Shown: positions 1-47,472 of the stretch, one piece after another
Numbering within the stretch: the stretch's first letter is position 1
How the letters are laid out: each line of letters begins with the position of its first letter
Origin: Nitrososphaerota archaeon
GTDB taxonomy: Archaea > Thermoproteota > Nitrososphaeria > Nitrososphaerales > JAAOZN01
Assembly: GCA_011605775.1 (NCBI GenBank)
Contig: JAAOZN010000036.1
Coordinates: 1-47,472, forward strand
Direction of reading: 5' to 3'
Length of the DNA stretch: 47,472 nt
Notes under the pieces: generated by a model
The model's input: the letters and a program-made list of their open reading frames with translations, nothing else
Database searches by the model: none
What the model was told of the DNA's origin: nothing
Position numbers and translations under genes: made by a program

Positions 1-105
1 CGATATGAGGCGGCTATTGACGCTTCTTCCACCCCTTGACCCTTCGTTGAGGTGAGATAGTTAACCTTAAGTTTAGGTGCAGCAACATATACGCTGAAGC
101 CGAAG

Positions 106-465
106 TTGGGTGTATTTGCTGTTAAAGGAGTTGTGTGGAACCCTCAGAACCCATTAAAGAAGATTGAGGTAGATATGCTTGTTGACACAGGGTCGACATA
201 CACGGTGCTGCCTGAGAACCTCTTGCGTAGTCTTGCTGTTACCCCTTTGAGAACCGCCAAGCTTAGATTAGCCGACGGTCGGCTCATCGAAAGACCGTTG
301 GGAGAGGTTGGGGTAGAGTTAGAGGGTCTTAGAGCTACATCAACTCCAGTTGTCTTTGGGGAAGGAGAGGTAGCCCTACTAGGCTCGGTCACACTAGAGC
401 AGCTAGGTTTAGCGCCAGATCCTGTGGCAAAGCGCTTAAAGACTGTTGAAGCTCTCCTTATGTAG
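106..465 (+). CDS. Retropepsin-like (clan AA) aspartic protease, 119 aa
   Basis: A small single-domain protein of the retroviral-protease fold. The catalytic signature LVDTGSTYTVLP lies at about residues 25-36, with the active-site Asp in DTGS, and a second hydrophobic-Gly element (ALLGSVTLEQLGL) near residue 90 is typical of the family. Proteins of about 120 aa are normal for this prokaryotic group and would act as homodimers. The only in-frame start after the upstream TAG at 58-60 is TTG at 106, so that start is used. The substrate is unknown. The upstream bases 1-105 hold no gene I can support. It runs convergently into the oxidoreductase gene, with stop codons adjacent. Confidence 0.8.
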   Translation: MGVFAVKGVVWNPQNPLKKIEVDMLVDTGSTYTVLPENLLRSLAVTPLRTAKLRLADGRLIERPLGEVGVELEGLRATSTPVVFGEGEVALLGSVTLEQLGLAPDPVAKRLKTVEALLM

Positions 466-2289
466 CTAAGATTTGGCTTCCTGGTCTCTTGGAACGCCTT
501 GGTCACTCCAGCCTCTAAGCCTATAGTACTCCTTCAGCATCTCTTTAAGCTTCTCTTCACTAACTAATTCGCCCTCAGCCCCCCTCCTTTTAAGAGGTTG
601 AGTTAACCACACCCTTGGATACTCGGTGTCTGGTGGTACACCTTCTCTGAGGTTATAGAGGCGGATAAGGTTGTTTATCCTCACCGCGCACTCCCTAAAG
701 GCATCCATCTCCAAGTTTAGACCAGTAACACCATTAAAGGCTTCGAGCATCTCATCCCAGAGTATAGGTCCAGCGATAGGTAGGCAGAGGAAGTGGCAGT
801 AGATCATCGAATCAACCAGCGTGTAGAAGTCCTCCTGCTCCTTAACTATCTGCGGCTGATCCATATACGAAAACCTATTCACTTTAATTTCTGGTCTAAA
901 TGGATGCTTGCCTACGAGGTTAGGTCTATATGCCATATGCCTCAGGTGGCAAGCACCTCTACTACTAACAGCATACGCTAAAGCCATACCCTTAAGCGCC
1001 CTAGGATCGTAGCCAGGCGGCTCAAGACCTTTAACGTGAACAGCAAATTCTTCAGCCCCCCTACCTATTACACGCGCAGCCGCTCTCACACCCTCAGCTA
1101 GCACCGCACCAACCCCCTTTCTGTAAGCTATCTTAACTATGAGATTCAAAGCGGATTGAGCGTCGCCGAATTTAGGCTCCAAGCCGTCAAAATCCTCTCT
1201 GCCTAAAACGCCTCGTCTAAAGCACTCCATAGCGAAACCTACCAAATTACCAGCTGTAATGGTATCCAACCCAAGTTTGTCGCAAACATCACCAAGCTTA
1301 ATTACCCAGTTAAGCTCAGTGATGCCACATAGTGAGCCAAAGGCGTATAGCGTCTCATACTCTGGTCCCTCGCTCTTCAGATGAGTCTCATCTTGCAGTT
1401 CAGAGGTCTGGCAGCAGGCTATAGAGCAGCCGTAGCAAGACCTCCTACTCTTATAAAACTTGCTCTTCAAGAGCTCTGGAGAAATCTTCTCATAATCGTC
1501 GAAAGGCTTCTCGCTCCAGTAGTAGGTTGGTAACGCACCAGCCTCATTTACGATAGGTAGAATTCCAGGCGTCCCATATGTCGATAGTGATTTATGCTTC
1601 TCCTTAACCTCAGCAAGAACCCTACTTCTAACCCTTTCCACGGCCTTAATGTCTGCAGGCTCATACTTTCTACTACCTCGAACCGCCATAGCCTTCAGCT
1701 TCTTAGAACCCATAACAGCACCCAAGCCACACCTCCCAAACTGCCTACCCTTCGAATGGTCTACGCAAGCGAACTTCACAAGGTTCTCACCAGCAGGCCC
1801 TATGGCTGCCACTTGAAGATCACTACCGTGATCCTTTATGATGATGTCTTGGGTTTCGAAGGAATCCTTGCCCCATAAATGATCTGCCTTCTTGATAGAA
1901 ACTTTGCCATCATCGATAAGGAGGTAGATTGGTTCATCGCTTCTACCTGTTATCACTACGGCATCAAAGCCTGCTCTTTTGAACTGTGTAGCGATCTGCC
2001 CACCACAGTACGACTCACCCCAGATGCCTGTTAAAGGAGACTTAAAGAACGCACCCAACCTATTCGAACCAGGAACTAAGCTTGCATTCATAGGTCCAAC
2101 AGCAAAGATCAGCAGACTCTCCTCACCTAGAGGATCAACACCTTTCTCGCTCCTTTGTAGGAGAATCTTCGCCGCAAAACCCTTACCGCCTACATAGCTC
2201 TTGCACCACGCTGCTTCCAATTCCTCTTCTACGATCTTCCTACTCTGAAGATTTATCGTCAGGATTCTGCCAGCATATCCCTGTACCAT
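466..2289 (-). CDS. aor: Aldehyde:ferredoxin oxidoreductase (tungsten, AOR family)
   Basis: A 607-residue protein, the normal length for AOR, which oxidises aldehydes to carboxylic acids with reduction of ferredoxin at a tungsten bis-pterin centre. Pterin-binding elements GGKGFAAKIL (about 34-43) and GRCGLGAVMGSKK (186-198) are intact. The [4Fe-4S] ligands are visible as C285-x2-C288-x3-C292, with the distal Cys in the IYCHFLC stretch (498 or 502). It starts at ATG with a TATA-like AACTTTAATT about 36 bases upstream. It lies downstream of an alcohol dehydrogenase on the same strand, so alcohol-to-aldehyde-to-acid oxidation is a plausible linked activity, but that is inference. The exact subfamily (AOR, FOR or GAPOR) cannot be decided here. 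Confidence 0.92.
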   Translation of the reverse strand: MVQGYAGRILTINLQSRKIVEEELEAAWCKSYVGGKGFAAKILLQRSEKGVDPLGEESLLIFAVGPMNASLVPGSNRLGAFFKSPLTGIWGESYCGGQIATQFKRAGFDAVVITGRSDEPIYLLIDDGKVSIKKADHLWGKDSFETQDIIIKDHGSDLQVAAIGPAGENLVKFACVDHSKGRQFGRCGLGAVMGSKKLKAMAVRGSRKYEPADIKAVERVRSRVLAEVKEKHKSLSTYGTPGILPIVNEAGALPTYYWSEKPFDDYEKISPELLKSKFYKSRRSCYGCSIACCQTSELQDETHLKSEGPEYETLYAFGSLCGITELNWVIKLGDVCDKLGLDTITAGNLVGFAMECFRRGVLGREDFDGLEPKFGDAQSALNLIVKIAYRKGVGAVLAEGVRAAARVIGRGAEEFAVHVKGLEPPGYDPRALKGMALAYAVSSRGACHLRHMAYRPNLVGKHPFRPEIKVNRFSYMDQPQIVKEQEDFYTLVDSMIYCHFLCLPIAGPILWDEMLEAFNGVTGLNLEMDAFRECAVRINNLIRLYNLREGVPPDTEYPRVWLTQPLKRRGAEGELVSEEKLKEMLKEYYRLRGWSDQGVPRDQEAKS

Positions 2290-2448
2290 AGGATTTCATA
2301 ATGTTTATCTACAATTCTAAAATTAAAGTTTTCCATTGACCACCACCATCCAAGTATTTGAAAGTGTTTTTGAGTCTTAGGAAGTTGTCAGCTTTTTGTA
2401 ATAATAATAACCAAATTTTTCAAAACCATGTAAAAACAGACGACATTT

Positions 2449-3468
2449 TTAACGTGGTACTACCATTACTTTTATGCATTCTCCTTTTCTCATCAGATCC
2501 ATTCCTTGGTGAATTTCTGGAAGGTTTATCCGGTGCGTTATAAAGTTTTCTACGTCGAACCTACCAGCATTGAGTAGTTGCAAAGCTGCGTGGAAGGTGT
2601 AGTTCGAAATGAAGCTGCCCACTATCTCTATTTGCCTAAACGTTATATCGAATGGTTCAATCGGAACCTCTTGTCCTTGTGGATTTATTCCAAATAGGAC
2701 TACTCTACCTCCTCTTCCTATCAAGGAAAGAGCCTGCTTTGTGGCGGTGGGGGTACCAGCCGCTTCTATTACTACATCAGCTCCTCTCCCATCCGTTAAA
2801 CTCTTAACCACTTCAGAAGGTTCCTCTTTTTTTACATCGATTACTATCTTCGCGCCGAATCGTTTGGCATCCTCGATACGCTTATCCTTAACTTCACATA
2901 CAATAACTTTGGCTGCTTCACTCTCTTTGAGGAGCTGAAGGTAGAGTAAACCCATAGGACCAGCGCCGATTATGACAACCGTATCTCCGGGTTTTATCTG
3001 AGCTCTTTTCACCCCATTAATTACACAAGATATCGGACCAGCTAATATACCTGCTTCAAACGACATATTATCAGGAATCTTATAGAGCGTTGATGCTGGT
3101 GAAAGATTGTATTCTGCGTATCCGCCGTCCAAGTGTTCACCTAGTGTCTTAATATTCTGACATAAGTTCTCTCGCCCTGTTTTACAGTAGTAACATTCGC
3201 CACATTTAATATCCACGTCGACTGTTACACGGTCTCCTGGCTTAACATTTTTCACTTTTTCCCCTACTTTTAAGACTGTACCCACGTATTCGTGGCCAAG
3301 GATTACTCCAGGAACAACAGGATGCTCTCCAGCTATTATTTTTGGATCCGTCCCACATATACCACAACCATAGATTTCTAATAGCACATCAGTCGGATTT
3401 TTTATCTCTGGTACGGGTCTGTCCTCAACTACTAGATTATTTACTCCTCTAAAGACAGCAGCCTTCAT
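2449..3468 (-). CDS. Zinc-dependent alcohol dehydrogenase (MDR, threonine/sorbitol dehydrogenase type)
   Basis: A medium-chain dehydrogenase of about 339 aa. The catalytic zinc site shows GCGICGTD (C38) and GHE (H59/E60), and the structural zinc lobe has four Cys in C89-x2-C92-x2-C95-x7-C103. The Rossmann motif VIIGAGPMG follows at about 165-173. I start at the second ATG (MKAAVFRG, the family N-terminus) rather than at 3486. A TATA-like TTAAATA at 3504-3510 places transcription start near 3481, which leaves the first ATG without a leader. It follows the ABC transporter operon on the same strand after about 45 bases. NAD(P) preference and substrate are not evident. Confidence 0.88.
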   Translation of the reverse strand: MKAAVFRGVNNLVVEDRPVPEIKNPTDVLLEIYGCGICGTDPKIIAGEHPVVPGVILGHEYVGTVLKVGEKVKNVKPGDRVTVDVDIKCGECYYCKTGRENLCQNIKTLGEHLDGGYAEYNLSPASTLYKIPDNMSFEAGILAGPISCVINGVKRAQIKPGDTVVIIGAGPMGLLYLQLLKESEAAKVIVCEVKDKRIEDAKRFGAKIVIDVKKEEPSEVVKSLTDGRGADVVIEAAGTPTATKQALSLIGRGGRVVLFGINPQGQEVPIEPFDITFRQIEIVGSFISNYTFHAALQLLNAGRFDVENFITHRINLPEIHQGMDLMRKGECIKVMVVPR

Positions 3469-3513
3469 GCTACGCAACTCTATCAAACTCTATGCCATAC
3501 TTCTATTTAACTT

Positions 3514-5037
3514 CTAATCTCTCTTTACACCAATCATAAGATAGGCTATGTCTTCTCTTGTAGCACTTTGCCTATCTAAGATGCCAAGGATTTTACCCTC
3601 ATATATTACAGCGATTGTGTTGGCGCAACTGAAGATTTCGTCTAAATCGTTGGAGATTAGTAGCACTGCAGCGCCTTTAGAAGCTTTTTCAACGAGCTTC
3701 TTTCTAATATATGCTGTTGTCTTAGCATCAACACCATGTGTAGGCTGGTTAGCTATTATAAGCGAGGCTTCTCCTCCTATTTCCCTAGCTACCAACAGCT
3801 TCTGTTGCGTTCCGCCTGAGAGTGTCTGAACTAGCGAATTTGGTTTAGCAGCAGCCAACTCATATTCCTTTATAACTTCCTTTGCTATCTTAGAAGCTTT
3901 CTTCCAATCTAGAAATAAGCTTCTCTTCATGTCGTTCTTTCTAAAGTCTTTCAACGTAATGTTCTCAGCCAAAGTAAAGTCTTGGATCAGGCCTTCACTT
4001 ATTCTATCATCTGTTATATATGATATGCCTCTAACGTGAAGATCTCCTGCGCCAAGCCTTGTAACGTCCTCTCCTTTAAAGTATATTTTTCCAGATTTTA
4101 TGCTTCTTATTCCAGATAGCGCCTCAGCTAACTCCTTCTGTCCGTTTCCATCTATACCCGCTAACCCCAAGATTTCGCCTTCTCTTATCGAGAAAGAAAC
4201 ACCTTTTACAGCGTCGACTCCCCTATCGCTCTGCACCACAAGATTCTCTACTTTTAGAACCTCCTTACCAAATGTTCTAGGAACTTCTGCTGCAAGGGCC
4301 GGCTCAGCTTCTACACCAAACATCATCCTGACAATTTCAAGCGTTGAAGTAATTTCACTTTTATCTAATGTGCCTATCTTCCTACCTGCTCTGAGTACCG
4401 TTATTCTATCACAAAGTTCCATCGCTTCGTTAAGCTTATGTGTGATGAAAACTATCGACTTACCTTGAGAGACGAGCTGCTTTAACACGTTGAATAAGCC
4501 AGCAACCTCTACTGGAGCTAAGACGGATGTAGGTTCATCCAAGATTATCACCTTTGCTCCGCGTAGTAAAACCTTTAAGATCTCTACGCGTTGCTGCTCG
4601 CCCAAAGAAAGATCAGCAACTTTACTCCAAGGGTTCACTGTAAAACCGAGCTGCTTTGCTTGCTCCTCTATCAGAGAAGCTGTTGCCTTTAGACCGATCT
4701 TTTGGCCTACTATATCCATGCCAAGCATCACATTCTCAACCACTTTGAATTCAGGCACAAGTGTGAAGTGTTGGTAAACCATGCCTATACCAAGCTTAAG
4801 AGCGTCTTTTGGTGAGCGCATCTTTACCCGCTTCCCCTCAATATATATTTCGCCTTCGTCTGGTCGGTAGAATCCGTATAGGATGTTCATGAGGGTTGTT
4901 TTACCGGCTCCGTTTTCACCCAGAAGCCCATGTATCTCCCCTTTTTTTAAATCAAAATCGACGTTTTTATTTGCAACCACTCCTGGAAAGCTCTTCGTTA
5001 TACCTATCATTTGCACAACATAGTTTTTTTCACTCAC
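3514..5037 (-). CDS. BMP/nucleoside-type ABC transporter, ATP-binding protein with two ATPase domains
   Basis: A 507-residue double ATPase like NupO/YufO and RbsA. Domain 1 has Walker A GENGAGKTT (about 40-48), signature LSLGEQQR and Walker B VIILDEPTS. Domain 2 has the family's degenerate Walker A (GIDGNGQKEL) but an intact signature LSGGTQQK, the usual arrangement where one site is catalytically weak. The start overlaps the upstream permease stop by 4 bases (ATGA), showing translational coupling. It energises uptake with the two permeases at 5034-7062 and the binding protein at 7151-8362. Relatives carry nucleosides or purine derivatives, and the substrate here is inferred only from family. 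Confidence 0.93.
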   Translation of the reverse strand: MSEKNYVVQMIGITKSFPGVVANKNVDFDLKKGEIHGLLGENGAGKTTLMNILYGFYRPDEGEIYIEGKRVKMRSPKDALKLGIGMVYQHFTLVPEFKVVENVMLGMDIVGQKIGLKATASLIEEQAKQLGFTVNPWSKVADLSLGEQQRVEILKVLLRGAKVIILDEPTSVLAPVEVAGLFNVLKQLVSQGKSIVFITHKLNEAMELCDRITVLRAGRKIGTLDKSEITSTLEIVRMMFGVEAEPALAAEVPRTFGKEVLKVENLVVQSDRGVDAVKGVSFSIREGEILGLAGIDGNGQKELAEALSGIRSIKSGKIYFKGEDVTRLGAGDLHVRGISYITDDRISEGLIQDFTLAENITLKDFRKNDMKRSLFLDWKKASKIAKEVIKEYELAAAKPNSLVQTLSGGTQQKLLVAREIGGEASLIIANQPTHGVDAKTTAYIRKKLVEKASKGAAVLLISNDLDEIFSCANTIAVIYEGKILGILDRQSATREDIAYLMIGVKRD

Positions 5038-5978
5038 CTCATTTCCCTCCTATATGGTCTGGCAAAAGCTGGTGGAAAACGTGCACGCCTAGCTAGTACA
5101 ACTAACCCAAGAATAGTTATAATATAAGGCAGCATAAGAATAATCTCAGCAGGTACTGTGCGCAAGTAACCTAATGCTTGTATAGCGCCAGCAAAGGCTT
5201 CTGCTACACCATAAAGCAACGCTCCGCCTAAGATCTTTAGAGGGTTCCATCTTGCAAACATCACAATAGCTATAGCTACATAGCCTCTCCCTTGGATCAA
5301 GTTATCTTGGAAGAGCGAGACTTGGTAGAGTGATAGGTAAGCCCCACCTAACCCAGCTAGAAGCCCGCCTATTAACATAACTATGTAGCGATAAAGGAAG
5401 ACGTTTACACCAGCTGTGTCTGCAACCATAGGATTCTCACCAAGTGTTCTGATCTTTAGTCCGAAGCGTGTCTTGTAAAGAACGTAGTAGAAAAAGGGTA
5501 CCAGCGCTATGCTCACGTATACTAAGAAGGGCTGATTAAAGAACATTCTGCCTATGATCGGTATAGCGGCGAGTTCAGGTATGTTAATAACCCACTCTTT
5601 AACTGGAAGCTTTGGTAGCGTTGTACCATAGAGTAACCTAAAGTATAAGCTTGTGAAACCTATTGCTGATAATGAGAACGCTATTCCAACGACTATTTGA
5701 TCAGATTTAAGAGTGACATATAAAACGGCTAAGAGGAAGCCTAAGAGTAGACCTGTACCCAATCCTGCGAGAAGCCCTATAAGGCTTGAATTCGTCGCTA
5801 CGGCTGCTAGGAAGCCTGTAAAGGCTGAGAATAGCATTATTCCTTCTATGCCAAGGTTAAGTATTCCTGCGTTCTGAACATAGCATTCTCCTAAAGCCGC
5901 TAGTAAGATCGGTGTGGCAACTCTCAACATGCTAGCGGAGATAAATGTTATAAACATAGTTAGTATGGAGTCTATCAA
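5034..5978 (-). CDS. ABC transporter permease, NupQ/YufQ-like (BPD_transp_2)
   Basis: A 314-residue integral membrane protein with about 8-10 hydrophobic segments. It has the signature LGECYVQNAGILNLGIEGIM near residues 29-48, which is strongly conserved in the CUT2-like BMP-family permeases. It lies 7 bases downstream of the companion permease and overlaps the ATPase gene, so all are in one operon. It is expected to form a heterodimeric channel with the 358-aa permease. Length and motif agree with NupQ-type proteins. Confidence 0.92.
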   Translation of the reverse strand: MIDSILTMFITFISASMLRVATPILLAALGECYVQNAGILNLGIEGIMLFSAFTGFLAAVATNSSLIGLLAGLGTGLLLGFLLAVLYVTLKSDQIVVGIAFSLSAIGFTSLYFRLLYGTTLPKLPVKEWVINIPELAAIPIIGRMFFNQPFLVYVSIALVPFFYYVLYKTRFGLKIRTLGENPMVADTAGVNVFLYRYIVMLIGGLLAGLGGAYLSLYQVSLFQDNLIQGRGYVAIAIVMFARWNPLKILGGALLYGVAEAFAGAIQALGYLRTVPAEIILMLPYIITILGLVVLARRARFPPAFARPYRREMR

Positions 5979-5985
5979 TTTAAAT

Positions 5986-7062
5986 TTACACCTCCTTTCG
6001 CTTCCTCAGTCTAACATATCTAATAGATTCAGACGCAGCAAAGAGTATGAGCATCAATCCAAAGATTACGTCAACAAAGAACACTGGAAGCCCAACGATT
6101 CTATGCATCAGATCCCCACCTATAAGCAGTGATGCAAAGAAGAATGAAAATGGTATAAGCGCTAGAGCGTTCAACCTGGCTAAAAAGACTAAAGGCACAG
6201 CTTGAAATCCATACCAAGGCACCCAATCTGGATCAAGAAAACGCATTGTGCCAGCTAGCTGCACCCCACCAGCCAAGCCGCATAACGCACCGCTAATAAC
6301 AAGTGAGTAAAAGATGAGCCAAGGTATACGAAGCCCAGCGTATCTCGCAGCCTTCAAGTTGCTACCTATAATTCTGAACTGAAAGCCTAGCATAGTTTTC
6401 GTAAAGAACACGTATGTAAATATGCTAAGTGCTAAGCCAATTATCAAACCTGTGTGAATAGGTGTTCCAGGAAGCATAGGAAGTTCTGCCGAAGGGTAGA
6501 TTGGTTGTGTAATAGGGTGGTACTCTTTTGGGTATCTAAGCGGGCTCTTCACAAGATACATCAATAGATATATCCCAAGAAAGTTGAAAAGCATAGTCGT
6601 GACAACCTCGTTTATACCCCACTTGGCCTTCATCACCGCAGCAGGAAGAATCCAGATGACACCACCAACTATACTCGCTAATAATACAATCGGGATAAGA
6701 ATAGGCGCAGGTAAAGGCCCAAAAGCGTAGCCAGCTATATTGGCGAAGAGGGCACCTATTATCATCTGCCCCTGAGCCCCTATATTCCAAGTTCCTGCTT
6801 TGAAGCAGAAAAGAAGCCCAACACCTATTATCAGAAGGGGCATCATCGTAATAGACATTTTACCTACACCGAAAGACGTACCCCACGCCTCCGCAAAGAT
6901 TGTGTAATAGACATAGACTGGATCAAACCCAGTTAACCAAAGAACTATAGAACCAGCCACCATCCCGCCAACTATGCCTATGATCGTCGAGAGAGCATGT
7001 TTGGTCGAAGATATTAACAAGTTGATCAAACCGGATTTGCCCACTAACTTCTCTGCATCCAA
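5986..7062 (-). CDS. ABC transporter permease, NupP/YufP-like (BPD_transp_2)
   Basis: A 358-residue membrane protein with about 9-10 hydrophobic segments and the family stretch FCKAGTWNIGAQGQMIIGA near residues 85-103. This matches the longer of the two permeases in BMP/nucleoside ABC systems. The start is TTG (MDAEKL). A possible TATA element (GTTTATAAC) lies about 40 bases upstream in the gap after the binding-protein gene, so it may be transcribed both by read-through and from its own promoter. It pairs with the permease at 5034-5978. Confidence 0.92.
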   Translation of the reverse strand: MDAEKLVGKSGLINLLISSTKHALSTIIGIVGGMVAGSIVLWLTGFDPVYVYYTIFAEAWGTSFGVGKMSITMMPLLIIGVGLLFCFKAGTWNIGAQGQMIIGALFANIAGYAFGPLPAPILIPIVLLASIVGGVIWILPAAVMKAKWGINEVVTTMLFNFLGIYLLMYLVKSPLRYPKEYHPITQPIYPSAELPMLPGTPIHTGLIIGLALSIFTYVFFTKTMLGFQFRIIGSNLKAARYAGLRIPWLIFYSLVISGALCGLAGGVQLAGTMRFLDPDWVPWYGFQAVPLVFLARLNALALIPFSFFFASLLIGGDLMHRIVGLPVFFVDVIFGLMLILFAASESIRYVRLRKRKEV

Positions 7063-7130
7063 TCTGACTGACGATTTTTTAACCCCCTGTTATAAACTTT
7101 AATCACTTGTCCTCTAGACGCTATGTCGGA

Positions 7131-7165
7131 TAAAAAATTTGGGTTCTCGGCTATTCGTAGCCGAG
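7131..7165 (-). terminator. Hairpin plus T-run spanning the stop codon of the BMP binding-protein gene
   Basis: On the minus strand a perfect 8-bp stem, CTCGGCTA / TAGCCGAG with a CGAA loop (7146-7165), contains the last codons and the TAG stop of the binding-protein gene. It is followed within about 10 bases by TTTTTT (7131-7137). It looks like an intrinsic terminator or a 3'-end stabilising hairpin between the first gene and the permease genes. Such a device would raise binding-protein mRNA relative to permease mRNA. Its function is inferred from position and form. Confidence 0.6.
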
Positions 7166-8362
7166 TTCCCTAAATATGGCGTGAAGGTCCTCGATACTAT
7201 TTGGAACCTTCACTTTAATTTCTCCTGCTTGAACCTTCTTGCTGATTTCATTTACTTTTGCTGCTATGTCAGCAGGCACCTTGGGGTTTAGGGTTAAGAG
7301 GTAAATAGCTTGATTCGCGTGCGACATATAGTAGTTATGCTTACCGAACTCTCCGTTGTAAATGTCGATCACAGCCTGCTCATATGCCTTTGAGAAGTCC
7401 CATAGTACTGAGGTTAGGAGTATTCCTTTTTCATCTATGGCTCTTTTGTCGCCTATGACGTCAATAAACCATACCCCTGCGTCTCTGCAAGCATCCATTA
7501 TACCGAATGAGGTGCCGTCGCCTTGGCCAAATATGACATCAGCCCCAAGCCCAATTTGGGCGGCAGTGTATTCTTTGCCTTTAGCAGGGTCTTCGTAGGA
7601 GCCTACAACCGTAAATAGCAGTTTAGCCCTAGGATTAGCCGCCTTAAGCCCTTGCGCGAACGCTGCACTCTGTCTTATCCAGTTTATATCTGTCTCAACA
7701 GACTGAACTATACCAACGATGTTAGATTTTGTCATAAGACCCGCAAGATATCCTGCTGGATATGACGCAGCCGTAACGACGAAAGAGTATGTTCCAAGCT
7801 TACCTGGTACGACATCTCGCTCCTCCATCCCTTCTTGAGCCTCACTTACAATAAGTACCTTGCTCTGACCTATCCTCCCAGTTCTGACGAGCTCAAGACA
7901 GAACTCTCTGTAGCCGCCTGCATGACCGACCACCAGATCATAGCCTTTTCTTATGTAGTCCTCAAGTGCCCTGAGAGGTGGTTCACCGTAACCTAGCCCC
8001 TCACTGAAAGAGAATTCTGCCCCGAACTTAGCAGCGACCTTTCTTAAGCCCTCAACACCCTCCTGATTCCAACCGTAATCGTTAGCTCTACCTGGAACTA
8101 TTATCGCCACCTTAAGTTTCTTACCTAGTACTCCTTCACCAGCTACCGTTTGTGTTACTGTTTGAGTTACTGTTTGTACAGCAGCTGTTTGTGTAATAGT
8201 GGAAGTAATTGTGTGGTGCTCTGTTATTGTAGTTGTGGTAGCTTGAGAAGCACCCCCGAAGTAGCCTGCCACACCAGCTATAATCGCAATAATGACTATT
8301 GCCGCAACGGCTACAGTTGTAGAAACACCTCTCTTTTTCCCATGAAATCTTTCCGCCCGCAT
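7151..8362 (-). CDS. BMP-family ABC transporter substrate-binding protein with pilin-like signal and Thr-rich linker
   Basis: A 403-residue basic-membrane-protein (PnrA-like) family binding protein, first gene of a four-gene uptake operon. The N-terminus is KKRG|VSTTVAVAA followed by a long hydrophobic stretch, which is the class III (type IV pilin-like) signal layout processed by PibD in archaea. A Thr-rich linker (about 41-75, TVTQTVTQTV) then leads into the soluble domain (KLKVAIIVPGRANDYGWNQEG from about 82). The protein would be anchored outside the membrane. An AT-rich TATA-like element (AAAGTTTAAG) lies about 20-30 bases upstream. The ligand, perhaps a nucleoside, is not defined by sequence. 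Confidence 0.9.
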   Translation of the reverse strand: MRAERFHGKKRGVSTTVAVAAIVIIAIIAGVAGYFGGASQATTTTITEHHTITSTITQTAAVQTVTQTVTQTVAGEGVLGKKLKVAIIVPGRANDYGWNQEGVEGLRKVAAKFGAEFSFSEGLGYGEPPLRALEDYIRKGYDLVVGHAGGYREFCLELVRTGRIGQSKVLIVSEAQEGMEERDVVPGKLGTYSFVVTAASYPAGYLAGLMTKSNIVGIVQSVETDINWIRQSAAFAQGLKAANPRAKLLFTVVGSYEDPAKGKEYTAAQIGLGADVIFGQGDGTSFGIMDACRDAGVWFIDVIGDKRAIDEKGILLTSVLWDFSKAYEQAVIDIYNGEFGKHNYYMSHANQAIYLLTLNPKVPADIAAKVNEISKKVQAGEIKVKVPNSIEDLHAIFRELGYE

Positions 8363-8549
8363 ATCCAGATAATAAAAAATGGAGGAACTTAAACTTTATG
8401 CTTTAGGAAGCCTTTTGTTTGGGCATACATAATATCTCTTGATTTTTTACAAAAATATGAATTCTATTTCAGATGGTATTAGAATCGGGTTGTCAAAGTG
8501 ACGGTATCTCAGTAAAGGTTAATTAATAATCGGATACTATAACGCTTGC

Positions 8550-9290
8550 TTGAAGATCGAAAGCATAACTAAAAGGTTCACAGTTATTGATATTCACAGT
8601 CATATAGGCAGCTACCCGCTCTTTAATGTTAAACTAAGTGCTGACGAACTAGTAAAACTTCTTAAGAAACATGGTATCAGCAGAGCTATCGTCTTCGCAT
8701 ATGACAATGAGAGTGTTAAGAACGCCATTGCTCTCCATAATGAGCTATATGGCATGATCTGGGTGAACCCCAAAGATCCTACAACAATAAGTTTTCTTAA
8801 GAAGCATATACATAATCCGAAGTTTCTAGGTGTCAAACTTCATCCACTACTTGATGGCTATCTTCCTACGCCAGAAGTGTTAGAAGAGATTATGTGTTTA
8901 GTAAAGGACGCAGGTTGGAGGGTTTTGGTTCACTGTGGTCATCCACCTTTTACGTTACCTTGGAGCTATGAACCCCTTGCAGAAAAGTTTAGTGATGTTC
9001 CTATTGTGCTAGGGCATATGGGGCACGGCAACATAGTATATATCAATGGTTGCTTTGAAGTCGCAGCTAGAAGAAAGAACATTTACCTTGAACCATCTGG
9101 TATGCCTATGCATGCTAAAATCCTTGAAGCTGTTAGAACATTAGGTGCTGAACGAGTCCTCTGGGGCTCTGATGTACCTTTCCACCATTATGCCGTAGAG
9201 CTCACTAAACTTGCTGTAGCTGGTTTATCAGAAAAAGAGTTAGAACTCGTAATAGGATTAAATGCTTTGAAGCTCTTTAATCTAGTGTAG
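8550..9290 (+). CDS. Amidohydrolase, COG2159-type TIM-barrel metal-dependent hydrolase
   Basis: A 246-residue protein with the amidohydrolase metal site. IDIHSHIG gives H16-x-H18, VKLHP has K96/H98, LVHCGHPPF has H128, VLGHMGHG has H156 and WGSDVPFH has D208. The family includes hydrolases and decarboxylases of small carboxylates and amides. The start is TTG at 8550. It is divergent from the BMP transporter and convergent with the aminotransferase gene, with stop codons 2 bases apart. The context suggests breakdown of an imported nitrogen compound, which is inference only. Confidence 0.82.
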   Translation: MKIESITKRFTVIDIHSHIGSYPLFNVKLSADELVKLLKKHGISRAIVFAYDNESVKNAIALHNELYGMIWVNPKDPTTISFLKKHIHNPKFLGVKLHPLLDGYLPTPEVLEEIMCLVKDAGWRVLVHCGHPPFTLPWSYEPLAEKFSDVPIVLGHMGHGNIVYINGCFEVAARRKNIYLEPSGMPMHAKILEAVRTLGAERVLWGSDVPFHHYAVELTKLAVAGLSEKELELVIGLNALKLFNLV

Positions 9291-9292
9291 AT

Positions 9293-10420
9293 CTAGCGCA
9301 GCTCTTTTAGGGTTAGACGAAGTGTCTCCATTGTAGCAATGATGTTTGCTATTGTAGCTTGATACCCCATGTGCCCTATTCGCAGAACCTTACCCTTAGT
9401 TTCACCATAGCCCCCACCTATAAGCACACCGTACTTTTCAGCCATATGTTCAACTATGGTTTTGTCAGAATAGCTTGCTGGTACTTCCACAGCTGTGACC
9501 GTATTAGAAGCATATTCATCTTTCTTAGGCCAGAGAGTCAACCCCATCTCCTTGACATATTTTCTGCAAAGCTCGGCGACTGCACGGTGCCTGTTGAATG
9601 AATGCTCAAGTCCCTCTTCTAAAAGCTCGGATACAGCTTCGTTCAAAGCGTAGACTTCTGCTACGAAAGGTGTGAAGGGGAACCTCTTCTGCTTAAGCCA
9701 TGTATCCTTATAATCTAGGATGCTGAGATAAGAATTTCTTAACGGCTTCTTCTTGGCTTCCATAGCTTTCCAAGCGTCTTCGCTTACGCTCATCAAGGTG
9801 AGACCAGCCGTCGAAGAGACACATTTCTGTGAAGCTGAAATGCAGATATCAACCCCCCACTCGTCAGGTCTAACATCAACTCCACCTAGAGATGCGACCG
9901 CATCTACGATAGTTATTAGCCCACGCTTTTTAGCTTCTTTGCATATTTCTCCGATTGGGTTTAGTGTGCCGCAAGGTGTTTCGCAGTGAACAATAGTTAG
10001 TGCTCTAAGATCTCTATGTTCGTCCATTACCTTCTTAACCAACTCAACATTCATCACTTCGCGTGGATCTACAGAAGCTTCGATCGCGACCCCGTCATAA
10101 TTCTCTACGTATACACGGAACCACTTGCCGAAAGGTCCTGAATCACAGACTAAGACCTTATCTCCCGGGTTAAGTATGTTTGCTATTGCCGCCTCTAAGC
10201 CCAGCACACCCTCACCCTGCATCAATATAACATCGTGCTTTGTCTGAAATACCCGTTTAACCTTCTCTATAGTGTCCTGAAAGAACTCTATGAAACCGGG
10301 GTAGTAGTGGTAGATCTGTGGGGTAGCTAAAGCTGTTAACACGCGAGGAGAGACCTCTACCGGACCAGGCGTCATCAAAAGATTAATTTTATCTCTGGCA
10401 CGATACGCCAACTCGATCAC
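9293..10420 (-). CDS. Class V aminotransferase (alanine/serine/ureidoglycine-glyoxylate type)
   Basis: A 375-residue PLP enzyme of the AGXT/PucG branch. The N-terminus has MTPGPVEVSPRVL (16-28), the PLP-binding Asp is in IVDAVASLGGVD and the Schiff-base Lys is K199 in SASQKCVSST. The C-terminus has RIGHMGY, typical of glyoxylate aminotransferases. Members transfer amino groups from alanine, serine or (S)-ureidoglycine to glyoxylate. Nearby amidohydrolase, isochorismatase-like hydrolase and nucleobase transport genes make the ureidoglycine option attractive but unproven. Confidence 0.88.
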   Translation of the reverse strand: MIELAYRARDKINLLMTPGPVEVSPRVLTALATPQIYHYYPGFIEFFQDTIEKVKRVFQTKHDVILMQGEGVLGLEAAIANILNPGDKVLVCDSGPFGKWFRVYVENYDGVAIEASVDPREVMNVELVKKVMDEHRDLRALTIVHCETPCGTLNPIGEICKEAKKRGLITIVDAVASLGGVDVRPDEWGVDICISASQKCVSSTAGLTLMSVSEDAWKAMEAKKKPLRNSYLSILDYKDTWLKQKRFPFTPFVAEVYALNEAVSELLEEGLEHSFNRHRAVAELCRKYVKEMGLTLWPKKDEYASNTVTAVEVPASYSDKTIVEHMAEKYGVLIGGGYGETKGKVLRIGHMGYQATIANIIATMETLRLTLKELR

Positions 10421-10586
10421 TACAACTACTTTTCTTATCTCTTACACTTAAATGTATACTTACTTGATTTCGTTAACTCTATAAACAAACTGGGTATAAG
10501 CTACGCTCACAATTTGAATCGAACATAAATAGGCCGCATGATCAAGATCTAACTACTATCAAATTAAAAGGTCTTAGGTCGAAAAG

Positions 10587-10595
10587 CTTTATAAT
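10587..10595 (+). promoter_or_regulatory. TATA box of a leaderless transcript for the isochorismatase-like gene
   Basis: CTTTATAAT is centred about 30 bases before the ATG at 10621 and preceded by an A-rich BRE-like stretch (GAAAAG). With the archaeal TATA-to-start distance of 26-27 bases, transcription would begin at or within 3-4 bases of the start codon. Confidence 0.55.
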
Positions 10596-10620
10596 CTACG
10601 TCTCTAGCAAGATTAAAAGT

Positions 10621-11256
10621 ATGGGACAGTCTTCGCAAAAAACTTTGTTAACTCTTCCAGCGGTGACAAGTGTAAAGGTAGAGGCGCAGAAAACTTTGTT
10701 ACAAATCACCGATATGCAGGATGACTTTGGAAACCCTAATAGTCCATTTTATTTGCCTATGTTTAAAAGCATCGTCCCTAACATAAAGATGCTCCTTGAT
10801 AAGGCTAGAGAGCTTGATATGGTTGTAATACACACAAATTCATTTGCTTATCCAACACCAGGTGAACGAAGGTGGAAGTCGTTAAGAGGTAGTTTCAATG
10901 GTTGGTTTGGACCAGAGGTCGACGAACTTAAGCCTTTGGATAGAGCCAGAGAGTATGTCGTCCCTAAAACAACGCACGACCCCTTCTTCCGAACGTTTAT
11001 GGACAAACTACTTGACACGTTCCCAATGATTGATACTGTTATAGTAACAGGGGTTGCCACTAATGTATGTGTAATGTATTCAATCGCTGGATATTGCATA
11101 AGAGGATTTAGGGTCATCGTACCAATCGATTGCGTAGGCGCTAGCACAGAAGAAATGCAGATAGCAGCCTTGAATGTAATCAAGGCAATCTGTCCAGCTT
11201 TTCCAGTTACTATAACTACATCATATACGCTAACACTCGAAAACTACTCTTTCTGA
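10621..11256 (+). CDS. Isochorismatase-family cysteine hydrolase
   Basis: A 211-residue alpha/beta hydrolase with the family triad visible: D31 in ITDMQDDF, K116 in VVPKTTHDPF and C150 in GVATNVCV. The family includes nicotinamidase, N-carbamoylsarcosine amidase, ureidoacrylate amidase and isochorismatase. The Asp-Lys-Cys set favours a C-N hydrolase over a true isochorismatase. No metal-binding DxHxxxH nicotinamidase motif is visible. In this neighbourhood an amidase acting on an N-carbamoyl or ureido compound is the best guess. Confidence 0.85.
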   Translation: MGQSSQKTLLTLPAVTSVKVEAQKTLLQITDMQDDFGNPNSPFYLPMFKSIVPNIKMLLDKARELDMVVIHTNSFAYPTPGERRWKSLRGSFNGWFGPEVDELKPLDRAREYVVPKTTHDPFFRTFMDKLLDTFPMIDTVIVTGVATNVCVMYSIAGYCIRGFRVIVPIDCVGASTEEMQIAALNVIKAICPAFPVTITTSYTLTLENYSF

Positions 11257-11331
11257 TTTCCCTCCAATTTAGCTCGGACATTCTCCATTTCTTTTCAGCT
11301 GATAACTCCCTAACGTACAAGAATGTGCAAG

Positions 11332-11496
11332 AACTTTTCTGCTATGATTATAGTGAAGATACGAGAGGCTGTGGCAAAGTTATCTCACGAGCAAACATTT
11401 CAACTCCCACCGCACCCTTATGATGGCAGATCTTTAGGTTATTGAAACAGCAAGATAGGAAGCTCGCACCATGAATCAAACTTTTCTGCCACAGCC
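11332..11496. repeat. Possible small degenerate element with inverted and direct repeats
   Basis: GGCTGTGGCA at 11367-11376 is repeated in inverted form as TGCCACAGCC at 11487-11496. AACTTTTCTGC occurs directly at 11332-11342 and 11479-11489. The roughly 120-165 bp unit has no intact gene and lies just upstream of the NMT1-type binding-protein gene. It could be a remnant of a MITE or insertion sequence, but no second copy is visible in the window, so this is tentative. Confidence 0.25.
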
Positions 11497-11510
11497 GATA
11501 CGGAAGCAAG

Positions 11511-11520
11511 ATTTAAATAT
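11511..11520 (+). promoter_or_regulatory. TATA box fixing the start of the NMT1-type binding-protein gene
   Basis: ATTTAAATAT is centred 27 bases before ATG 11543. This predicts a leaderless message starting at that codon and argues against the in-frame upstream ATG at 11471, which would lie before the promoter. Confidence 0.6.
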
Positions 11521-11542
11521 ATTCCAAGCCAAAATAAGTTCT

Positions 11543-12658
11543 ATGTTAAGAAAAAAGGTGGGTGTATCTACAACATTAGCTGTAGGAGCGATGGTAATAA
11601 TAGCCATAATTGCTGGTATAGTAGGCTATTATAGCGGTATTCAATCTATAGGTGAAGTTCGACCAACTACTGTAACCATCACAACTAAAGTGACTTTTAC
11701 TGCAACTACCACTACAACTGCTACTACAACAAGTACTACTACAGCTATTCTTGCCTTTCAACCTGTTTTGGATAGATTTAAACTAGGATCAGCTCAGCCA
11801 AACACACCAGACTTTATAGTATGGCATATAGCGAAGGAAAGAGGTATATTTCAAAAATATTTACCTAATGTTGAGCTGGTTGAATTTGCAGGTGGAACGG
11901 GGGAATTAGTAAAAGCTTTATCTGATAATAGCATACAAGTAGGCTGGGGACTTACTGAAGGCATTCTGCTTGGCGTAGTGAAAGGTGCTAAGATTGGTAT
12001 AGCGGCGACGATAATGGAATCTCCATTGAGATGGGTAATAGTTGTGAAACCAGACGCACCCTATAAGTCAATACAAGATCTTAAAGGGAAGACAGTTGCT
12101 ACAAGTAGACCCGGAGGTGGTTCAAATATAGTTACACTGAAGACCTTTGCAGATCTTGGTTGGGTGGAGGGAAGAGATTATTATATTAATCCAATAGGTG
12201 ACTTGAACGCTATGATAGCTGGGGTTAAAGCAGGCACACTTGATGCTTTAACATTTAGCAGAGGCGTATTAACAAGCCTCATAGAAAAGGGAGAGCTCAG
12301 AATATTAGCTGAAGTAAATTATCAGTGGCCCGAATTCAGTCTAGGAGTAACTAGAGACTTTGCATCAAAGAACCCAGAAGCGGTGAGAGCTGTGATCTTG
12401 GCGCTTAATGAGGCTATGAAGATCTTTAATCAAGAAAAGGACTATGCGAAAGGGCTCTTAAAGTCAATGTTTGGACTTTCTGATGCCGCTGCAGAAGAAT
12501 TTTACACATTCGTTAGATACTCTCTAGATGGCGTGATTTTCATTTCACCGCTAGACAAAGCGCAAGACTTTATGATCCTAGGCGGAGTAATGAGTGAGAA
12601 AGAAAGAATTAAGCCTATAGAAGCAGTTATACCAGGTTTCGCTCCAATTAAACCATAA
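11543..12658 (+). CDS. NMT1/SsuA-type ABC transporter substrate-binding protein with pilin-like signal
   Basis: About 371 residues from ATG 11543. The N-terminus, RKKVG|VSTTLAVGAMVIIA, is nearly the same pilin-like class III signal as in the BMP binding protein at 7151-8362. A Thr-rich linker (TATTTTTATTTSTTTA) follows. The soluble part is an NMT1/SsuA-like periplasmic-binding fold (FIVWHIAKERGIFQKY; LKGKTVATSRPGGG). Relatives bind alkanesulfonates, taurine, pyrimidines or nitrate-like ions. It is convergent with the permease and ATPase genes, an unusual split of the system onto opposite strands. The ligand is unknown. Confidence 0.87.
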   Translation: MLRKKVGVSTTLAVGAMVIIAIIAGIVGYYSGIQSIGEVRPTTVTITTKVTFTATTTTTATTTSTTTAILAFQPVLDRFKLGSAQPNTPDFIVWHIAKERGIFQKYLPNVELVEFAGGTGELVKALSDNSIQVGWGLTEGILLGVVKGAKIGIAATIMESPLRWVIVVKPDAPYKSIQDLKGKTVATSRPGGGSNIVTLKTFADLGWVEGRDYYINPIGDLNAMIAGVKAGTLDALTFSRGVLTSLIEKGELRILAEVNYQWPEFSLGVTRDFASKNPEAVRAVILALNEAMKIFNQEKDYAKGLLKSMFGLSDAAAEEFYTFVRYSLDGVIFISPLDKAQDFMILGGVMSEKERIKPIEAVIPGFAPIKP

Positions 12659-12695
12659 ACGCAAGCCAATGAACGCTCTATCTAGCCAATCCTTT

Positions 12696-13484
12696 CTACA
12701 AGACTCTAACTGCTGTACGTAGGCCACGTCTAGTGATTATACGTCTCTCAAAACCTAGCAAAATAATATTAATTGATACACTAAAGGAAGCTAACAAATA
12801 AATTATTGCATAGAACTCCGGGATCTTAAAAGTGCTTGCGTATTGACGAAGAGCAAATCCTAGACCCGTTGTTCCTACGAACATTTCAGCTATTATCACA
12901 CCTATTAAGCAGAGATTTAATGCCAATCTCAAAGAAGATAGTAAACCAAAAGTTATGGATGGCAGTATTATCTTTTGATATAGTTGTAAACGTGAGGCGC
13001 CATATAGTTTAGCTACCTTCAAATGGCTTTCTTCTGTCAAAGTTGTCATAGCTATCACATTAAGCAAGATTGGGGGTAAGCCATGTATAAATGAGTAGGC
13101 GACCTTGTACTCGAAGCTGAAGCCAAAGATGGACCAAAAAATAGGAATGAGAAGAACTTTTGGAATGCTAAAGAAGACTGCCACAAGTGGCTCCATCCCT
13201 TCTTTGAGTATTTTAACAGAACCTATGATCATACCGAAATAAACACCTATCACTATAGAAAGTACAAACGCTATGAATAGAGCTGATAATGTGCTCAAAA
13301 ACAGTTGTGTTACGACCCCTCTACTAAATAAATTAAACAAAGTGACAATAGCGTCTGATGGCTTACTGAGGAAAATCGGGGATATCAGACCCAATCTAAC
13401 ACTCAGTTCAGCCGCTACAACGATTGCGATTACACTAGAAAATTGTACTAACAATATTAACAAAGTCTGTTTATCGAACTTCAT
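12696..13484 (-). CDS. ABC transporter permease, SsuC/TauC-like (second of a pair)
   Basis: A binding-protein-dependent transport permease of about 262 aa with 6 membrane segments. The EAA-type loop lies around AKLYGASRLQLYQKIILPS, which contacts the ATPase. I start at the internal ATG (MKFDKQ). A start at 13505 is possible but would deepen the overlap with the upstream permease gene. It is the last gene of the three-gene minus-strand operon. Two different permeases in one system imply a heterodimeric channel. Confidence 0.88.
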   Translation of the reverse strand: MKFDKQTLLILLVQFSSVIAIVVAAELSVRLGLISPIFLSKPSDAIVTLFNLFSRGVVTQLFLSTLSALFIAFVLSIVIGVYFGMIIGSVKILKEGMEPLVAVFFSIPKVLLIPIFWSIFGFSFEYKVAYSFIHGLPPILLNVIAMTTLTEESHLKVAKLYGASRLQLYQKIILPSITFGLLSSLRLALNLCLIGVIIAEMFVGTTGLGFALRQYASTFKIPEFYAIIYLLASFSVSINIILLGFERRIITRRGLRTAVRVL

Positions 13485-14250
13485 TTTTAAACACCAATCT
13501 CTCAATGAACCTTATGGCCTCAACTATAACATAGGCGATGCTCAATGAGATTATTATCGCTGCGTATTCTGTTGGCGCATCTAGTTTATAGGTTGCGGTC
13601 GTTATTACAAAGCCTAGACCCATCGAAGAGGCTACTATCTCCCCAAAAATTACACCTATTATATTAAAACCTAAAGCTAGTCTTATACCTGAAATAATAA
13701 GCGGAAGAGAAGCCGGAAGTATAACTTTCAATAACAATTGTGTTGCTGTGCAACCAAATGAATGGGAGACTAGAACGTATGTAGGACGAACACTTCTTAA
13801 TGCGGCTATAGTATTAAGTATCAAAGGAAAGAGTCCGAGAAAGAAACCAAATAATATTTTGGATGGAGGGCCAAATCCTAGTATAACAACAATTAACGGA
13901 TAAAGGGCTACACTTGGAAAAGCATAAATAAAATAAAGGAGTGGTTCATATATTTGAGTAATAAGTCTGAAATACCCGAATAGGAAACCTACTGGTAAGC
14001 CGATGCATATTGTAATTAAGAAAGCTAGCCCTATTTCAAATAGAGTTACATACAGGTGGGCGTAGAATCCAGACGGGATAGTTGAGGCGGAAGTATACGG
14101 ATCCAAGATTTCAACTGCTCTAAATAATACCTTTGAGAATCTTGGTACACTAAACTCGTTCACTACACCTACTATTGGTAATATCTCCCACACAATTAAT
14201 AGCAACACGACTATAATTATTCTTATTAGAACGCCTGTTTTGAGAACCAA
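13471..14250 (-). CDS. ABC transporter permease, SsuC/TauC-like (first of a pair)
   Basis: A 259-residue permease with about 6 hydrophobic segments and the EAA-type loop near SHSFGCTATQLLLKVILPASLP. It starts at TTG directly after the TAA of the ATPase gene, which indicates translational coupling, and overlaps the next permease by about 14 bases. It would form the membrane channel with the 12696-13484 product. Confidence 0.9.
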   Translation of the reverse strand: MVLKTGVLIRIIIVVLLLIVWEILPIVGVVNEFSVPRFSKVLFRAVEILDPYTSASTIPSGFYAHLYVTLFEIGLAFLITICIGLPVGFLFGYFRLITQIYEPLLYFIYAFPSVALYPLIVVILGFGPPSKILFGFFLGLFPLILNTIAALRSVRPTYVLVSHSFGCTATQLLLKVILPASLPLIISGIRLALGFNIIGVIFGEIVASSMGLGFVITTATYKLDAPTEYAAIIISLSIAYVIVEAIRFIERLVFKNEVR

Positions 14251-15003
14251 TTACTCTCGCTCTCTACTAAGCAAGCTCCACATTTGTTTCCTTACTCCAA
14301 CTAATGTTGGATCTTCTATTTCCCTCGGTCTAGGTAAATCTATGTCTATTATAGCTCTAACAGTTGCGGGACGGTGTGAGAGAACTATAACTCTATCCGA
14401 AAGGTAAGCTGCTTCAACAAGAGAGTGAGTTACAAATAGAATTGTAACACCAGTCTGCTGCCATATACGAACGAGCTCCATGGCCATTTTTTGTCTTGTC
14501 TGCTCATCTAAAGCGCCAAACGGTTCGTCCATCAATAATATCTGCGGTTGAGTTACTAATGCTCGAGCCAAGTTTACGCGCTGCTGCATACCACCTGAGA
14601 GTTGGTTGGGGTAGTAAGTTACAAAATCACTTAATCCTACTAAAGAAAGATATTTGTTTGCTGTCCTTCTTCTCTCAGTTTTATTAACACCTTTTAGCTC
14701 AAGCGGGAATTCTACATTTTGTAAAACATTTCTCCACGGAAAAAGCGCAGGGTCTTGGAAGACCATAGATATAATATCTGGTCTTGGTGAGTTAATTTCT
14801 TGACCATCTATAATCACTCTCCCCGTATCAGCCTTAATAATTCCCGCTACAATCTGTAAAAGTGTAGACTTACCGCATCCGCTCGGCCCGATGATCGTGG
14901 TGAAGGTGTTTGGATTAATAGATAAGTCAATATTATCTATAACCTTAAGTGTGTTTCCACTAATGTACTGTTTGGATACTCCTTCAATCTTTATACCTTT
15001 CAT
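14251..15003 (-). CDS. ABC transporter ATP-binding protein, SsuB/TauB-like
   Basis: A 250-residue ATPase with Walker A GPSGCGKST (about 39-47), Q-loop in MVFQDPALFPWRN, signature LSGGMQQR, Walker B ILLMDEPFGALD and the switch His in VTHSLVEA. This pattern is diagnostic of nitrate/sulfonate/taurine-type importers. It is the first gene of the minus-strand operon. Two tight palindromes lie between its ATG and its TATA box, so expression is probably controlled (separate entries). Confidence 0.93.
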   Translation of the reverse strand: MKGIKIEGVSKQYISGNTLKVIDNIDLSINPNTFTTIIGPSGCGKSTLLQIVAGIIKADTGRVIIDGQEINSPRPDIISMVFQDPALFPWRNVLQNVEFPLELKGVNKTERRRTANKYLSLVGLSDFVTYYPNQLSGGMQQRVNLARALVTQPQILLMDEPFGALDEQTRQKMAMELVRIWQQTGVTILFVTHSLVEAAYLSDRVIVLSHRPATVRAIIDIDLPRPREIEDPTLVGVRKQMWSLLSRERE

Positions 15004-15004
15004 G

Positions 15005-15034
15005 GGTGCTTTAGCACCATCGATTTCTAATCGA
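15005..15034 (-). promoter_or_regulatory. Two adjacent palindromes in the leader/promoter of the SsuB-like operon
   Basis: GGTGCT-TT-AGCACC (15005-15018) begins one base from the ATG. TCGATT-TCT-AATCGA (15020-15034) follows immediately. Both have perfect 6-bp arms. With the TATA box at 15048-15059, transcription would start near 15027, inside the second palindrome. They could be repressor operators, or in RNA a small hairpin hiding the start codon. Confidence 0.5.
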
Positions 15035-15047
15035 CTTGTGTCTTTCT

Positions 15048-15059
15048 ATTTTATTTAAA
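15048..15059 (-). promoter_or_regulatory. TATA box of the SsuB-like operon
   Basis: On the minus strand it reads TTTAAATAAAAT. It is centred about 50 bases before the ATG at 15003 and predicts a leader of about 24 bases containing the palindromes. Confidence 0.5.
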
Positions 15060-15099
15060 CGTTGCTAAGTTGAAGGATGTGGCTGTTTTATTATGAAAT

Positions 15100-15810
15100 C
15101 ATTCCACCCCCTTGAGCAGCAGTGATGGGTCTATAAGCATCTCCCTTTGGGGCATCCTTGCGTAAAACATCTTTATTGGTGTTTCGAGCTTTGTTATGTC
15201 GAATGCTCCGTGAGGCCTTATGCAGTTGTACCATTGCATGAATTCATCTATGGATGAGAAGTATCTTATCTTGCTTTAATGAATTTGAATACTCTCTTTC
15301 ATACCTTACCCACTTCTTCCTTACACGCTTTCTTTCTTCAGTCAACGCCAAACCCTCCTGGACAAGTATCCTGTGAACCCTGTTGTGGTTGATGCTATAA
15401 CCATGAGCAAGAAGCATCTTTTCGAGATAGCATGCATTAGCCTTGTATACACCATATAGCTTCCTGACAACAATTCTTTCCTCTTCTGTGATATCCTTTT
15501 TCTTTCTGCCTGCCTTTTTGAGTTTCGGAATGCTACCGCTTCTTTTGTATATTCTGTACAGCTGCTGAACCCTGCTGATTGATATAGAAACCGCATCTGC
15601 AATATCCCTGTTTGTAACTCTAGCTTGAGATTTGGACCTGATGATCCACACGATCTTATTATCATCAAGCTTTGCCATTCCATCGTATCCATAATTTCTA
15701 CATACGCTCTTCCAAAAGTCGCTCAGTATACTCTTCCTTACTATCCAGTCTATTCTTGTTAAGGGGTGTAATAATTTCCGGATAACATAGAAACTTCTTG
15801 AACTTATCAA
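15100..15810 (-). pseudogene. Decayed transposase, integrase-core (IS481-like archaeal) type, DDE core largely deleted
   Basis: The intact 5' part (15244-15810, 188 aa) has a helix-turn-helix (TNRDIADAVSISISRVQQLY) and the transposase linker HRVHRIL..GLA..RKRVRKKWVRYEREYSNS. It then breaks off where the DDE catalytic domain should start. The C-terminal tail of the same family is recognisable at about 15111-15243 (SIDEFMQWYNCIRPHGAFD). The middle, with the catalytic Asp residues, is therefore missing and the element is dead. Its start overlaps the stop codon region of the racemase gene. I see no clear terminal inverted repeats. Confidence 0.75.
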
Positions 15811-16361
15811 GAAGTTGCTGACCTATTCTTCGCAGGAGGGGGCGGATACTTTAGTTTGCTGTGAGAAAGGTTGAGGCGTACTAGGGCTTCGGCCATCATC
15901 AACGCCGCTGGCGCTGGATCTATTACAGGCACTCCTAAAGCCTTCTGAAGATCTCTTGCCATGCCAATCATTCCGGTGCAGCCTAGAATTATGGCTTCGG
16001 CTTTCTCCTCCTCTGCAGCTGCCCTTCCTTGAGTTTCTAGGGCTGCTTTAACCTCGTTCCACTTCTTCTCAAGATCCAGAACTGGGACCTCGATAGATCG
16101 AACAGAGACTACCTTATCTGCTGCCCCATACTTTTTAGCCAAGTCACGGAAAATGGGGATAACGTTTTTCAAAACGGTTATGATGGAGAAGCGTGAAGCT
16201 AGAAGCGAAGCCAAGGCTATGGAAGCTTGGCACGGACCCAGGACTGGGATCTCGGCTATCTCCCGGGCAGCGTCTAATCCTGGATCACCCATACAGTCTA
16301 TTATGACCGCGTCGTAGCCTTCGTCCTCTGCTCTTCGCACCAGATATAACAAGATATTCAA
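15807..16361 (-). CDS. Hydantoin/aspartate racemase family protein, N-terminus missing
   Basis: 184 residues matching the Asp/Glu/hydantoin racemase fold from about residue 60 onward. EGYDAVIIDCMGDPGLDAAREI holds the first catalytic Cys region (usually C-F/G-D-PGL) and AIILGCTGM holds the second catalytic Cys. The first roughly 60 residues of the family are absent. The frame is still open past the TTG start given here but loses similarity near 16,345, where a truncated permease gene begins on the other strand. The protein is probably non-functional as written, or the gene is cut by a rearrangement or assembly join. Confidence 0.75.
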   Translation of the reverse strand: MNILLYLVRRAEDEGYDAVIIDCMGDPGLDAAREIAEIPVLGPCQASIALASLLASRFSIITVLKNVIPIFRDLAKKYGAADKVVSVRSIEVPVLDLEKKWNEVKAALETQGRAAAEEEKAEAIILGCTGMIGMARDLQKALGVPVIDPAPAALMMAEALVRLNLSHSKLKYPPPPAKNRSATS

Positions 16362-17038
16362 GAAAACCCCACGACGGACCCTTGGCTTGGTTTATCCACG
16401 TAGTGGTGTTTATGCCGATAATTATGGCTGCCGGTGGCTTTCTGCAGCTCCTCGCACCCGGCGTAAACCTTGCAGCAGCGATGGTAAGTTTGGGTATGGT
16501 TTGGGCAGTACTATTGACAGGAGTGGTGGGGCAGTGGAGTACAAATGATAACAACCTCTATAGCGCCTCTCTGGCGTGGTGCAACGCTATACCAATCAAA
16601 AGGGTCTACTGGGTGGCCATCATGGGTATAATAGGCACGGTGGTAGCTGCTCTGATCGCCTTAGGATTTGGCGTTAGCTTAAATGCGTTACTCCTACTAG
16701 GCTCGTTTCTCGGCACATGGATACCACCGATGGCTGCAGTGATGATAGCAGACTTCTATATTGTAAAGCCGTTCCTACTAGGCGCAAAGGCTGTCGAGAA
16801 AAGATATGAATGGGGGCCTGGAACGGCATATCACCTAGTAAACTGGCCAGCGGTTGTTGCCATAATCGTCGGAGGCTTTCTTGCGTGGTGGATCCCCCAA
16901 GTCTATCCGACAGTACCAGGTGTTGTAGTAGGGTTCTGTGTATCCCTTATACTCTTCATACTTCTCATGGCTGCTTGTGTAAAGCTGGGCATCAAATACG
17001 GCATCGGCAAGTGGGTTGAAACCGAGAAGGGCTTCTAA
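16337..17038 (+). CDS. NCS1-family permease (cytosine/purine/hydantoin/allantoin type), C-terminal half only
   Basis: NCS1 similarity starts without a start codon at about 16337 (APDITRYSRKP, matching the family's DxTRYxR motif) and runs to the stop at 17038. The segment WSTNDNNLYSASLAW is a hallmark of this family, and 5-6 membrane segments follow. Normal length is about 420-500 aa and the N-terminal half is missing. TTG at 16382 is the first start-like codon, but the homology extends upstream of it, so it is not a genuine start. NCS1 carriers are often paired with hydantoin racemases, consistent with the neighbour. Confidence 0.78.
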   Translation, partial: APDITRYSRKPHDGPLAWFIHVVVFMPIIMAAGGFLQLLAPGVNLAAAMVSLGMVWAVLLTGVVGQWSTNDNNLYSASLAWCNAIPIKRVYWVAIMGIIGTVVAALIALGFGVSLNALLLLGSFLGTWIPPMAAVMIADFYIVKPFLLGAKAVEKRYEWGPGTAYHLVNWPAVVAIIVGGFLAWWIPQVYPTVPGVVVGFCVSLILFILLMAACVKLGIKYGIGKWVETEKGF

Positions 17039-17050
17039 AGGTGAGAAGAT

Positions 17051-17452
17051 ATGAGTGTTGAAACCAATACCGCCCGTTCCTTCTTCACAAAGCTGAACAT
17101 GATAGCCTTAGTGCTGGCGATAATTATACTAGTTCTTTCCCTACTTTCATCACCAAAGGCGCAAACGCTCTTCTCAATCTACGCCATAATACTGATAATA
17201 CTCATTCTTGTAGGTCAGCTCAGAGTTAACCGCGCAGGAGATCTAAAGCAGGTAGGTGAGAGGGCAGTTCAGACGCTATGGCTCTGGACCTCCCTCGGAT
17301 TGGTAGCCCTAACTATGCCTCCAGCCCCCTACTTCGAGTTCAGCCAACCTATAATGGCCGCTCTGATAGTCATAGGCGCTATACTCATAATAGCTGGAGT
17401 ATACGCTCTACTAAGGATCAGAAAGCTTACAGGAGTATACTTAAGCGTATAA
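17051..17452 (+). CDS. Small four-helix membrane protein next to the NCS1 permease
   Basis: A 133-residue protein with four predicted membrane segments (about 16-31, 37-55, 72-87 and 99-120) and no motif I recognise. It begins 12 bases after the permease stop, with a purine-rich GGTGAGA ribosome site. It is therefore probably co-transcribed and may be an accessory subunit of the carrier. Its function is unknown. Confidence 0.6.
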   Translation: MSVETNTARSFFTKLNMIALVLAIIILVLSLLSSPKAQTLFSIYAIILIILILVGQLRVNRAGDLKQVGERAVQTLWLWTSLGLVALTMPPAPYFEFSQPIMAALIVIGAILIIAGVYALLRIRKLTGVYLSV

Positions 17453-17637
17453 GCAAACACAGGGACACGCAAAAATACCCCACTATCTTTTTTTCTCCGC
17501 TCTCACATGATAAATCGTGGTGAAAAGGATTCTTCTAAAAATCATTTTCACATCAACCAATATATGTAAGATCCCTCAACTCCCTTCGTATATTCTGCAC
17601 CGCTGTTCTGAGAAACTCCTTGCCTCTAAGCATCTCT

Positions 17638-17841
17638 CTAACCTGATAAAGCTTTAAGAAGAGGGCGACTATACTTCTTCTGAAACTCAGCCAAGGCTTC
17701 GTCAAGCAGCTTCTGAAACTCCTCGAACTCTAGCTCACCGATATCAAGCCCGCGCTCCATAGCTATCTTCAGAGCCTTAAGTATAAGCCAGGTAGTAACA
17801 TCATCGCCCACCTCCAAAAGATCTCTGAAGTCCGCAGCCAA
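17638..17841 (-). CDS. Hypothetical small acidic helical protein, 67 aa
   Basis: A short protein predicted mostly helical and acidic (ELEFEEFQKLLDEALAEFQKKY). The TTG start has a good GGTGAG ribosome site 3-8 bases upstream, which supports translation. I do not recognise a family. The flanks 17453-17637 and 17842-18059 show no gene I can support. Confidence 0.45.
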   Translation of the reverse strand: MAADFRDLLEVGDDVTTWLILKALKIAMERGLDIGELEFEEFQKLLDEALAEFQKKYSRPLLKALSG

Positions 17842-18059
17842 ACTCTCACCCTAGTCACTGCAATTTGATAACAGCAAATTAAACCTTCCTCTCAAGCGCA
17901 CCATTAAGCCTTTGAGTAAGTTAGATTGCCGCTGCACTAATCTATACATAGAGACAGAAAGCCAAGGGGTAGTAGGCTGGATAAGCATGGGAAGCTATCA
18001 ACTATACCTCTACAGCAGATACATAAAAGGCTCGGCACAAAACACCATTAGTAACATGT

Positions 18060-18608
18060 CTAACGCTGAGCACGTCTAACCCCCCTATCGAGCACCCTAG
18101 CAAGAACAGGGACAAGTATAACGAAAGATGCCACTAAACCACTGCCTGTGAAAAGAGGGGCATCAAGGCTTCTAGCGACCTCAAACACTATCGGTTCGGT
18201 TAATATATGAAGATCTAAGGCGAGGTTTAGTGCGCTCCCTATGTGCGCAGATAGCTCAGCCTGAACCCACACAGAGTTGTTGTAAAGGGGCCACAACAGC
18301 GGCGTGTAGCCCGCCGGGAGATCTAGGGCGATATGCGTAGCAACAGAAAAGAACCCCATAAACCCATACTTCAGAACCTTCGGCTTAAACTTGTAGATCA
18401 CAAAAAAGATGGGTGTTGAAACAGCCAAGAGTGCGATGAGAGAATGCGTAAAGGATCTATGCACAAGAAATAAAGCATCCAAATCAGGGGTTAAGGCGAG
18501 GAGAGAGAGGAGAAAAGCCCTCCTTACATCCACACCCAAGAGCACCAAGGCGACAAAAGGTACCACAAAGTGAACTAAAGGCTCCAACCCACCATGCACT
18601 GCTGGCAA
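18060..18608 (-). CDS. YdjM/DUF457-type membrane-bound putative metal-dependent hydrolase
   Basis: A 182-residue membrane protein with the family pattern: N-terminal HGGLEPLVHF, a TPDLDALF acidic motif (about 39-46) and RSFTHSLIALL (H-S pair near 51-58), then VATHIALDLPAGYTPLLWPL. These conserved His and Asp residues are thought to bind metal at the membrane. The start is TTG. The family has no settled function beyond occasional links to DNA damage responses in bacteria. Confidence 0.8.
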   Translation of the reverse strand: MPAVHGGLEPLVHFVVPFVALVLLGVDVRRAFLLSLLALTPDLDALFLVHRSFTHSLIALLAVSTPIFFVIYKFKPKVLKYGFMGFFSVATHIALDLPAGYTPLLWPLYNNSVWVQAELSAHIGSALNLALDLHILTEPIVFEVARSLDAPLFTGSGLVASFVILVPVLARVLDRGVRRAQR

Positions 18609-18682
18609 ATGAGCCTATCAAGATTTCGGGCAAAAATTCTTGTTGTATACCACATTGTCCACTAACATCGAACCATTGCGGG

Positions 18683-19300
18683 CTACATTATGCCGGCTTT
18701 CTTTAACGCGCCTTCTATCTCACTGATCTTAGCGCGAATCTCACGCAAACTTTCATCTAAATACAGCCTAAGATCTCTTCTTAATGACCTCAATTCCTTT
18801 CTGGTCTTCCCAGACTCGTCAGTAACAACCCGTCTAGTCTTCTCAGACTCCAACCTAATCACTTCCCTACTCTTTTCTAACTCCAGCTTAATAACTTCCC
18901 TGGTCCTTCCAGACTCTATTCTAATAGCATCTCTGGTCTTTTCTGACTCCGCCTTAATCGTACTCATAGTCTTTTCATCAAGTTCAACGCTTCTTCCAGC
19001 TAGAGCAACACTCTTTTCTCCGAGAACAACATTTTTCTCACTCAGCTTCACAGTTCTTTCTCCCAGCTTTAAGTTCTTCTCACCTAACTCAACGCTTCTT
19101 TCACCAAATTCCACTGTCTTATGAAGTAATCTTTCGGTCGTATAAAGTCTCTCAAAGAGTTCCTCTTGCCATTCGCCACGTCTTATTTCGAAGTAACTGA
19201 ATTCTCCGGTTGCGTCCTGCCAGCTCACATCGAGTTGCTCGACTAAGATTGGGTATCTTTGTATCTTAATGCTTTCTATAAATCGTGTAAGTTTGTCCAC
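18683..19300 (-). CDS. Coiled-coil protein of exact 7-residue and 11-residue repeats
   Basis: A 205-residue protein. Residues 1-62 form a small globular-looking domain (ending FERLYTTERLLH). Residues 63-111 are seven gapless 7-residue units (consensus VELGEKN/S). Residues 112-166 are five gapless 11-residue units (consensus REVIRLESEKT), followed by a decayed sixth and a basic helix to the end. Heptads give left-handed and hendecads right-handed coiled coils, so the rod should change twist at residue 111. It starts at GTG after a G-rich ribosome site. No partner gene is evident and the role is unknown. Confidence 0.75.
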   Translation of the reverse strand: MDKLTRFIESIKIQRYPILVEQLDVSWQDATGEFSYFEIRRGEWQEELFERLYTTERLLHKTVEFGERSVELGEKNLKLGERTVKLSEKNVVLGEKSVALAGRSVELDEKTMSTIKAESEKTRDAIRIESGRTREVIKLELEKSREVIRLESEKTRRVVTDESGKTRKELRSLRRDLRLYLDESLREIRAKISEIEGALKKAGIM

Positions 19301-19448
19301 CCCCCCTTAGCTATAGCTACGATCCTCTTCATACACATAGTGTTGAAGATAGCTCAGCATATAAACTTGGAGAATGGAAATTTTATTGGTCCACGTTGCG
19401 CAGAAAGGCGGTTAGGAACTTCGTTTCTCATCAAGATAAAGATGCTAG

Positions 19449-19558
19449 CGGGCTCGGTGGGATTTGAACCCACGACCTACAGCTCTCTTCTCTCGGTTAG
19501 GAGGCTGCCGCGCTATCCATACTTCACTCACCTAGACAGTGATCTGCGCCACGAGCCC
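19449..19558 (-). tRNA. tRNA-Arg(CCU) with insertions in the D-loop and the anticodon loop
   Basis: Acceptor stem GGGCTCG/CGAGCCC, T arm GTGGG-TTCAAAT-CCCAC and anticodon stem GCAGC/GCTGT enclose loop CTCCTA-A with anticodon CCT. The gene is 110 bases long, about 35 more than mature. A 13-base intron at the canonical 37/38 site lies at 19485-19497. A 22-base insertion in the D-loop lies at about 19521-19542 and contains the inverted repeat TCACT/AGTGA. Removing both gives a normal 75-base tRNA. CCA is not encoded. Confidence 0.92.
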
Positions 19559-19661
19559 GATATTTAGCAGATAGATGCGTGCCTTTAATCTTTTTCCGTT
19601 CTTAGGGCGGCTGGTTTGCTGATGTGTTTGGTTTGTGTGAGATAGAGGCTGCTCGGCTCAG

Positions 19662-20471
19662 CTACTTTCGCTTCGCACATCTGTTGTATAGTAGGGTTGA
19701 GAAGTAGACCGCTGATGCTAGAAGGACTATGGTTGCGCCTGAAGGTAGATTTGTTAGATATGATAACCAGAGGCCGAGTAGTGTGAAGAGTAGACTTAAG
19801 GCTGCTGCCCCAAACATCATATGTACGAGCCTTTTCGTGAAGATTTCGCTTACAGCAGCCGGTATTGTAAGCAGCGCCATAACTAGTATTACACCAACAA
19901 CTCTAATCAGCATAACCACAGTGAGAGCTACGAGTGTCAATAAGATGTAATAGATCAGATTAACCGGTAGTCTGAGCGTTTGAGCGAATTCTCTGTCGAA
20001 TGAAATGGCAAGAAGCTCCTTGAAAAGTAGTGCGACCGTTAAGACGAGGATAAGGTCTAAAACCAGCATCACGATTAAGTCGGATCTGGGCACCGTGAGG
20101 ATGTTACCGAATAGGTAGGAGAACAGGTCTGGCACATAACCTGGTGTAAGTTTTACGAAGATTATACCAACCGCCATACCTAACGCCCAGATTACACCTA
20201 TCACGGTGTCTTCTCGCGCCCCAAGTTTCTTTGACGTAGCACCAACCCCTACCGCTACCGCTACTGCGAAAGTGATCGCAGCGTATATCGGGTTTAAGCC
20301 TAGAAAGTATCCTAAACCTATTCCTCCAAATGCTGCGTGCGAGATCCCGTCGCTTAAAAAGACGATTCTATTGACGACAACATATACGCCGATTATGCCG
20401 CATGCTACGCTTGCTATGAGAGCTGTGAAGACAGCGTTTCTGATGAACTCGTATTGTAGGACCTCAAGCAA
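19662..20471 (-). CDS. znuB: Metal ABC transporter permease, ZnuB/TroC family
   Basis: A 269-residue ABC-3 family membrane protein with about 8 hydrophobic segments and the family stretch FLSDGISHAAFGGIGLGYFLGL near residues 37-58. It is the last gene of a three-gene operon (binding protein, ATPase, permease). It would import Zn, Mn or another divalent metal. The metal cannot be set from this subunit. Confidence 0.92.
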   Translation of the reverse strand: MLEVLQYEFIRNAVFTALIASVACGIIGVYVVVNRIVFLSDGISHAAFGGIGLGYFLGLNPIYAAITFAVAVAVGVGATSKKLGAREDTVIGVIWALGMAVGIIFVKLTPGYVPDLFSYLFGNILTVPRSDLIVMLVLDLILVLTVALLFKELLAISFDREFAQTLRLPVNLIYYILLTLVALTVVMLIRVVGVILVMALLTIPAAVSEIFTKRLVHMMFGAAALSLLFTLLGLWLSYLTNLPSGATIVLLASAVYFSTLLYNRCAKRK

Positions 20472-20477
20472 ATCAGA

Positions 20478-21230
20478 TCAGTGTTCTTCAACTACTCTGT
20501 GTGGCAGACCGTGTGCTATGATGTCTACTGGACATTGGTAGGCTTCCATCCACATCTCCCGTGTTATCTGCTTCGACTCGTTGTAGTAGAGTTTTTTGTT
20601 TAAGCAAGCGATCTTATCCACATATTTTGAAAGGGCGGATATGTCGTGTGTAACGACTATTATCGTCATCCTGCTTTTAAGCTCGTTAAGATATTCCCAG
20701 AATTTCGTGTCAAGCCTCCTGTCAACGCTTAGCGTCGGTTCATCTAGTAAGAGGAGCTTCGGCTCTGTTGCTAGGGCTCTTGCTATGAAGACCCTCTGCC
20801 TCTGCCCGCCTGAAAGTTTACCTATGGGTTCATCCTTCAGCCCTTCTAGCTCCACAGCCTTTAGTGCTTCCAAAGCGGCTCTTTTGTCCGCTTCACTATA
20901 TGGTTTAATTAAGTTACTTCGGTTGAGTCTACCTGTTAGGACTACATCCCAGACCGTAGCTGGGAAGGATAGGTCTGGTTGGTTCAGCTGAGGTACGTAG
21001 CCGATCAACTTCTCAGATTTATGAGGAGGCTTCCCATAGACCTTTACGAAGCCTTTGGTCGGCTTCAGTAACCCAGCTATAACTTTGAGTAAGGTTGTCT
21101 TACCGCCTCCATTAGGCCCGATTATGCCAAGGAAGTCGTTTTCAAGAACCTTAAGGTTGATACCTTCGAGCACGCATTTTGAGTTGAAGTAGACTGAAAC
21201 TTCCTCAATCTCCACCGCTAGGTTAGGCAA
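20478..21230 (-). CDS. znuC: Metal ABC transporter ATP-binding protein, ZnuC family
   Basis: A 250-residue ATPase with Walker A GPNGGGKTT, signature LSGGQRQR, Walker B LLLLDEPT and switch His in VVTHDIS. The C-terminus carries YQCPVDIIAHGLPHRVVEEH, a His/Cys-bearing tail common in metal-ion ATPases. It lies 1 base from the binding-protein gene and 6 bases from the permease gene, so all three are in one operon. Confidence 0.93.
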   Translation of the reverse strand: MPNLAVEIEEVSVYFNSKCVLEGINLKVLENDFLGIIGPNGGGKTTLLKVIAGLLKPTKGFVKVYGKPPHKSEKLIGYVPQLNQPDLSFPATVWDVVLTGRLNRSNLIKPYSEADKRAALEALKAVELEGLKDEPIGKLSGGQRQRVFIARALATEPKLLLLDEPTLSVDRRLDTKFWEYLNELKSRMTIIVVTHDISALSKYVDKIACLNKKLYYNESKQITREMWMEAYQCPVDIIAHGLPHRVVEEH

Positions 21231-21231
21231 T

Positions 21232-22113
21232 CTAGCTCAGCGCCTCCTTTAGGGATAGGGCGAAGCCCTTTATGTGTGTAACATAGTCTGTGAAGGAATG
21301 TGTGTCAACCAAGATAATCTCTACGCCCAGTTCCTTTGTTATAACTTCTAGCTGCCGTGGGTCAAACTGTGGTTGGGCGAAGACCGCTTTTACGCCTGCT
21401 GCTTTGGCCGCTTCGACTACTTTAACCATCTCCTCGACCGTCGGTTCTTTGCCCTCTTCTTCTAGAGCGATCTGTTTTAAGTTGTAGTCTCTGGCAAAGT
21501 ATGCCCAAGCTGAGTGATAGACCACGAAGACCCTTGTTCTGAGGTCTGAGAGGATCTCCTTAACCTCATAATCGAGTTTCTGCAGGTCGTTTACGTATGT
21601 GTCTCGATTCTCCTTATAGATCTTCGCACCGTCTGGGTCTATCTGCACAAGCCCCTGGTATATTGAGTCGACTATTTTAATGGCGTTTCTTGGTGAGAGC
21701 CAGACGTGCGGGTCAGAATGTCCCTGAGAGCCTATCAACTCTATTTCAGCGCTTGTGTCAACTATAAGCATATTTGGGTTTAGCTCAGCCAACTTATCTA
21801 ACCAGTTGACTTCAAACTCAAGACCAGCACCGACTTTAAAGTAGATTCTAGCACCGCTCACAGCCCTGATAGCGGATGGTGTTAGATCAAAGGTGTGTGG
21901 GTCGGCGTTAGGCGGCACCAGAACCGCAACGTCCACCCTATCTCCACCCACTCTTCTAACAAACTCGGCATACGGGTTTATTGTTACACCAACCCTAATC
22001 TTTTGAGATCCGGTGTTTTGTGGCTCCGAATTTGGGGCTAATAGAGCCGAAACACTTGCTCCTACGGCTACGAGCAGAATTAGGATTAGGGATGCGGTCC
22101 ATCGGTTCATCAT
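21232..22113 (-). CDS. znuA: Metal ABC transporter substrate-binding protein, ZnuA/TroA family
   Basis: A 293-residue cluster A-I binding protein with an N-terminal membrane anchor (about 7-24). The metal ligands are visible: His in PNADPHTFDLTPSAIR (about residue 73), His in SDPHVWLSPRNA (about 135), His in VYHSAWAYFARDY (about 199) and Asp/His near VDTHSF. The classical His-rich loop of ZnuA is absent. It is the first gene of the operon and divergent from the NikR-like gene, which probably regulates it. Confidence 0.9.
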   Translation of the reverse strand: MMNRWTASLILILLVAVGASVSALLAPNSEPQNTGSQKIRVGVTINPYAEFVRRVGGDRVDVAVLVPPNADPHTFDLTPSAIRAVSGARIYFKVGAGLEFEVNWLDKLAELNPNMLIVDTSAEIELIGSQGHSDPHVWLSPRNAIKIVDSIYQGLVQIDPDGAKIYKENRDTYVNDLQKLDYEVKEILSDLRTRVFVVYHSAWAYFARDYNLKQIALEEEGKEPTVEEMVKVVEAAKAAGVKAVFAQPQFDPRQLEVITKELGVEIILVDTHSFTDYVTHIKGFALSLKEALS

Positions 22114-22134
22114 TAGTTTTCTTAGTTTTATTAA

Positions 22135-22143
22135 CTTTATAAG
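22135..22143 (-). promoter_or_regulatory. TATA box of the znuA operon
   Basis: On the minus strand it reads CTTATAAAG, centred 26 bases before the ATG at 22113, which predicts a leaderless transcript. It shares the 75-base divergent region with the regulator gene promoter, so one bound repressor could cover both. Confidence 0.55.
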
Positions 22144-22168
22144 CCTTTCTTAATAATCTGACTATATG

Positions 22169-22178
22169 CTTTTAAACG
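22169..22178 (+). promoter_or_regulatory. TATA box of the NikR-like gene
   Basis: GCTTTTAAAC is centred about 27 bases before TTG 22201. That favours TTG 22201 over ATG 22189 as the real start, because the ATG would lie before the predicted transcription start. Confidence 0.4.
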
Positions 22179-22188
22179 AGTATTAATA

Positions 22189-22584
22189 ATGATCTGTGGG
22201 TTGGCTGTAATCAGCGTTTCGATTAACGATCACTTGTTAGCAGAGCTCGACAGAATACGGAGTGAAGTAGGTTTTTCAGGAAGATCTGAAGCGCTGAGGG
22301 CTGCGATAAGGCTGCTAGCCTCAGAGTACCCACGCAAAGTGGAGCTTGATGAAAGGACCGTCGGGGTTCTTCTGCTCATACACGGTCATGAGGCTGAAGA
22401 TCTTGTTACTGAGGCGAAGCATAGATTTCTCGACATAGTGCATACCCAAGTTCATAATAGGTTTAAGGTAGATAAGTGTCTAGAGCTCTTCATACTAAAC
22501 GGTCTATTGAGTAGGATGCTTGAATTCAAGAGCATCTTCCAGAGAAGCGACAAAATCGATTACGTTAAACTGATCACAATCTGA
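22189..22584 (+). CDS. nikR: NikR-like metal-responsive regulator (CopG N-terminus, ACT-like metal domain)
   Basis: 131 residues from ATG 22189; TTG 22201 is a strong alternative start giving the usual short N-terminus (MAVISVSINDH). A ribbon-helix-helix DNA-binding part (VISVSINDHLLAELDRI, SGRSEALRAAI) is followed by the NikR C-terminal domain. Compared with the E. coli Ni site (H76, H87, H89, C95), this protein keeps H78, H89 and C97 at the matching positions but has Arg91 in place of the third His. Metal choice may therefore differ. It is divergent from znuABC and likely represses it when metal is plentiful. Confidence 0.82.
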   Translation: MICGLAVISVSINDHLLAELDRIRSEVGFSGRSEALRAAIRLLASEYPRKVELDERTVGVLLLIHGHEAEDLVTEAKHRFLDIVHTQVHNRFKVDKCLELFILNGLLSRMLEFKSIFQRSDKIDYVKLITI

Positions 22585-22637
22585 GCTTTGAGGTGAGTAT
22601 AGCAAACTCTTAAATTGGTAGCAATGGTAGTGGTTGA

Positions 22638-23822
22638 GTGTTGAGATTAAGTAGCGGCGGCATAGTTTTGGCGGCTTGTTTCTCGGGTGCATTTATGGCT
22701 TACGGTATTAGGTACACGTTCGGTATGGTGTTACCTGAGATGATGCGTGATCTGAATCTTACAAACGCACAAGCTGCTCTCATATATACCACTTTTTTGA
22801 CAACATATACCGTCTCATCACTATTCGTCGGTTTTCTGATCGATTCTATCGGCATTAAAAGAATCGTGCTCGCTTTCCTACCCTTATTTGGTATCGGGAC
22901 AGCTCTTATGAGCTTGGTTTCTAGTCAGCTTTGGGGTATACTGTTTTTCTCAGTCGCCGGAGTGGGCGCTTCTGTGGGATGGGTTCCACTTGTTGTTTGG
23001 GTTCAGAAAGCCTACCCAACTAAACGCGGTTGGTCGCTAGGCATTCTCCAGATAGGGGTTAATTCAGGGTTTTCTACATTAGGTTTGGTAACACCTTTAA
23101 TGTTGCCCCATTTAGGTTGGCGGGGCATCTGGGCCTTTTTAGGCGGTTTAGCGCTGATCTGGCTGCTCCCTCTAACCGCCGTAGCCAAGGAGCCAGAAGC
23201 TAACCCGGCTTCACATAAGACCGTATCTGTGCAGATGAGAGAATGCGGAGGCGTGCTAAGGGACATAAAGTTCTGGCTGGGGGGCATATCTTATGCGCTC
23301 GGAGGATTCGCCATAATGGTTCCGATGACCTTCTCAAAAGCTTATGCAAACCTAGAGCTCGGGCTGAACCTAGCCGAAGCCACTTCGATCTTTAGCATAA
23401 TAGGTTTCACAGGCATCTTTAGCGCCTTGTCCATCTCGATAATCTCAGATAAGATCGGAAGGAAGCGTTCAATAGTAATATCAAATCTTGCGTTAGCCGC
23501 TGGATTAGTCGGTTCAGCCTTCTTTTCAAAGTCTTTCCTAGAAATCGCCGCCTGGAGCGTAATTGTAGGAGTAGGCTACAGTACTATATGGCCGCTCTAC
23601 GCAGCGCTGGTAAAAGATATGTATAGCTGGAACGTCGCGGGCTCAATAACCGGGTTCTGGACCTTGCTCTGCGGCGTCGGGCTCCTAACTTCACCCTACG
23701 TCTGCGGCGTCTTAATAGACTATACTGGGAGCTACAGACCAGCATACCTACTGGGCTCGGTTGTGGCGATCATCGCCATACTTCTCATATTAAAGATAAG
23801 AACACAGAGTACAAGATGCTAG
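22638..23822 (+). CDS. MFS transporter, 12 membrane segments
   Basis: A 394-residue major facilitator with the N-terminal half motif GFLIDSIGIKRIV and the second-half motif ISDKIGRKRSIV (motif A type). About 12 hydrophobic segments are present. It resembles the OFA/NarK-like anion or monocarboxylate branch. It follows the NikR-like gene after 53 bases on the same strand and could be co-regulated. The substrate is unknown. Bases 23823-23990 after it show nothing I can support. Confidence 0.85.
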   Translation: MLRLSSGGIVLAACFSGAFMAYGIRYTFGMVLPEMMRDLNLTNAQAALIYTTFLTTYTVSSLFVGFLIDSIGIKRIVLAFLPLFGIGTALMSLVSSQLWGILFFSVAGVGASVGWVPLVVWVQKAYPTKRGWSLGILQIGVNSGFSTLGLVTPLMLPHLGWRGIWAFLGGLALIWLLPLTAVAKEPEANPASHKTVSVQMRECGGVLRDIKFWLGGISYALGGFAIMVPMTFSKAYANLELGLNLAEATSIFSIIGFTGIFSALSISIISDKIGRKRSIVISNLALAAGLVGSAFFSKSFLEIAAWSVIVGVGYSTIWPLYAALVKDMYSWNVAGSITGFWTLLCGVGLLTSPYVCGVLIDYTGSYRPAYLLGSVVAIIAILLILKIRTQSTRC

Positions 23823-23990
23823 CCTAGCAACACCGGTTCCTAGTAAAAGTAACCAACTTCCATCTGCCACACATTTTTACCACATTCTGAAGGCTTTGAG
23901 ACACTGCTATAGAGGCTGTTGCGGTCTTCTTTGGTGTGCAACTTTATCCTTTGGCGTCGATTCAGCGCCTATTTTGTAGATGATTTACTA

Positions 23991-24854
23991 CTAGATTGAG
24001 TAAAAGCCTTCTGATCCGCTCTTTAACTTATTATAGGTGAAGAGCTTAGTTAATGCTTCAACACCTTCCTCGACCGTTAGAGGCGGTTCTCTGAAGCCTA
24101 GATATAAGAAGAGCCTTGTTATATCTGGTGGTTCCAGTTCGCAGGCCTGAAGTAGTTGAGTATCCTTCAGTATGGTTCTTGCGCCTCCTTCTGCTGCGAT
24201 TCTTTTGCTTCTATTCATAAGGATGACCTTGCTGGCTAAGTAGGGTACGAGATTCAGATCGTGAGTTGTGAAGATAACACTCTTTCCCTCAGCTTTTAGC
24301 TCATTTAAGATGCGGAGAATTATTCTTTTAGAGTTGAGGTCGACTTGTGCAGTCGGTTCATCTAGTAGCAAAAGGTCTGGTTCTGTGACTAGTATGCACG
24401 CTAATGCCGCACGCTGCTTTTCACCTTCGCTAAGCCTATATGGCGGCTTATTGAGTAGCCTTTCGAGCCCAAGCCTCTTAGCTACTTTATCGACTAGTGT
24501 TGCAGCTTCATCTTTAGGTACATCAAGCTGAGCTAAGCCGAATTCCAAGTCTTCTTGCACAGTGCTGCTAAAGAGCATATCATCGGGGTTCTGCATCAAG
24601 AGCCCTATGCGCCTTCTAAGCTTCTTGGCGTTTCTTTCAGCCATAAGTTCGCCGAAGACGTAGACTCTGCCTTTGGTTGGTTTGAGAAGCCCGTCTATGA
24701 GCAGTAGGAGTGTGGATTTTCCTGAGCCGTTTGGCCCTACTATTGCAGCACATTCACCTTCGTAGATAGTTAGGTTTGCATACTCCACACCAACGGTGCC
24801 GTCTTGGTAGACATAGTGTAGGTCCTCTGCCTTGACTACTAGTTTGTTCGTCAA
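23991..24854 (-). CDS. cbiO: Cobalt/nickel ECF transporter ATPase, CbiO
   Basis: A 287-residue ECF-type ATPase with Walker A GPNGSGKST, Q-loop MQNPDDMLFSSTVQED (diagnostic of EcfA/CbiO), signature LSEGEKQR and Walker B LLLLDEPTAQVD. It overlaps the cbiQ stop by 4 bases. It is the last gene of the CbiM-N-Q-O operon, which imports Co2+ or Ni2+. Confidence 0.93.
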   Translation of the reverse strand: MTNKLVVKAEDLHYVYQDGTVGVEYANLTIYEGECAAIVGPNGSGKSTLLLLIDGLLKPTKGRVYVFGELMAERNAKKLRRRIGLLMQNPDDMLFSSTVQEDLEFGLAQLDVPKDEAATLVDKVAKRLGLERLLNKPPYRLSEGEKQRAALACILVTEPDLLLLDEPTAQVDLNSKRIILRILNELKAEGKSVIFTTHDLNLVPYLASKVILMNRSKRIAAEGGARTILKDTQLLQACELEPPDITRLFLYLGFREPPLTVEEGVEALTKLFTYNKLKSGSEGFYSI

Positions 24855-25645
24855 ATGCTGATCACCAAACCGAAGAGGATGAGCGCTGCGACAAGTAGTG
24901 TGAACAGCAACTCCTCAGCACCAACTTTAAACGTGGGGTAATAGAGTTTCATGTTTGCCTCGCCGTTTCTTGATAGCGCTGCCATCTGTACTCTTTCGCC
25001 TCTTTCAACACTCTTTATTAGAAAGACTCCCAGTATCTTCCCACCCTCTCTCCAGACGCGGCGGAGGCTCAGATCTTTGTGAACTCTGCTTTCCCTTGCG
25101 AGCGTTAGTCGGTAAAGCTCGCTCGCCAAGAGGATTAGATAGCGGTGTGTCATAGCCATAACCCATAGCAGCACGTTAGGCACCTTGAACCACCTTAAGC
25201 TTGCTAGGATCTTGGAGAAGCCGGTGCTCGAGATTAGAAGGATGAGTGTAGTAGATGCTGCGGCTATGCGGAGTATAAAGGATAGCAGATAACCGAAGTC
25301 ATCTGAAAACGGTTGAAAACTTAATGGATTAGTTGAAAACGGACTTAAAGAGAGGATGGCTCTGGGCAAGGCTATTACTAGTGCCGGTAAGGTAACGGCC
25401 AAGCTCCTAAAGAACAGTCTGCGGAGAGGTATCTTAGAAATGTAGGTTAGGGTGTAGCAAGTCAGTAGAACAGCAACCTCAACTACGACGCTATGCGTAA
25501 AGATTGTTAACGTAATCAAAGCTGCTAGCCCTAATAGCTTAATACGCGGATCAAGTTTCTGCATAAAGCCTAAAGTGTGTTGGTAACCTTCATTCGCAAG
25601 TAAATCTCTAAAAGCATCTAAGCCCACTCTAACGAGGTTGACCAA
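24851..25645 (-). CDS. cbiQ: Cobalt/nickel ECF transporter transmembrane protein, CbiQ (EcfT)
   Basis: A 264-residue membrane protein with the EcfT coupling motifs near ARESRVHKDLSLRRVW and ERGERVQMAALSRNGE, where Ala-Arg-x pairs contact the ATPase. It has 5-6 hydrophobic segments. It lies between the small subunit (4-base gap) and cbiO (4-base overlap), which confirms operon membership. Confidence 0.9.
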   Translation of the reverse strand: MVNLVRVGLDAFRDLLANEGYQHTLGFMQKLDPRIKLLGLAALITLTIFTHSVVVEVAVLLTCYTLTYISKIPLRRLFFRSLAVTLPALVIALPRAILSLSPFSTNPLSFQPFSDDFGYLLSFILRIAAASTTLILLISSTGFSKILASLRWFKVPNVLLWVMAMTHRYLILLASELYRLTLARESRVHKDLSLRRVWREGGKILGVFLIKSVERGERVQMAALSRNGEANMKLYYPTFKVGAEELLFTLLVAALILFGLVISI

Positions 25646-25649
25646 CCGC

Positions 25650-25916
25650 TCACCTACGCATGATATGTGAAACGCCGTAGACCAGCAGAAAGACTAGGGC
25701 TGAGCCTATAACTGCAGATATTAATGTGCCGATATATGGGTCTAAGCCTCCAATAGTATAGTCTGGTAGGATACCCTTGTAGAAGGGGGTTTCCTCCACA
25801 CCCAGATTTGACGCGATATTTTCAAGCGGCTCTGAGTATCCAACCAGCTCAGCAGCATAAGCGAATAGCGGCGTAAGAATTATCAAAGCAGCAACGATGA
25901 AGAATGCCCTCTTCAA
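25650..25916 (-). CDS. Small accessory subunit of Co/Ni ECF transporter (PDGLE/CbiN-like)
   Basis: An 88-residue protein with two hydrophobic helices (about 4-20 and 62-83). Between them is the loop SEPLENIASNLGVEETPFYKG, which fits the PDGLE/NikN-type loop sequence. It overlaps the cbiM stop by 4 bases. In known systems this subunit works with CbiM in metal capture. Confidence 0.82.
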   Translation of the reverse strand: MKRAFFIVAALIILTPLFAYAAELVGYSEPLENIASNLGVEETPFYKGILPDYTIGGLDPYIGTLISAVIGSALVFLLVYGVSHIMRR

Positions 25917-26548
25917 CCAATCTTCACCTCGCCAACCAAGAGCTCGGGTCTACTCTTTAGGAGGAAGGCTACGGTGGCTGAGGTTACGAATCCCTCCACT
26001 ATGCCTAAAAGTGCGTGCCAAATGAACATAACCGGAACCGTAACCCAGAGATTGTAGGCGAAGATCGAAGACGAACCTATCTCTAAGCCGCAGGCTAAAG
26101 CTGCTGAAACCGCGCCGAACCAACCAGCTAGAAATGCTGCGGCTACTCTGCTTCTGCGTGCTAACAGGGTATAAATTAGGTAGGCTGCTATAACCCCAAC
26201 TACACCCATGTTGAGTATGTTGGCGCCGAGTGCTGTGAGCCCACCATCCCCAAAAACGAGGGTCTGGACAGCTAGGATGGAGGTCATTACGAGTATAGCT
26301 TGTAGTGGACCTAAGAGGATGGCTGCGACCCCTGAGCCTACGAAGTGGGCTGATGTGCCTCCTGGTATGGGCCAGTTGAGCATCTGTGCTGCGAAGATGG
26401 CTGCCGCTAACACACCCAGCAAAGGGATTCTGGATTCGTTGACACCTTTCTTCTCTAACAAGTAGACTGCTAAGCCTATGGATGCTGCTGCTAGGGCGTA
26501 GGTTAGTGCTGAAAGCGGTAGGTCGAGGAAGCCATCTGGAATGTGCAT
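25913..26548 (-). CDS. cbiM: Cobalt/nickel ECF transporter substrate-specific subunit, CbiM/NikM
   Basis: A 211-residue membrane protein beginning MHIPDGFLD. The free N-terminus and His2 bind the metal together with H68 in GGTSAHFVGSG, and all are intact. This N-terminus fixes the ATG start. It is the first gene of the operon, with an AT-rich promoter element about 30 bases upstream. Ni versus Co cannot be decided. The truncated urea transporter far downstream makes nickel for urease an idea, but no urease genes are present in the window. Confidence 0.93.
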   Translation of the reverse strand: MHIPDGFLDLPLSALTYALAAASIGLAVYLLEKKGVNESRIPLLGVLAAAIFAAQMLNWPIPGGTSAHFVGSGVAAILLGPLQAILVMTSILAVQTLVFGDGGLTALGANILNMGVVGVIAAYLIYTLLARRSRVAAAFLAGWFGAVSAALACGLEIGSSSIFAYNLWVTVPVMFIWHALLGIVEGFVTSATVAFLLKSRPELLVGEVKIG

Positions 26549-26649
26549 AGCACATATCTCTTCGCAACATTGGTATTAAAACTTTACCTTCTAGTAATAC
26601 TAAAGCGCGGTAAGGATTTAAACCAAACGCAAGTAGGTGAGTATGGTGC

Positions 26650-26810
26650 GCGGGGGTTGCCGAGCCTGGCCAAAGGCGCGGGACTTAAGATCCTAAATAA
26701 GTGGTTAGGGCTGGATTTGAAATCCCGTCCCGCAGAGGTTCATAGGACATAGTAACATTGTCCCATGGCCGCAGATGGGTTCGTGGGTTCAAATCCCACC
26801 CCCCGCACCA
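26650..26810 (+). tRNA. tRNA-Leu(UAA) with insertions in the anticodon loop and the variable arm
   Basis: Acceptor stem GCGGGGG/CCCCCGC, discriminator A and an encoded CCA at 26808-26810. Anticodon stem CGGGA/TCCCG encloses CTTAAG-A with anticodon TAA. A 32-base intron at the canonical 37/38 site (26690-26721) holds the inverted repeat CCTAA/TTAGG. A second insertion of about 39 bases (around 26736-26774) lies in the long variable arm and contains GGACA/TGTCC. Removing both leaves a 16-base variable arm and a normal-size Leu tRNA. Confidence 0.92.
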
Positions 26811-26829
26811 AATCTGATGTTGAAACGAG

Positions 26830-28134
26830 TTATTCGGGTTTAACCTTGAGTATAGGTCCGTCTTTTTGGATTACCCTAACCTTCTGCCCTTTCGCTATGT
26901 CTTGGTCTGATGTGGCTTGCCAATATTCTGCTCCATATCTCACAAGCCCGACGCGCCCCCTTGGTATGTCTTCTACTGCGATGCATAGTTCTCCCACTAT
27001 TCCTTTTAGTGCTGGTGGTCTTCTTCTGGCTTGTATGACCTTATAGGCTGCGAAGATAAAGAAGACACCTATTGTTAGCGGTATTATTAAGGTGGTTAAG
27101 AGAAGGCTGTTCAAAAGATCGGAAGAAATCAACCAAGGACCAGTAGGTAGAGAGGGGAATAATAGCAGCCCACCTATTATGATGCAAGCAAACCCAGCTC
27201 CACCCATCAGCCCAAACCCTGGTGTTAGCAACTCAGCGAGCAGTAGAATAGCGCCCAGTGCTATTAAGATTAACCCCCCAATAAATATCCCTGTCAACCC
27301 AAGCCCTATAAGTCCAAGGATGAGGCAGATTCCACCTACAACTTCGCTGCCGTAGCCTGGTGACGCTACACCGAAGATTAGAGCATAAAGCCCGAAGATG
27401 AAGAGTATATATGAGATCAGAGGGTCTGAGAGCACCTTCAGGATCTGTAGCCTTAAAGACGTTTCCCAGAATACAACTGTAACTCCAGTGGTCTTGATGC
27501 GATAGGGTCCTGTGAACGTCTGCACCTCAACCCCATCTACCATCTTAAGCAGATCTTCTATGGATTCTGCTACGAATTCGATGATGCCCATTTTCTTCGC
27601 CTCTTCTGCTGACAGGTTTAGATTTTCTTTTATAAAACGCGCAGCAGCGGTTTCGTTTCTCCCGTGCATCCTAGCTCTTTCTACTAAGAAAGTGGTTAGG
27701 GCGTTGATCGTCTTTGTGTCATTTACCGGCTGTGTGCCACCCAACGGGTTATACGCTACTGGTTGGGCTGAGCCGATTATGGTGTGCGGAGCCATGGCTG
27801 CTATATGTGTTGAGAGCAGTATGTATGTGCCTGCTGACCAAGCCTTAGCGCCTTGAGGGTAAACGTAACCGATTACAGGCACAGTCGCTCTTTCTACGAG
27901 CTCGATTATCTTCATCGTCGCATCCAGGTTTCCACCGGGTGTGTCGATTAGTAGTAAGAGTGGTGTGTTTAAGGATTCGGCTTCCTTAAGAGCCTCCCCT
28001 ACAACCTCGCTCGACATACTCGTTATAGTACCCTCTAGCTTTACAGCGATCATATTTTCAGCATATGATTCGGCTGGGTAGAGTAGTAGGGGGAGGTAGA
28101 AAAGAATCAAGATTAGGAGAAGGATCTTTTTCAA
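26830..28134 (-). CDS. NfeD-family membrane-bound ClpP-class serine protease
   Basis: A 434-residue protein. It has a signal peptide (1-25), a ClpP-like protease domain with the catalytic Ser in AWSAGTYILL and a PGG motif in LLLIDTPGGNLDA, four or more membrane segments (about 235-370) and a C-terminal OB-fold NfeD domain. It is the long NfeD form. The archaeal homologue cleaves stomatin. It starts 18 bases after the stomatin stop, the classic NfeD-stomatin operon. Confidence 0.9.
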   Translation of the reverse strand: MKKILLLILILFYLPLLLYPAESYAENMIAVKLEGTITSMSSEVVGEALKEAESLNTPLLLLIDTPGGNLDATMKIIELVERATVPVIGYVYPQGAKAWSAGTYILLSTHIAAMAPHTIIGSAQPVAYNPLGGTQPVNDTKTINALTTFLVERARMHGRNETAAARFIKENLNLSAEEAKKMGIIEFVAESIEDLLKMVDGVEVQTFTGPYRIKTTGVTVVFWETSLRLQILKVLSDPLISYILFIFGLYALIFGVASPGYGSEVVGGICLILGLIGLGLTGIFIGGLILIALGAILLLAELLTPGFGLMGGAGFACIIIGGLLLFPSLPTGPWLISSDLLNSLLLTTLIIPLTIGVFFIFAAYKVIQARRRPPALKGIVGELCIAVEDIPRGRVGLVRYGAEYWQATSDQDIAKGQKVRVIQKDGPILKVKPE

Positions 28135-28152
28135 CGCCTTTAGATTTCCCCT

Positions 28153-28935
28153 CTATTCACTCTTTGCCTTCTCTCCCTTGAGTAGACCTATTAATGTTGC
28201 TAGGTCTGCGGATGCGCCTGTTGTTGTAACGACGATTAGGTTCTTTTCTCGAGCGATCTCGGCTAATGTCTGAAGCTCTCGCAGCCTAAGGGCGGTAGGC
28301 GTCTTCTCATACATAGCAGCTGCTTCAGCCATCTTGCTCGCCGCTTGGTATTCACCATCCGCTACTATGATCCTTGACCTCCGTTCACGCTCAGCTTCTG
28401 CTTGCTTAGCGATAGCTCTCTGCATAACCTCAGGTAGTGTGACATCCTTTATGGCTACAGCCTGCACCTTTATCCCCCAGTTGTCTGTTGCTGCATCAAG
28501 TATCTCTGTCAACTTTTTGCTGAGCTCCTCCCTCTTTGAGAGTAGCTCGTCTAATTCAACTTGCCCAAGCACATCTCTTAGTGTAGTTTGCGCCAAAAGG
28601 TTTGTCGCTAATATGTAATTCTCTACTGAGACTACTGCCTTCTGTGGATCAAATACGCGGTAGTAGACTACGGCATCCACATCTACACTCACGTTATCTC
28701 TGGTTATCACCCTCTGCTTAGGAACGTCAAAGGTTATTACCCTAAGATCCACCACCCTTAACACATCTACTATCGGGATTCTGAAGAATAGCCCAGGCCC
28801 TTTAGCTCCTATCAGCCTACCCAATCTGAACATCACTGCCCTCTCATACTCCTTAACGATTCTTATTGAAGCCCTGAGGAAAGAGAGGATGATTATTAGC
28901 GCAATTATTCCGAGGAATATTTCGACTTCAGCCAT
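28153..28935 (-). CDS. Stomatin/slipin (SPFH/band 7) family protein
   Basis: A 260-residue protein with one N-terminal membrane helix (about 4-20), the SPFH domain (EYERAVMFRLGRLIGAKGPGL) and a C-terminal coiled coil with the conserved QAEAERERRSRII stretch. It is the upstream partner of the NfeD protease and a likely substrate and membrane-domain organiser. Confidence 0.93.
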   Translation of the reverse strand: MAEVEIFLGIIALIIILSFLRASIRIVKEYERAVMFRLGRLIGAKGPGLFFRIPIVDVLRVVDLRVITFDVPKQRVITRDNVSVDVDAVVYYRVFDPQKAVVSVENYILATNLLAQTTLRDVLGQVELDELLSKREELSKKLTEILDAATDNWGIKVQAVAIKDVTLPEVMQRAIAKQAEAERERRSRIIVADGEYQAASKMAEAAAMYEKTPTALRLRELQTLAEIAREKNLIVVTTTGASADLATLIGLLKGEKAKSE

Positions 28936-28994
28936 CTAACAACCCACGATCGTATTCGGATTGCGTAGTAGATAAAAGTTGCTAGATCCTCTGC

Positions 28995-30056
28995 TCAGCC
29001 GCTTTCATCCTTGATGTTTAACTGCCGCAGCAACTTCGGATACAGTGTTGGGTGGGTTAAGTCCTCCTTCGTATCTACAATTTTAACCTTCATCCTTTTG
29101 TTATAAGCAAGCTTAGGTGCGCTAAGAACCTCGAATCTTATTAGAGCGGATTTATACCAGTTCACACCAGGATTATTCTCTGTTCTGAAGCCTAGGTTGT
29201 ATGCGAACTTCTCATAATTTACTGTGTTGTAATCCATAGGATAGGATGAGAAGCCTTGGATAATGTCTGTTATCACGCAGTTCATCTTTGAGAGGAGCCT
29301 TTGTGTTTCGAGCCATTTTCTTAAAGAGGCTTCGTGTAAAGTTAGACCGAAATAACCTACACTACCCTCTTTCAGGCAGGTTATGCCCCGTATGAGAAAG
29401 GCTTTAAGCCCCGAGAGTGTTTCAAGAGGCTCTGATGAGAAGACATCGAACCTACCTGCGAGCGTCTTAGGTAGAGGGTTGGCTACATCGTATTCAATAT
29501 ACTCTATGTTGAAGCCGTATATGCTGTTAACCCTACTTATGAACTCTCCAATCCTCCTATCTATGTCTAGAACCGTTATCCTTGAAGGTAGCTGTGTTAA
29601 AGCAAGAGCCACACTTAGGAGGTCATCATCTCCTATTAGGACTATGTTCTTACCGCATAGATCTCCGTAATGGTGCATGAGGGCAACCCTCGCTAACACA
29701 TCTTCTCCTACCATATAGCCTTGGAAGTATTCGAGTGTTGGCTGTGGGCGCTCCTTAACGATCTCCTTAAACTTCTCCGCAAGGTCTTTGAAGCCCGCTT
29801 CACCTACTATCCGCTTGCCACCACATACTTCACACATTCTAGTCTTATATTGCAGCTCCTTTGGGTTGACGCTCTGTTTGCCCTTCCCCGTTAAATAGAA
29901 TACACCTTTCTCTTCGCCGATAAGCCCCTCCTTATAGAGATGCCTTAGGGCGCCTATCGACTCTCTTAAGGTGCGGTCGGATCTCTCAAGTAGCTCCCAC
30001 ACCGTCTTATTTGAGTACGCTAACTCTCGCAAGATTTTGGCTTCTAATCTCTCCAA
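28995..30056 (-). CDS. bpsA: N4-bis(aminopropyl)spermidine synthase (branched-chain polyamine synthase)
   Basis: A 353-residue DUF43/BpsA protein. An N-terminal winged helix (4-60) and a zinc-like CEVCGG element precede the aminopropyl-transferase domain, with IVLIGDDDLLSVALAL (the BpsA GDDD motif) and VLDIDRRI. BpsA adds aminopropyl groups from decarboxylated AdoMet to make branched polyamines typical of thermophiles. The gene starts 50 bases inside the 3' end of speD, an unusually long overlap. The start is kept because the winged helix needs these residues. Confidence 0.9.
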   Translation of the reverse strand: MERLEAKILRELAYSNKTVWELLERSDRTLRESIGALRHLYKEGLIGEEKGVFYLTGKGKQSVNPKELQYKTRMCEVCGGKRIVGEAGFKDLAEKFKEIVKERPQPTLEYFQGYMVGEDVLARVALMHHYGDLCGKNIVLIGDDDLLSVALALTQLPSRITVLDIDRRIGEFISRVNSIYGFNIEYIEYDVANPLPKTLAGRFDVFSSEPLETLSGLKAFLIRGITCLKEGSVGYFGLTLHEASLRKWLETQRLLSKMNCVITDIIQGFSSYPMDYNTVNYEKFAYNLGFRTENNPGVNWYKSALIRFEVLSAPKLAYNKRMKVKIVDTKEDLTHPTLYPKLLRQLNIKDESG

Positions 30057-30390
30057 AGTCCACCCTCCTGATGAACCTCTCCTCTACAGAGGTTGGTTTA
30101 AACTCCTCTAAGAGCAGTTGGTAGGCTGTTAGAGCTGGCTCATCAGCGCCGCAAGTAAATATATCTAGAGCAATATATGAGTATTCGGGCCAAGTGTGCA
30201 CGCTGATGTGCGATTCCCGTAGAAGATAGACGGCTGATACGCCGAAAGGCTCAAACTGGTGGAAGCAAGAGGAGACTACGTGTAAACCGGATTTAGCAAC
30301 TACCCTATCCAAGACCGCCCGAAGGTGTTCAACCCGGGAGATCTTCCCAGAATCCACACCCCAAAATTCGGCGATAATGTGAATGCCCAT
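30007..30390 (-). CDS. speD: S-adenosylmethionine decarboxylase proenzyme
   Basis: A 127-residue SpeD of the short prokaryotic type. The self-cleavage site is E59-S60-H61-I62-S63 (cleavage before S63 gives the pyruvoyl group). H65 (HTWPE) and C80 (FTCG) are the processing and proton-donor residues. It supplies decarboxylated AdoMet to BpsA, with which it overlaps. Some SpeD proteins act as arginine decarboxylases, but context favours AdoMet. Confidence 0.93.
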   Translation of the reverse strand: MGIHIIAEFWGVDSGKISRVEHLRAVLDRVVAKSGLHVVSSCFHQFEPFGVSAVYLLRESHISVHTWPEYSYIALDIFTCGADEPALTAYQLLLEEFKPTSVEERFIRRVDFGEIRSQNLARVSVLK

Positions 30391-30437
30391 TTCTGAACAC
30401 CCACATTATCGTCGAACGGTATAGAGTATGGCTTCAT

Positions 30438-30452
30438 CCATATTTATATTTT
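30438..30452. promoter_or_regulatory. Symmetric TATA region shared by speD and the zinc-finger gene
   Basis: CATATTTATATTTTC reads as a TATA box on both strands. It is about 55 bases before the speD ATG on one side and about 59 bases before the GTG of the small zinc-finger gene on the other, predicting leaders of roughly 30 bases each. Confidence 0.4.
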
Positions 30453-30504
30453 CCTATTTTTCCACCTCCTTGTTGGGAAAATTGTAGTGTTGTGATGTGA
30501 GGTG

Positions 30505-30636
30505 GTGGATGGGTTGGCTTACGAGAAGTGTAGCGAATGTGGGAAGGAGTTCTATGATTGGAGCGAGTATCGAGCGGAGCTTAGGCTTAAGCAGCATATG
30601 AGGGACAAGCATGGTTTAGCTGTTGAACAAAAGTGA
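30505..30636 (+). CDS. 43-residue C2H2 zinc-finger protein
   Basis: A very short gene starting at GTG with a TGAGGTG ribosome site directly upstream. The product carries C9-x2-C12 (KCSECGKEF) and H31-x4-H36 (KQHMRDKHG), a C2H2 finger with a long central spacer of 18 residues. One-finger proteins of this kind occur in archaea and usually bind DNA or partner proteins. It lies between divergent speD and tRNA-Cys. Confidence 0.7.
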   Translation: MDGLAYEKCSECGKEFYDWSEYRAELRLKQHMRDKHGLAVEQK

Positions 30637-30670
30637 GGCGCTACAGAGAGTATTTAGAGGGTTTGCGGAG

Positions 30671-30742
30671 AGGAGGGGGTGGGATTTGAACCCACGTGTA
30701 TCCGCTCTGCAGGCGGACGCGTAGCCGCTCCGCCACCCCTCC
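30671..30742 (-). tRNA. tRNA-Cys(GCA)
   Basis: Acceptor GGAGGGG/CCCCTCC, discriminator U73 (a Cys identity element), anticodon stem TCCGC/GCGGA with loop CTGCAGA (anticodon GCA) and T arm GTGGG-TTCAAAT-CCCAC. There is no intron and CCA is not encoded. Confidence 0.95.
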
Positions 30743-30792
30743 CAATCATCTAATATTTAGAAAAGGGGTTATAAAGGCTTAGTTTCTACTTC

Positions 30793-31158
30793 TCAACCTA
30801 CTTTTGTGTGTTGGGTGTAGACTTCTATCGCCTTTTCAACTGCTGCTAGTGGTGCTAGTCTTTCTATGCTCAGTAGGATGATCTTGTTCAGCCAGTAGAA
30901 GACGAGTATGCAGAGCTTTTTTCTTATGGTGAGTACGCATTCGACTTCACCCATCTTTTCATTCCAGCTCTCCCGCTCTCTCTTCCTTGCCGCGATCTGC
31001 TTCGCGTATCTTTGAAGCTCCTCTTTCGTAAGGATCATATCTATATCAGGTTTGCAGGCAAACTTTATCACTTCACCACCCTCTCCTATGAGCATTACGC
31101 ACCTAACTTTCCTATGGCAGTTCAGCATCTTATCGACTATATCTTCACTCAACAGCAT
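30793..31158 (-). CDS. Hypothetical protein, 121 aa, roadblock/longin-like pattern
   Basis: An alpha/beta protein with alternating strand-helix pattern: VRCVMLIGEGGEVIKFA (strand pair), a charged helix (AKQIAARKRERESWNEK) and CILVFYWLNKIILLSIER (strands). The layout suggests a small dimerising sensor fold of roadblock/profilin type, but I do not recognise a named family. It lies between tRNA-Cys and the MscS channel gene on the same strand as the latter. Confidence 0.6.
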   Translation of the reverse strand: MLLSEDIVDKMLNCHRKVRCVMLIGEGGEVIKFACKPDIDMILTKEELQRYAKQIAARKRERESWNEKMGEVECVLTIRKKLCILVFYWLNKIILLSIERLAPLAAVEKAIEVYTQHTKVG

Positions 31159-31197
31159 AGTAAACGTTAAAGGTGGTGATAAGTTTAATGGTGCGAA

Positions 31198-32313
31198 TTA
31201 AGAGAAAGTCGGGTCAAGGCTCTTTTCCTCTTCTTCTTGGGTGGCAATGGGTTTTGTTCTTGAACGCTCCGATATGATGTATCTTCTAGGATAGGGAATC
31301 TCTATCCCGTTTTCATCGAACGCTTTCTTGATACGCTCTCTGAGCTCAGCAGCGGTTACGAAGGCGGTGGGTTGATCTTTGCACATAAATATGAGCCTAA
31401 GCTTTAAACCGTTTTCGCCGAATTCGAGTAGGTGTACTCGAGGCGGCATATCTGGTAAAACATTAGGGTGCTCCGAGGCTATCTTGATCATAAGGTTCTT
31501 CGCCAACTCGTAGTTAGATTCATAGGATATGTCAACGAAGACCGAGCCTATCATTCTCGGGTCCTTGAGGTGGTAGTTGACGACGACTTCGCTGTCAAAG
31601 ACCGAGTTAGGTACGACAAGCCTCCTGTTATCCCAAGTCCTTATTATGGTGTGGGTGATCTTTATCTCTTCAACCACACCATAATCTCCTCTGAATAGTA
31701 GGGCGTCTCCAAGCCTAAATGGTCTCACAAAGTAGATTAATAGTCCAGAGAGCCAGTTTCCAACGACCTTCTGCGCAGCTAAACCAACTACTATTGCTGC
31801 GAACCCCATGCCTGAGACGAGGCTGAGGAGGGCTGGTAGGCTTGGTGGGAAGATGATCGAAAGGGCTATTAGTATCGCCAAGATCCATATTATGTAGGTT
31901 ATGATCTTCTGCAGACCTACGAGAGCGGTTTCCTTATCCGCTTCACCAGCAGCAACCCTTCGACCGAATCTGGTGATCGCGGACTGTATGATGACGACTA
32001 GCACAGATGTTATGGAGAGGACGATCGCAGCCTGCATAAGGTAATCCGCACCAGTAGAGAGGTATTCGGGTAGTGGCAGACGCATCTTATCAGAAAAATA
32101 GTTAAGAAGCGTAGAAACACTCAGCAAAAAGATCGTAATAAAGAGGGGCCACTTTGAGACCACAACCAAATAATCATCGAGCTTAGATTTAGTTCGCGCA
32201 GCTAGATTGGCAATATGTTTGTAAACGTAGTATACGATGGCAAGTGGGATTGCTGAGACGATTACCGCCGCTACAACCTCAGCTACGAACAGCAGGTCAT
32301 TAGGAGTTGTCAT
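31198..32313 (-). CDS. MscS-family mechanosensitive ion channel
   Basis: A 371-residue protein with 4-5 membrane segments. The pore helix plus beta domain is typical of MscS (VSGMGFAAIVVGLAAQKVVGNWLSG, then FRLGDALLFRGDYGVVEEI). The cytoplasmic domain ends NGIEIPYPRR. It releases solutes on hypo-osmotic shock. Confidence 0.9.
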   Translation of the reverse strand: MTTPNDLLFVAEVVAAVIVSAIPLAIVYYVYKHIANLAARTKSKLDDYLVVVSKWPLFITIFLLSVSTLLNYFSDKMRLPLPEYLSTGADYLMQAAIVLSITSVLVVIIQSAITRFGRRVAAGEADKETALVGLQKIITYIIWILAILIALSIIFPPSLPALLSLVSGMGFAAIVVGLAAQKVVGNWLSGLLIYFVRPFRLGDALLFRGDYGVVEEIKITHTIIRTWDNRRLVVPNSVFDSEVVVNYHLKDPRMIGSVFVDISYESNYELAKNLMIKIASEHPNVLPDMPPRVHLLEFGENGLKLRLIFMCKDQPTAFVTAAELRERIKKAFDENGIEIPYPRRYIISERSRTKPIATQEEEEKSLDPTFS

Positions 32314-32383
32314 AACCTTCTACCATCCCTCCCTCTAGACCTCAGCTGTGTAATATTTAATCTATCTCTGCAATATGGTCTGC

Positions 32384-32830
32384 TTAATCTAGTGTTGGGG
32401 TATTACGTAGCTTTTCGCAGTACTCTTTTGATAGAAGGTCGCATCCTTTTAAGAGGTGGTTAAGGTATCCTCTGCTCGGCTTTAACCCTTCGGCAGTCAT
32501 CTTTCGATTAGCGATATACGCAACTGCATCTACCACCTCGCCGCTCTGTAACCTTACCTCCACTTTCCGTCTATCGTAGTGGTGTGGGTAGCCTTCAAAC
32601 CTATCTAACCTCTCTATATCTTTGTCTGCGATCTCGTAGAGGATGCCCTCGACCACACCGCCTTCGTCTTTTACGATGTTCGCATAACCTTCTCCAGGGT
32701 TTCTTGTGGAGCGTTTGTTGAACACCAGCCTATACCCTTCCAGCACAGCCTTCTCCCTTCTAGAGAACCTAACCCCTCTCTCCCTTAGCCTATCACAATC
32801 CATGTTTGAGCCGTATGCGAAGTATTTCAT
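32384..32830 (-). CDS. Gamma-glutamylcyclotransferase-like (AIG2/GGCT) protein
   Basis: 148 residues starting MKYFAYGSNMD, the family YGSNM loop, with GILYEIADKDIERLDRFEGYP (catalytic-region Glu in RFEGYP) further on. The family makes 5-oxoproline from gamma-glutamyl groups or cyclises gamma-glutamylamines. The archaeal substrate is not established. Confidence 0.87.
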   Translation of the reverse strand: MKYFAYGSNMDCDRLRERGVRFSRREKAVLEGYRLVFNKRSTRNPGEGYANIVKDEGGVVEGILYEIADKDIERLDRFEGYPHHYDRRKVEVRLQSGEVVDAVAYIANRKMTAEGLKPSRGYLNHLLKGCDLLSKEYCEKLRNTPTLD

Positions 32831-32859
32831 CGCCTTAAAACACGTCTTCTGAACAGCTG

Positions 32860-33150
32860 TCAGCTCTTCTTGCTGAGCTTGATTTCGATTGCTGAAACGT
32901 ATCTGGTCTGCTCACCTGAGCCAACCTGCTCCGTATCCGTCTTGATGCTCTTGACCTCGTAGTTGTTGAAGCCGAACCTTTTCGTCACAAAAACCGCCAC
33001 ATCAACCGCCTTCGACACATACTTTCCACGCGCCTTCACCACTACCTCACCTCGACGCAGTAGGCTGCTGAAGGCTGAGGCGACATAGATCATGAGCGGC
33101 TTCTGGCCTATGAATATGATGTTGTTTGATGCGGGCTTCTCTCCACTCAT
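32860..33150 (-). CDS. albA: Alba archaeal chromatin protein
   Basis: A 96-residue DNA/RNA-binding protein. IIFIGQKPLMIYVASA with Lys at the Alba dimer/DNA interface, VVVKARGKYVSKAVD and the flexible beta-hairpin region at 70-80 are all present. It has a strong ribosome site (AGGAGGTGATGG) just before ATG. Confidence 0.93.
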   Translation of the reverse strand: MSGEKPASNNIIFIGQKPLMIYVASAFSSLLRRGEVVVKARGKYVSKAVDVAVFVTKRFGFNNYEVKSIKTDTEQVGSGEQTRYVSAIEIKLSKKS

Positions 33151-33306
33151 CTATCCATCACCTCCTGAACCCTCTAGAGTTCAAACCATCCAGAGTAGTT
33201 AGAACCTTTGATTTTATTCTCCGCTCATCTTAATATCCTTATCGTTCGATTAAACTCCTTATTCGCATTGCGTCCAAAGTTGTTTTGTTTGAAAGCGATA
33301 TATCGA

Positions 33307-33320
33307 CATATTTAAATATG
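33307..33320 (+). promoter_or_regulatory. Perfect 14-base palindrome containing a TATA box
   Basis: CATATTTAAATATG is exactly self-complementary and is centred about 27 bases before ATG 33340. It is probably the promoter of the decayed gene and permease that follow, and a symmetric repressor could bind it. In relatives, DUF318 permeases are often under ArsR-like control; no such regulator is present here. Confidence 0.4.
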
Positions 33321-33339
33321 AATTAAGGAGAATAACAAC

Positions 33340-33460
33340 ATGGAGTATGAGTAAGCACTTTCCGACGGAGCACGGAGTCAAGATATTTCTGCGAGCTAAC
33401 CCTAACTACGAAGAAAGCTCAAGCAGCTGCTCCAAAAACTTTGGGACACTGAATAGGAGA
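33340..33460 (+). pseudogene. Short decayed gene before the permease
   Basis: After a good ribosome site (TTAAGGAG) and ATG 33340, the frame stops after four codons. From ATG 33347 another frame reads MSKHFPTEHGVKIFLRANPN, then near 33416 switches by one base to a frame ending LKQLLQKLWDTE-stop. Both halves look protein-like, so a small gene of about 37 codons has suffered one or two frameshifts. The family is not recognised. Confidence 0.45.
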
Positions 33461-33461
33461 G

Positions 33462-34110
33462 TTGAGGGGGCTAGGATTGGATTATGACGTGATAGTAAAT
33501 GCGATATTAGGAGGGTTATACGCACTCGAAGACTACGTAGCCTATCACGTCTTAACCTGCCTCATCCCAGCCTTCTTGTTAGCTGGGGCTATAACAGTCT
33601 TCCTATCCCGTGAAGCCATACTCAAGTATCTAGGCTCGGCGGGCAAGAAGTCGATATCGTTTCCCTTGGCGGCTGTGAGCAGCATGGGGCTGGCGGTCTG
33701 CTCCTGCACAGTAATACCGATCGCGGCTGGGCTCTATCGCAGGGGCAGTAGTATAGGCCCGGCGTTCATAATCTTGTGGACAGCTCCTGCATCAAGCCTG
33801 CTAGCCCTGGTTTACACCGGAGCCATACTTGGCTTGGATATGGCACTGGCGAGAATAGTCACCGCCTTATCCACTACCGAATTATGTAGGTGTTGGTAGG
33901 CCTTATTTTCCCGATAAGGTAGTGTTGTTTCTAATACCTATGGCAGTAACTTCTCTATATGCTTGGCGAGCCTTCGACAGCGTATCGATTAAGGAGTGGT
34001 TAAGCGAGACCCTCTGGTTCGTCAGACTGATATTTCCGCTGATGCTGATCGGCGTCTTCGTAGTCGGCATAATCACAGCCTACATAGTCGGGAACATCGT
34101 TTGGAGGTAA
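33462..34110 (+). pseudogene. DUF318/ArsP-type permease, frameshifted and truncated
   Basis: The first part (33462-33899) has the family core AVCSCTVIPIAAGLYRRGSS and four membrane segments. The frame is lost around 33,870-33,890. The next frame continues the same protein (FPDKVVLFLIPMAVTSLYAW and onward to 34110). The second conserved block ends at VGNIVWR-stop, where about 100 further residues with the matching C-terminal motif should follow. At least one frameshift plus a C-terminal loss make it non-functional as written. The family exports organoarsenicals or unknown substrates. Confidence 0.75.
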
Positions 34111-34354
34111 CGAGCTTCTTTGCTGGATGCGAGGCTGCTCGCATCTTAAGAACGGTTCGCTAAGGGAAGTGGTTGGAAAAAGGAACTATTCGTAGATTCA
34201 AGAGCTTGTCAAACCCAACCCCTTTTGGAAAAACATCGTTTCAATAACGCGAAGCCACACACCCTCTATTATCCCCTGCGCATCAATAAAAACCAAAGAA
34301 TAAGGAGAAAAAAGCAGAGGTAAATTCCCATTTGGTCGGTTAGGAAACAGTTCA

Positions 34355-35500
34355 TTACCAATATTCTGTTTGGAGAATTGTTGTTATTTTGCCCCAGTCT
34401 GGGACCAGCCCGAATCCTTTGAAGTAGTAGCTGTGTTTTCTGGTCTTTAAGATTTTGAAACCTCCTCCCCATAGGGATATCATCGCTTGAAGGTTTCTTC
34501 TTACGCCTCTGTGGGCTCTGCCGAATCCTCTTTTCATAAGCTCATCTGCCACTTTGCTCAAATATTCGTTCTGCGTTTGGTGTTTTTTATCGCTATTTAA
34601 CATGTTTATCTGAATATCCCAAATATATTTTAGTAAAAGCAAGTGTCTTCCGTTAATCAAATATGCTTTCGCCAGAGCGTTTCTAAATTCCTCTGAGTCC
34701 CAGCCGTAGGTATCACCTATAGATAAGATTCTTGTGCCTATAATAGTTGGTTTCCCATCTAAGCTCCATAGCCCACAGTGAAGAAAAGGTAGTCGATAGT
34801 TTAAGAACCATGAAGAAAATTTCAAACGTCTGCCTAGCCGTCTAGGCGTGCCATCGTTCGCGTATGTTTTTCCTTGCTGCATCAGCGTAAAGAAATCTTT
34901 GAACACCTTTTCCTTGATGTCATCTGGTTGGTTTCTCAATTCATAGGATCGTTTCAACATAAGATAAAATTCGTGTATTGACTCATCCATCCAGAATGCC
35001 CAGAAAACCTTCCCCACAGCTGCCTTCTTCTCTAACGGTCCTGCGGGTTGTGATGGGTATGGAACCAAGACCTTTAGCTGCCTTACATCAGTAGGTTCAT
35101 ATGCTATAACAGCTATCTTTAGTGGTAAACTGCGAACAATGCTGCTAATGTATTCGGCTATGTTGAAGTTTTCAGCGGTTTGTGGCAGAATCAGCGTTGA
35201 GTGGGAAAAGTGTGTTAGGTAGGCTACGGCTTGACCCAAACCTAGTAAATATTCTCGCCTAACTTGCTCTGGAGGTTTAAACTCAAAGCTGTAGGTCATT
35301 CCTCTTCTATCATCAAAAACGAAGTCTGGTTCTGGCCACTCCGATGAGGATGTGATGACTACTGTTGGCCTATATAATGTTCTCCACGGGTCCACACCCT
35401 TAAGGACCAGGTCTCTGATTGTACGAGCGATTTCAAATGCCATCTCATCATGCGAAAGGATGCTTGCAACTTCTCTGCTCGGAGCTGACTGTGTGCCCAA
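34355..35500 (-). CDS. Putative type II restriction endonuclease, PD-(D/E)XK
   Basis: A 381-residue protein with a nuclease core: EPDFVFDD near 57-64, then YSFEFKPPEQV near 71-81, which gives the PD-x13-EFK metal site. The helix GLGQAVAYLTHFSHSTLIL that follows is typical of the fold. It starts 3 bases after the methyltransferase stop on the same strand, the standard restriction-modification pairing. The rest of the sequence is unfamiliar, so the recognition sequence cannot be predicted. Bases 34111-34354 downstream show only decayed DNA. Confidence 0.7.
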   Translation of the reverse strand: MGTQSAPSREVASILSHDEMAFEIARTIRDLVLKGVDPWRTLYRPTVVITSSSEWPEPDFVFDDRRGMTYSFEFKPPEQVRREYLLGLGQAVAYLTHFSHSTLILPQTAENFNIAEYISSIVRSLPLKIAVIAYEPTDVRQLKVLVPYPSQPAGPLEKKAAVGKVFWAFWMDESIHEFYLMLKRSYELRNQPDDIKEKVFKDFFTLMQQGKTYANDGTPRRLGRRLKFSSWFLNYRLPFLHCGLWSLDGKPTIIGTRILSIGDTYGWDSEEFRNALAKAYLINGRHLLLLKYIWDIQINMLNSDKKHQTQNEYLSKVADELMKRGFGRAHRGVRRNLQAMISLWGGGFKILKTRKHSYYFKGFGLVPDWGKITTILQTEYW

Positions 35501-35503
35501 TCT

Positions 35504-36334
35504 TTAGACCACTTCTTTCCTGAAGATTAGGCAATATTGATGGGCTCTGTTTCCTATCCAAACGTTATAGATGCCTAGTGGAAGAAGTGGTTTATCATCC
35601 TGTAACCAAATCTTCTCATCTTTAGGAACCCAAGCGTAGGGTTCTTCGCTTAAAATTTTAAGCGTATCAAAGGCAAGCGGATATAATCTCTCATTATAAA
35701 AGACGTTATTTGTTATAACCGTCAAATAACCACCGTTCTTCGTTACTTTGTAAACTTCGTTAAATATTTGCTTCAAGGCTTTTAAGAATTCGTTATAGTC
35801 ATCGATATTGCCTATATCATTTGAGTCCTCGCTGTATTTAGTTTCAAAACCACGCTCCTTCCTTCCCTTTTGCCTAAGGTAATCTCTTTTTAGTTGATTC
35901 CAGTAAGGAGGGCTTGTAATACAATAATCTACAGGGGGGAAATTATTTTCCTTCCATATTTCGCTTAACCTTCTGGAATCACCGTGAATCACTTTTATGA
36001 GCAGTTTCTCTGGGGTCAACCCCATAGAACTTAGGAGAAACTCTGAGCCTTTTCTCTGGCTTAATAGGTTCTTAACTCTCATTTCCGCAATTTCAGCCCA
36101 TTTTTTCACAACCTCAATACCTATACCAGATCTTTCACTTTCAATGCAAGCGATAAGCGTGCTACCCGTCCCCAAAAAAGGATCTAGAACCAGCTGGCCT
36201 CTTTTCGTGAAGAACTCAATGAACTCTTTCACAAGAGATTCAGGAAAAGCTGCTGGATGTAAGAGTTTGGCGTTTTCTCTTGGAGTATTCAGGAATAAAC
36301 CACGTTTTGGTAAACTTGATCCACTCTTTACCAC
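35504..36334 (-). CDS. DNA methyltransferase, N4-cytosine/N6-adenine amino type
   Basis: 276 residues. The AdoMet-binding motif I, DPFLGTGSTLIA, lies near 58-69 and the catalytic motif IV, DYCITSPPYWNQLKR, near 140-154. Motif I precedes motif IV, and no obvious separate target-recognition domain follows motif VIII, so specificity must lie in internal loops. Serine before PPY favours N4-cytosine but does not prove it. It is the first gene of the pair with the nuclease and would protect host DNA. Confidence 0.85.
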   Translation of the reverse strand: MVKSGSSLPKRGLFLNTPRENAKLLHPAAFPESLVKEFIEFFTKRGQLVLDPFLGTGSTLIACIESERSGIGIEVVKKWAEIAEMRVKNLLSQRKGSEFLLSSMGLTPEKLLIKVIHGDSRRLSEIWKENNFPPVDYCITSPPYWNQLKRDYLRQKGRKERGFETKYSEDSNDIGNIDDYNEFLKALKQIFNEVYKVTKNGGYLTVITNNVFYNERLYPLAFDTLKILSEEPYAWVPKDEKIWLQDDKPLLPLGIYNVWIGNRAHQYCLIFRKEVV

Positions 36335-36524
36335 TTAATTCATTAAGTCTATTGACAATCTTCTTGTTCTGAACCGCTCTCATCACTTCTCTAACTTATT
36401 ACCAGCAAGTTAGTAATTAAGTATTACTGCAGATAGAGGGCAAACAACGAGTAAGATAGTTTATGCCTACCATCATTTTTATATACCTCTTTGCTTCTGT
36501 GCTGAATTTGCAAGGTAAACAAGG

Positions 36525-36599
36525 CGGGACCGAGGGGACTTGAACCCCTGACCCCCAGCTCCGCAGGCTGGTGTCCTATCCAAGCTAGACGACGGCCCC
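36525..36599 (-). tRNA. tRNA-Arg(GCG)
   Basis: Acceptor GGGGCCG/CGGTCCC with one G-U pair, D arm GTCT/GGAC, anticodon stem CCAGC/GCTGG with loop CTGCGGA (anticodon GCG) and T arm AGGGG-TTCAAGT-CCCCT. There is no intron. Full CCA is not encoded. It marks the right edge of the restriction-modification island. Confidence 0.95.
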
Positions 36600-36626
36600 G
36601 CACTTGTACAGATAGTAGATTCTGCT

Positions 36627-38240
36627 TTATAATTTGCTACCTCCCCCAGCTTCAACTAAGGCTTCTTCGATAAGTTGGGCTGCCTTCTCCCTACCTATAT
36701 CAACTACGTATGGCCCTAGCCTAGGTCCGTGGTCTGATAAGATGAGTATCTGGTAGAGTCTCTTAAAGAGGGCTGGTGCTCTGAGATTGTTTCGCTTAGC
36801 CGCCTCAAAGACGCTGTTCTGTATCTGCTGGGCATCCTCTAACCTTCTTATGGCTTCCGCGACTTCAGCCAACGCCTTTCTCTCCTCTAAGCTCAGCTCG
36901 AGTTTAACTGGCTCGAACTTTACAAAGTCATCAGCCCAGTTGGATGCGAGAGCTATCTTCACTTTTAAGAGTTCATCAGCCTCCTTCACGAAGCCGTATG
37001 CTGCGAGCTTCTTCAGCACAAATTCAACTCTAGCCTCCCTAGGTGCTACAGCAGCGAGCTGAGTTAGAAGCCTGTATGGTACGTGTGTTGATGGTTTAGG
37101 AGGTGGTTTAAGGTGGTTCACATATTCGTAGAGCCCCCGCATCTTCCTCAACTCAGCTGGGTTATCGAGCTTCTTGACACCAAAGTATACATCTTCCAGC
37201 TGGTCGTATTCATCCATATAGTTTGGCACATCCTCTACAGATAGCGTCCTCGTCCCCACTATCCTCTTGTACATTAAGAGGAGGAGTGATTGAGGTGTAC
37301 CGTATCTGAGCCACATCTGAGGTGTGAAAACATTCCCAACTGACTTGGAAATCTTCCTACCAGACTTATCTAAGAAGAGCTCGTATCTGATGTGATACGG
37401 GTGAGGATAGTTCAGAACAGTCTCTGAAACCCAGTCATTAACCTTAACCGAGTCAGCAATATCCTTACCGTACGCCTCAAACCTTATGTCTAATGCAGCC
37501 CATCTAGCAGCCATCTCACCCTTCCAACTTAACTTACCTCTACCCGCTAGAACATCCACCTCTCCCTCGTAGCCACAACCCTCGACCCACCGTCCAGCTA
37601 TCTCAGCACCCCTACATCTATACGCAACCGCATGCCTCTCCTTATCATACGCATAGGCCTCAGCCACATAAAGCCTACCACACTTCGCGCAGAGAGGGTA
37701 GTAGGGCAGCACTTCCTCAAACTTCCTCTGCCCTATAGTCTCAGCAATATACTGCCCTATCATCTGAGCATTATTCAATATTTGTTGGATCTGGGCGTTC
37801 AAGAGACCCTTTCGATAAGCCTCAGCTCCGCTCTGAAACCTATATTCGATGCTCAACCTATCTAAGGCATCCAGCAGCATGCCACTCATATGCGCGCCAT
37901 AAGAGTCGTGGCAGCCGAATGGATCTTGAATCAAGGCTACTGGTTTGCCTATCTCACTCTCAAGCCACTTGGGCAGCCCAGCAGGCACCTTGCGCAACCC
38001 GTCGAAGTCGTCTGAATAGGCTATTAACTCAGATCTGAAGCCTTGGTCCTCTAGAGCAAGCTTAACACCATACGCCCTAACAGCATCCCCAAGACTCCCT
38101 ACGTGAGGTATGCCAGAGGCACCTAAACCACTCTCCACTCTAAGAAGCGTTAGAGGTCTCCCCAGCTGCTTCTCTCTCTCAATGATCTTATAGGCTACCT
38201 TATCGAGCCAGGTTCCGCGCCCTATTACGTCTCTCTTCAT
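36627..38240 (-). CDS. lysS: Lysyl-tRNA synthetase, class I
   Basis: A 537-residue class I LysRS, the form typical of archaea. HIGH-like GIPHVGSLGD is at 43-52 and KMSKS-like KISKSVGN is in the second half of the catalytic domain. Cys pairs (CAKCGR, CRGAEIAG..GCGYEG) form the zinc insertion. It charges tRNA-Lys. It starts with ATG; the promoter region 38241-38331 is shared with the divergent flavoprotein operon. Confidence 0.95.
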   Translation of the reverse strand: MKRDVIGRGTWLDKVAYKIIEREKQLGRPLTLLRVESGLGASGIPHVGSLGDAVRAYGVKLALEDQGFRSELIAYSDDFDGLRKVPAGLPKWLESEIGKPVALIQDPFGCHDSYGAHMSGMLLDALDRLSIEYRFQSGAEAYRKGLLNAQIQQILNNAQMIGQYIAETIGQRKFEEVLPYYPLCAKCGRLYVAEAYAYDKERHAVAYRCRGAEIAGRWVEGCGYEGEVDVLAGRGKLSWKGEMAARWAALDIRFEAYGKDIADSVKVNDWVSETVLNYPHPYHIRYELFLDKSGRKISKSVGNVFTPQMWLRYGTPQSLLLLMYKRIVGTRTLSVEDVPNYMDEYDQLEDVYFGVKKLDNPAELRKMRGLYEYVNHLKPPPKPSTHVPYRLLTQLAAVAPREARVEFVLKKLAAYGFVKEADELLKVKIALASNWADDFVKFEPVKLELSLEERKALAEVAEAIRRLEDAQQIQNSVFEAAKRNNLRAPALFKRLYQILILSDHGPRLGPYVVDIGREKAAQLIEEALVEAGGGSKL

Positions 38241-38331
38241 GTCGCTATCTTCTTACCACTTGCAACCTTAAAAAATATTTTCTATATACTACTCATTTTT
38301 TTACCGCTAACCATACAGTATTTAATAGGAA

Positions 38332-39156
38332 TTGCACAGCGGTAAAGTAACCAATGAGATCGTAGTAAAGAAGGAGTTGGCCCCATCCATCAAGCTTATG
38401 GTAGTCTATAATCCACTGGTAGCGAGGAAGTTTAAGCCAGGGCAGTTTGTAATAGTGAGGGTGTGTGAGGAAGGAGAAAGAATACCCTTAACAATAGCGG
38501 ATGCCGATGACGAAAGTATAACAATTGTGTTTCAAGAGGTGGGGAAGACCACTAAGATGCTCGGTCAACTGAATGTGGGAGATAGAATCCTAAATCTGCT
38601 GGGTCCGCTCGGGAGACCGACTCACATCGAGAACTATGGGCATGTTTGCTGCATAGGAGGGGGCGTAGGTGTAGCAGCACTATACCCAGTAGCAAAAGCT
38701 CTAAAGGAAGCGGGAAACAGAGTTACATCGATAATCGGCGCTAAAACGAAAGATCTTATAATATTTGAGGATGAGATGAGAAGGGTATCAGACGAACTAT
38801 ACATAACTACTGATGATGGATCAAAGGGTGAGAAAGGATTTGTGACCGATGTGTTAAAGAGGCTTCTAGAAAAGAACATCTTTGATAGGGTCTTTGCCGT
38901 AGGACCTGCTATAATGATGAAAGTAGTCAGCGATGTAACCAAAACAAAAAATGTTAAGACGATAGTAAGCCTTAACCCAATAATGATCGATGGAACCGGA
39001 ATGTGTGGCGGCTGTAGGGTTATAGTAGGCGGTGAACCGAAATTTGCCTGTGTTGACGGACCAGACTTTGAGGGACATCTTGTTGATTTCAACCACCTTC
39101 TCTCACGCTTAAAGATGTATGAAAAGCAGGAAAAGGAGGTTATGCAGGCAGCTTGA
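38332..39156 (+). CDS. FAD/NAD reductase subunit with [2Fe-2S] centre (NfnA/SudB, PyrK-like)
   Basis: 274 residues. An FAD-binding barrel (FKPGQFVIVRV, RIPLTIADAD) is followed by an NAD-binding domain (VCCIGGGVGVAALYPVAKAL) and a C-terminal Cys cluster, GMCGGCRVIVGGEPKFACVDGPD, for [2Fe-2S]. This matches the small subunit of NADH-dependent ferredoxin:NADP oxidoreductase (electron bifurcating) or sulfide dehydrogenase. It overlaps the next gene by 4 bases. TTG 38332 is used as start; a slightly later start is possible. Confidence 0.88.
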   Translation: MHSGKVTNEIVVKKELAPSIKLMVVYNPLVARKFKPGQFVIVRVCEEGERIPLTIADADDESITIVFQEVGKTTKMLGQLNVGDRILNLLGPLGRPTHIENYGHVCCIGGGVGVAALYPVAKALKEAGNRVTSIIGAKTKDLIIFEDEMRRVSDELYITTDDGSKGEKGFVTDVLKRLLEKNIFDRVFAVGPAIMMKVVSDVTKTKNVKTIVSLNPIMIDGTGMCGGCRVIVGGEPKFACVDGPDFEGHLVDFNHLLSRLKMYEKQEKEVMQAA

Positions 39157-40550
39157 GCACCAGAGTAATCAAAAAGAATAGGGTACCAATGCCTAAGCAA
39201 GAGCCATCTGTGAGGATTAGAAACTTTGATGAAGTCGCACTCGGGTACACACCTGAGCAAGCGATGGAAGAGGCAAGTAGATGTTTGCAGTGTAAAGATG
39301 CAAAGTGTATTGAAGGATGTCCAGTTGGGGTCGACATTCCCACATTCATCAAATACATCAAGGAAGGAAACTTCCTCGACGCGGTTAAAAAGATTAAGGA
39401 GAGGAATAGCCTACCAGCTATATGCGGAAGGGTCTGCCCACAAGAAAATCAGTGTGAAAAACTTTGTGTAATGGGGAGAAGATGGGAGCCTATAGCTATC
39501 GGGCGGTTAGAAAGGTTTGCAGCAGATTATGAGCGGCAGAGCGGCTCAAGGTTTGTTGTAGCATCATCCGGAGAAAAGGGCAGAGTTGCCTGTGTCGGTT
39601 CTGGTCCTGCAAGTCTCACCTGCGCAGCCGATCTCGCGCTTATGGGTTACGATGTCACTATATTCGAATCTTTACACGTGCCTGGGGGGGTGCTTATGTA
39701 CGGTATACCCGAATTTAGGCTGCCTAAAAAGGTTGTGCAAGATGAGGTGGAATACGTCAAGTCTCTAGGTGTCAAGATAGTTACTGATGTAATCGTAGGT
39801 AAAACAGTGACCATTGACGAGCTCTTCAAAGAAGGGTATCAAGCTGTCTTTATTGGAAGCGGCGCTGGTTTACCAAAGTTCCTTGGCATCCCAGGTGAAA
39901 GCTTAAATGGTGTGTATTCTGCTAACGAGTTTCTTATAAGAGTGAATCTGATGAAGGCGTACCTCTTTCCCAAATATCATACCCCTATTTATGTCGGGAA
40001 GAGGGTTGCTGTGATCGGTGGGGGGAATGTTGCGATGGATGCTGCGAGGGTTGCTTTAAGGCTGGGTGCAGAGGAAGTCTACGTAGTTTATAGAAGAGTG
40101 GAAGCTGAGATGCCCGCAAGAAGAGAAGAAGTTGAAAACGCAAAGGAGGAGGGGGTCAAATTTGTGTTTTACTCAAATCCGATTAGAGTTCTTGGTGAAG
40201 GGTGGGTTAAAGGTTTGGAGTGCTTAAGGATGGAACTAGGAGAACCAGATGAGACCGGGAGGAGGAGACCTATCCCGATACCTAACTCAAACTTCATACT
40301 TGAATGTGATAGTGTTGTTGTAGCGATAGGTCAAAGCCCCAACCCGCTTATTCCAATGACCACAGAAGGGCTAAAGATCGGTGAACACGGAAATATCATA
40401 GTTGACTCCGAAGGTAGAACCTCAAGAAAAGGTGTATTTGCTGGAGGCGATATTACTAGCGGCGAAGCAACTGTTATAGCTGCTATGGGTGCGGGCAAGA
40501 GGGCTGCGAAAGCCATAGACCAGTATATTCAGCTAGGCGTCGGATGGTGA
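39153..40550 (+). CDS. gltA: NADPH-dependent glutamate synthase small-chain/NfnB flavoprotein
   Basis: 465 residues. An N-terminal domain with two [4Fe-4S] clusters (CLQCKDAKCIEGCPVG; CGRVCPQENQCEKLC) precedes two Rossmann domains (CVGSGPASLTCAADLA; VAVIGGGNVAMDAARVA) and the C-terminal FAGGDITSGEATVIAAMGAG. With the preceding subunit it most likely forms an NfnAB-like complex moving electrons between NADPH, NADH and ferredoxin rather than making glutamate, since no large GltB chain is nearby. It starts at TTG overlapping the upstream TGA. Confidence 0.9.
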   Translation: MSTRVIKKNRVPMPKQEPSVRIRNFDEVALGYTPEQAMEEASRCLQCKDAKCIEGCPVGVDIPTFIKYIKEGNFLDAVKKIKERNSLPAICGRVCPQENQCEKLCVMGRRWEPIAIGRLERFAADYERQSGSRFVVASSGEKGRVACVGSGPASLTCAADLALMGYDVTIFESLHVPGGVLMYGIPEFRLPKKVVQDEVEYVKSLGVKIVTDVIVGKTVTIDELFKEGYQAVFIGSGAGLPKFLGIPGESLNGVYSANEFLIRVNLMKAYLFPKYHTPIYVGKRVAVIGGGNVAMDAARVALRLGAEEVYVVYRRVEAEMPARREEVENAKEEGVKFVFYSNPIRVLGEGWVKGLECLRMELGEPDETGRRRPIPIPNSNFILECDSVVVAIGQSPNPLIPMTTEGLKIGEHGNIIVDSEGRTSRKGVFAGGDITSGEATVIAAMGAGKRAAKAIDQYIQLGVGW

Positions 40551-42154
40551 TGCATCGAGATGTGTTTAGCCATATATGGTCCCTCTAGCTTATACCCAAG
40601 TTTCGCGTAGTATTGGCGAACACCTACCGCGCTTGTTATAAGAATCTTATCGCGGTCGAAATCCTCTATAGCAATCTTCTCCGCTTCGTATAAAAGATTC
40701 TTGCCGAACCCTTTATGCTGCCAAGCTTCGTCTTTCCTCGTACCTAAAGGTAGCGCCTCCCCATAAACGTGGAGCTCTCTGATCAATGCTGTCCTATGCC
40801 CCTTTACTTCAGGTCTATGAGCTTTTTCAGACGGTATGCGTAGCCTCAGGAAGCCGATGAGGGTTTCTGATCTTGGGTGCTCGTAGGAGAGAAAGATCTC
40901 CGTGCCTTGAGCTGCTTCATAAACCTCCTTCATCAACCTAACCTCTTCCTCATCTATCTTGAGGTTTTTGAGCCCTACTTCTCTACATCTGATGCATCTG
41001 CACCTTGAGCCCCTCCTCGTTAACTCCTGATGCACCAGCTCCCTTAGATTGCCGTGCTTGACCCCTGCGACGATGTGTTCAGCAGGGATCTCTCTCTGGA
41101 TGCGCATAATCCTAACCCACCTTGGTACGATTTCTTTAACATCTGCGAGCAACTTTACAGCTGTTTCGAGTGGGTAAGGCTCGTATCTGCCAGCAAGATA
41201 GAGTTTATGAAGCGCTGTGCCCTCTGTGACTAGAGTAGGGTAGACCTTTACCATGTCGGGCTTAAAACAGGGGTCTTCAAACAGCCTTCTGAATGATTCA
41301 AAATCAGCATCAACGCTGGAACCTGGTAGCCCGGGCATCATATGCGCAACTATCTTAAGCCCAGCGTCTCTCGCAAGTTGGAAGGCTTCGATAACGTCTT
41401 TGACCGTGTGACCCCGATTCACAAGCTTGTAGATTTCGTCAGATAATGTTTGAACACCTAACTCAACTCTTGTAACACCGTAGCTGAGCATAAGGTCGAT
41501 CTGCTTCTCTTTACAGTAATCTGGTCTTGTTTCGACCGTGAAGCCGACGTTTCTGATCTTAGCGTGCTCAGCCTCCTTTAGCGCCTCCTCAAGCGTTTCA
41601 GAAACTTTGCCGTTTAACGCATCGAAGCAACCCTTAACAAATTTGGTCTGCTCATCTTCTGGTAGAGACGTAAATGTGCCGCCTATGATGATGAGCTCAA
41701 CCTTCTCCACGCTATGCCCGATCTGCTCAAGCTGCCTCAGCCTAGCCTTAACCTGAAGATAGGGGTCGTAAAGGTTCTCTTTAGCTCTCTTGGATGACGG
41801 TTCAAATCCTGTGTAGCTTTGAGGGGTACCCATAGCCACGCCACCAGGGCAGTAGAGGCAGGTGCCGTGTGGGCAGGGGTGGGGTGCGTGCATCACCGCG
41901 ACAACAGCTATTCCACTAGCTGTCCTTACTGGTTTGATCTTTAGCCCAAGGGTCTTTTTCAGATCATCGGGTAGGGTGTTCAGTAGCTGTTTCAGCCCAA
42001 TCAGCTTGTTTAACCCGTATCTTTTTGAGATCACCCTTTGGTAGTAGATGAGCCCCTTTTTTGTTAGATTTGGTTCTGAAGATATTATCTGGGCTAGCTC
42101 TTTGAGCGCTTTCTCTTGCGCATTCTCCTCATGGGTGGTAGAGTTTTGCTGCAA
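40529..42154 (-). CDS. elp3: Elp3 tRNA U34 carboxymethyl synthase (radical SAM/acetyltransferase)
   Basis: 541 residues. The radical SAM cluster Cys are in HPCPHGTCLYCPGG (C94, C99, C102). A zinc-like CRCIRC motif is in the linker, and a C-terminal GNAT domain contains KGFGKNLLYEAEKIA. It modifies wobble U34 in tRNAs. Its 3' end overlaps the convergent gltA stop by 22 bases. Confidence 0.95.
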   Translation of the reverse strand: MQQNSTTHEENAQEKALKELAQIISSEPNLTKKGLIYYQRVISKRYGLNKLIGLKQLLNTLPDDLKKTLGLKIKPVRTASGIAVVAVMHAPHPCPHGTCLYCPGGVAMGTPQSYTGFEPSSKRAKENLYDPYLQVKARLRQLEQIGHSVEKVELIIIGGTFTSLPEDEQTKFVKGCFDALNGKVSETLEEALKEAEHAKIRNVGFTVETRPDYCKEKQIDLMLSYGVTRVELGVQTLSDEIYKLVNRGHTVKDVIEAFQLARDAGLKIVAHMMPGLPGSSVDADFESFRRLFEDPCFKPDMVKVYPTLVTEGTALHKLYLAGRYEPYPLETAVKLLADVKEIVPRWVRIMRIQREIPAEHIVAGVKHGNLRELVHQELTRRGSRCRCIRCREVGLKNLKIDEEEVRLMKEVYEAAQGTEIFLSYEHPRSETLIGFLRLRIPSEKAHRPEVKGHRTALIRELHVYGEALPLGTRKDEAWQHKGFGKNLLYEAEKIAIEDFDRDKILITSAVGVRQYYAKLGYKLEGPYMAKHISMHHHPTPS

Positions 42155-42250
42155 GATGATCTATTCAGCTCTTCGCTTTATCTGAGCTTCTTGAGCTGCT
42201 TAAGTTAAGTTTATCGGTATGCGTAGGAGAAGGATTAGTGTTGAGGAGAG

Positions 42251-42532
42251 TTGAGCGAGGATATAGAATTTGAGCTGCTTGAGAGCAAGCCTGTGGGAAG
42301 CGACACTGTGGTCTTTAGGCTGGAGGATGGTGCCATAGTGAAGATTCGGGTTGATATAGATAGGGCTGGTGTTGCGATCAACTACAAGAACCCAGATGGC
42401 TCGCCGCACTATAATATAGCTGTCTCAAATAAGATCATAATAATCCCGCCTAACAAAAGATACCGCCTACCAAAGGAGCACATCCATCCAACGACACAAC
42501 AAAAAGAAGGGAAGAGTGAACCCTACGGCTAG
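42251..42532 (+). CDS. Conserved small archaeal protein, 93 aa
   Basis: A beta-rich protein (SDTVVFRLEDGAIVKIRVDIDRAGVAINY; NKIIIIPPNKRYRLPKE) with no domain I can name. The start is TTG at 42251. It is the first of three small genes leading into glyS on the same strand, overlapping or close to the next. Confidence 0.6.
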   Translation: MSEDIEFELLESKPVGSDTVVFRLEDGAIVKIRVDIDRAGVAINYKNPDGSPHYNIAVSNKIIIIPPNKRYRLPKEHIHPTTQQKEGKSEPYG

Positions 42533-42545
42533 AAGGCGGCTACAG

Positions 42546-42758
42546 ATGAGCGATACATTAGAAGAGATCTTTAGGCTACAGAAAGAATATGTTTCAACTT
42601 GCACATTTGAACGCTATCCTAAGAGCCTGGAGGAGCGTATCTCAGCCCTCTGCACCGCTATAATTCATGAGGCTGTTGAGCTGCAAGATCTGGGAAGGTT
42701 ACTAGAGTGTCACCCGCCATCATTTAACCGAGGTAACATAACTTTAAGTGACACGTAA
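42546..42758 (+). CDS. Short MazG/dUTPase-like protein, probably C-terminally truncated
   Basis: About 70 residues from ATG 42546. The segment LEEIFRLQKEYV..YPKSLEERISALCTAIIHEAVELQ matches the N-terminal half of all-alpha NTP pyrophosphohydrolases, including the EAVEL metal-binding helix. The following helices with the second acidic motif are missing, replaced by an unrelated 20-residue tail. An upstream GTG at 42516 is possible but overlaps the previous gene. It is probably a remnant or a minimal relative. Confidence 0.5.
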   Translation: MSDTLEEIFRLQKEYVSTCTFERYPKSLEERISALCTAIIHEAVELQDLGRLLECHPPSFNRGNITLSDT

Positions 42759-42772
42759 ACACATATGCTGGG

Positions 42773-43009
42773 GTGAGCATATATCATATGATGCCTTTCG
42801 AAATAGTTTGCGGTAGTTGCGGTGAAACATTATACTGGGGAATGGATCTTATCCCACCTAGGGAAGTTTTAAGGGCAAAGCGGGGTATCTGCTACAACTG
42901 TGGCGCTAAACTTTCACTCGACTTCGTACTCGAAGTTATAAAATGTGAGGCATATAAACCACCTATAAAGAGTGTGCTACTTAAGAATAAGGCGCGTGAA
43001 GTTGAATAG
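42773..43009 (+). CDS. Small zinc-ribbon protein, 78 aa
   Basis: Two CxxC knuckles, VCGSCGETLYWG and GICYNCGAKLSL, are spaced 28 residues apart, a zinc ribbon. The remainder is a short helix and basic tail. The start is GTG at 42773 with a GGGGTGAG ribosome site overlapping. It lies 36 bases before glyS and may be co-transcribed. The specific role is unknown. Confidence 0.65.
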   Translation: MSIYHMMPFEIVCGSCGETLYWGMDLIPPREVLRAKRGICYNCGAKLSLDFVLEVIKCEAYKPPIKSVLLKNKAREVE

Positions 43010-43045
43010 ATAGCCTTAAGAAAGCTTCCTTCAGCACCTCTGCTG

Positions 43046-44506
43046 ATGAACTACGAGCAGACCCTTAGGCTGATGCTTGAGCGGGGCTTCCTTCTGCCTA
43101 GCTCAGAGATATATCCAGATGCGTTGGCTGGTTTCTGGGATTACGGGCCGTTGGGTGTCGCGCTGAAGAATAGGTATATCGATGTTTGGCGAAGATACCT
43201 TGTAAGACGGGACGGTATGATTGAAATAGATGGCTGCCAAATAATGCCTAAAAGCGTCTTCGTAGCGTCGGGGCACCTAGAAGGGTTTGAGGACCCCATT
43301 GTAAGCTGCACAAAATGTAATCTCACGCTTAGAGCTGATAGGCTTATTCAAGAGAAGACAGGCAAGATCGTACCAGAGCGGTTGCCCAACGAGGAACTGG
43401 AAGCGTTAATCGCCTCAAATAACATCGTCTGCCCCAGCTGTGGTGCAAGATTGGGGAGCGTACGCAGATTTAACATGATGTTCAGAGTGAATGTAGGCCC
43501 CTCAGGCGATGAGGCTTATCTTAGACCAGAAACCTGCCAGAGCATTTTCGTAGACTTCCCAAGGCTCTTTAAGGTTATGCGTTGCAAACTACCCGTGGCC
43601 TTTGCGCAATATGGTAAAAGTTTCCGTAACGAGATCTCTCCTAGGCAGAGTCTTATGAGGCTTAGGGAGTTTTATCAGGCTGAGATAGAGGTCTTCTTTA
43701 ACCCGGCTAAAGCTAATGAATTTGAAAAGTTCGATGAGGTTAAACGTGAGGTTTTGAGGCTGGCGATGAAAGGTGAGGAGGTGGAGGAGCTTACAGTAGT
43801 AGAAGCGTTTGAGAAGGGGTACTTACCGAACAAGCTCATCGCCTACTATTTAGCCATCCTCCAACAATTCTATAGATATGTTGGGTTGGATATTAAGAGA
43901 ACCCGCTTTAGGAGGCTCGGTGACGATGAGAAGGCCTTCTACGCAACCTCAGCCTTTGATTTTGAGGTGGAAACCAGTCTAGGTTGGGTTGAGCTGGTAG
44001 CTTGTAATCACAGAGGTGACTATGATCTATCGGGGCACGCTAAAGTTAGCAAGAAGGATATGATGGTATTGGATGGTGATAAAGATGTTCTGCCGAATGT
44101 CTTTGAGCTTTCGATGGGTGTTGATAGAAGCGTCTACGCCGTAGTAGAACATTCGCTTACGGTTGAAGGGGAGCGTACAGTCATGCGCCTTAAACCATAC
44201 CTCGCGCCTGTTCAAGTTGGGGTCTTCCCGCTTGTAACTAGAGATGGGCTACCAGAAGTCGCTAAGCAGATCCACTCTAAACTAAAGCTGGGTTTCGACG
44301 CCTTCTATGACGAATCGGGCAGCATAGGAAGGAGGTATAGGAGAATGGATGAAATCGGCACACCTATTTGTGTCACAGTCGACTACCAGACCCTTCAAGA
44401 TAACACCGTCACAATAAGAGACAGAGACACGATGGCTCAGGAGAGGGTAAAGGTAAGTGAGTTAGAACAGATTCTCTACCAAAAGATCTACAGCTATCCC
44501 GCCTAA
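43046..44506 (+). CDS. glyS: Glycyl-tRNA synthetase, class II (dimeric archaeal/eukaryotic type)
   Basis: 486 residues. Motif 1 region: FWDYGPLGVALKNRY. CxxC zinc pairs: CTKCNL, CPSCGA. Motif 2: FRNEISPRQSLMRLREFYQAE. Motif 3: ELSMGVDRSVYAVVE. A C-terminal anticodon domain follows. It charges tRNA-Gly. Its 3' end overlaps the convergent DUF92 gene by 4 bases. Confidence 0.95.
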   Translation: MNYEQTLRLMLERGFLLPSSEIYPDALAGFWDYGPLGVALKNRYIDVWRRYLVRRDGMIEIDGCQIMPKSVFVASGHLEGFEDPIVSCTKCNLTLRADRLIQEKTGKIVPERLPNEELEALIASNNIVCPSCGARLGSVRRFNMMFRVNVGPSGDEAYLRPETCQSIFVDFPRLFKVMRCKLPVAFAQYGKSFRNEISPRQSLMRLREFYQAEIEVFFNPAKANEFEKFDEVKREVLRLAMKGEEVEELTVVEAFEKGYLPNKLIAYYLAILQQFYRYVGLDIKRTRFRRLGDDEKAFYATSAFDFEVETSLGWVELVACNHRGDYDLSGHAKVSKKDMMVLDGDKDVLPNVFELSMGVDRSVYAVVEHSLTVEGERTVMRLKPYLAPVQVGVFPLVTRDGLPEVAKQIHSKLKLGFDAFYDESGSIGRRYRRMDEIGTPICVTVDYQTLQDNTVTIRDRDTMAQERVKVSELEQILYQKIYSYPA

Positions 44507-45318
44507 CTCATAAGCAGAAAGACAGCCATAGCGGCAAACGCGCCTATGAATGTAGAGGTTAGATTAACGAGGTTATTATCAAACCTAGGTATGCCTGATA
44601 CGAAGGAGCCTTTAACACCGTGGTGCGTAGGCTGTTCAACAACTCTACCGCAGACTGCGCATTTGTACTTTTCTTGCAGAAGAGCGCCCAGTAAACTATC
44701 GCCTATCGAGCCTAGTGTACCGCCCGCGGCGGCGACAGCAACCACCTTAAACAGAGAGCCGCTAAAGAAACCAAGCATATATGCAGAGAAGCCGATGATC
44801 AAAGCGCCCACAACAGCCATGCTGGTGCCTAGAGGCGTTACACCACCGGAGGTGCCTGGTTCGACTTGGCGGCGAAGATCCACTATAAGTCGAGGCTTCG
44901 TCTTACTCAGTAACCCTACTTCGGTTGCAAGCGTATCCGATGCTGCTGTAGCCACAACACCGAGAAACGCTGCTGCAAAGATGTCCCCACCAAAGAGATA
45001 TTCGGCTGCGGCGAACAAAGCTGCTGCCCCGCCGTTTGATACTGCATTGACCCAGCTTCTGGCGCCTCCTTTGGCTTCTGCTGCGCCAAGGCAGCGTTTG
45101 TATGCATATTTGTAGCGTGTGAAGAATGAGGCTGTTACGAAGAAGATTATCATTACGAGCAGCCAACCCCAACAACCGGAGCCAACAAAAATTATCATAC
45201 CTATCGCTGTGGAGGCTATTGCGCCGCTTAGACTAAGGGCTCGTAGTCTGAATGCTAGGTAAGAGAGGAGCGTTATAAACACGAACCCTACTACTATATC
45301 GGATAGCGGCAGTGGCAT
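44503..45318 (-). CDS. DUF92/TIGR00297 family membrane protein
   Basis: About 271 residues with 7-8 membrane segments and the family core VVATAASDTLATEVGLLSKTKPRLIV followed by EPGTSGGVTPLGT. Plant and archaeal relatives include phytyl-phosphate kinase-like proteins (VTE6), which suggests a role in isoprenoid metabolism, but archaeal function is unproven. A longer frame reaches 45375, but a TATA box (45345-45354) lies inside that extension and points to ATG 45318. Confidence 0.85.
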   Translation of the reverse strand: MPLPLSDIVVGFVFITLLSYLAFRLRALSLSGAIASTAIGMIIFVGSGCWGWLLVMIIFFVTASFFTRYKYAYKRCLGAAEAKGGARSWVNAVSNGGAAALFAAAEYLFGGDIFAAAFLGVVATAASDTLATEVGLLSKTKPRLIVDLRRQVEPGTSGGVTPLGTSMAVVGALIIGFSAYMLGFFSGSLFKVVAVAAAGGTLGSIGDSLLGALLQEKYKCAVCGRVVEQPTHHGVKGSFVSGIPRFDNNLVNLTSTFIGAFAAMAVFLLMS

Positions 45319-45344
45319 AAACCCCGGATATGGCGTGATAGAGA

Positions 45345-45354
45345 TTTTTAAAAA
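45345..45354 (-). promoter_or_regulatory. TATA box for the DUF92 gene
   Basis: TTTTTAAAAA is centred 31 bases before ATG 45318, predicting a leader of about 5 bases or none. It fixes the start downstream of the longest possible frame. Confidence 0.5.
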
Positions 45355-45370
45355 CATTTCCCTCTCTGCT

Positions 45371-45437
45371 ACCACGTACTGCTATGGTTTTGCGAGGAAA
45401 CCATCCAGTATTTGCTGTACCTTGTGGAGTACGTGGT
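45371..45437. repeat. Nested inverted repeats (cruciform-like) between two minus-strand genes
   Basis: Outer arms ACCACGTACT (45371-45380) and AGTACGTGGT (45428-45437) are perfectly complementary. Inside them ATGGTTT (45384-45390) pairs with AAACCAT (45398-45404) around a 7-base loop. The element fills the gap between the Fe-S subunit stop and the DUF92 promoter. It could be a terminator-like RNA structure, a small RNA or a mobile-element footprint. Confidence 0.5.
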
Positions 45438-45470
45438 TTCAGGCACTCTTGGGTAGATGAAAGGTGTGGT

Positions 45471-45917
45471 CTAGTATGGGACGAATGTTAAGGGTATGTA
45501 TTTTCTAGGCAACACTTCCGAGGGTTTGGGCAGCTGATTCTCAACATCCGATGGAATTTTCCCGAGGAAGTAGGCTCTTGGCTTATCTGTTTCGTAGGGA
45601 AGGGGTTTAACCCTCCCTTCCGCTACCAGTTTTCCAGCTGGATCGGTAGAGCTGTCTAAATCTCCATAAATTCTGCCGCCGCCTGGGCAGTTTCTTACGC
45701 AAGGTGGCGATTTAGATGCTTCGCCGCAAGCAGGATCCCTCATTTGCGTGCAGACATAAGGTATCCATATAACCCTCTTTTCACTGCGTGAGTTAAGTTC
45801 AAGCACGGTATTCCAGCAGTCCTCGTTTTTATCATAGGTCCACACTCTACACGCTAGTGTACACGTGTGACATCCGATGCATCTATCCAGGTTTAGAACA
45901 AAGCCGAACCTAGCCAT
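45471..45917 (-). CDS. Short 4Fe-4S electron-transfer subunit (DmsB/NrfC-like), middle clusters missing
   Basis: 148 residues. Cluster-binding CIGCHTCTLACR lies at the N-terminus. Near 73-97 there is C-x7-C-x8-C-x3-C in CTQMRDPACGEASKSPPC followed by VRNCPGG, then GRIYGDLDS as at the end of DmsB-type proteins. Usual relatives are 180-240 aa with four clusters, and the two middle CxxCxxC repeats are absent here. It follows the molybdopterin subunit by 6 bases and would carry its electrons. The gene has either lost an internal part or is an unusual form. Confidence 0.75.
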   Translation of the reverse strand: MARFGFVLNLDRCIGCHTCTLACRVWTYDKNEDCWNTVLELNSRSEKRVIWIPYVCTQMRDPACGEASKSPPCVRNCPGGGRIYGDLDSSTDPAGKLVAEGRVKPLPYETDKPRAYFLGKIPSDVENQLPKPSEVLPRKYIPLTFVPY

Positions 45918-45923
45918 AACAGT

Positions 45924-46835
45924 TTACACCTCCTTGTAGACTTGGCAAAGCGCCGCCTTATATGTGGGGAAACCCGAGATAGGATCGAAAAGCCTTGGTA
46001 TAAGCACATTAGCGTGTGCTTCGGGAACCATCGCCCAGCCGTGGAAGACGTCAACAACACCTGGGGGTACGATGTAGGTTAAATGGGCTTTCACCTTAAT
46101 CTTTCCGTGGCTATTCTCGACTACGACAAGATCACCCTCTTCGATATTCCTTTTCTCCGCATCCTCAGGGTTTATATTGAGTATTGGGTAAGGCATAAGG
46201 TCTCTAAGCCACGAAAGCTCCCTCCACTTACTATGCGTATACATAGGAACCCTAGAGCCCGTGATTAAGATAAGCGGATACTTCTGAGCTAAATCCGGCC
46301 TGCTTATGGGCGATTCTTCTGGCTCTTTGAAGACTGGGAGCGGGTCATAACCATGCTTCTCCAAGATTGTGGACCATATTTCAACCTTGCCAGTTGGTGT
46401 CGGGAAACCAGGCTTCTTATCCCTTCGCAGCAACCCCTTCTCGTATTTCTTATATTCCTCTGAGCCAGGTGGAGGTATCTCCTTGCCTTCTGGGATGGGT
46501 ATTTCGTCTGTGGTTACACCAGCCTTCTGCAGAATATAGTCAAGCCCTTTCTTGGTATCGCCATCCCAAAACTCCTTTGCATAGCCCAGTCGGACAGCTA
46601 AATCAAATACTATTTGCCAATCGGTTTTTGCCTCCAAGTAAGGCTTTACAACAGGCTTCCTAACGTAAATCTTCCTCCCAAACCAGATGAAGGGTTCAAA
46701 CCTCTCATAGTTGGTTGCCGCTGGCAAAACTACGTCGACATAATTATGCGTCCAAGGCCTAAGGAAGTAGTCAACCGCCACAACAAACTCCATCTTTTTC
46801 AAGGCTTCTTGGTACTCTTGAAACTGTGGCCACAT
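45924..46835 (-). CDS. Molybdopterin oxidoreductase catalytic subunit, C-terminal part only
   Basis: 303 residues matching the last third to half of DMSO-reductase family enzymes. The frame opens with EALKKMEFVVAVDYFLRPW, typical of the middle of the enzyme, and ends with the dinucleotide-binding domain (LILITGSRVPMYTHSKW; NPEDAEKRNIEEGDLVVVEN). The N-terminal Fe-S/Mo-binding part is absent. Similarity stops at about 46,842, where a truncated urea transporter begins on the other strand. Substrate unknown; not functional as written. Confidence 0.82.
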   Translation of the reverse strand: MWPQFQEYQEALKKMEFVVAVDYFLRPWTHNYVDVVLPAATNYERFEPFIWFGRKIYVRKPVVKPYLEAKTDWQIVFDLAVRLGYAKEFWDGDTKKGLDYILQKAGVTTDEIPIPEGKEIPPPGSEEYKKYEKGLLRRDKKPGFPTPTGKVEIWSTILEKHGYDPLPVFKEPEESPISRPDLAQKYPLILITGSRVPMYTHSKWRELSWLRDLMPYPILNINPEDAEKRNIEEGDLVVVENSHGKIKVKAHLTYIVPPGVVDVFHGWAMVPEAHANVLIPRLFDPISGFPTYKAALCQVYKEV

Positions 46836-46846
46836 TGTAGCATTTC

Positions 46847-47442
46847 ATGGGGATACATAAACTACCGGCACTAACCGCACCCTTCGTCCTAACAGCGTGG
46901 GTCTTCTTGTTTGCGGCAAGAACACTTTTCAAAGGAATAAGCCCAAGCGTGGGATGGTGGGAACGTTGGCCAACTTATGGTGCTGAGGATAAGATGGAAG
47001 TTGGAGAATTTATAAAAGCTGTATTCAGAGGTAACGCCCAAGTAATGTTCAGCGATAGCTGGATTACAGGCGTAATCTTCTTTGTAGGCTACACACTAGG
47101 AGGAATAAGATACTATTGGGCATATGGTCCTGAATTTGGCTTAGAACCATTAACAACTGGAACCGGTGGACCGTTCCTCCTAGGTGGTGTAATAGGATTT
47201 GTAGGCTCACTTTGCGGGACTTTGATGGCATTAGCATGTGGGGCTGATAAACAAAGCATTAAACATGGACTTTATGGATTTAATGGGTCGTTATGTGCGC
47301 ATGCTCTAGCAGCTGGTGCTTTGCCTGGCTTTGGATTATTCCCAATGATGACTCCAGCCTCTATCTTGTTCGGCGCGATAGTAGCGGCAGCTATATCATC
47401 AATAGTCATGGCATTTGTGACAGAGATGTGGAAGCCTTACAG
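46847..47442 (+). CDS. Urea transporter (UT family), both ends cut
   Basis: The frame begins FMGIHKLPALTAPFVLTAW, which corresponds to the end of the first of the two homologous halves of urea channels. The second half follows: VGEFIKAVFRGNAQVMFSDSW, then GLYGFNGSLCAHALAAG, the urea-filter helix motif. The first half is missing at the head-to-head junction, and the gene then runs into adapter sequence at 47443. UT channels pass urea passively across the membrane. Urea use would fit the nickel transporter elsewhere in the window, but no urease is seen. Confidence 0.75.
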
Positions 47443-47472
47443 CTGTCTCTTATACACATCTGACGCTGACGA
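47443..47472. other. Nextera transposase adapter (non-genomic)
   Basis: CTGTCTCTTATACACATCT (47443-47461) is the complement of the 19-base Nextera mosaic end. The remaining 11 bases, GACGCTGACGA, match the Read 1 adapter arm with three bases (CCG) missing. It is a library artefact at the contig end and should be trimmed. Confidence 0.97.

Follow-up and report, generated by a model that had tools for sequence, protein, structure and literature searches.

The stretch of DNA analysed here (the window; 47,472 nucleotides from a contig of a Nitrososphaerota archaeon) contains, on the minus strand, a 205-aa open reading frame (ORF; 18683..19300, GTG start) in which a short head is followed by two blocks of tandem repeats. 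The locus raises two questions, namely, what kind of protein carries such an array and whether the gene, as assembled, can produce it. The earlier note on this ORF had placed seven 7-residue units at residues 63–111 and five 11-residue units at residues 112–166, as we also found them, and had proposed a rod or spacer topped by a small head domain of unknown fold. We now consider it quite probable that the gene is a coiled-coil-tailed archaeal acylphosphatase that is broken in this assembly. Acylphosphatase is a small and much-studied enzyme, the cellular role of which is still debated. Acylphosphatases and coiled coils are known kinds of protein, and a search for acylphosphatase with coiled coil or heptad among the papers covered found none describing tailed forms, although such papers may exist.

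The heptads (18968..19114, minus strand: VEFGERS, VELGEKN, LKLGERT, VKLSEKN, VVLGEKS, VALAGRS and VELDEKT) follow the consensus V-E-L-G-E-K-N/S, and the hendecads (18803..18967, minus strand: MSTIKAESEKT, RDAIRIESGRT, REVIKLELEKS, REVIRLESEKT and RRVVTDESGKT) follow the consensus R-E-V-I-K-L-E-S-E-K-T. Self-identity is 0.45 at lag 7 in the heptad block and 0.48 at lag 11 in the hendecad block, values reached by none of 100,000 composition-preserving shuffles (shuffle maxima, 0.33 and 0.30, respectively), and at lags other than multiples of the repeat period it is 0–0.13. Both blocks are gapless and the units, previously called exact, are exact in length but not in sequence, with 45–48% identity between adjacent copies. 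The repetition had also been described as visible in the DNA; as a sign of recent repetition this does not hold, with 59–64% nucleotide identity at the repeat lag and 2.4 copies reported by Tandem Repeats Finder. The copies are old because their third codon positions have diverged (identity between adjacent copies, 0.33 for heptads and 0.55 for hendecads), which also rules out recent repeat slippage in the window.

The identity of the head became apparent from homologues. A scan of bacterial and archaeal genomes yielded three full homologues matching window residues 2–205, from a Nitrososphaeria metagenome-assembled genome (MAG) (L017), a MAG labelled Archaeoglobales (L018) and a Thermoproteota MAG (L019), and two further homologues lie in genomes G415 (L072) and G429 (L073), which belong to the same phylum. 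These relatives are 59–69% identical to the window protein over 121 shared columns, and all five start with a complete acylphosphatase (e.g., L072, MKRIVAVAKGDVQRVGYRDEV...GYVENVKPYDVRIVAEGDEEKL...). The acylphosphatase family PF00708 was found in L017, L018 and L019 with 68.6, 71 and 75.1 bits, respectively (curated cut-off, 22.5; E values, 6e-19 to 6e-21). On a tree of acylphosphatase domains the five intact members form one group with support of 100/99, the window's own domain being too short to be placed. The AlphaFold2 model of L017 has the order of a ferredoxin-like beta-alpha-beta-beta-alpha-beta fold (E2–10, H17–27, E31–38, E41–48, H50–61, E69–78), followed by a single helix at residues 92–207 (116 residues). 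The solved structures nearest to the intact relatives are acylphosphatases; for the L017 model, the best Foldseek matches are those of Sulfolobus, Thermus, Deinococcus and Pyrococcus (TM normalized to the target, ~0.9; rmsd, 1.2–1.4). Like PF00708 enzymes such as those of Sulfolobus solfataricus (2bjd) and Pyrococcus horikoshii (1w2i), the intact relatives have the complete domain, a matching predicted fold (TM ~0.9) and both catalytic residues, Arg and Asn; their heads presumably hydrolyse small acyl phosphates. Whereas the solved free-standing acylphosphatases listed are about 90–105 aa long and have no tail, the intact relatives carry a long coiled coil in addition.

Compared with these enzymes, the window copy lacks the catalytic half. 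What remains in the ORF (residues 1–54; 19139..19300, minus strand) comprises helix 2, strand 4 (TGEFSYFEIRRG) and a conserved linker, EWQEELFERL. The head of unknown fold is therefore the C-terminal half of an acylphosphatase, the other half of which has been lost, and a novel fold can be rejected. The original start of the gene lies outside the ORF: ten codons at 19303..19332 (minus strand; ATG AAG AGG ATC GTA GCT ATA GCT AAG GGG) encode MKRIVAIAKG, the first strand of acylphosphatase, which is nearly identical to the start of L072 (MKRIVAVAKG). The ancestral 5' end, which the coordinates first given to the gene had missed, is in a frame different from that of the ORF, and a further ATG lies at 19338 (ATG TGT ATG AAG ...). 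A TATA-box-like TTTATAT (19359..19365, minus strand), 21–27 nt upstream of this ATG, would fit an archaeal promoter at the original start. The sequence and its alignment with the five intact relatives show that the frame is shifted at a run of seven G (19300..19306, minus strand), after which the other frame reads DKLTRFIESIKI... and aligns from about residue 51 of the relatives. About 38 residues are missing at this junction, i.e., the loop with the catalytic Arg, helix 1, and strands 2 and 3 with the catalytic Asn. In the alignment with the five relatives, the two residues that serve catalysis in the acylphosphatase family, Arg (in VQRVGYR) and Asn (in GYVEN), fall in the lost segment. The frame from the old start ends after about 20 residues. 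The 205-aa ORF matched no Pfam family, PF00708 included, and the two remaining head pieces read jointly scored 16.2 bits against the cut-off of 22.5. A search of PDB sequences with the window protein returned only chance coiled-coil matches, and Rfam gave nothing useful for the region. As assembled, the old start would yield only a short peptide; making the 205-aa rod would take either an internal GTG start or a frameshift, and the rod could not act as a working acylphosphatase.

The truncation is explained about equally well by a real deletion and by an assembly artefact. That the MAG was misassembled or missequenced here, so that the cell has a normal tailed acylphosphatase, is to our judgement credible, if slightly short of an even chance; the family assignment would be unaffected. 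The assembly is in 107 contigs, the run of seven G at the junction is longer than the G runs of the relatives on either side, and two related sequences, L073 and L007, also have runs of N in this gene. On the other hand, the missing part is non-repetitive, so repeat collapse is no explanation, and a deletion between two similar stretches, AAGGG and GAGGG, would be an ordinary event. The substitution pattern bears on the same point. The remaining ORF shows no sign of decay in its sequence, because, at columns where the other five sequences are invariant, it has 6 changes of its own, within the range of the intact genes (1–9). This lack of excess or unusual substitutions in the tail means that the damage is recent, or that the tail is still used, or that the deletion is an artefact. 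Searches of the window's own genome (99.6% complete) found no intact copy of the clade; the other acylphosphatases of this genome are of different kinds, namely a plain form on C7, an EFRDYR-tailed form on C87 and a form with yet another tail on C65, and we thus rejected the idea of an intact copy elsewhere.

The gene might instead be real as read, with translation from the GTG at 19300 giving a head-less rod that either acts as a structural spacer or co-assembles, as a regulator, with other tailed acylphosphatases. AlphaFold2 predicts for the window protein one continuous helix of 160 residues (ORF residues 43–202, i.e., 42–201 of the model, which was made without the first codon so that its numbering is shifted by one), the open frame is kept, and the sequence is about as constrained as those of the relatives. 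We nevertheless regard this reading as improbable. The TATA-like box and the ATG are still positioned for the old start, in the other frame. Residues 1–40 of the ORF represent half a fold, and the prediction leaves them unfolded (pLDDT under 50 at model residues 8–40). No homologue with the same truncation was found in the homologue and genome scans. Far less probable still is that the G run is slippery or phase-variable and joins both frames in a small fraction of the protein: the seven-G homopolymer does lie exactly where the frames meet, but the joined product would still be without helix 1, strands 2 and 3 and both catalytic residues, and the relatives carry no comparable G run at this point.

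The surroundings of the gene offered no functional clue, as neighbours are not conserved between relatives, which argues against a dedicated operon partner. Near the window gene are a zinc ABC transporter and a tRNA gene; near L017, enolase-superfamily-like genes (assigned by eye); in G415, genes for a radical SAM protein, a PIN protein and deoxyhypusine synthase; and in G429, those for a KaiC-type ATPase and an iron-sulphur hydrogenase-like protein. The transporter, of the zinc type (ABC-3 permease, ATPase and ZnuA-like binding protein; 19662–22584), adjoins a divergent NikR-like regulator. The tRNA-Arg(CCU) gene (19449..19558, minus strand), an upstream neighbour that is not part of the gene, has two apparent introns, one in the D-arm and one of 13 nt in the anticodon loop; standard ARAGORN misses it, and it was found only once the D-arm segment was removed. 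A YdjM-like membrane protein gene (18060–18608, minus strand) adjoins the window gene on the other side; a broken copy of one of its relatives (G001:C5:28080-28545) lies beside a tailed acylphosphatase in a genome from the same genus.

The tail has the same anatomy throughout the clade. Heptads of the VELGEKN type are followed by ESEKTRE hendecads and a conserved C-terminus, an order that is constant wherever it is readable and that the window protein shares. Its C-terminal helix (residues 167–205; 18686..18802, minus strand) has the pattern LRxDLR...ISEIExALKKAGIM, which is common to the clade. Counted by eye, heptads number 7 in the window, 7 in L017, 2 in L018, 5 in L019 and 17 in L072 (L073 has a run of N there), and hendecads number 5, 1, 2, 1 and 2 in the same order and 2 in L073. 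The expectation that copy number may vary is thus borne out between species (2–17 heptads and 1–5 hendecads), but the copies in the window are too diverged for easy slippage. The runs of N inside the repeat tails of L073 (G429:C30) and L007 (G019:C38) look like assembly breaks within the repeats or masking of the stretch.

The rod or spacer originally proposed is supported by the continuous predicted helix and by the homologues, which keep the order of 7-mers and then 11-mers. The helix, predicted for a monomer and not for an oligomer, has the 7/2 or 11/3 periodicity of coiled coils; the two findings that would have spoken against a rod, homologues lacking this arrangement and a prediction without a coiled coil, did not appear. 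At 3.5 residues per turn heptad coils are left-handed, whereas hendecad coils, at 3.67, are slightly right-handed (PMC4786415), so the supercoil would be expected to turn from left- to right-handed at the switch from 7 to 11. A stripe can be read in the sequence through this switch (L72-N76-L79-T83-L86-N90-L93-S97-L100-S104-L107-T111-I115-S119-T122-I126-S130-T133-I137) in steps of 4 and 3, with extra 4s at the heptad/hendecad junction. The heptad pattern is unusual in that V and L are two apart with G, S or N between them, unlike textbook a/d leucines. Core-like positions are rich in Ser, Thr and Asn, and Val lies at the edge; therefore, the packing is not of the textbook kind.

Tailed acylphosphatases are not confined to this clade. 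From searches covering 400 genomes of the class, 300 of the phylum and the fetched loci, 43 distinct tailed sequences were obtained. The catalytic Arg (VQxVGxR) and Asn (GYVxN) are kept in all 43, the conservation of Arg being in part by construction since the pattern used for collection ended in R or K. Tails with clear repeats show periods of 7, 11 or 18 (= 7+11) and multiples of these, all of them coiled-coil periods; several other tails have weak repeats only. The tail motif follows the enzyme clade, with 6 label changes on the tree against a minimum possible of 5 and an average of 27 in shuffles, the labels being our own motif patterns and the tree one of 48 rows and a short domain with a bootstrap that had not settled. 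The L004 and L016 tails contain copies that are nearly identical in DNA (third positions, 0.93–0.94), and repeats therefore do expand in the family. Taken together, these data show that thermophilic archaea carry several acylphosphatases with lineage-specific, repeat-built tails of variable length. In L005 (G038:C13), L075, L079 and L080, which come from other archaea in the phylum, the KQDQMLA-type heptads form very long arrays of about 15 copies or more. The EFRDYR-clade tails L049, L062, L064 and L069 repeat every 18 residues (LGNKIDTLSEQTKSGFDI-like), which adds a third coiled-coil period to the family. Most of the genomes listed for the large family f10 have plain frames only, of about 92–101 aa.

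As for the function of the tail, its anatomy makes oligomerisation or spacing of acylphosphatase heads the likeliest role. In the intact relatives, the tail would assemble copies of the enzyme, with several heads carried on one rod, the repeat number would set the length of the rod, and the conserved C-terminal helix may cap or nucleate the bundle. Segments of different periodicity within one continuous helix are likewise found in trimeric autotransporter stalks and other proteins (cited in PMC4786415); in contrast to those stalks, the tail here belongs to an archaeal enzyme and the sequences of the intact relatives have no signal peptide, and we claim no homology. The protein cage of Vibrio cholerae (4hi2 and 6krb) is also formed by an oligomer-forming acylphosphatase, but its chain of about 91 aa needs no coiled-coil tail, and the likeness, judged from PDB titles and lengths, is one of outcome only. 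A more elaborate scheme, which we think rather unlikely, is that thermophilic archaea run several acylphosphatases in parallel, with a lineage-specific tail (VELGEKN+ESEKTRE, KQDQMLA, EFRDYRQ, MKGDIKE and others) sorting each into a homo-oligomer of its own; the repeat number would tune size, and head-less or inactive copies such as that in the window would act as rods or spacers.

The window copy is a broken example of a tailed acylphosphatase. Together, the tails form a natural series of coiled coils with periods of 7, 11 and 18 and widely differing lengths, each on a crystallisable head. The occurrence of several tailed forms per genome, with a motif that tracks the clade, suggests that acylphosphatase in these archaea functions either as an oligomer or on a scaffold.
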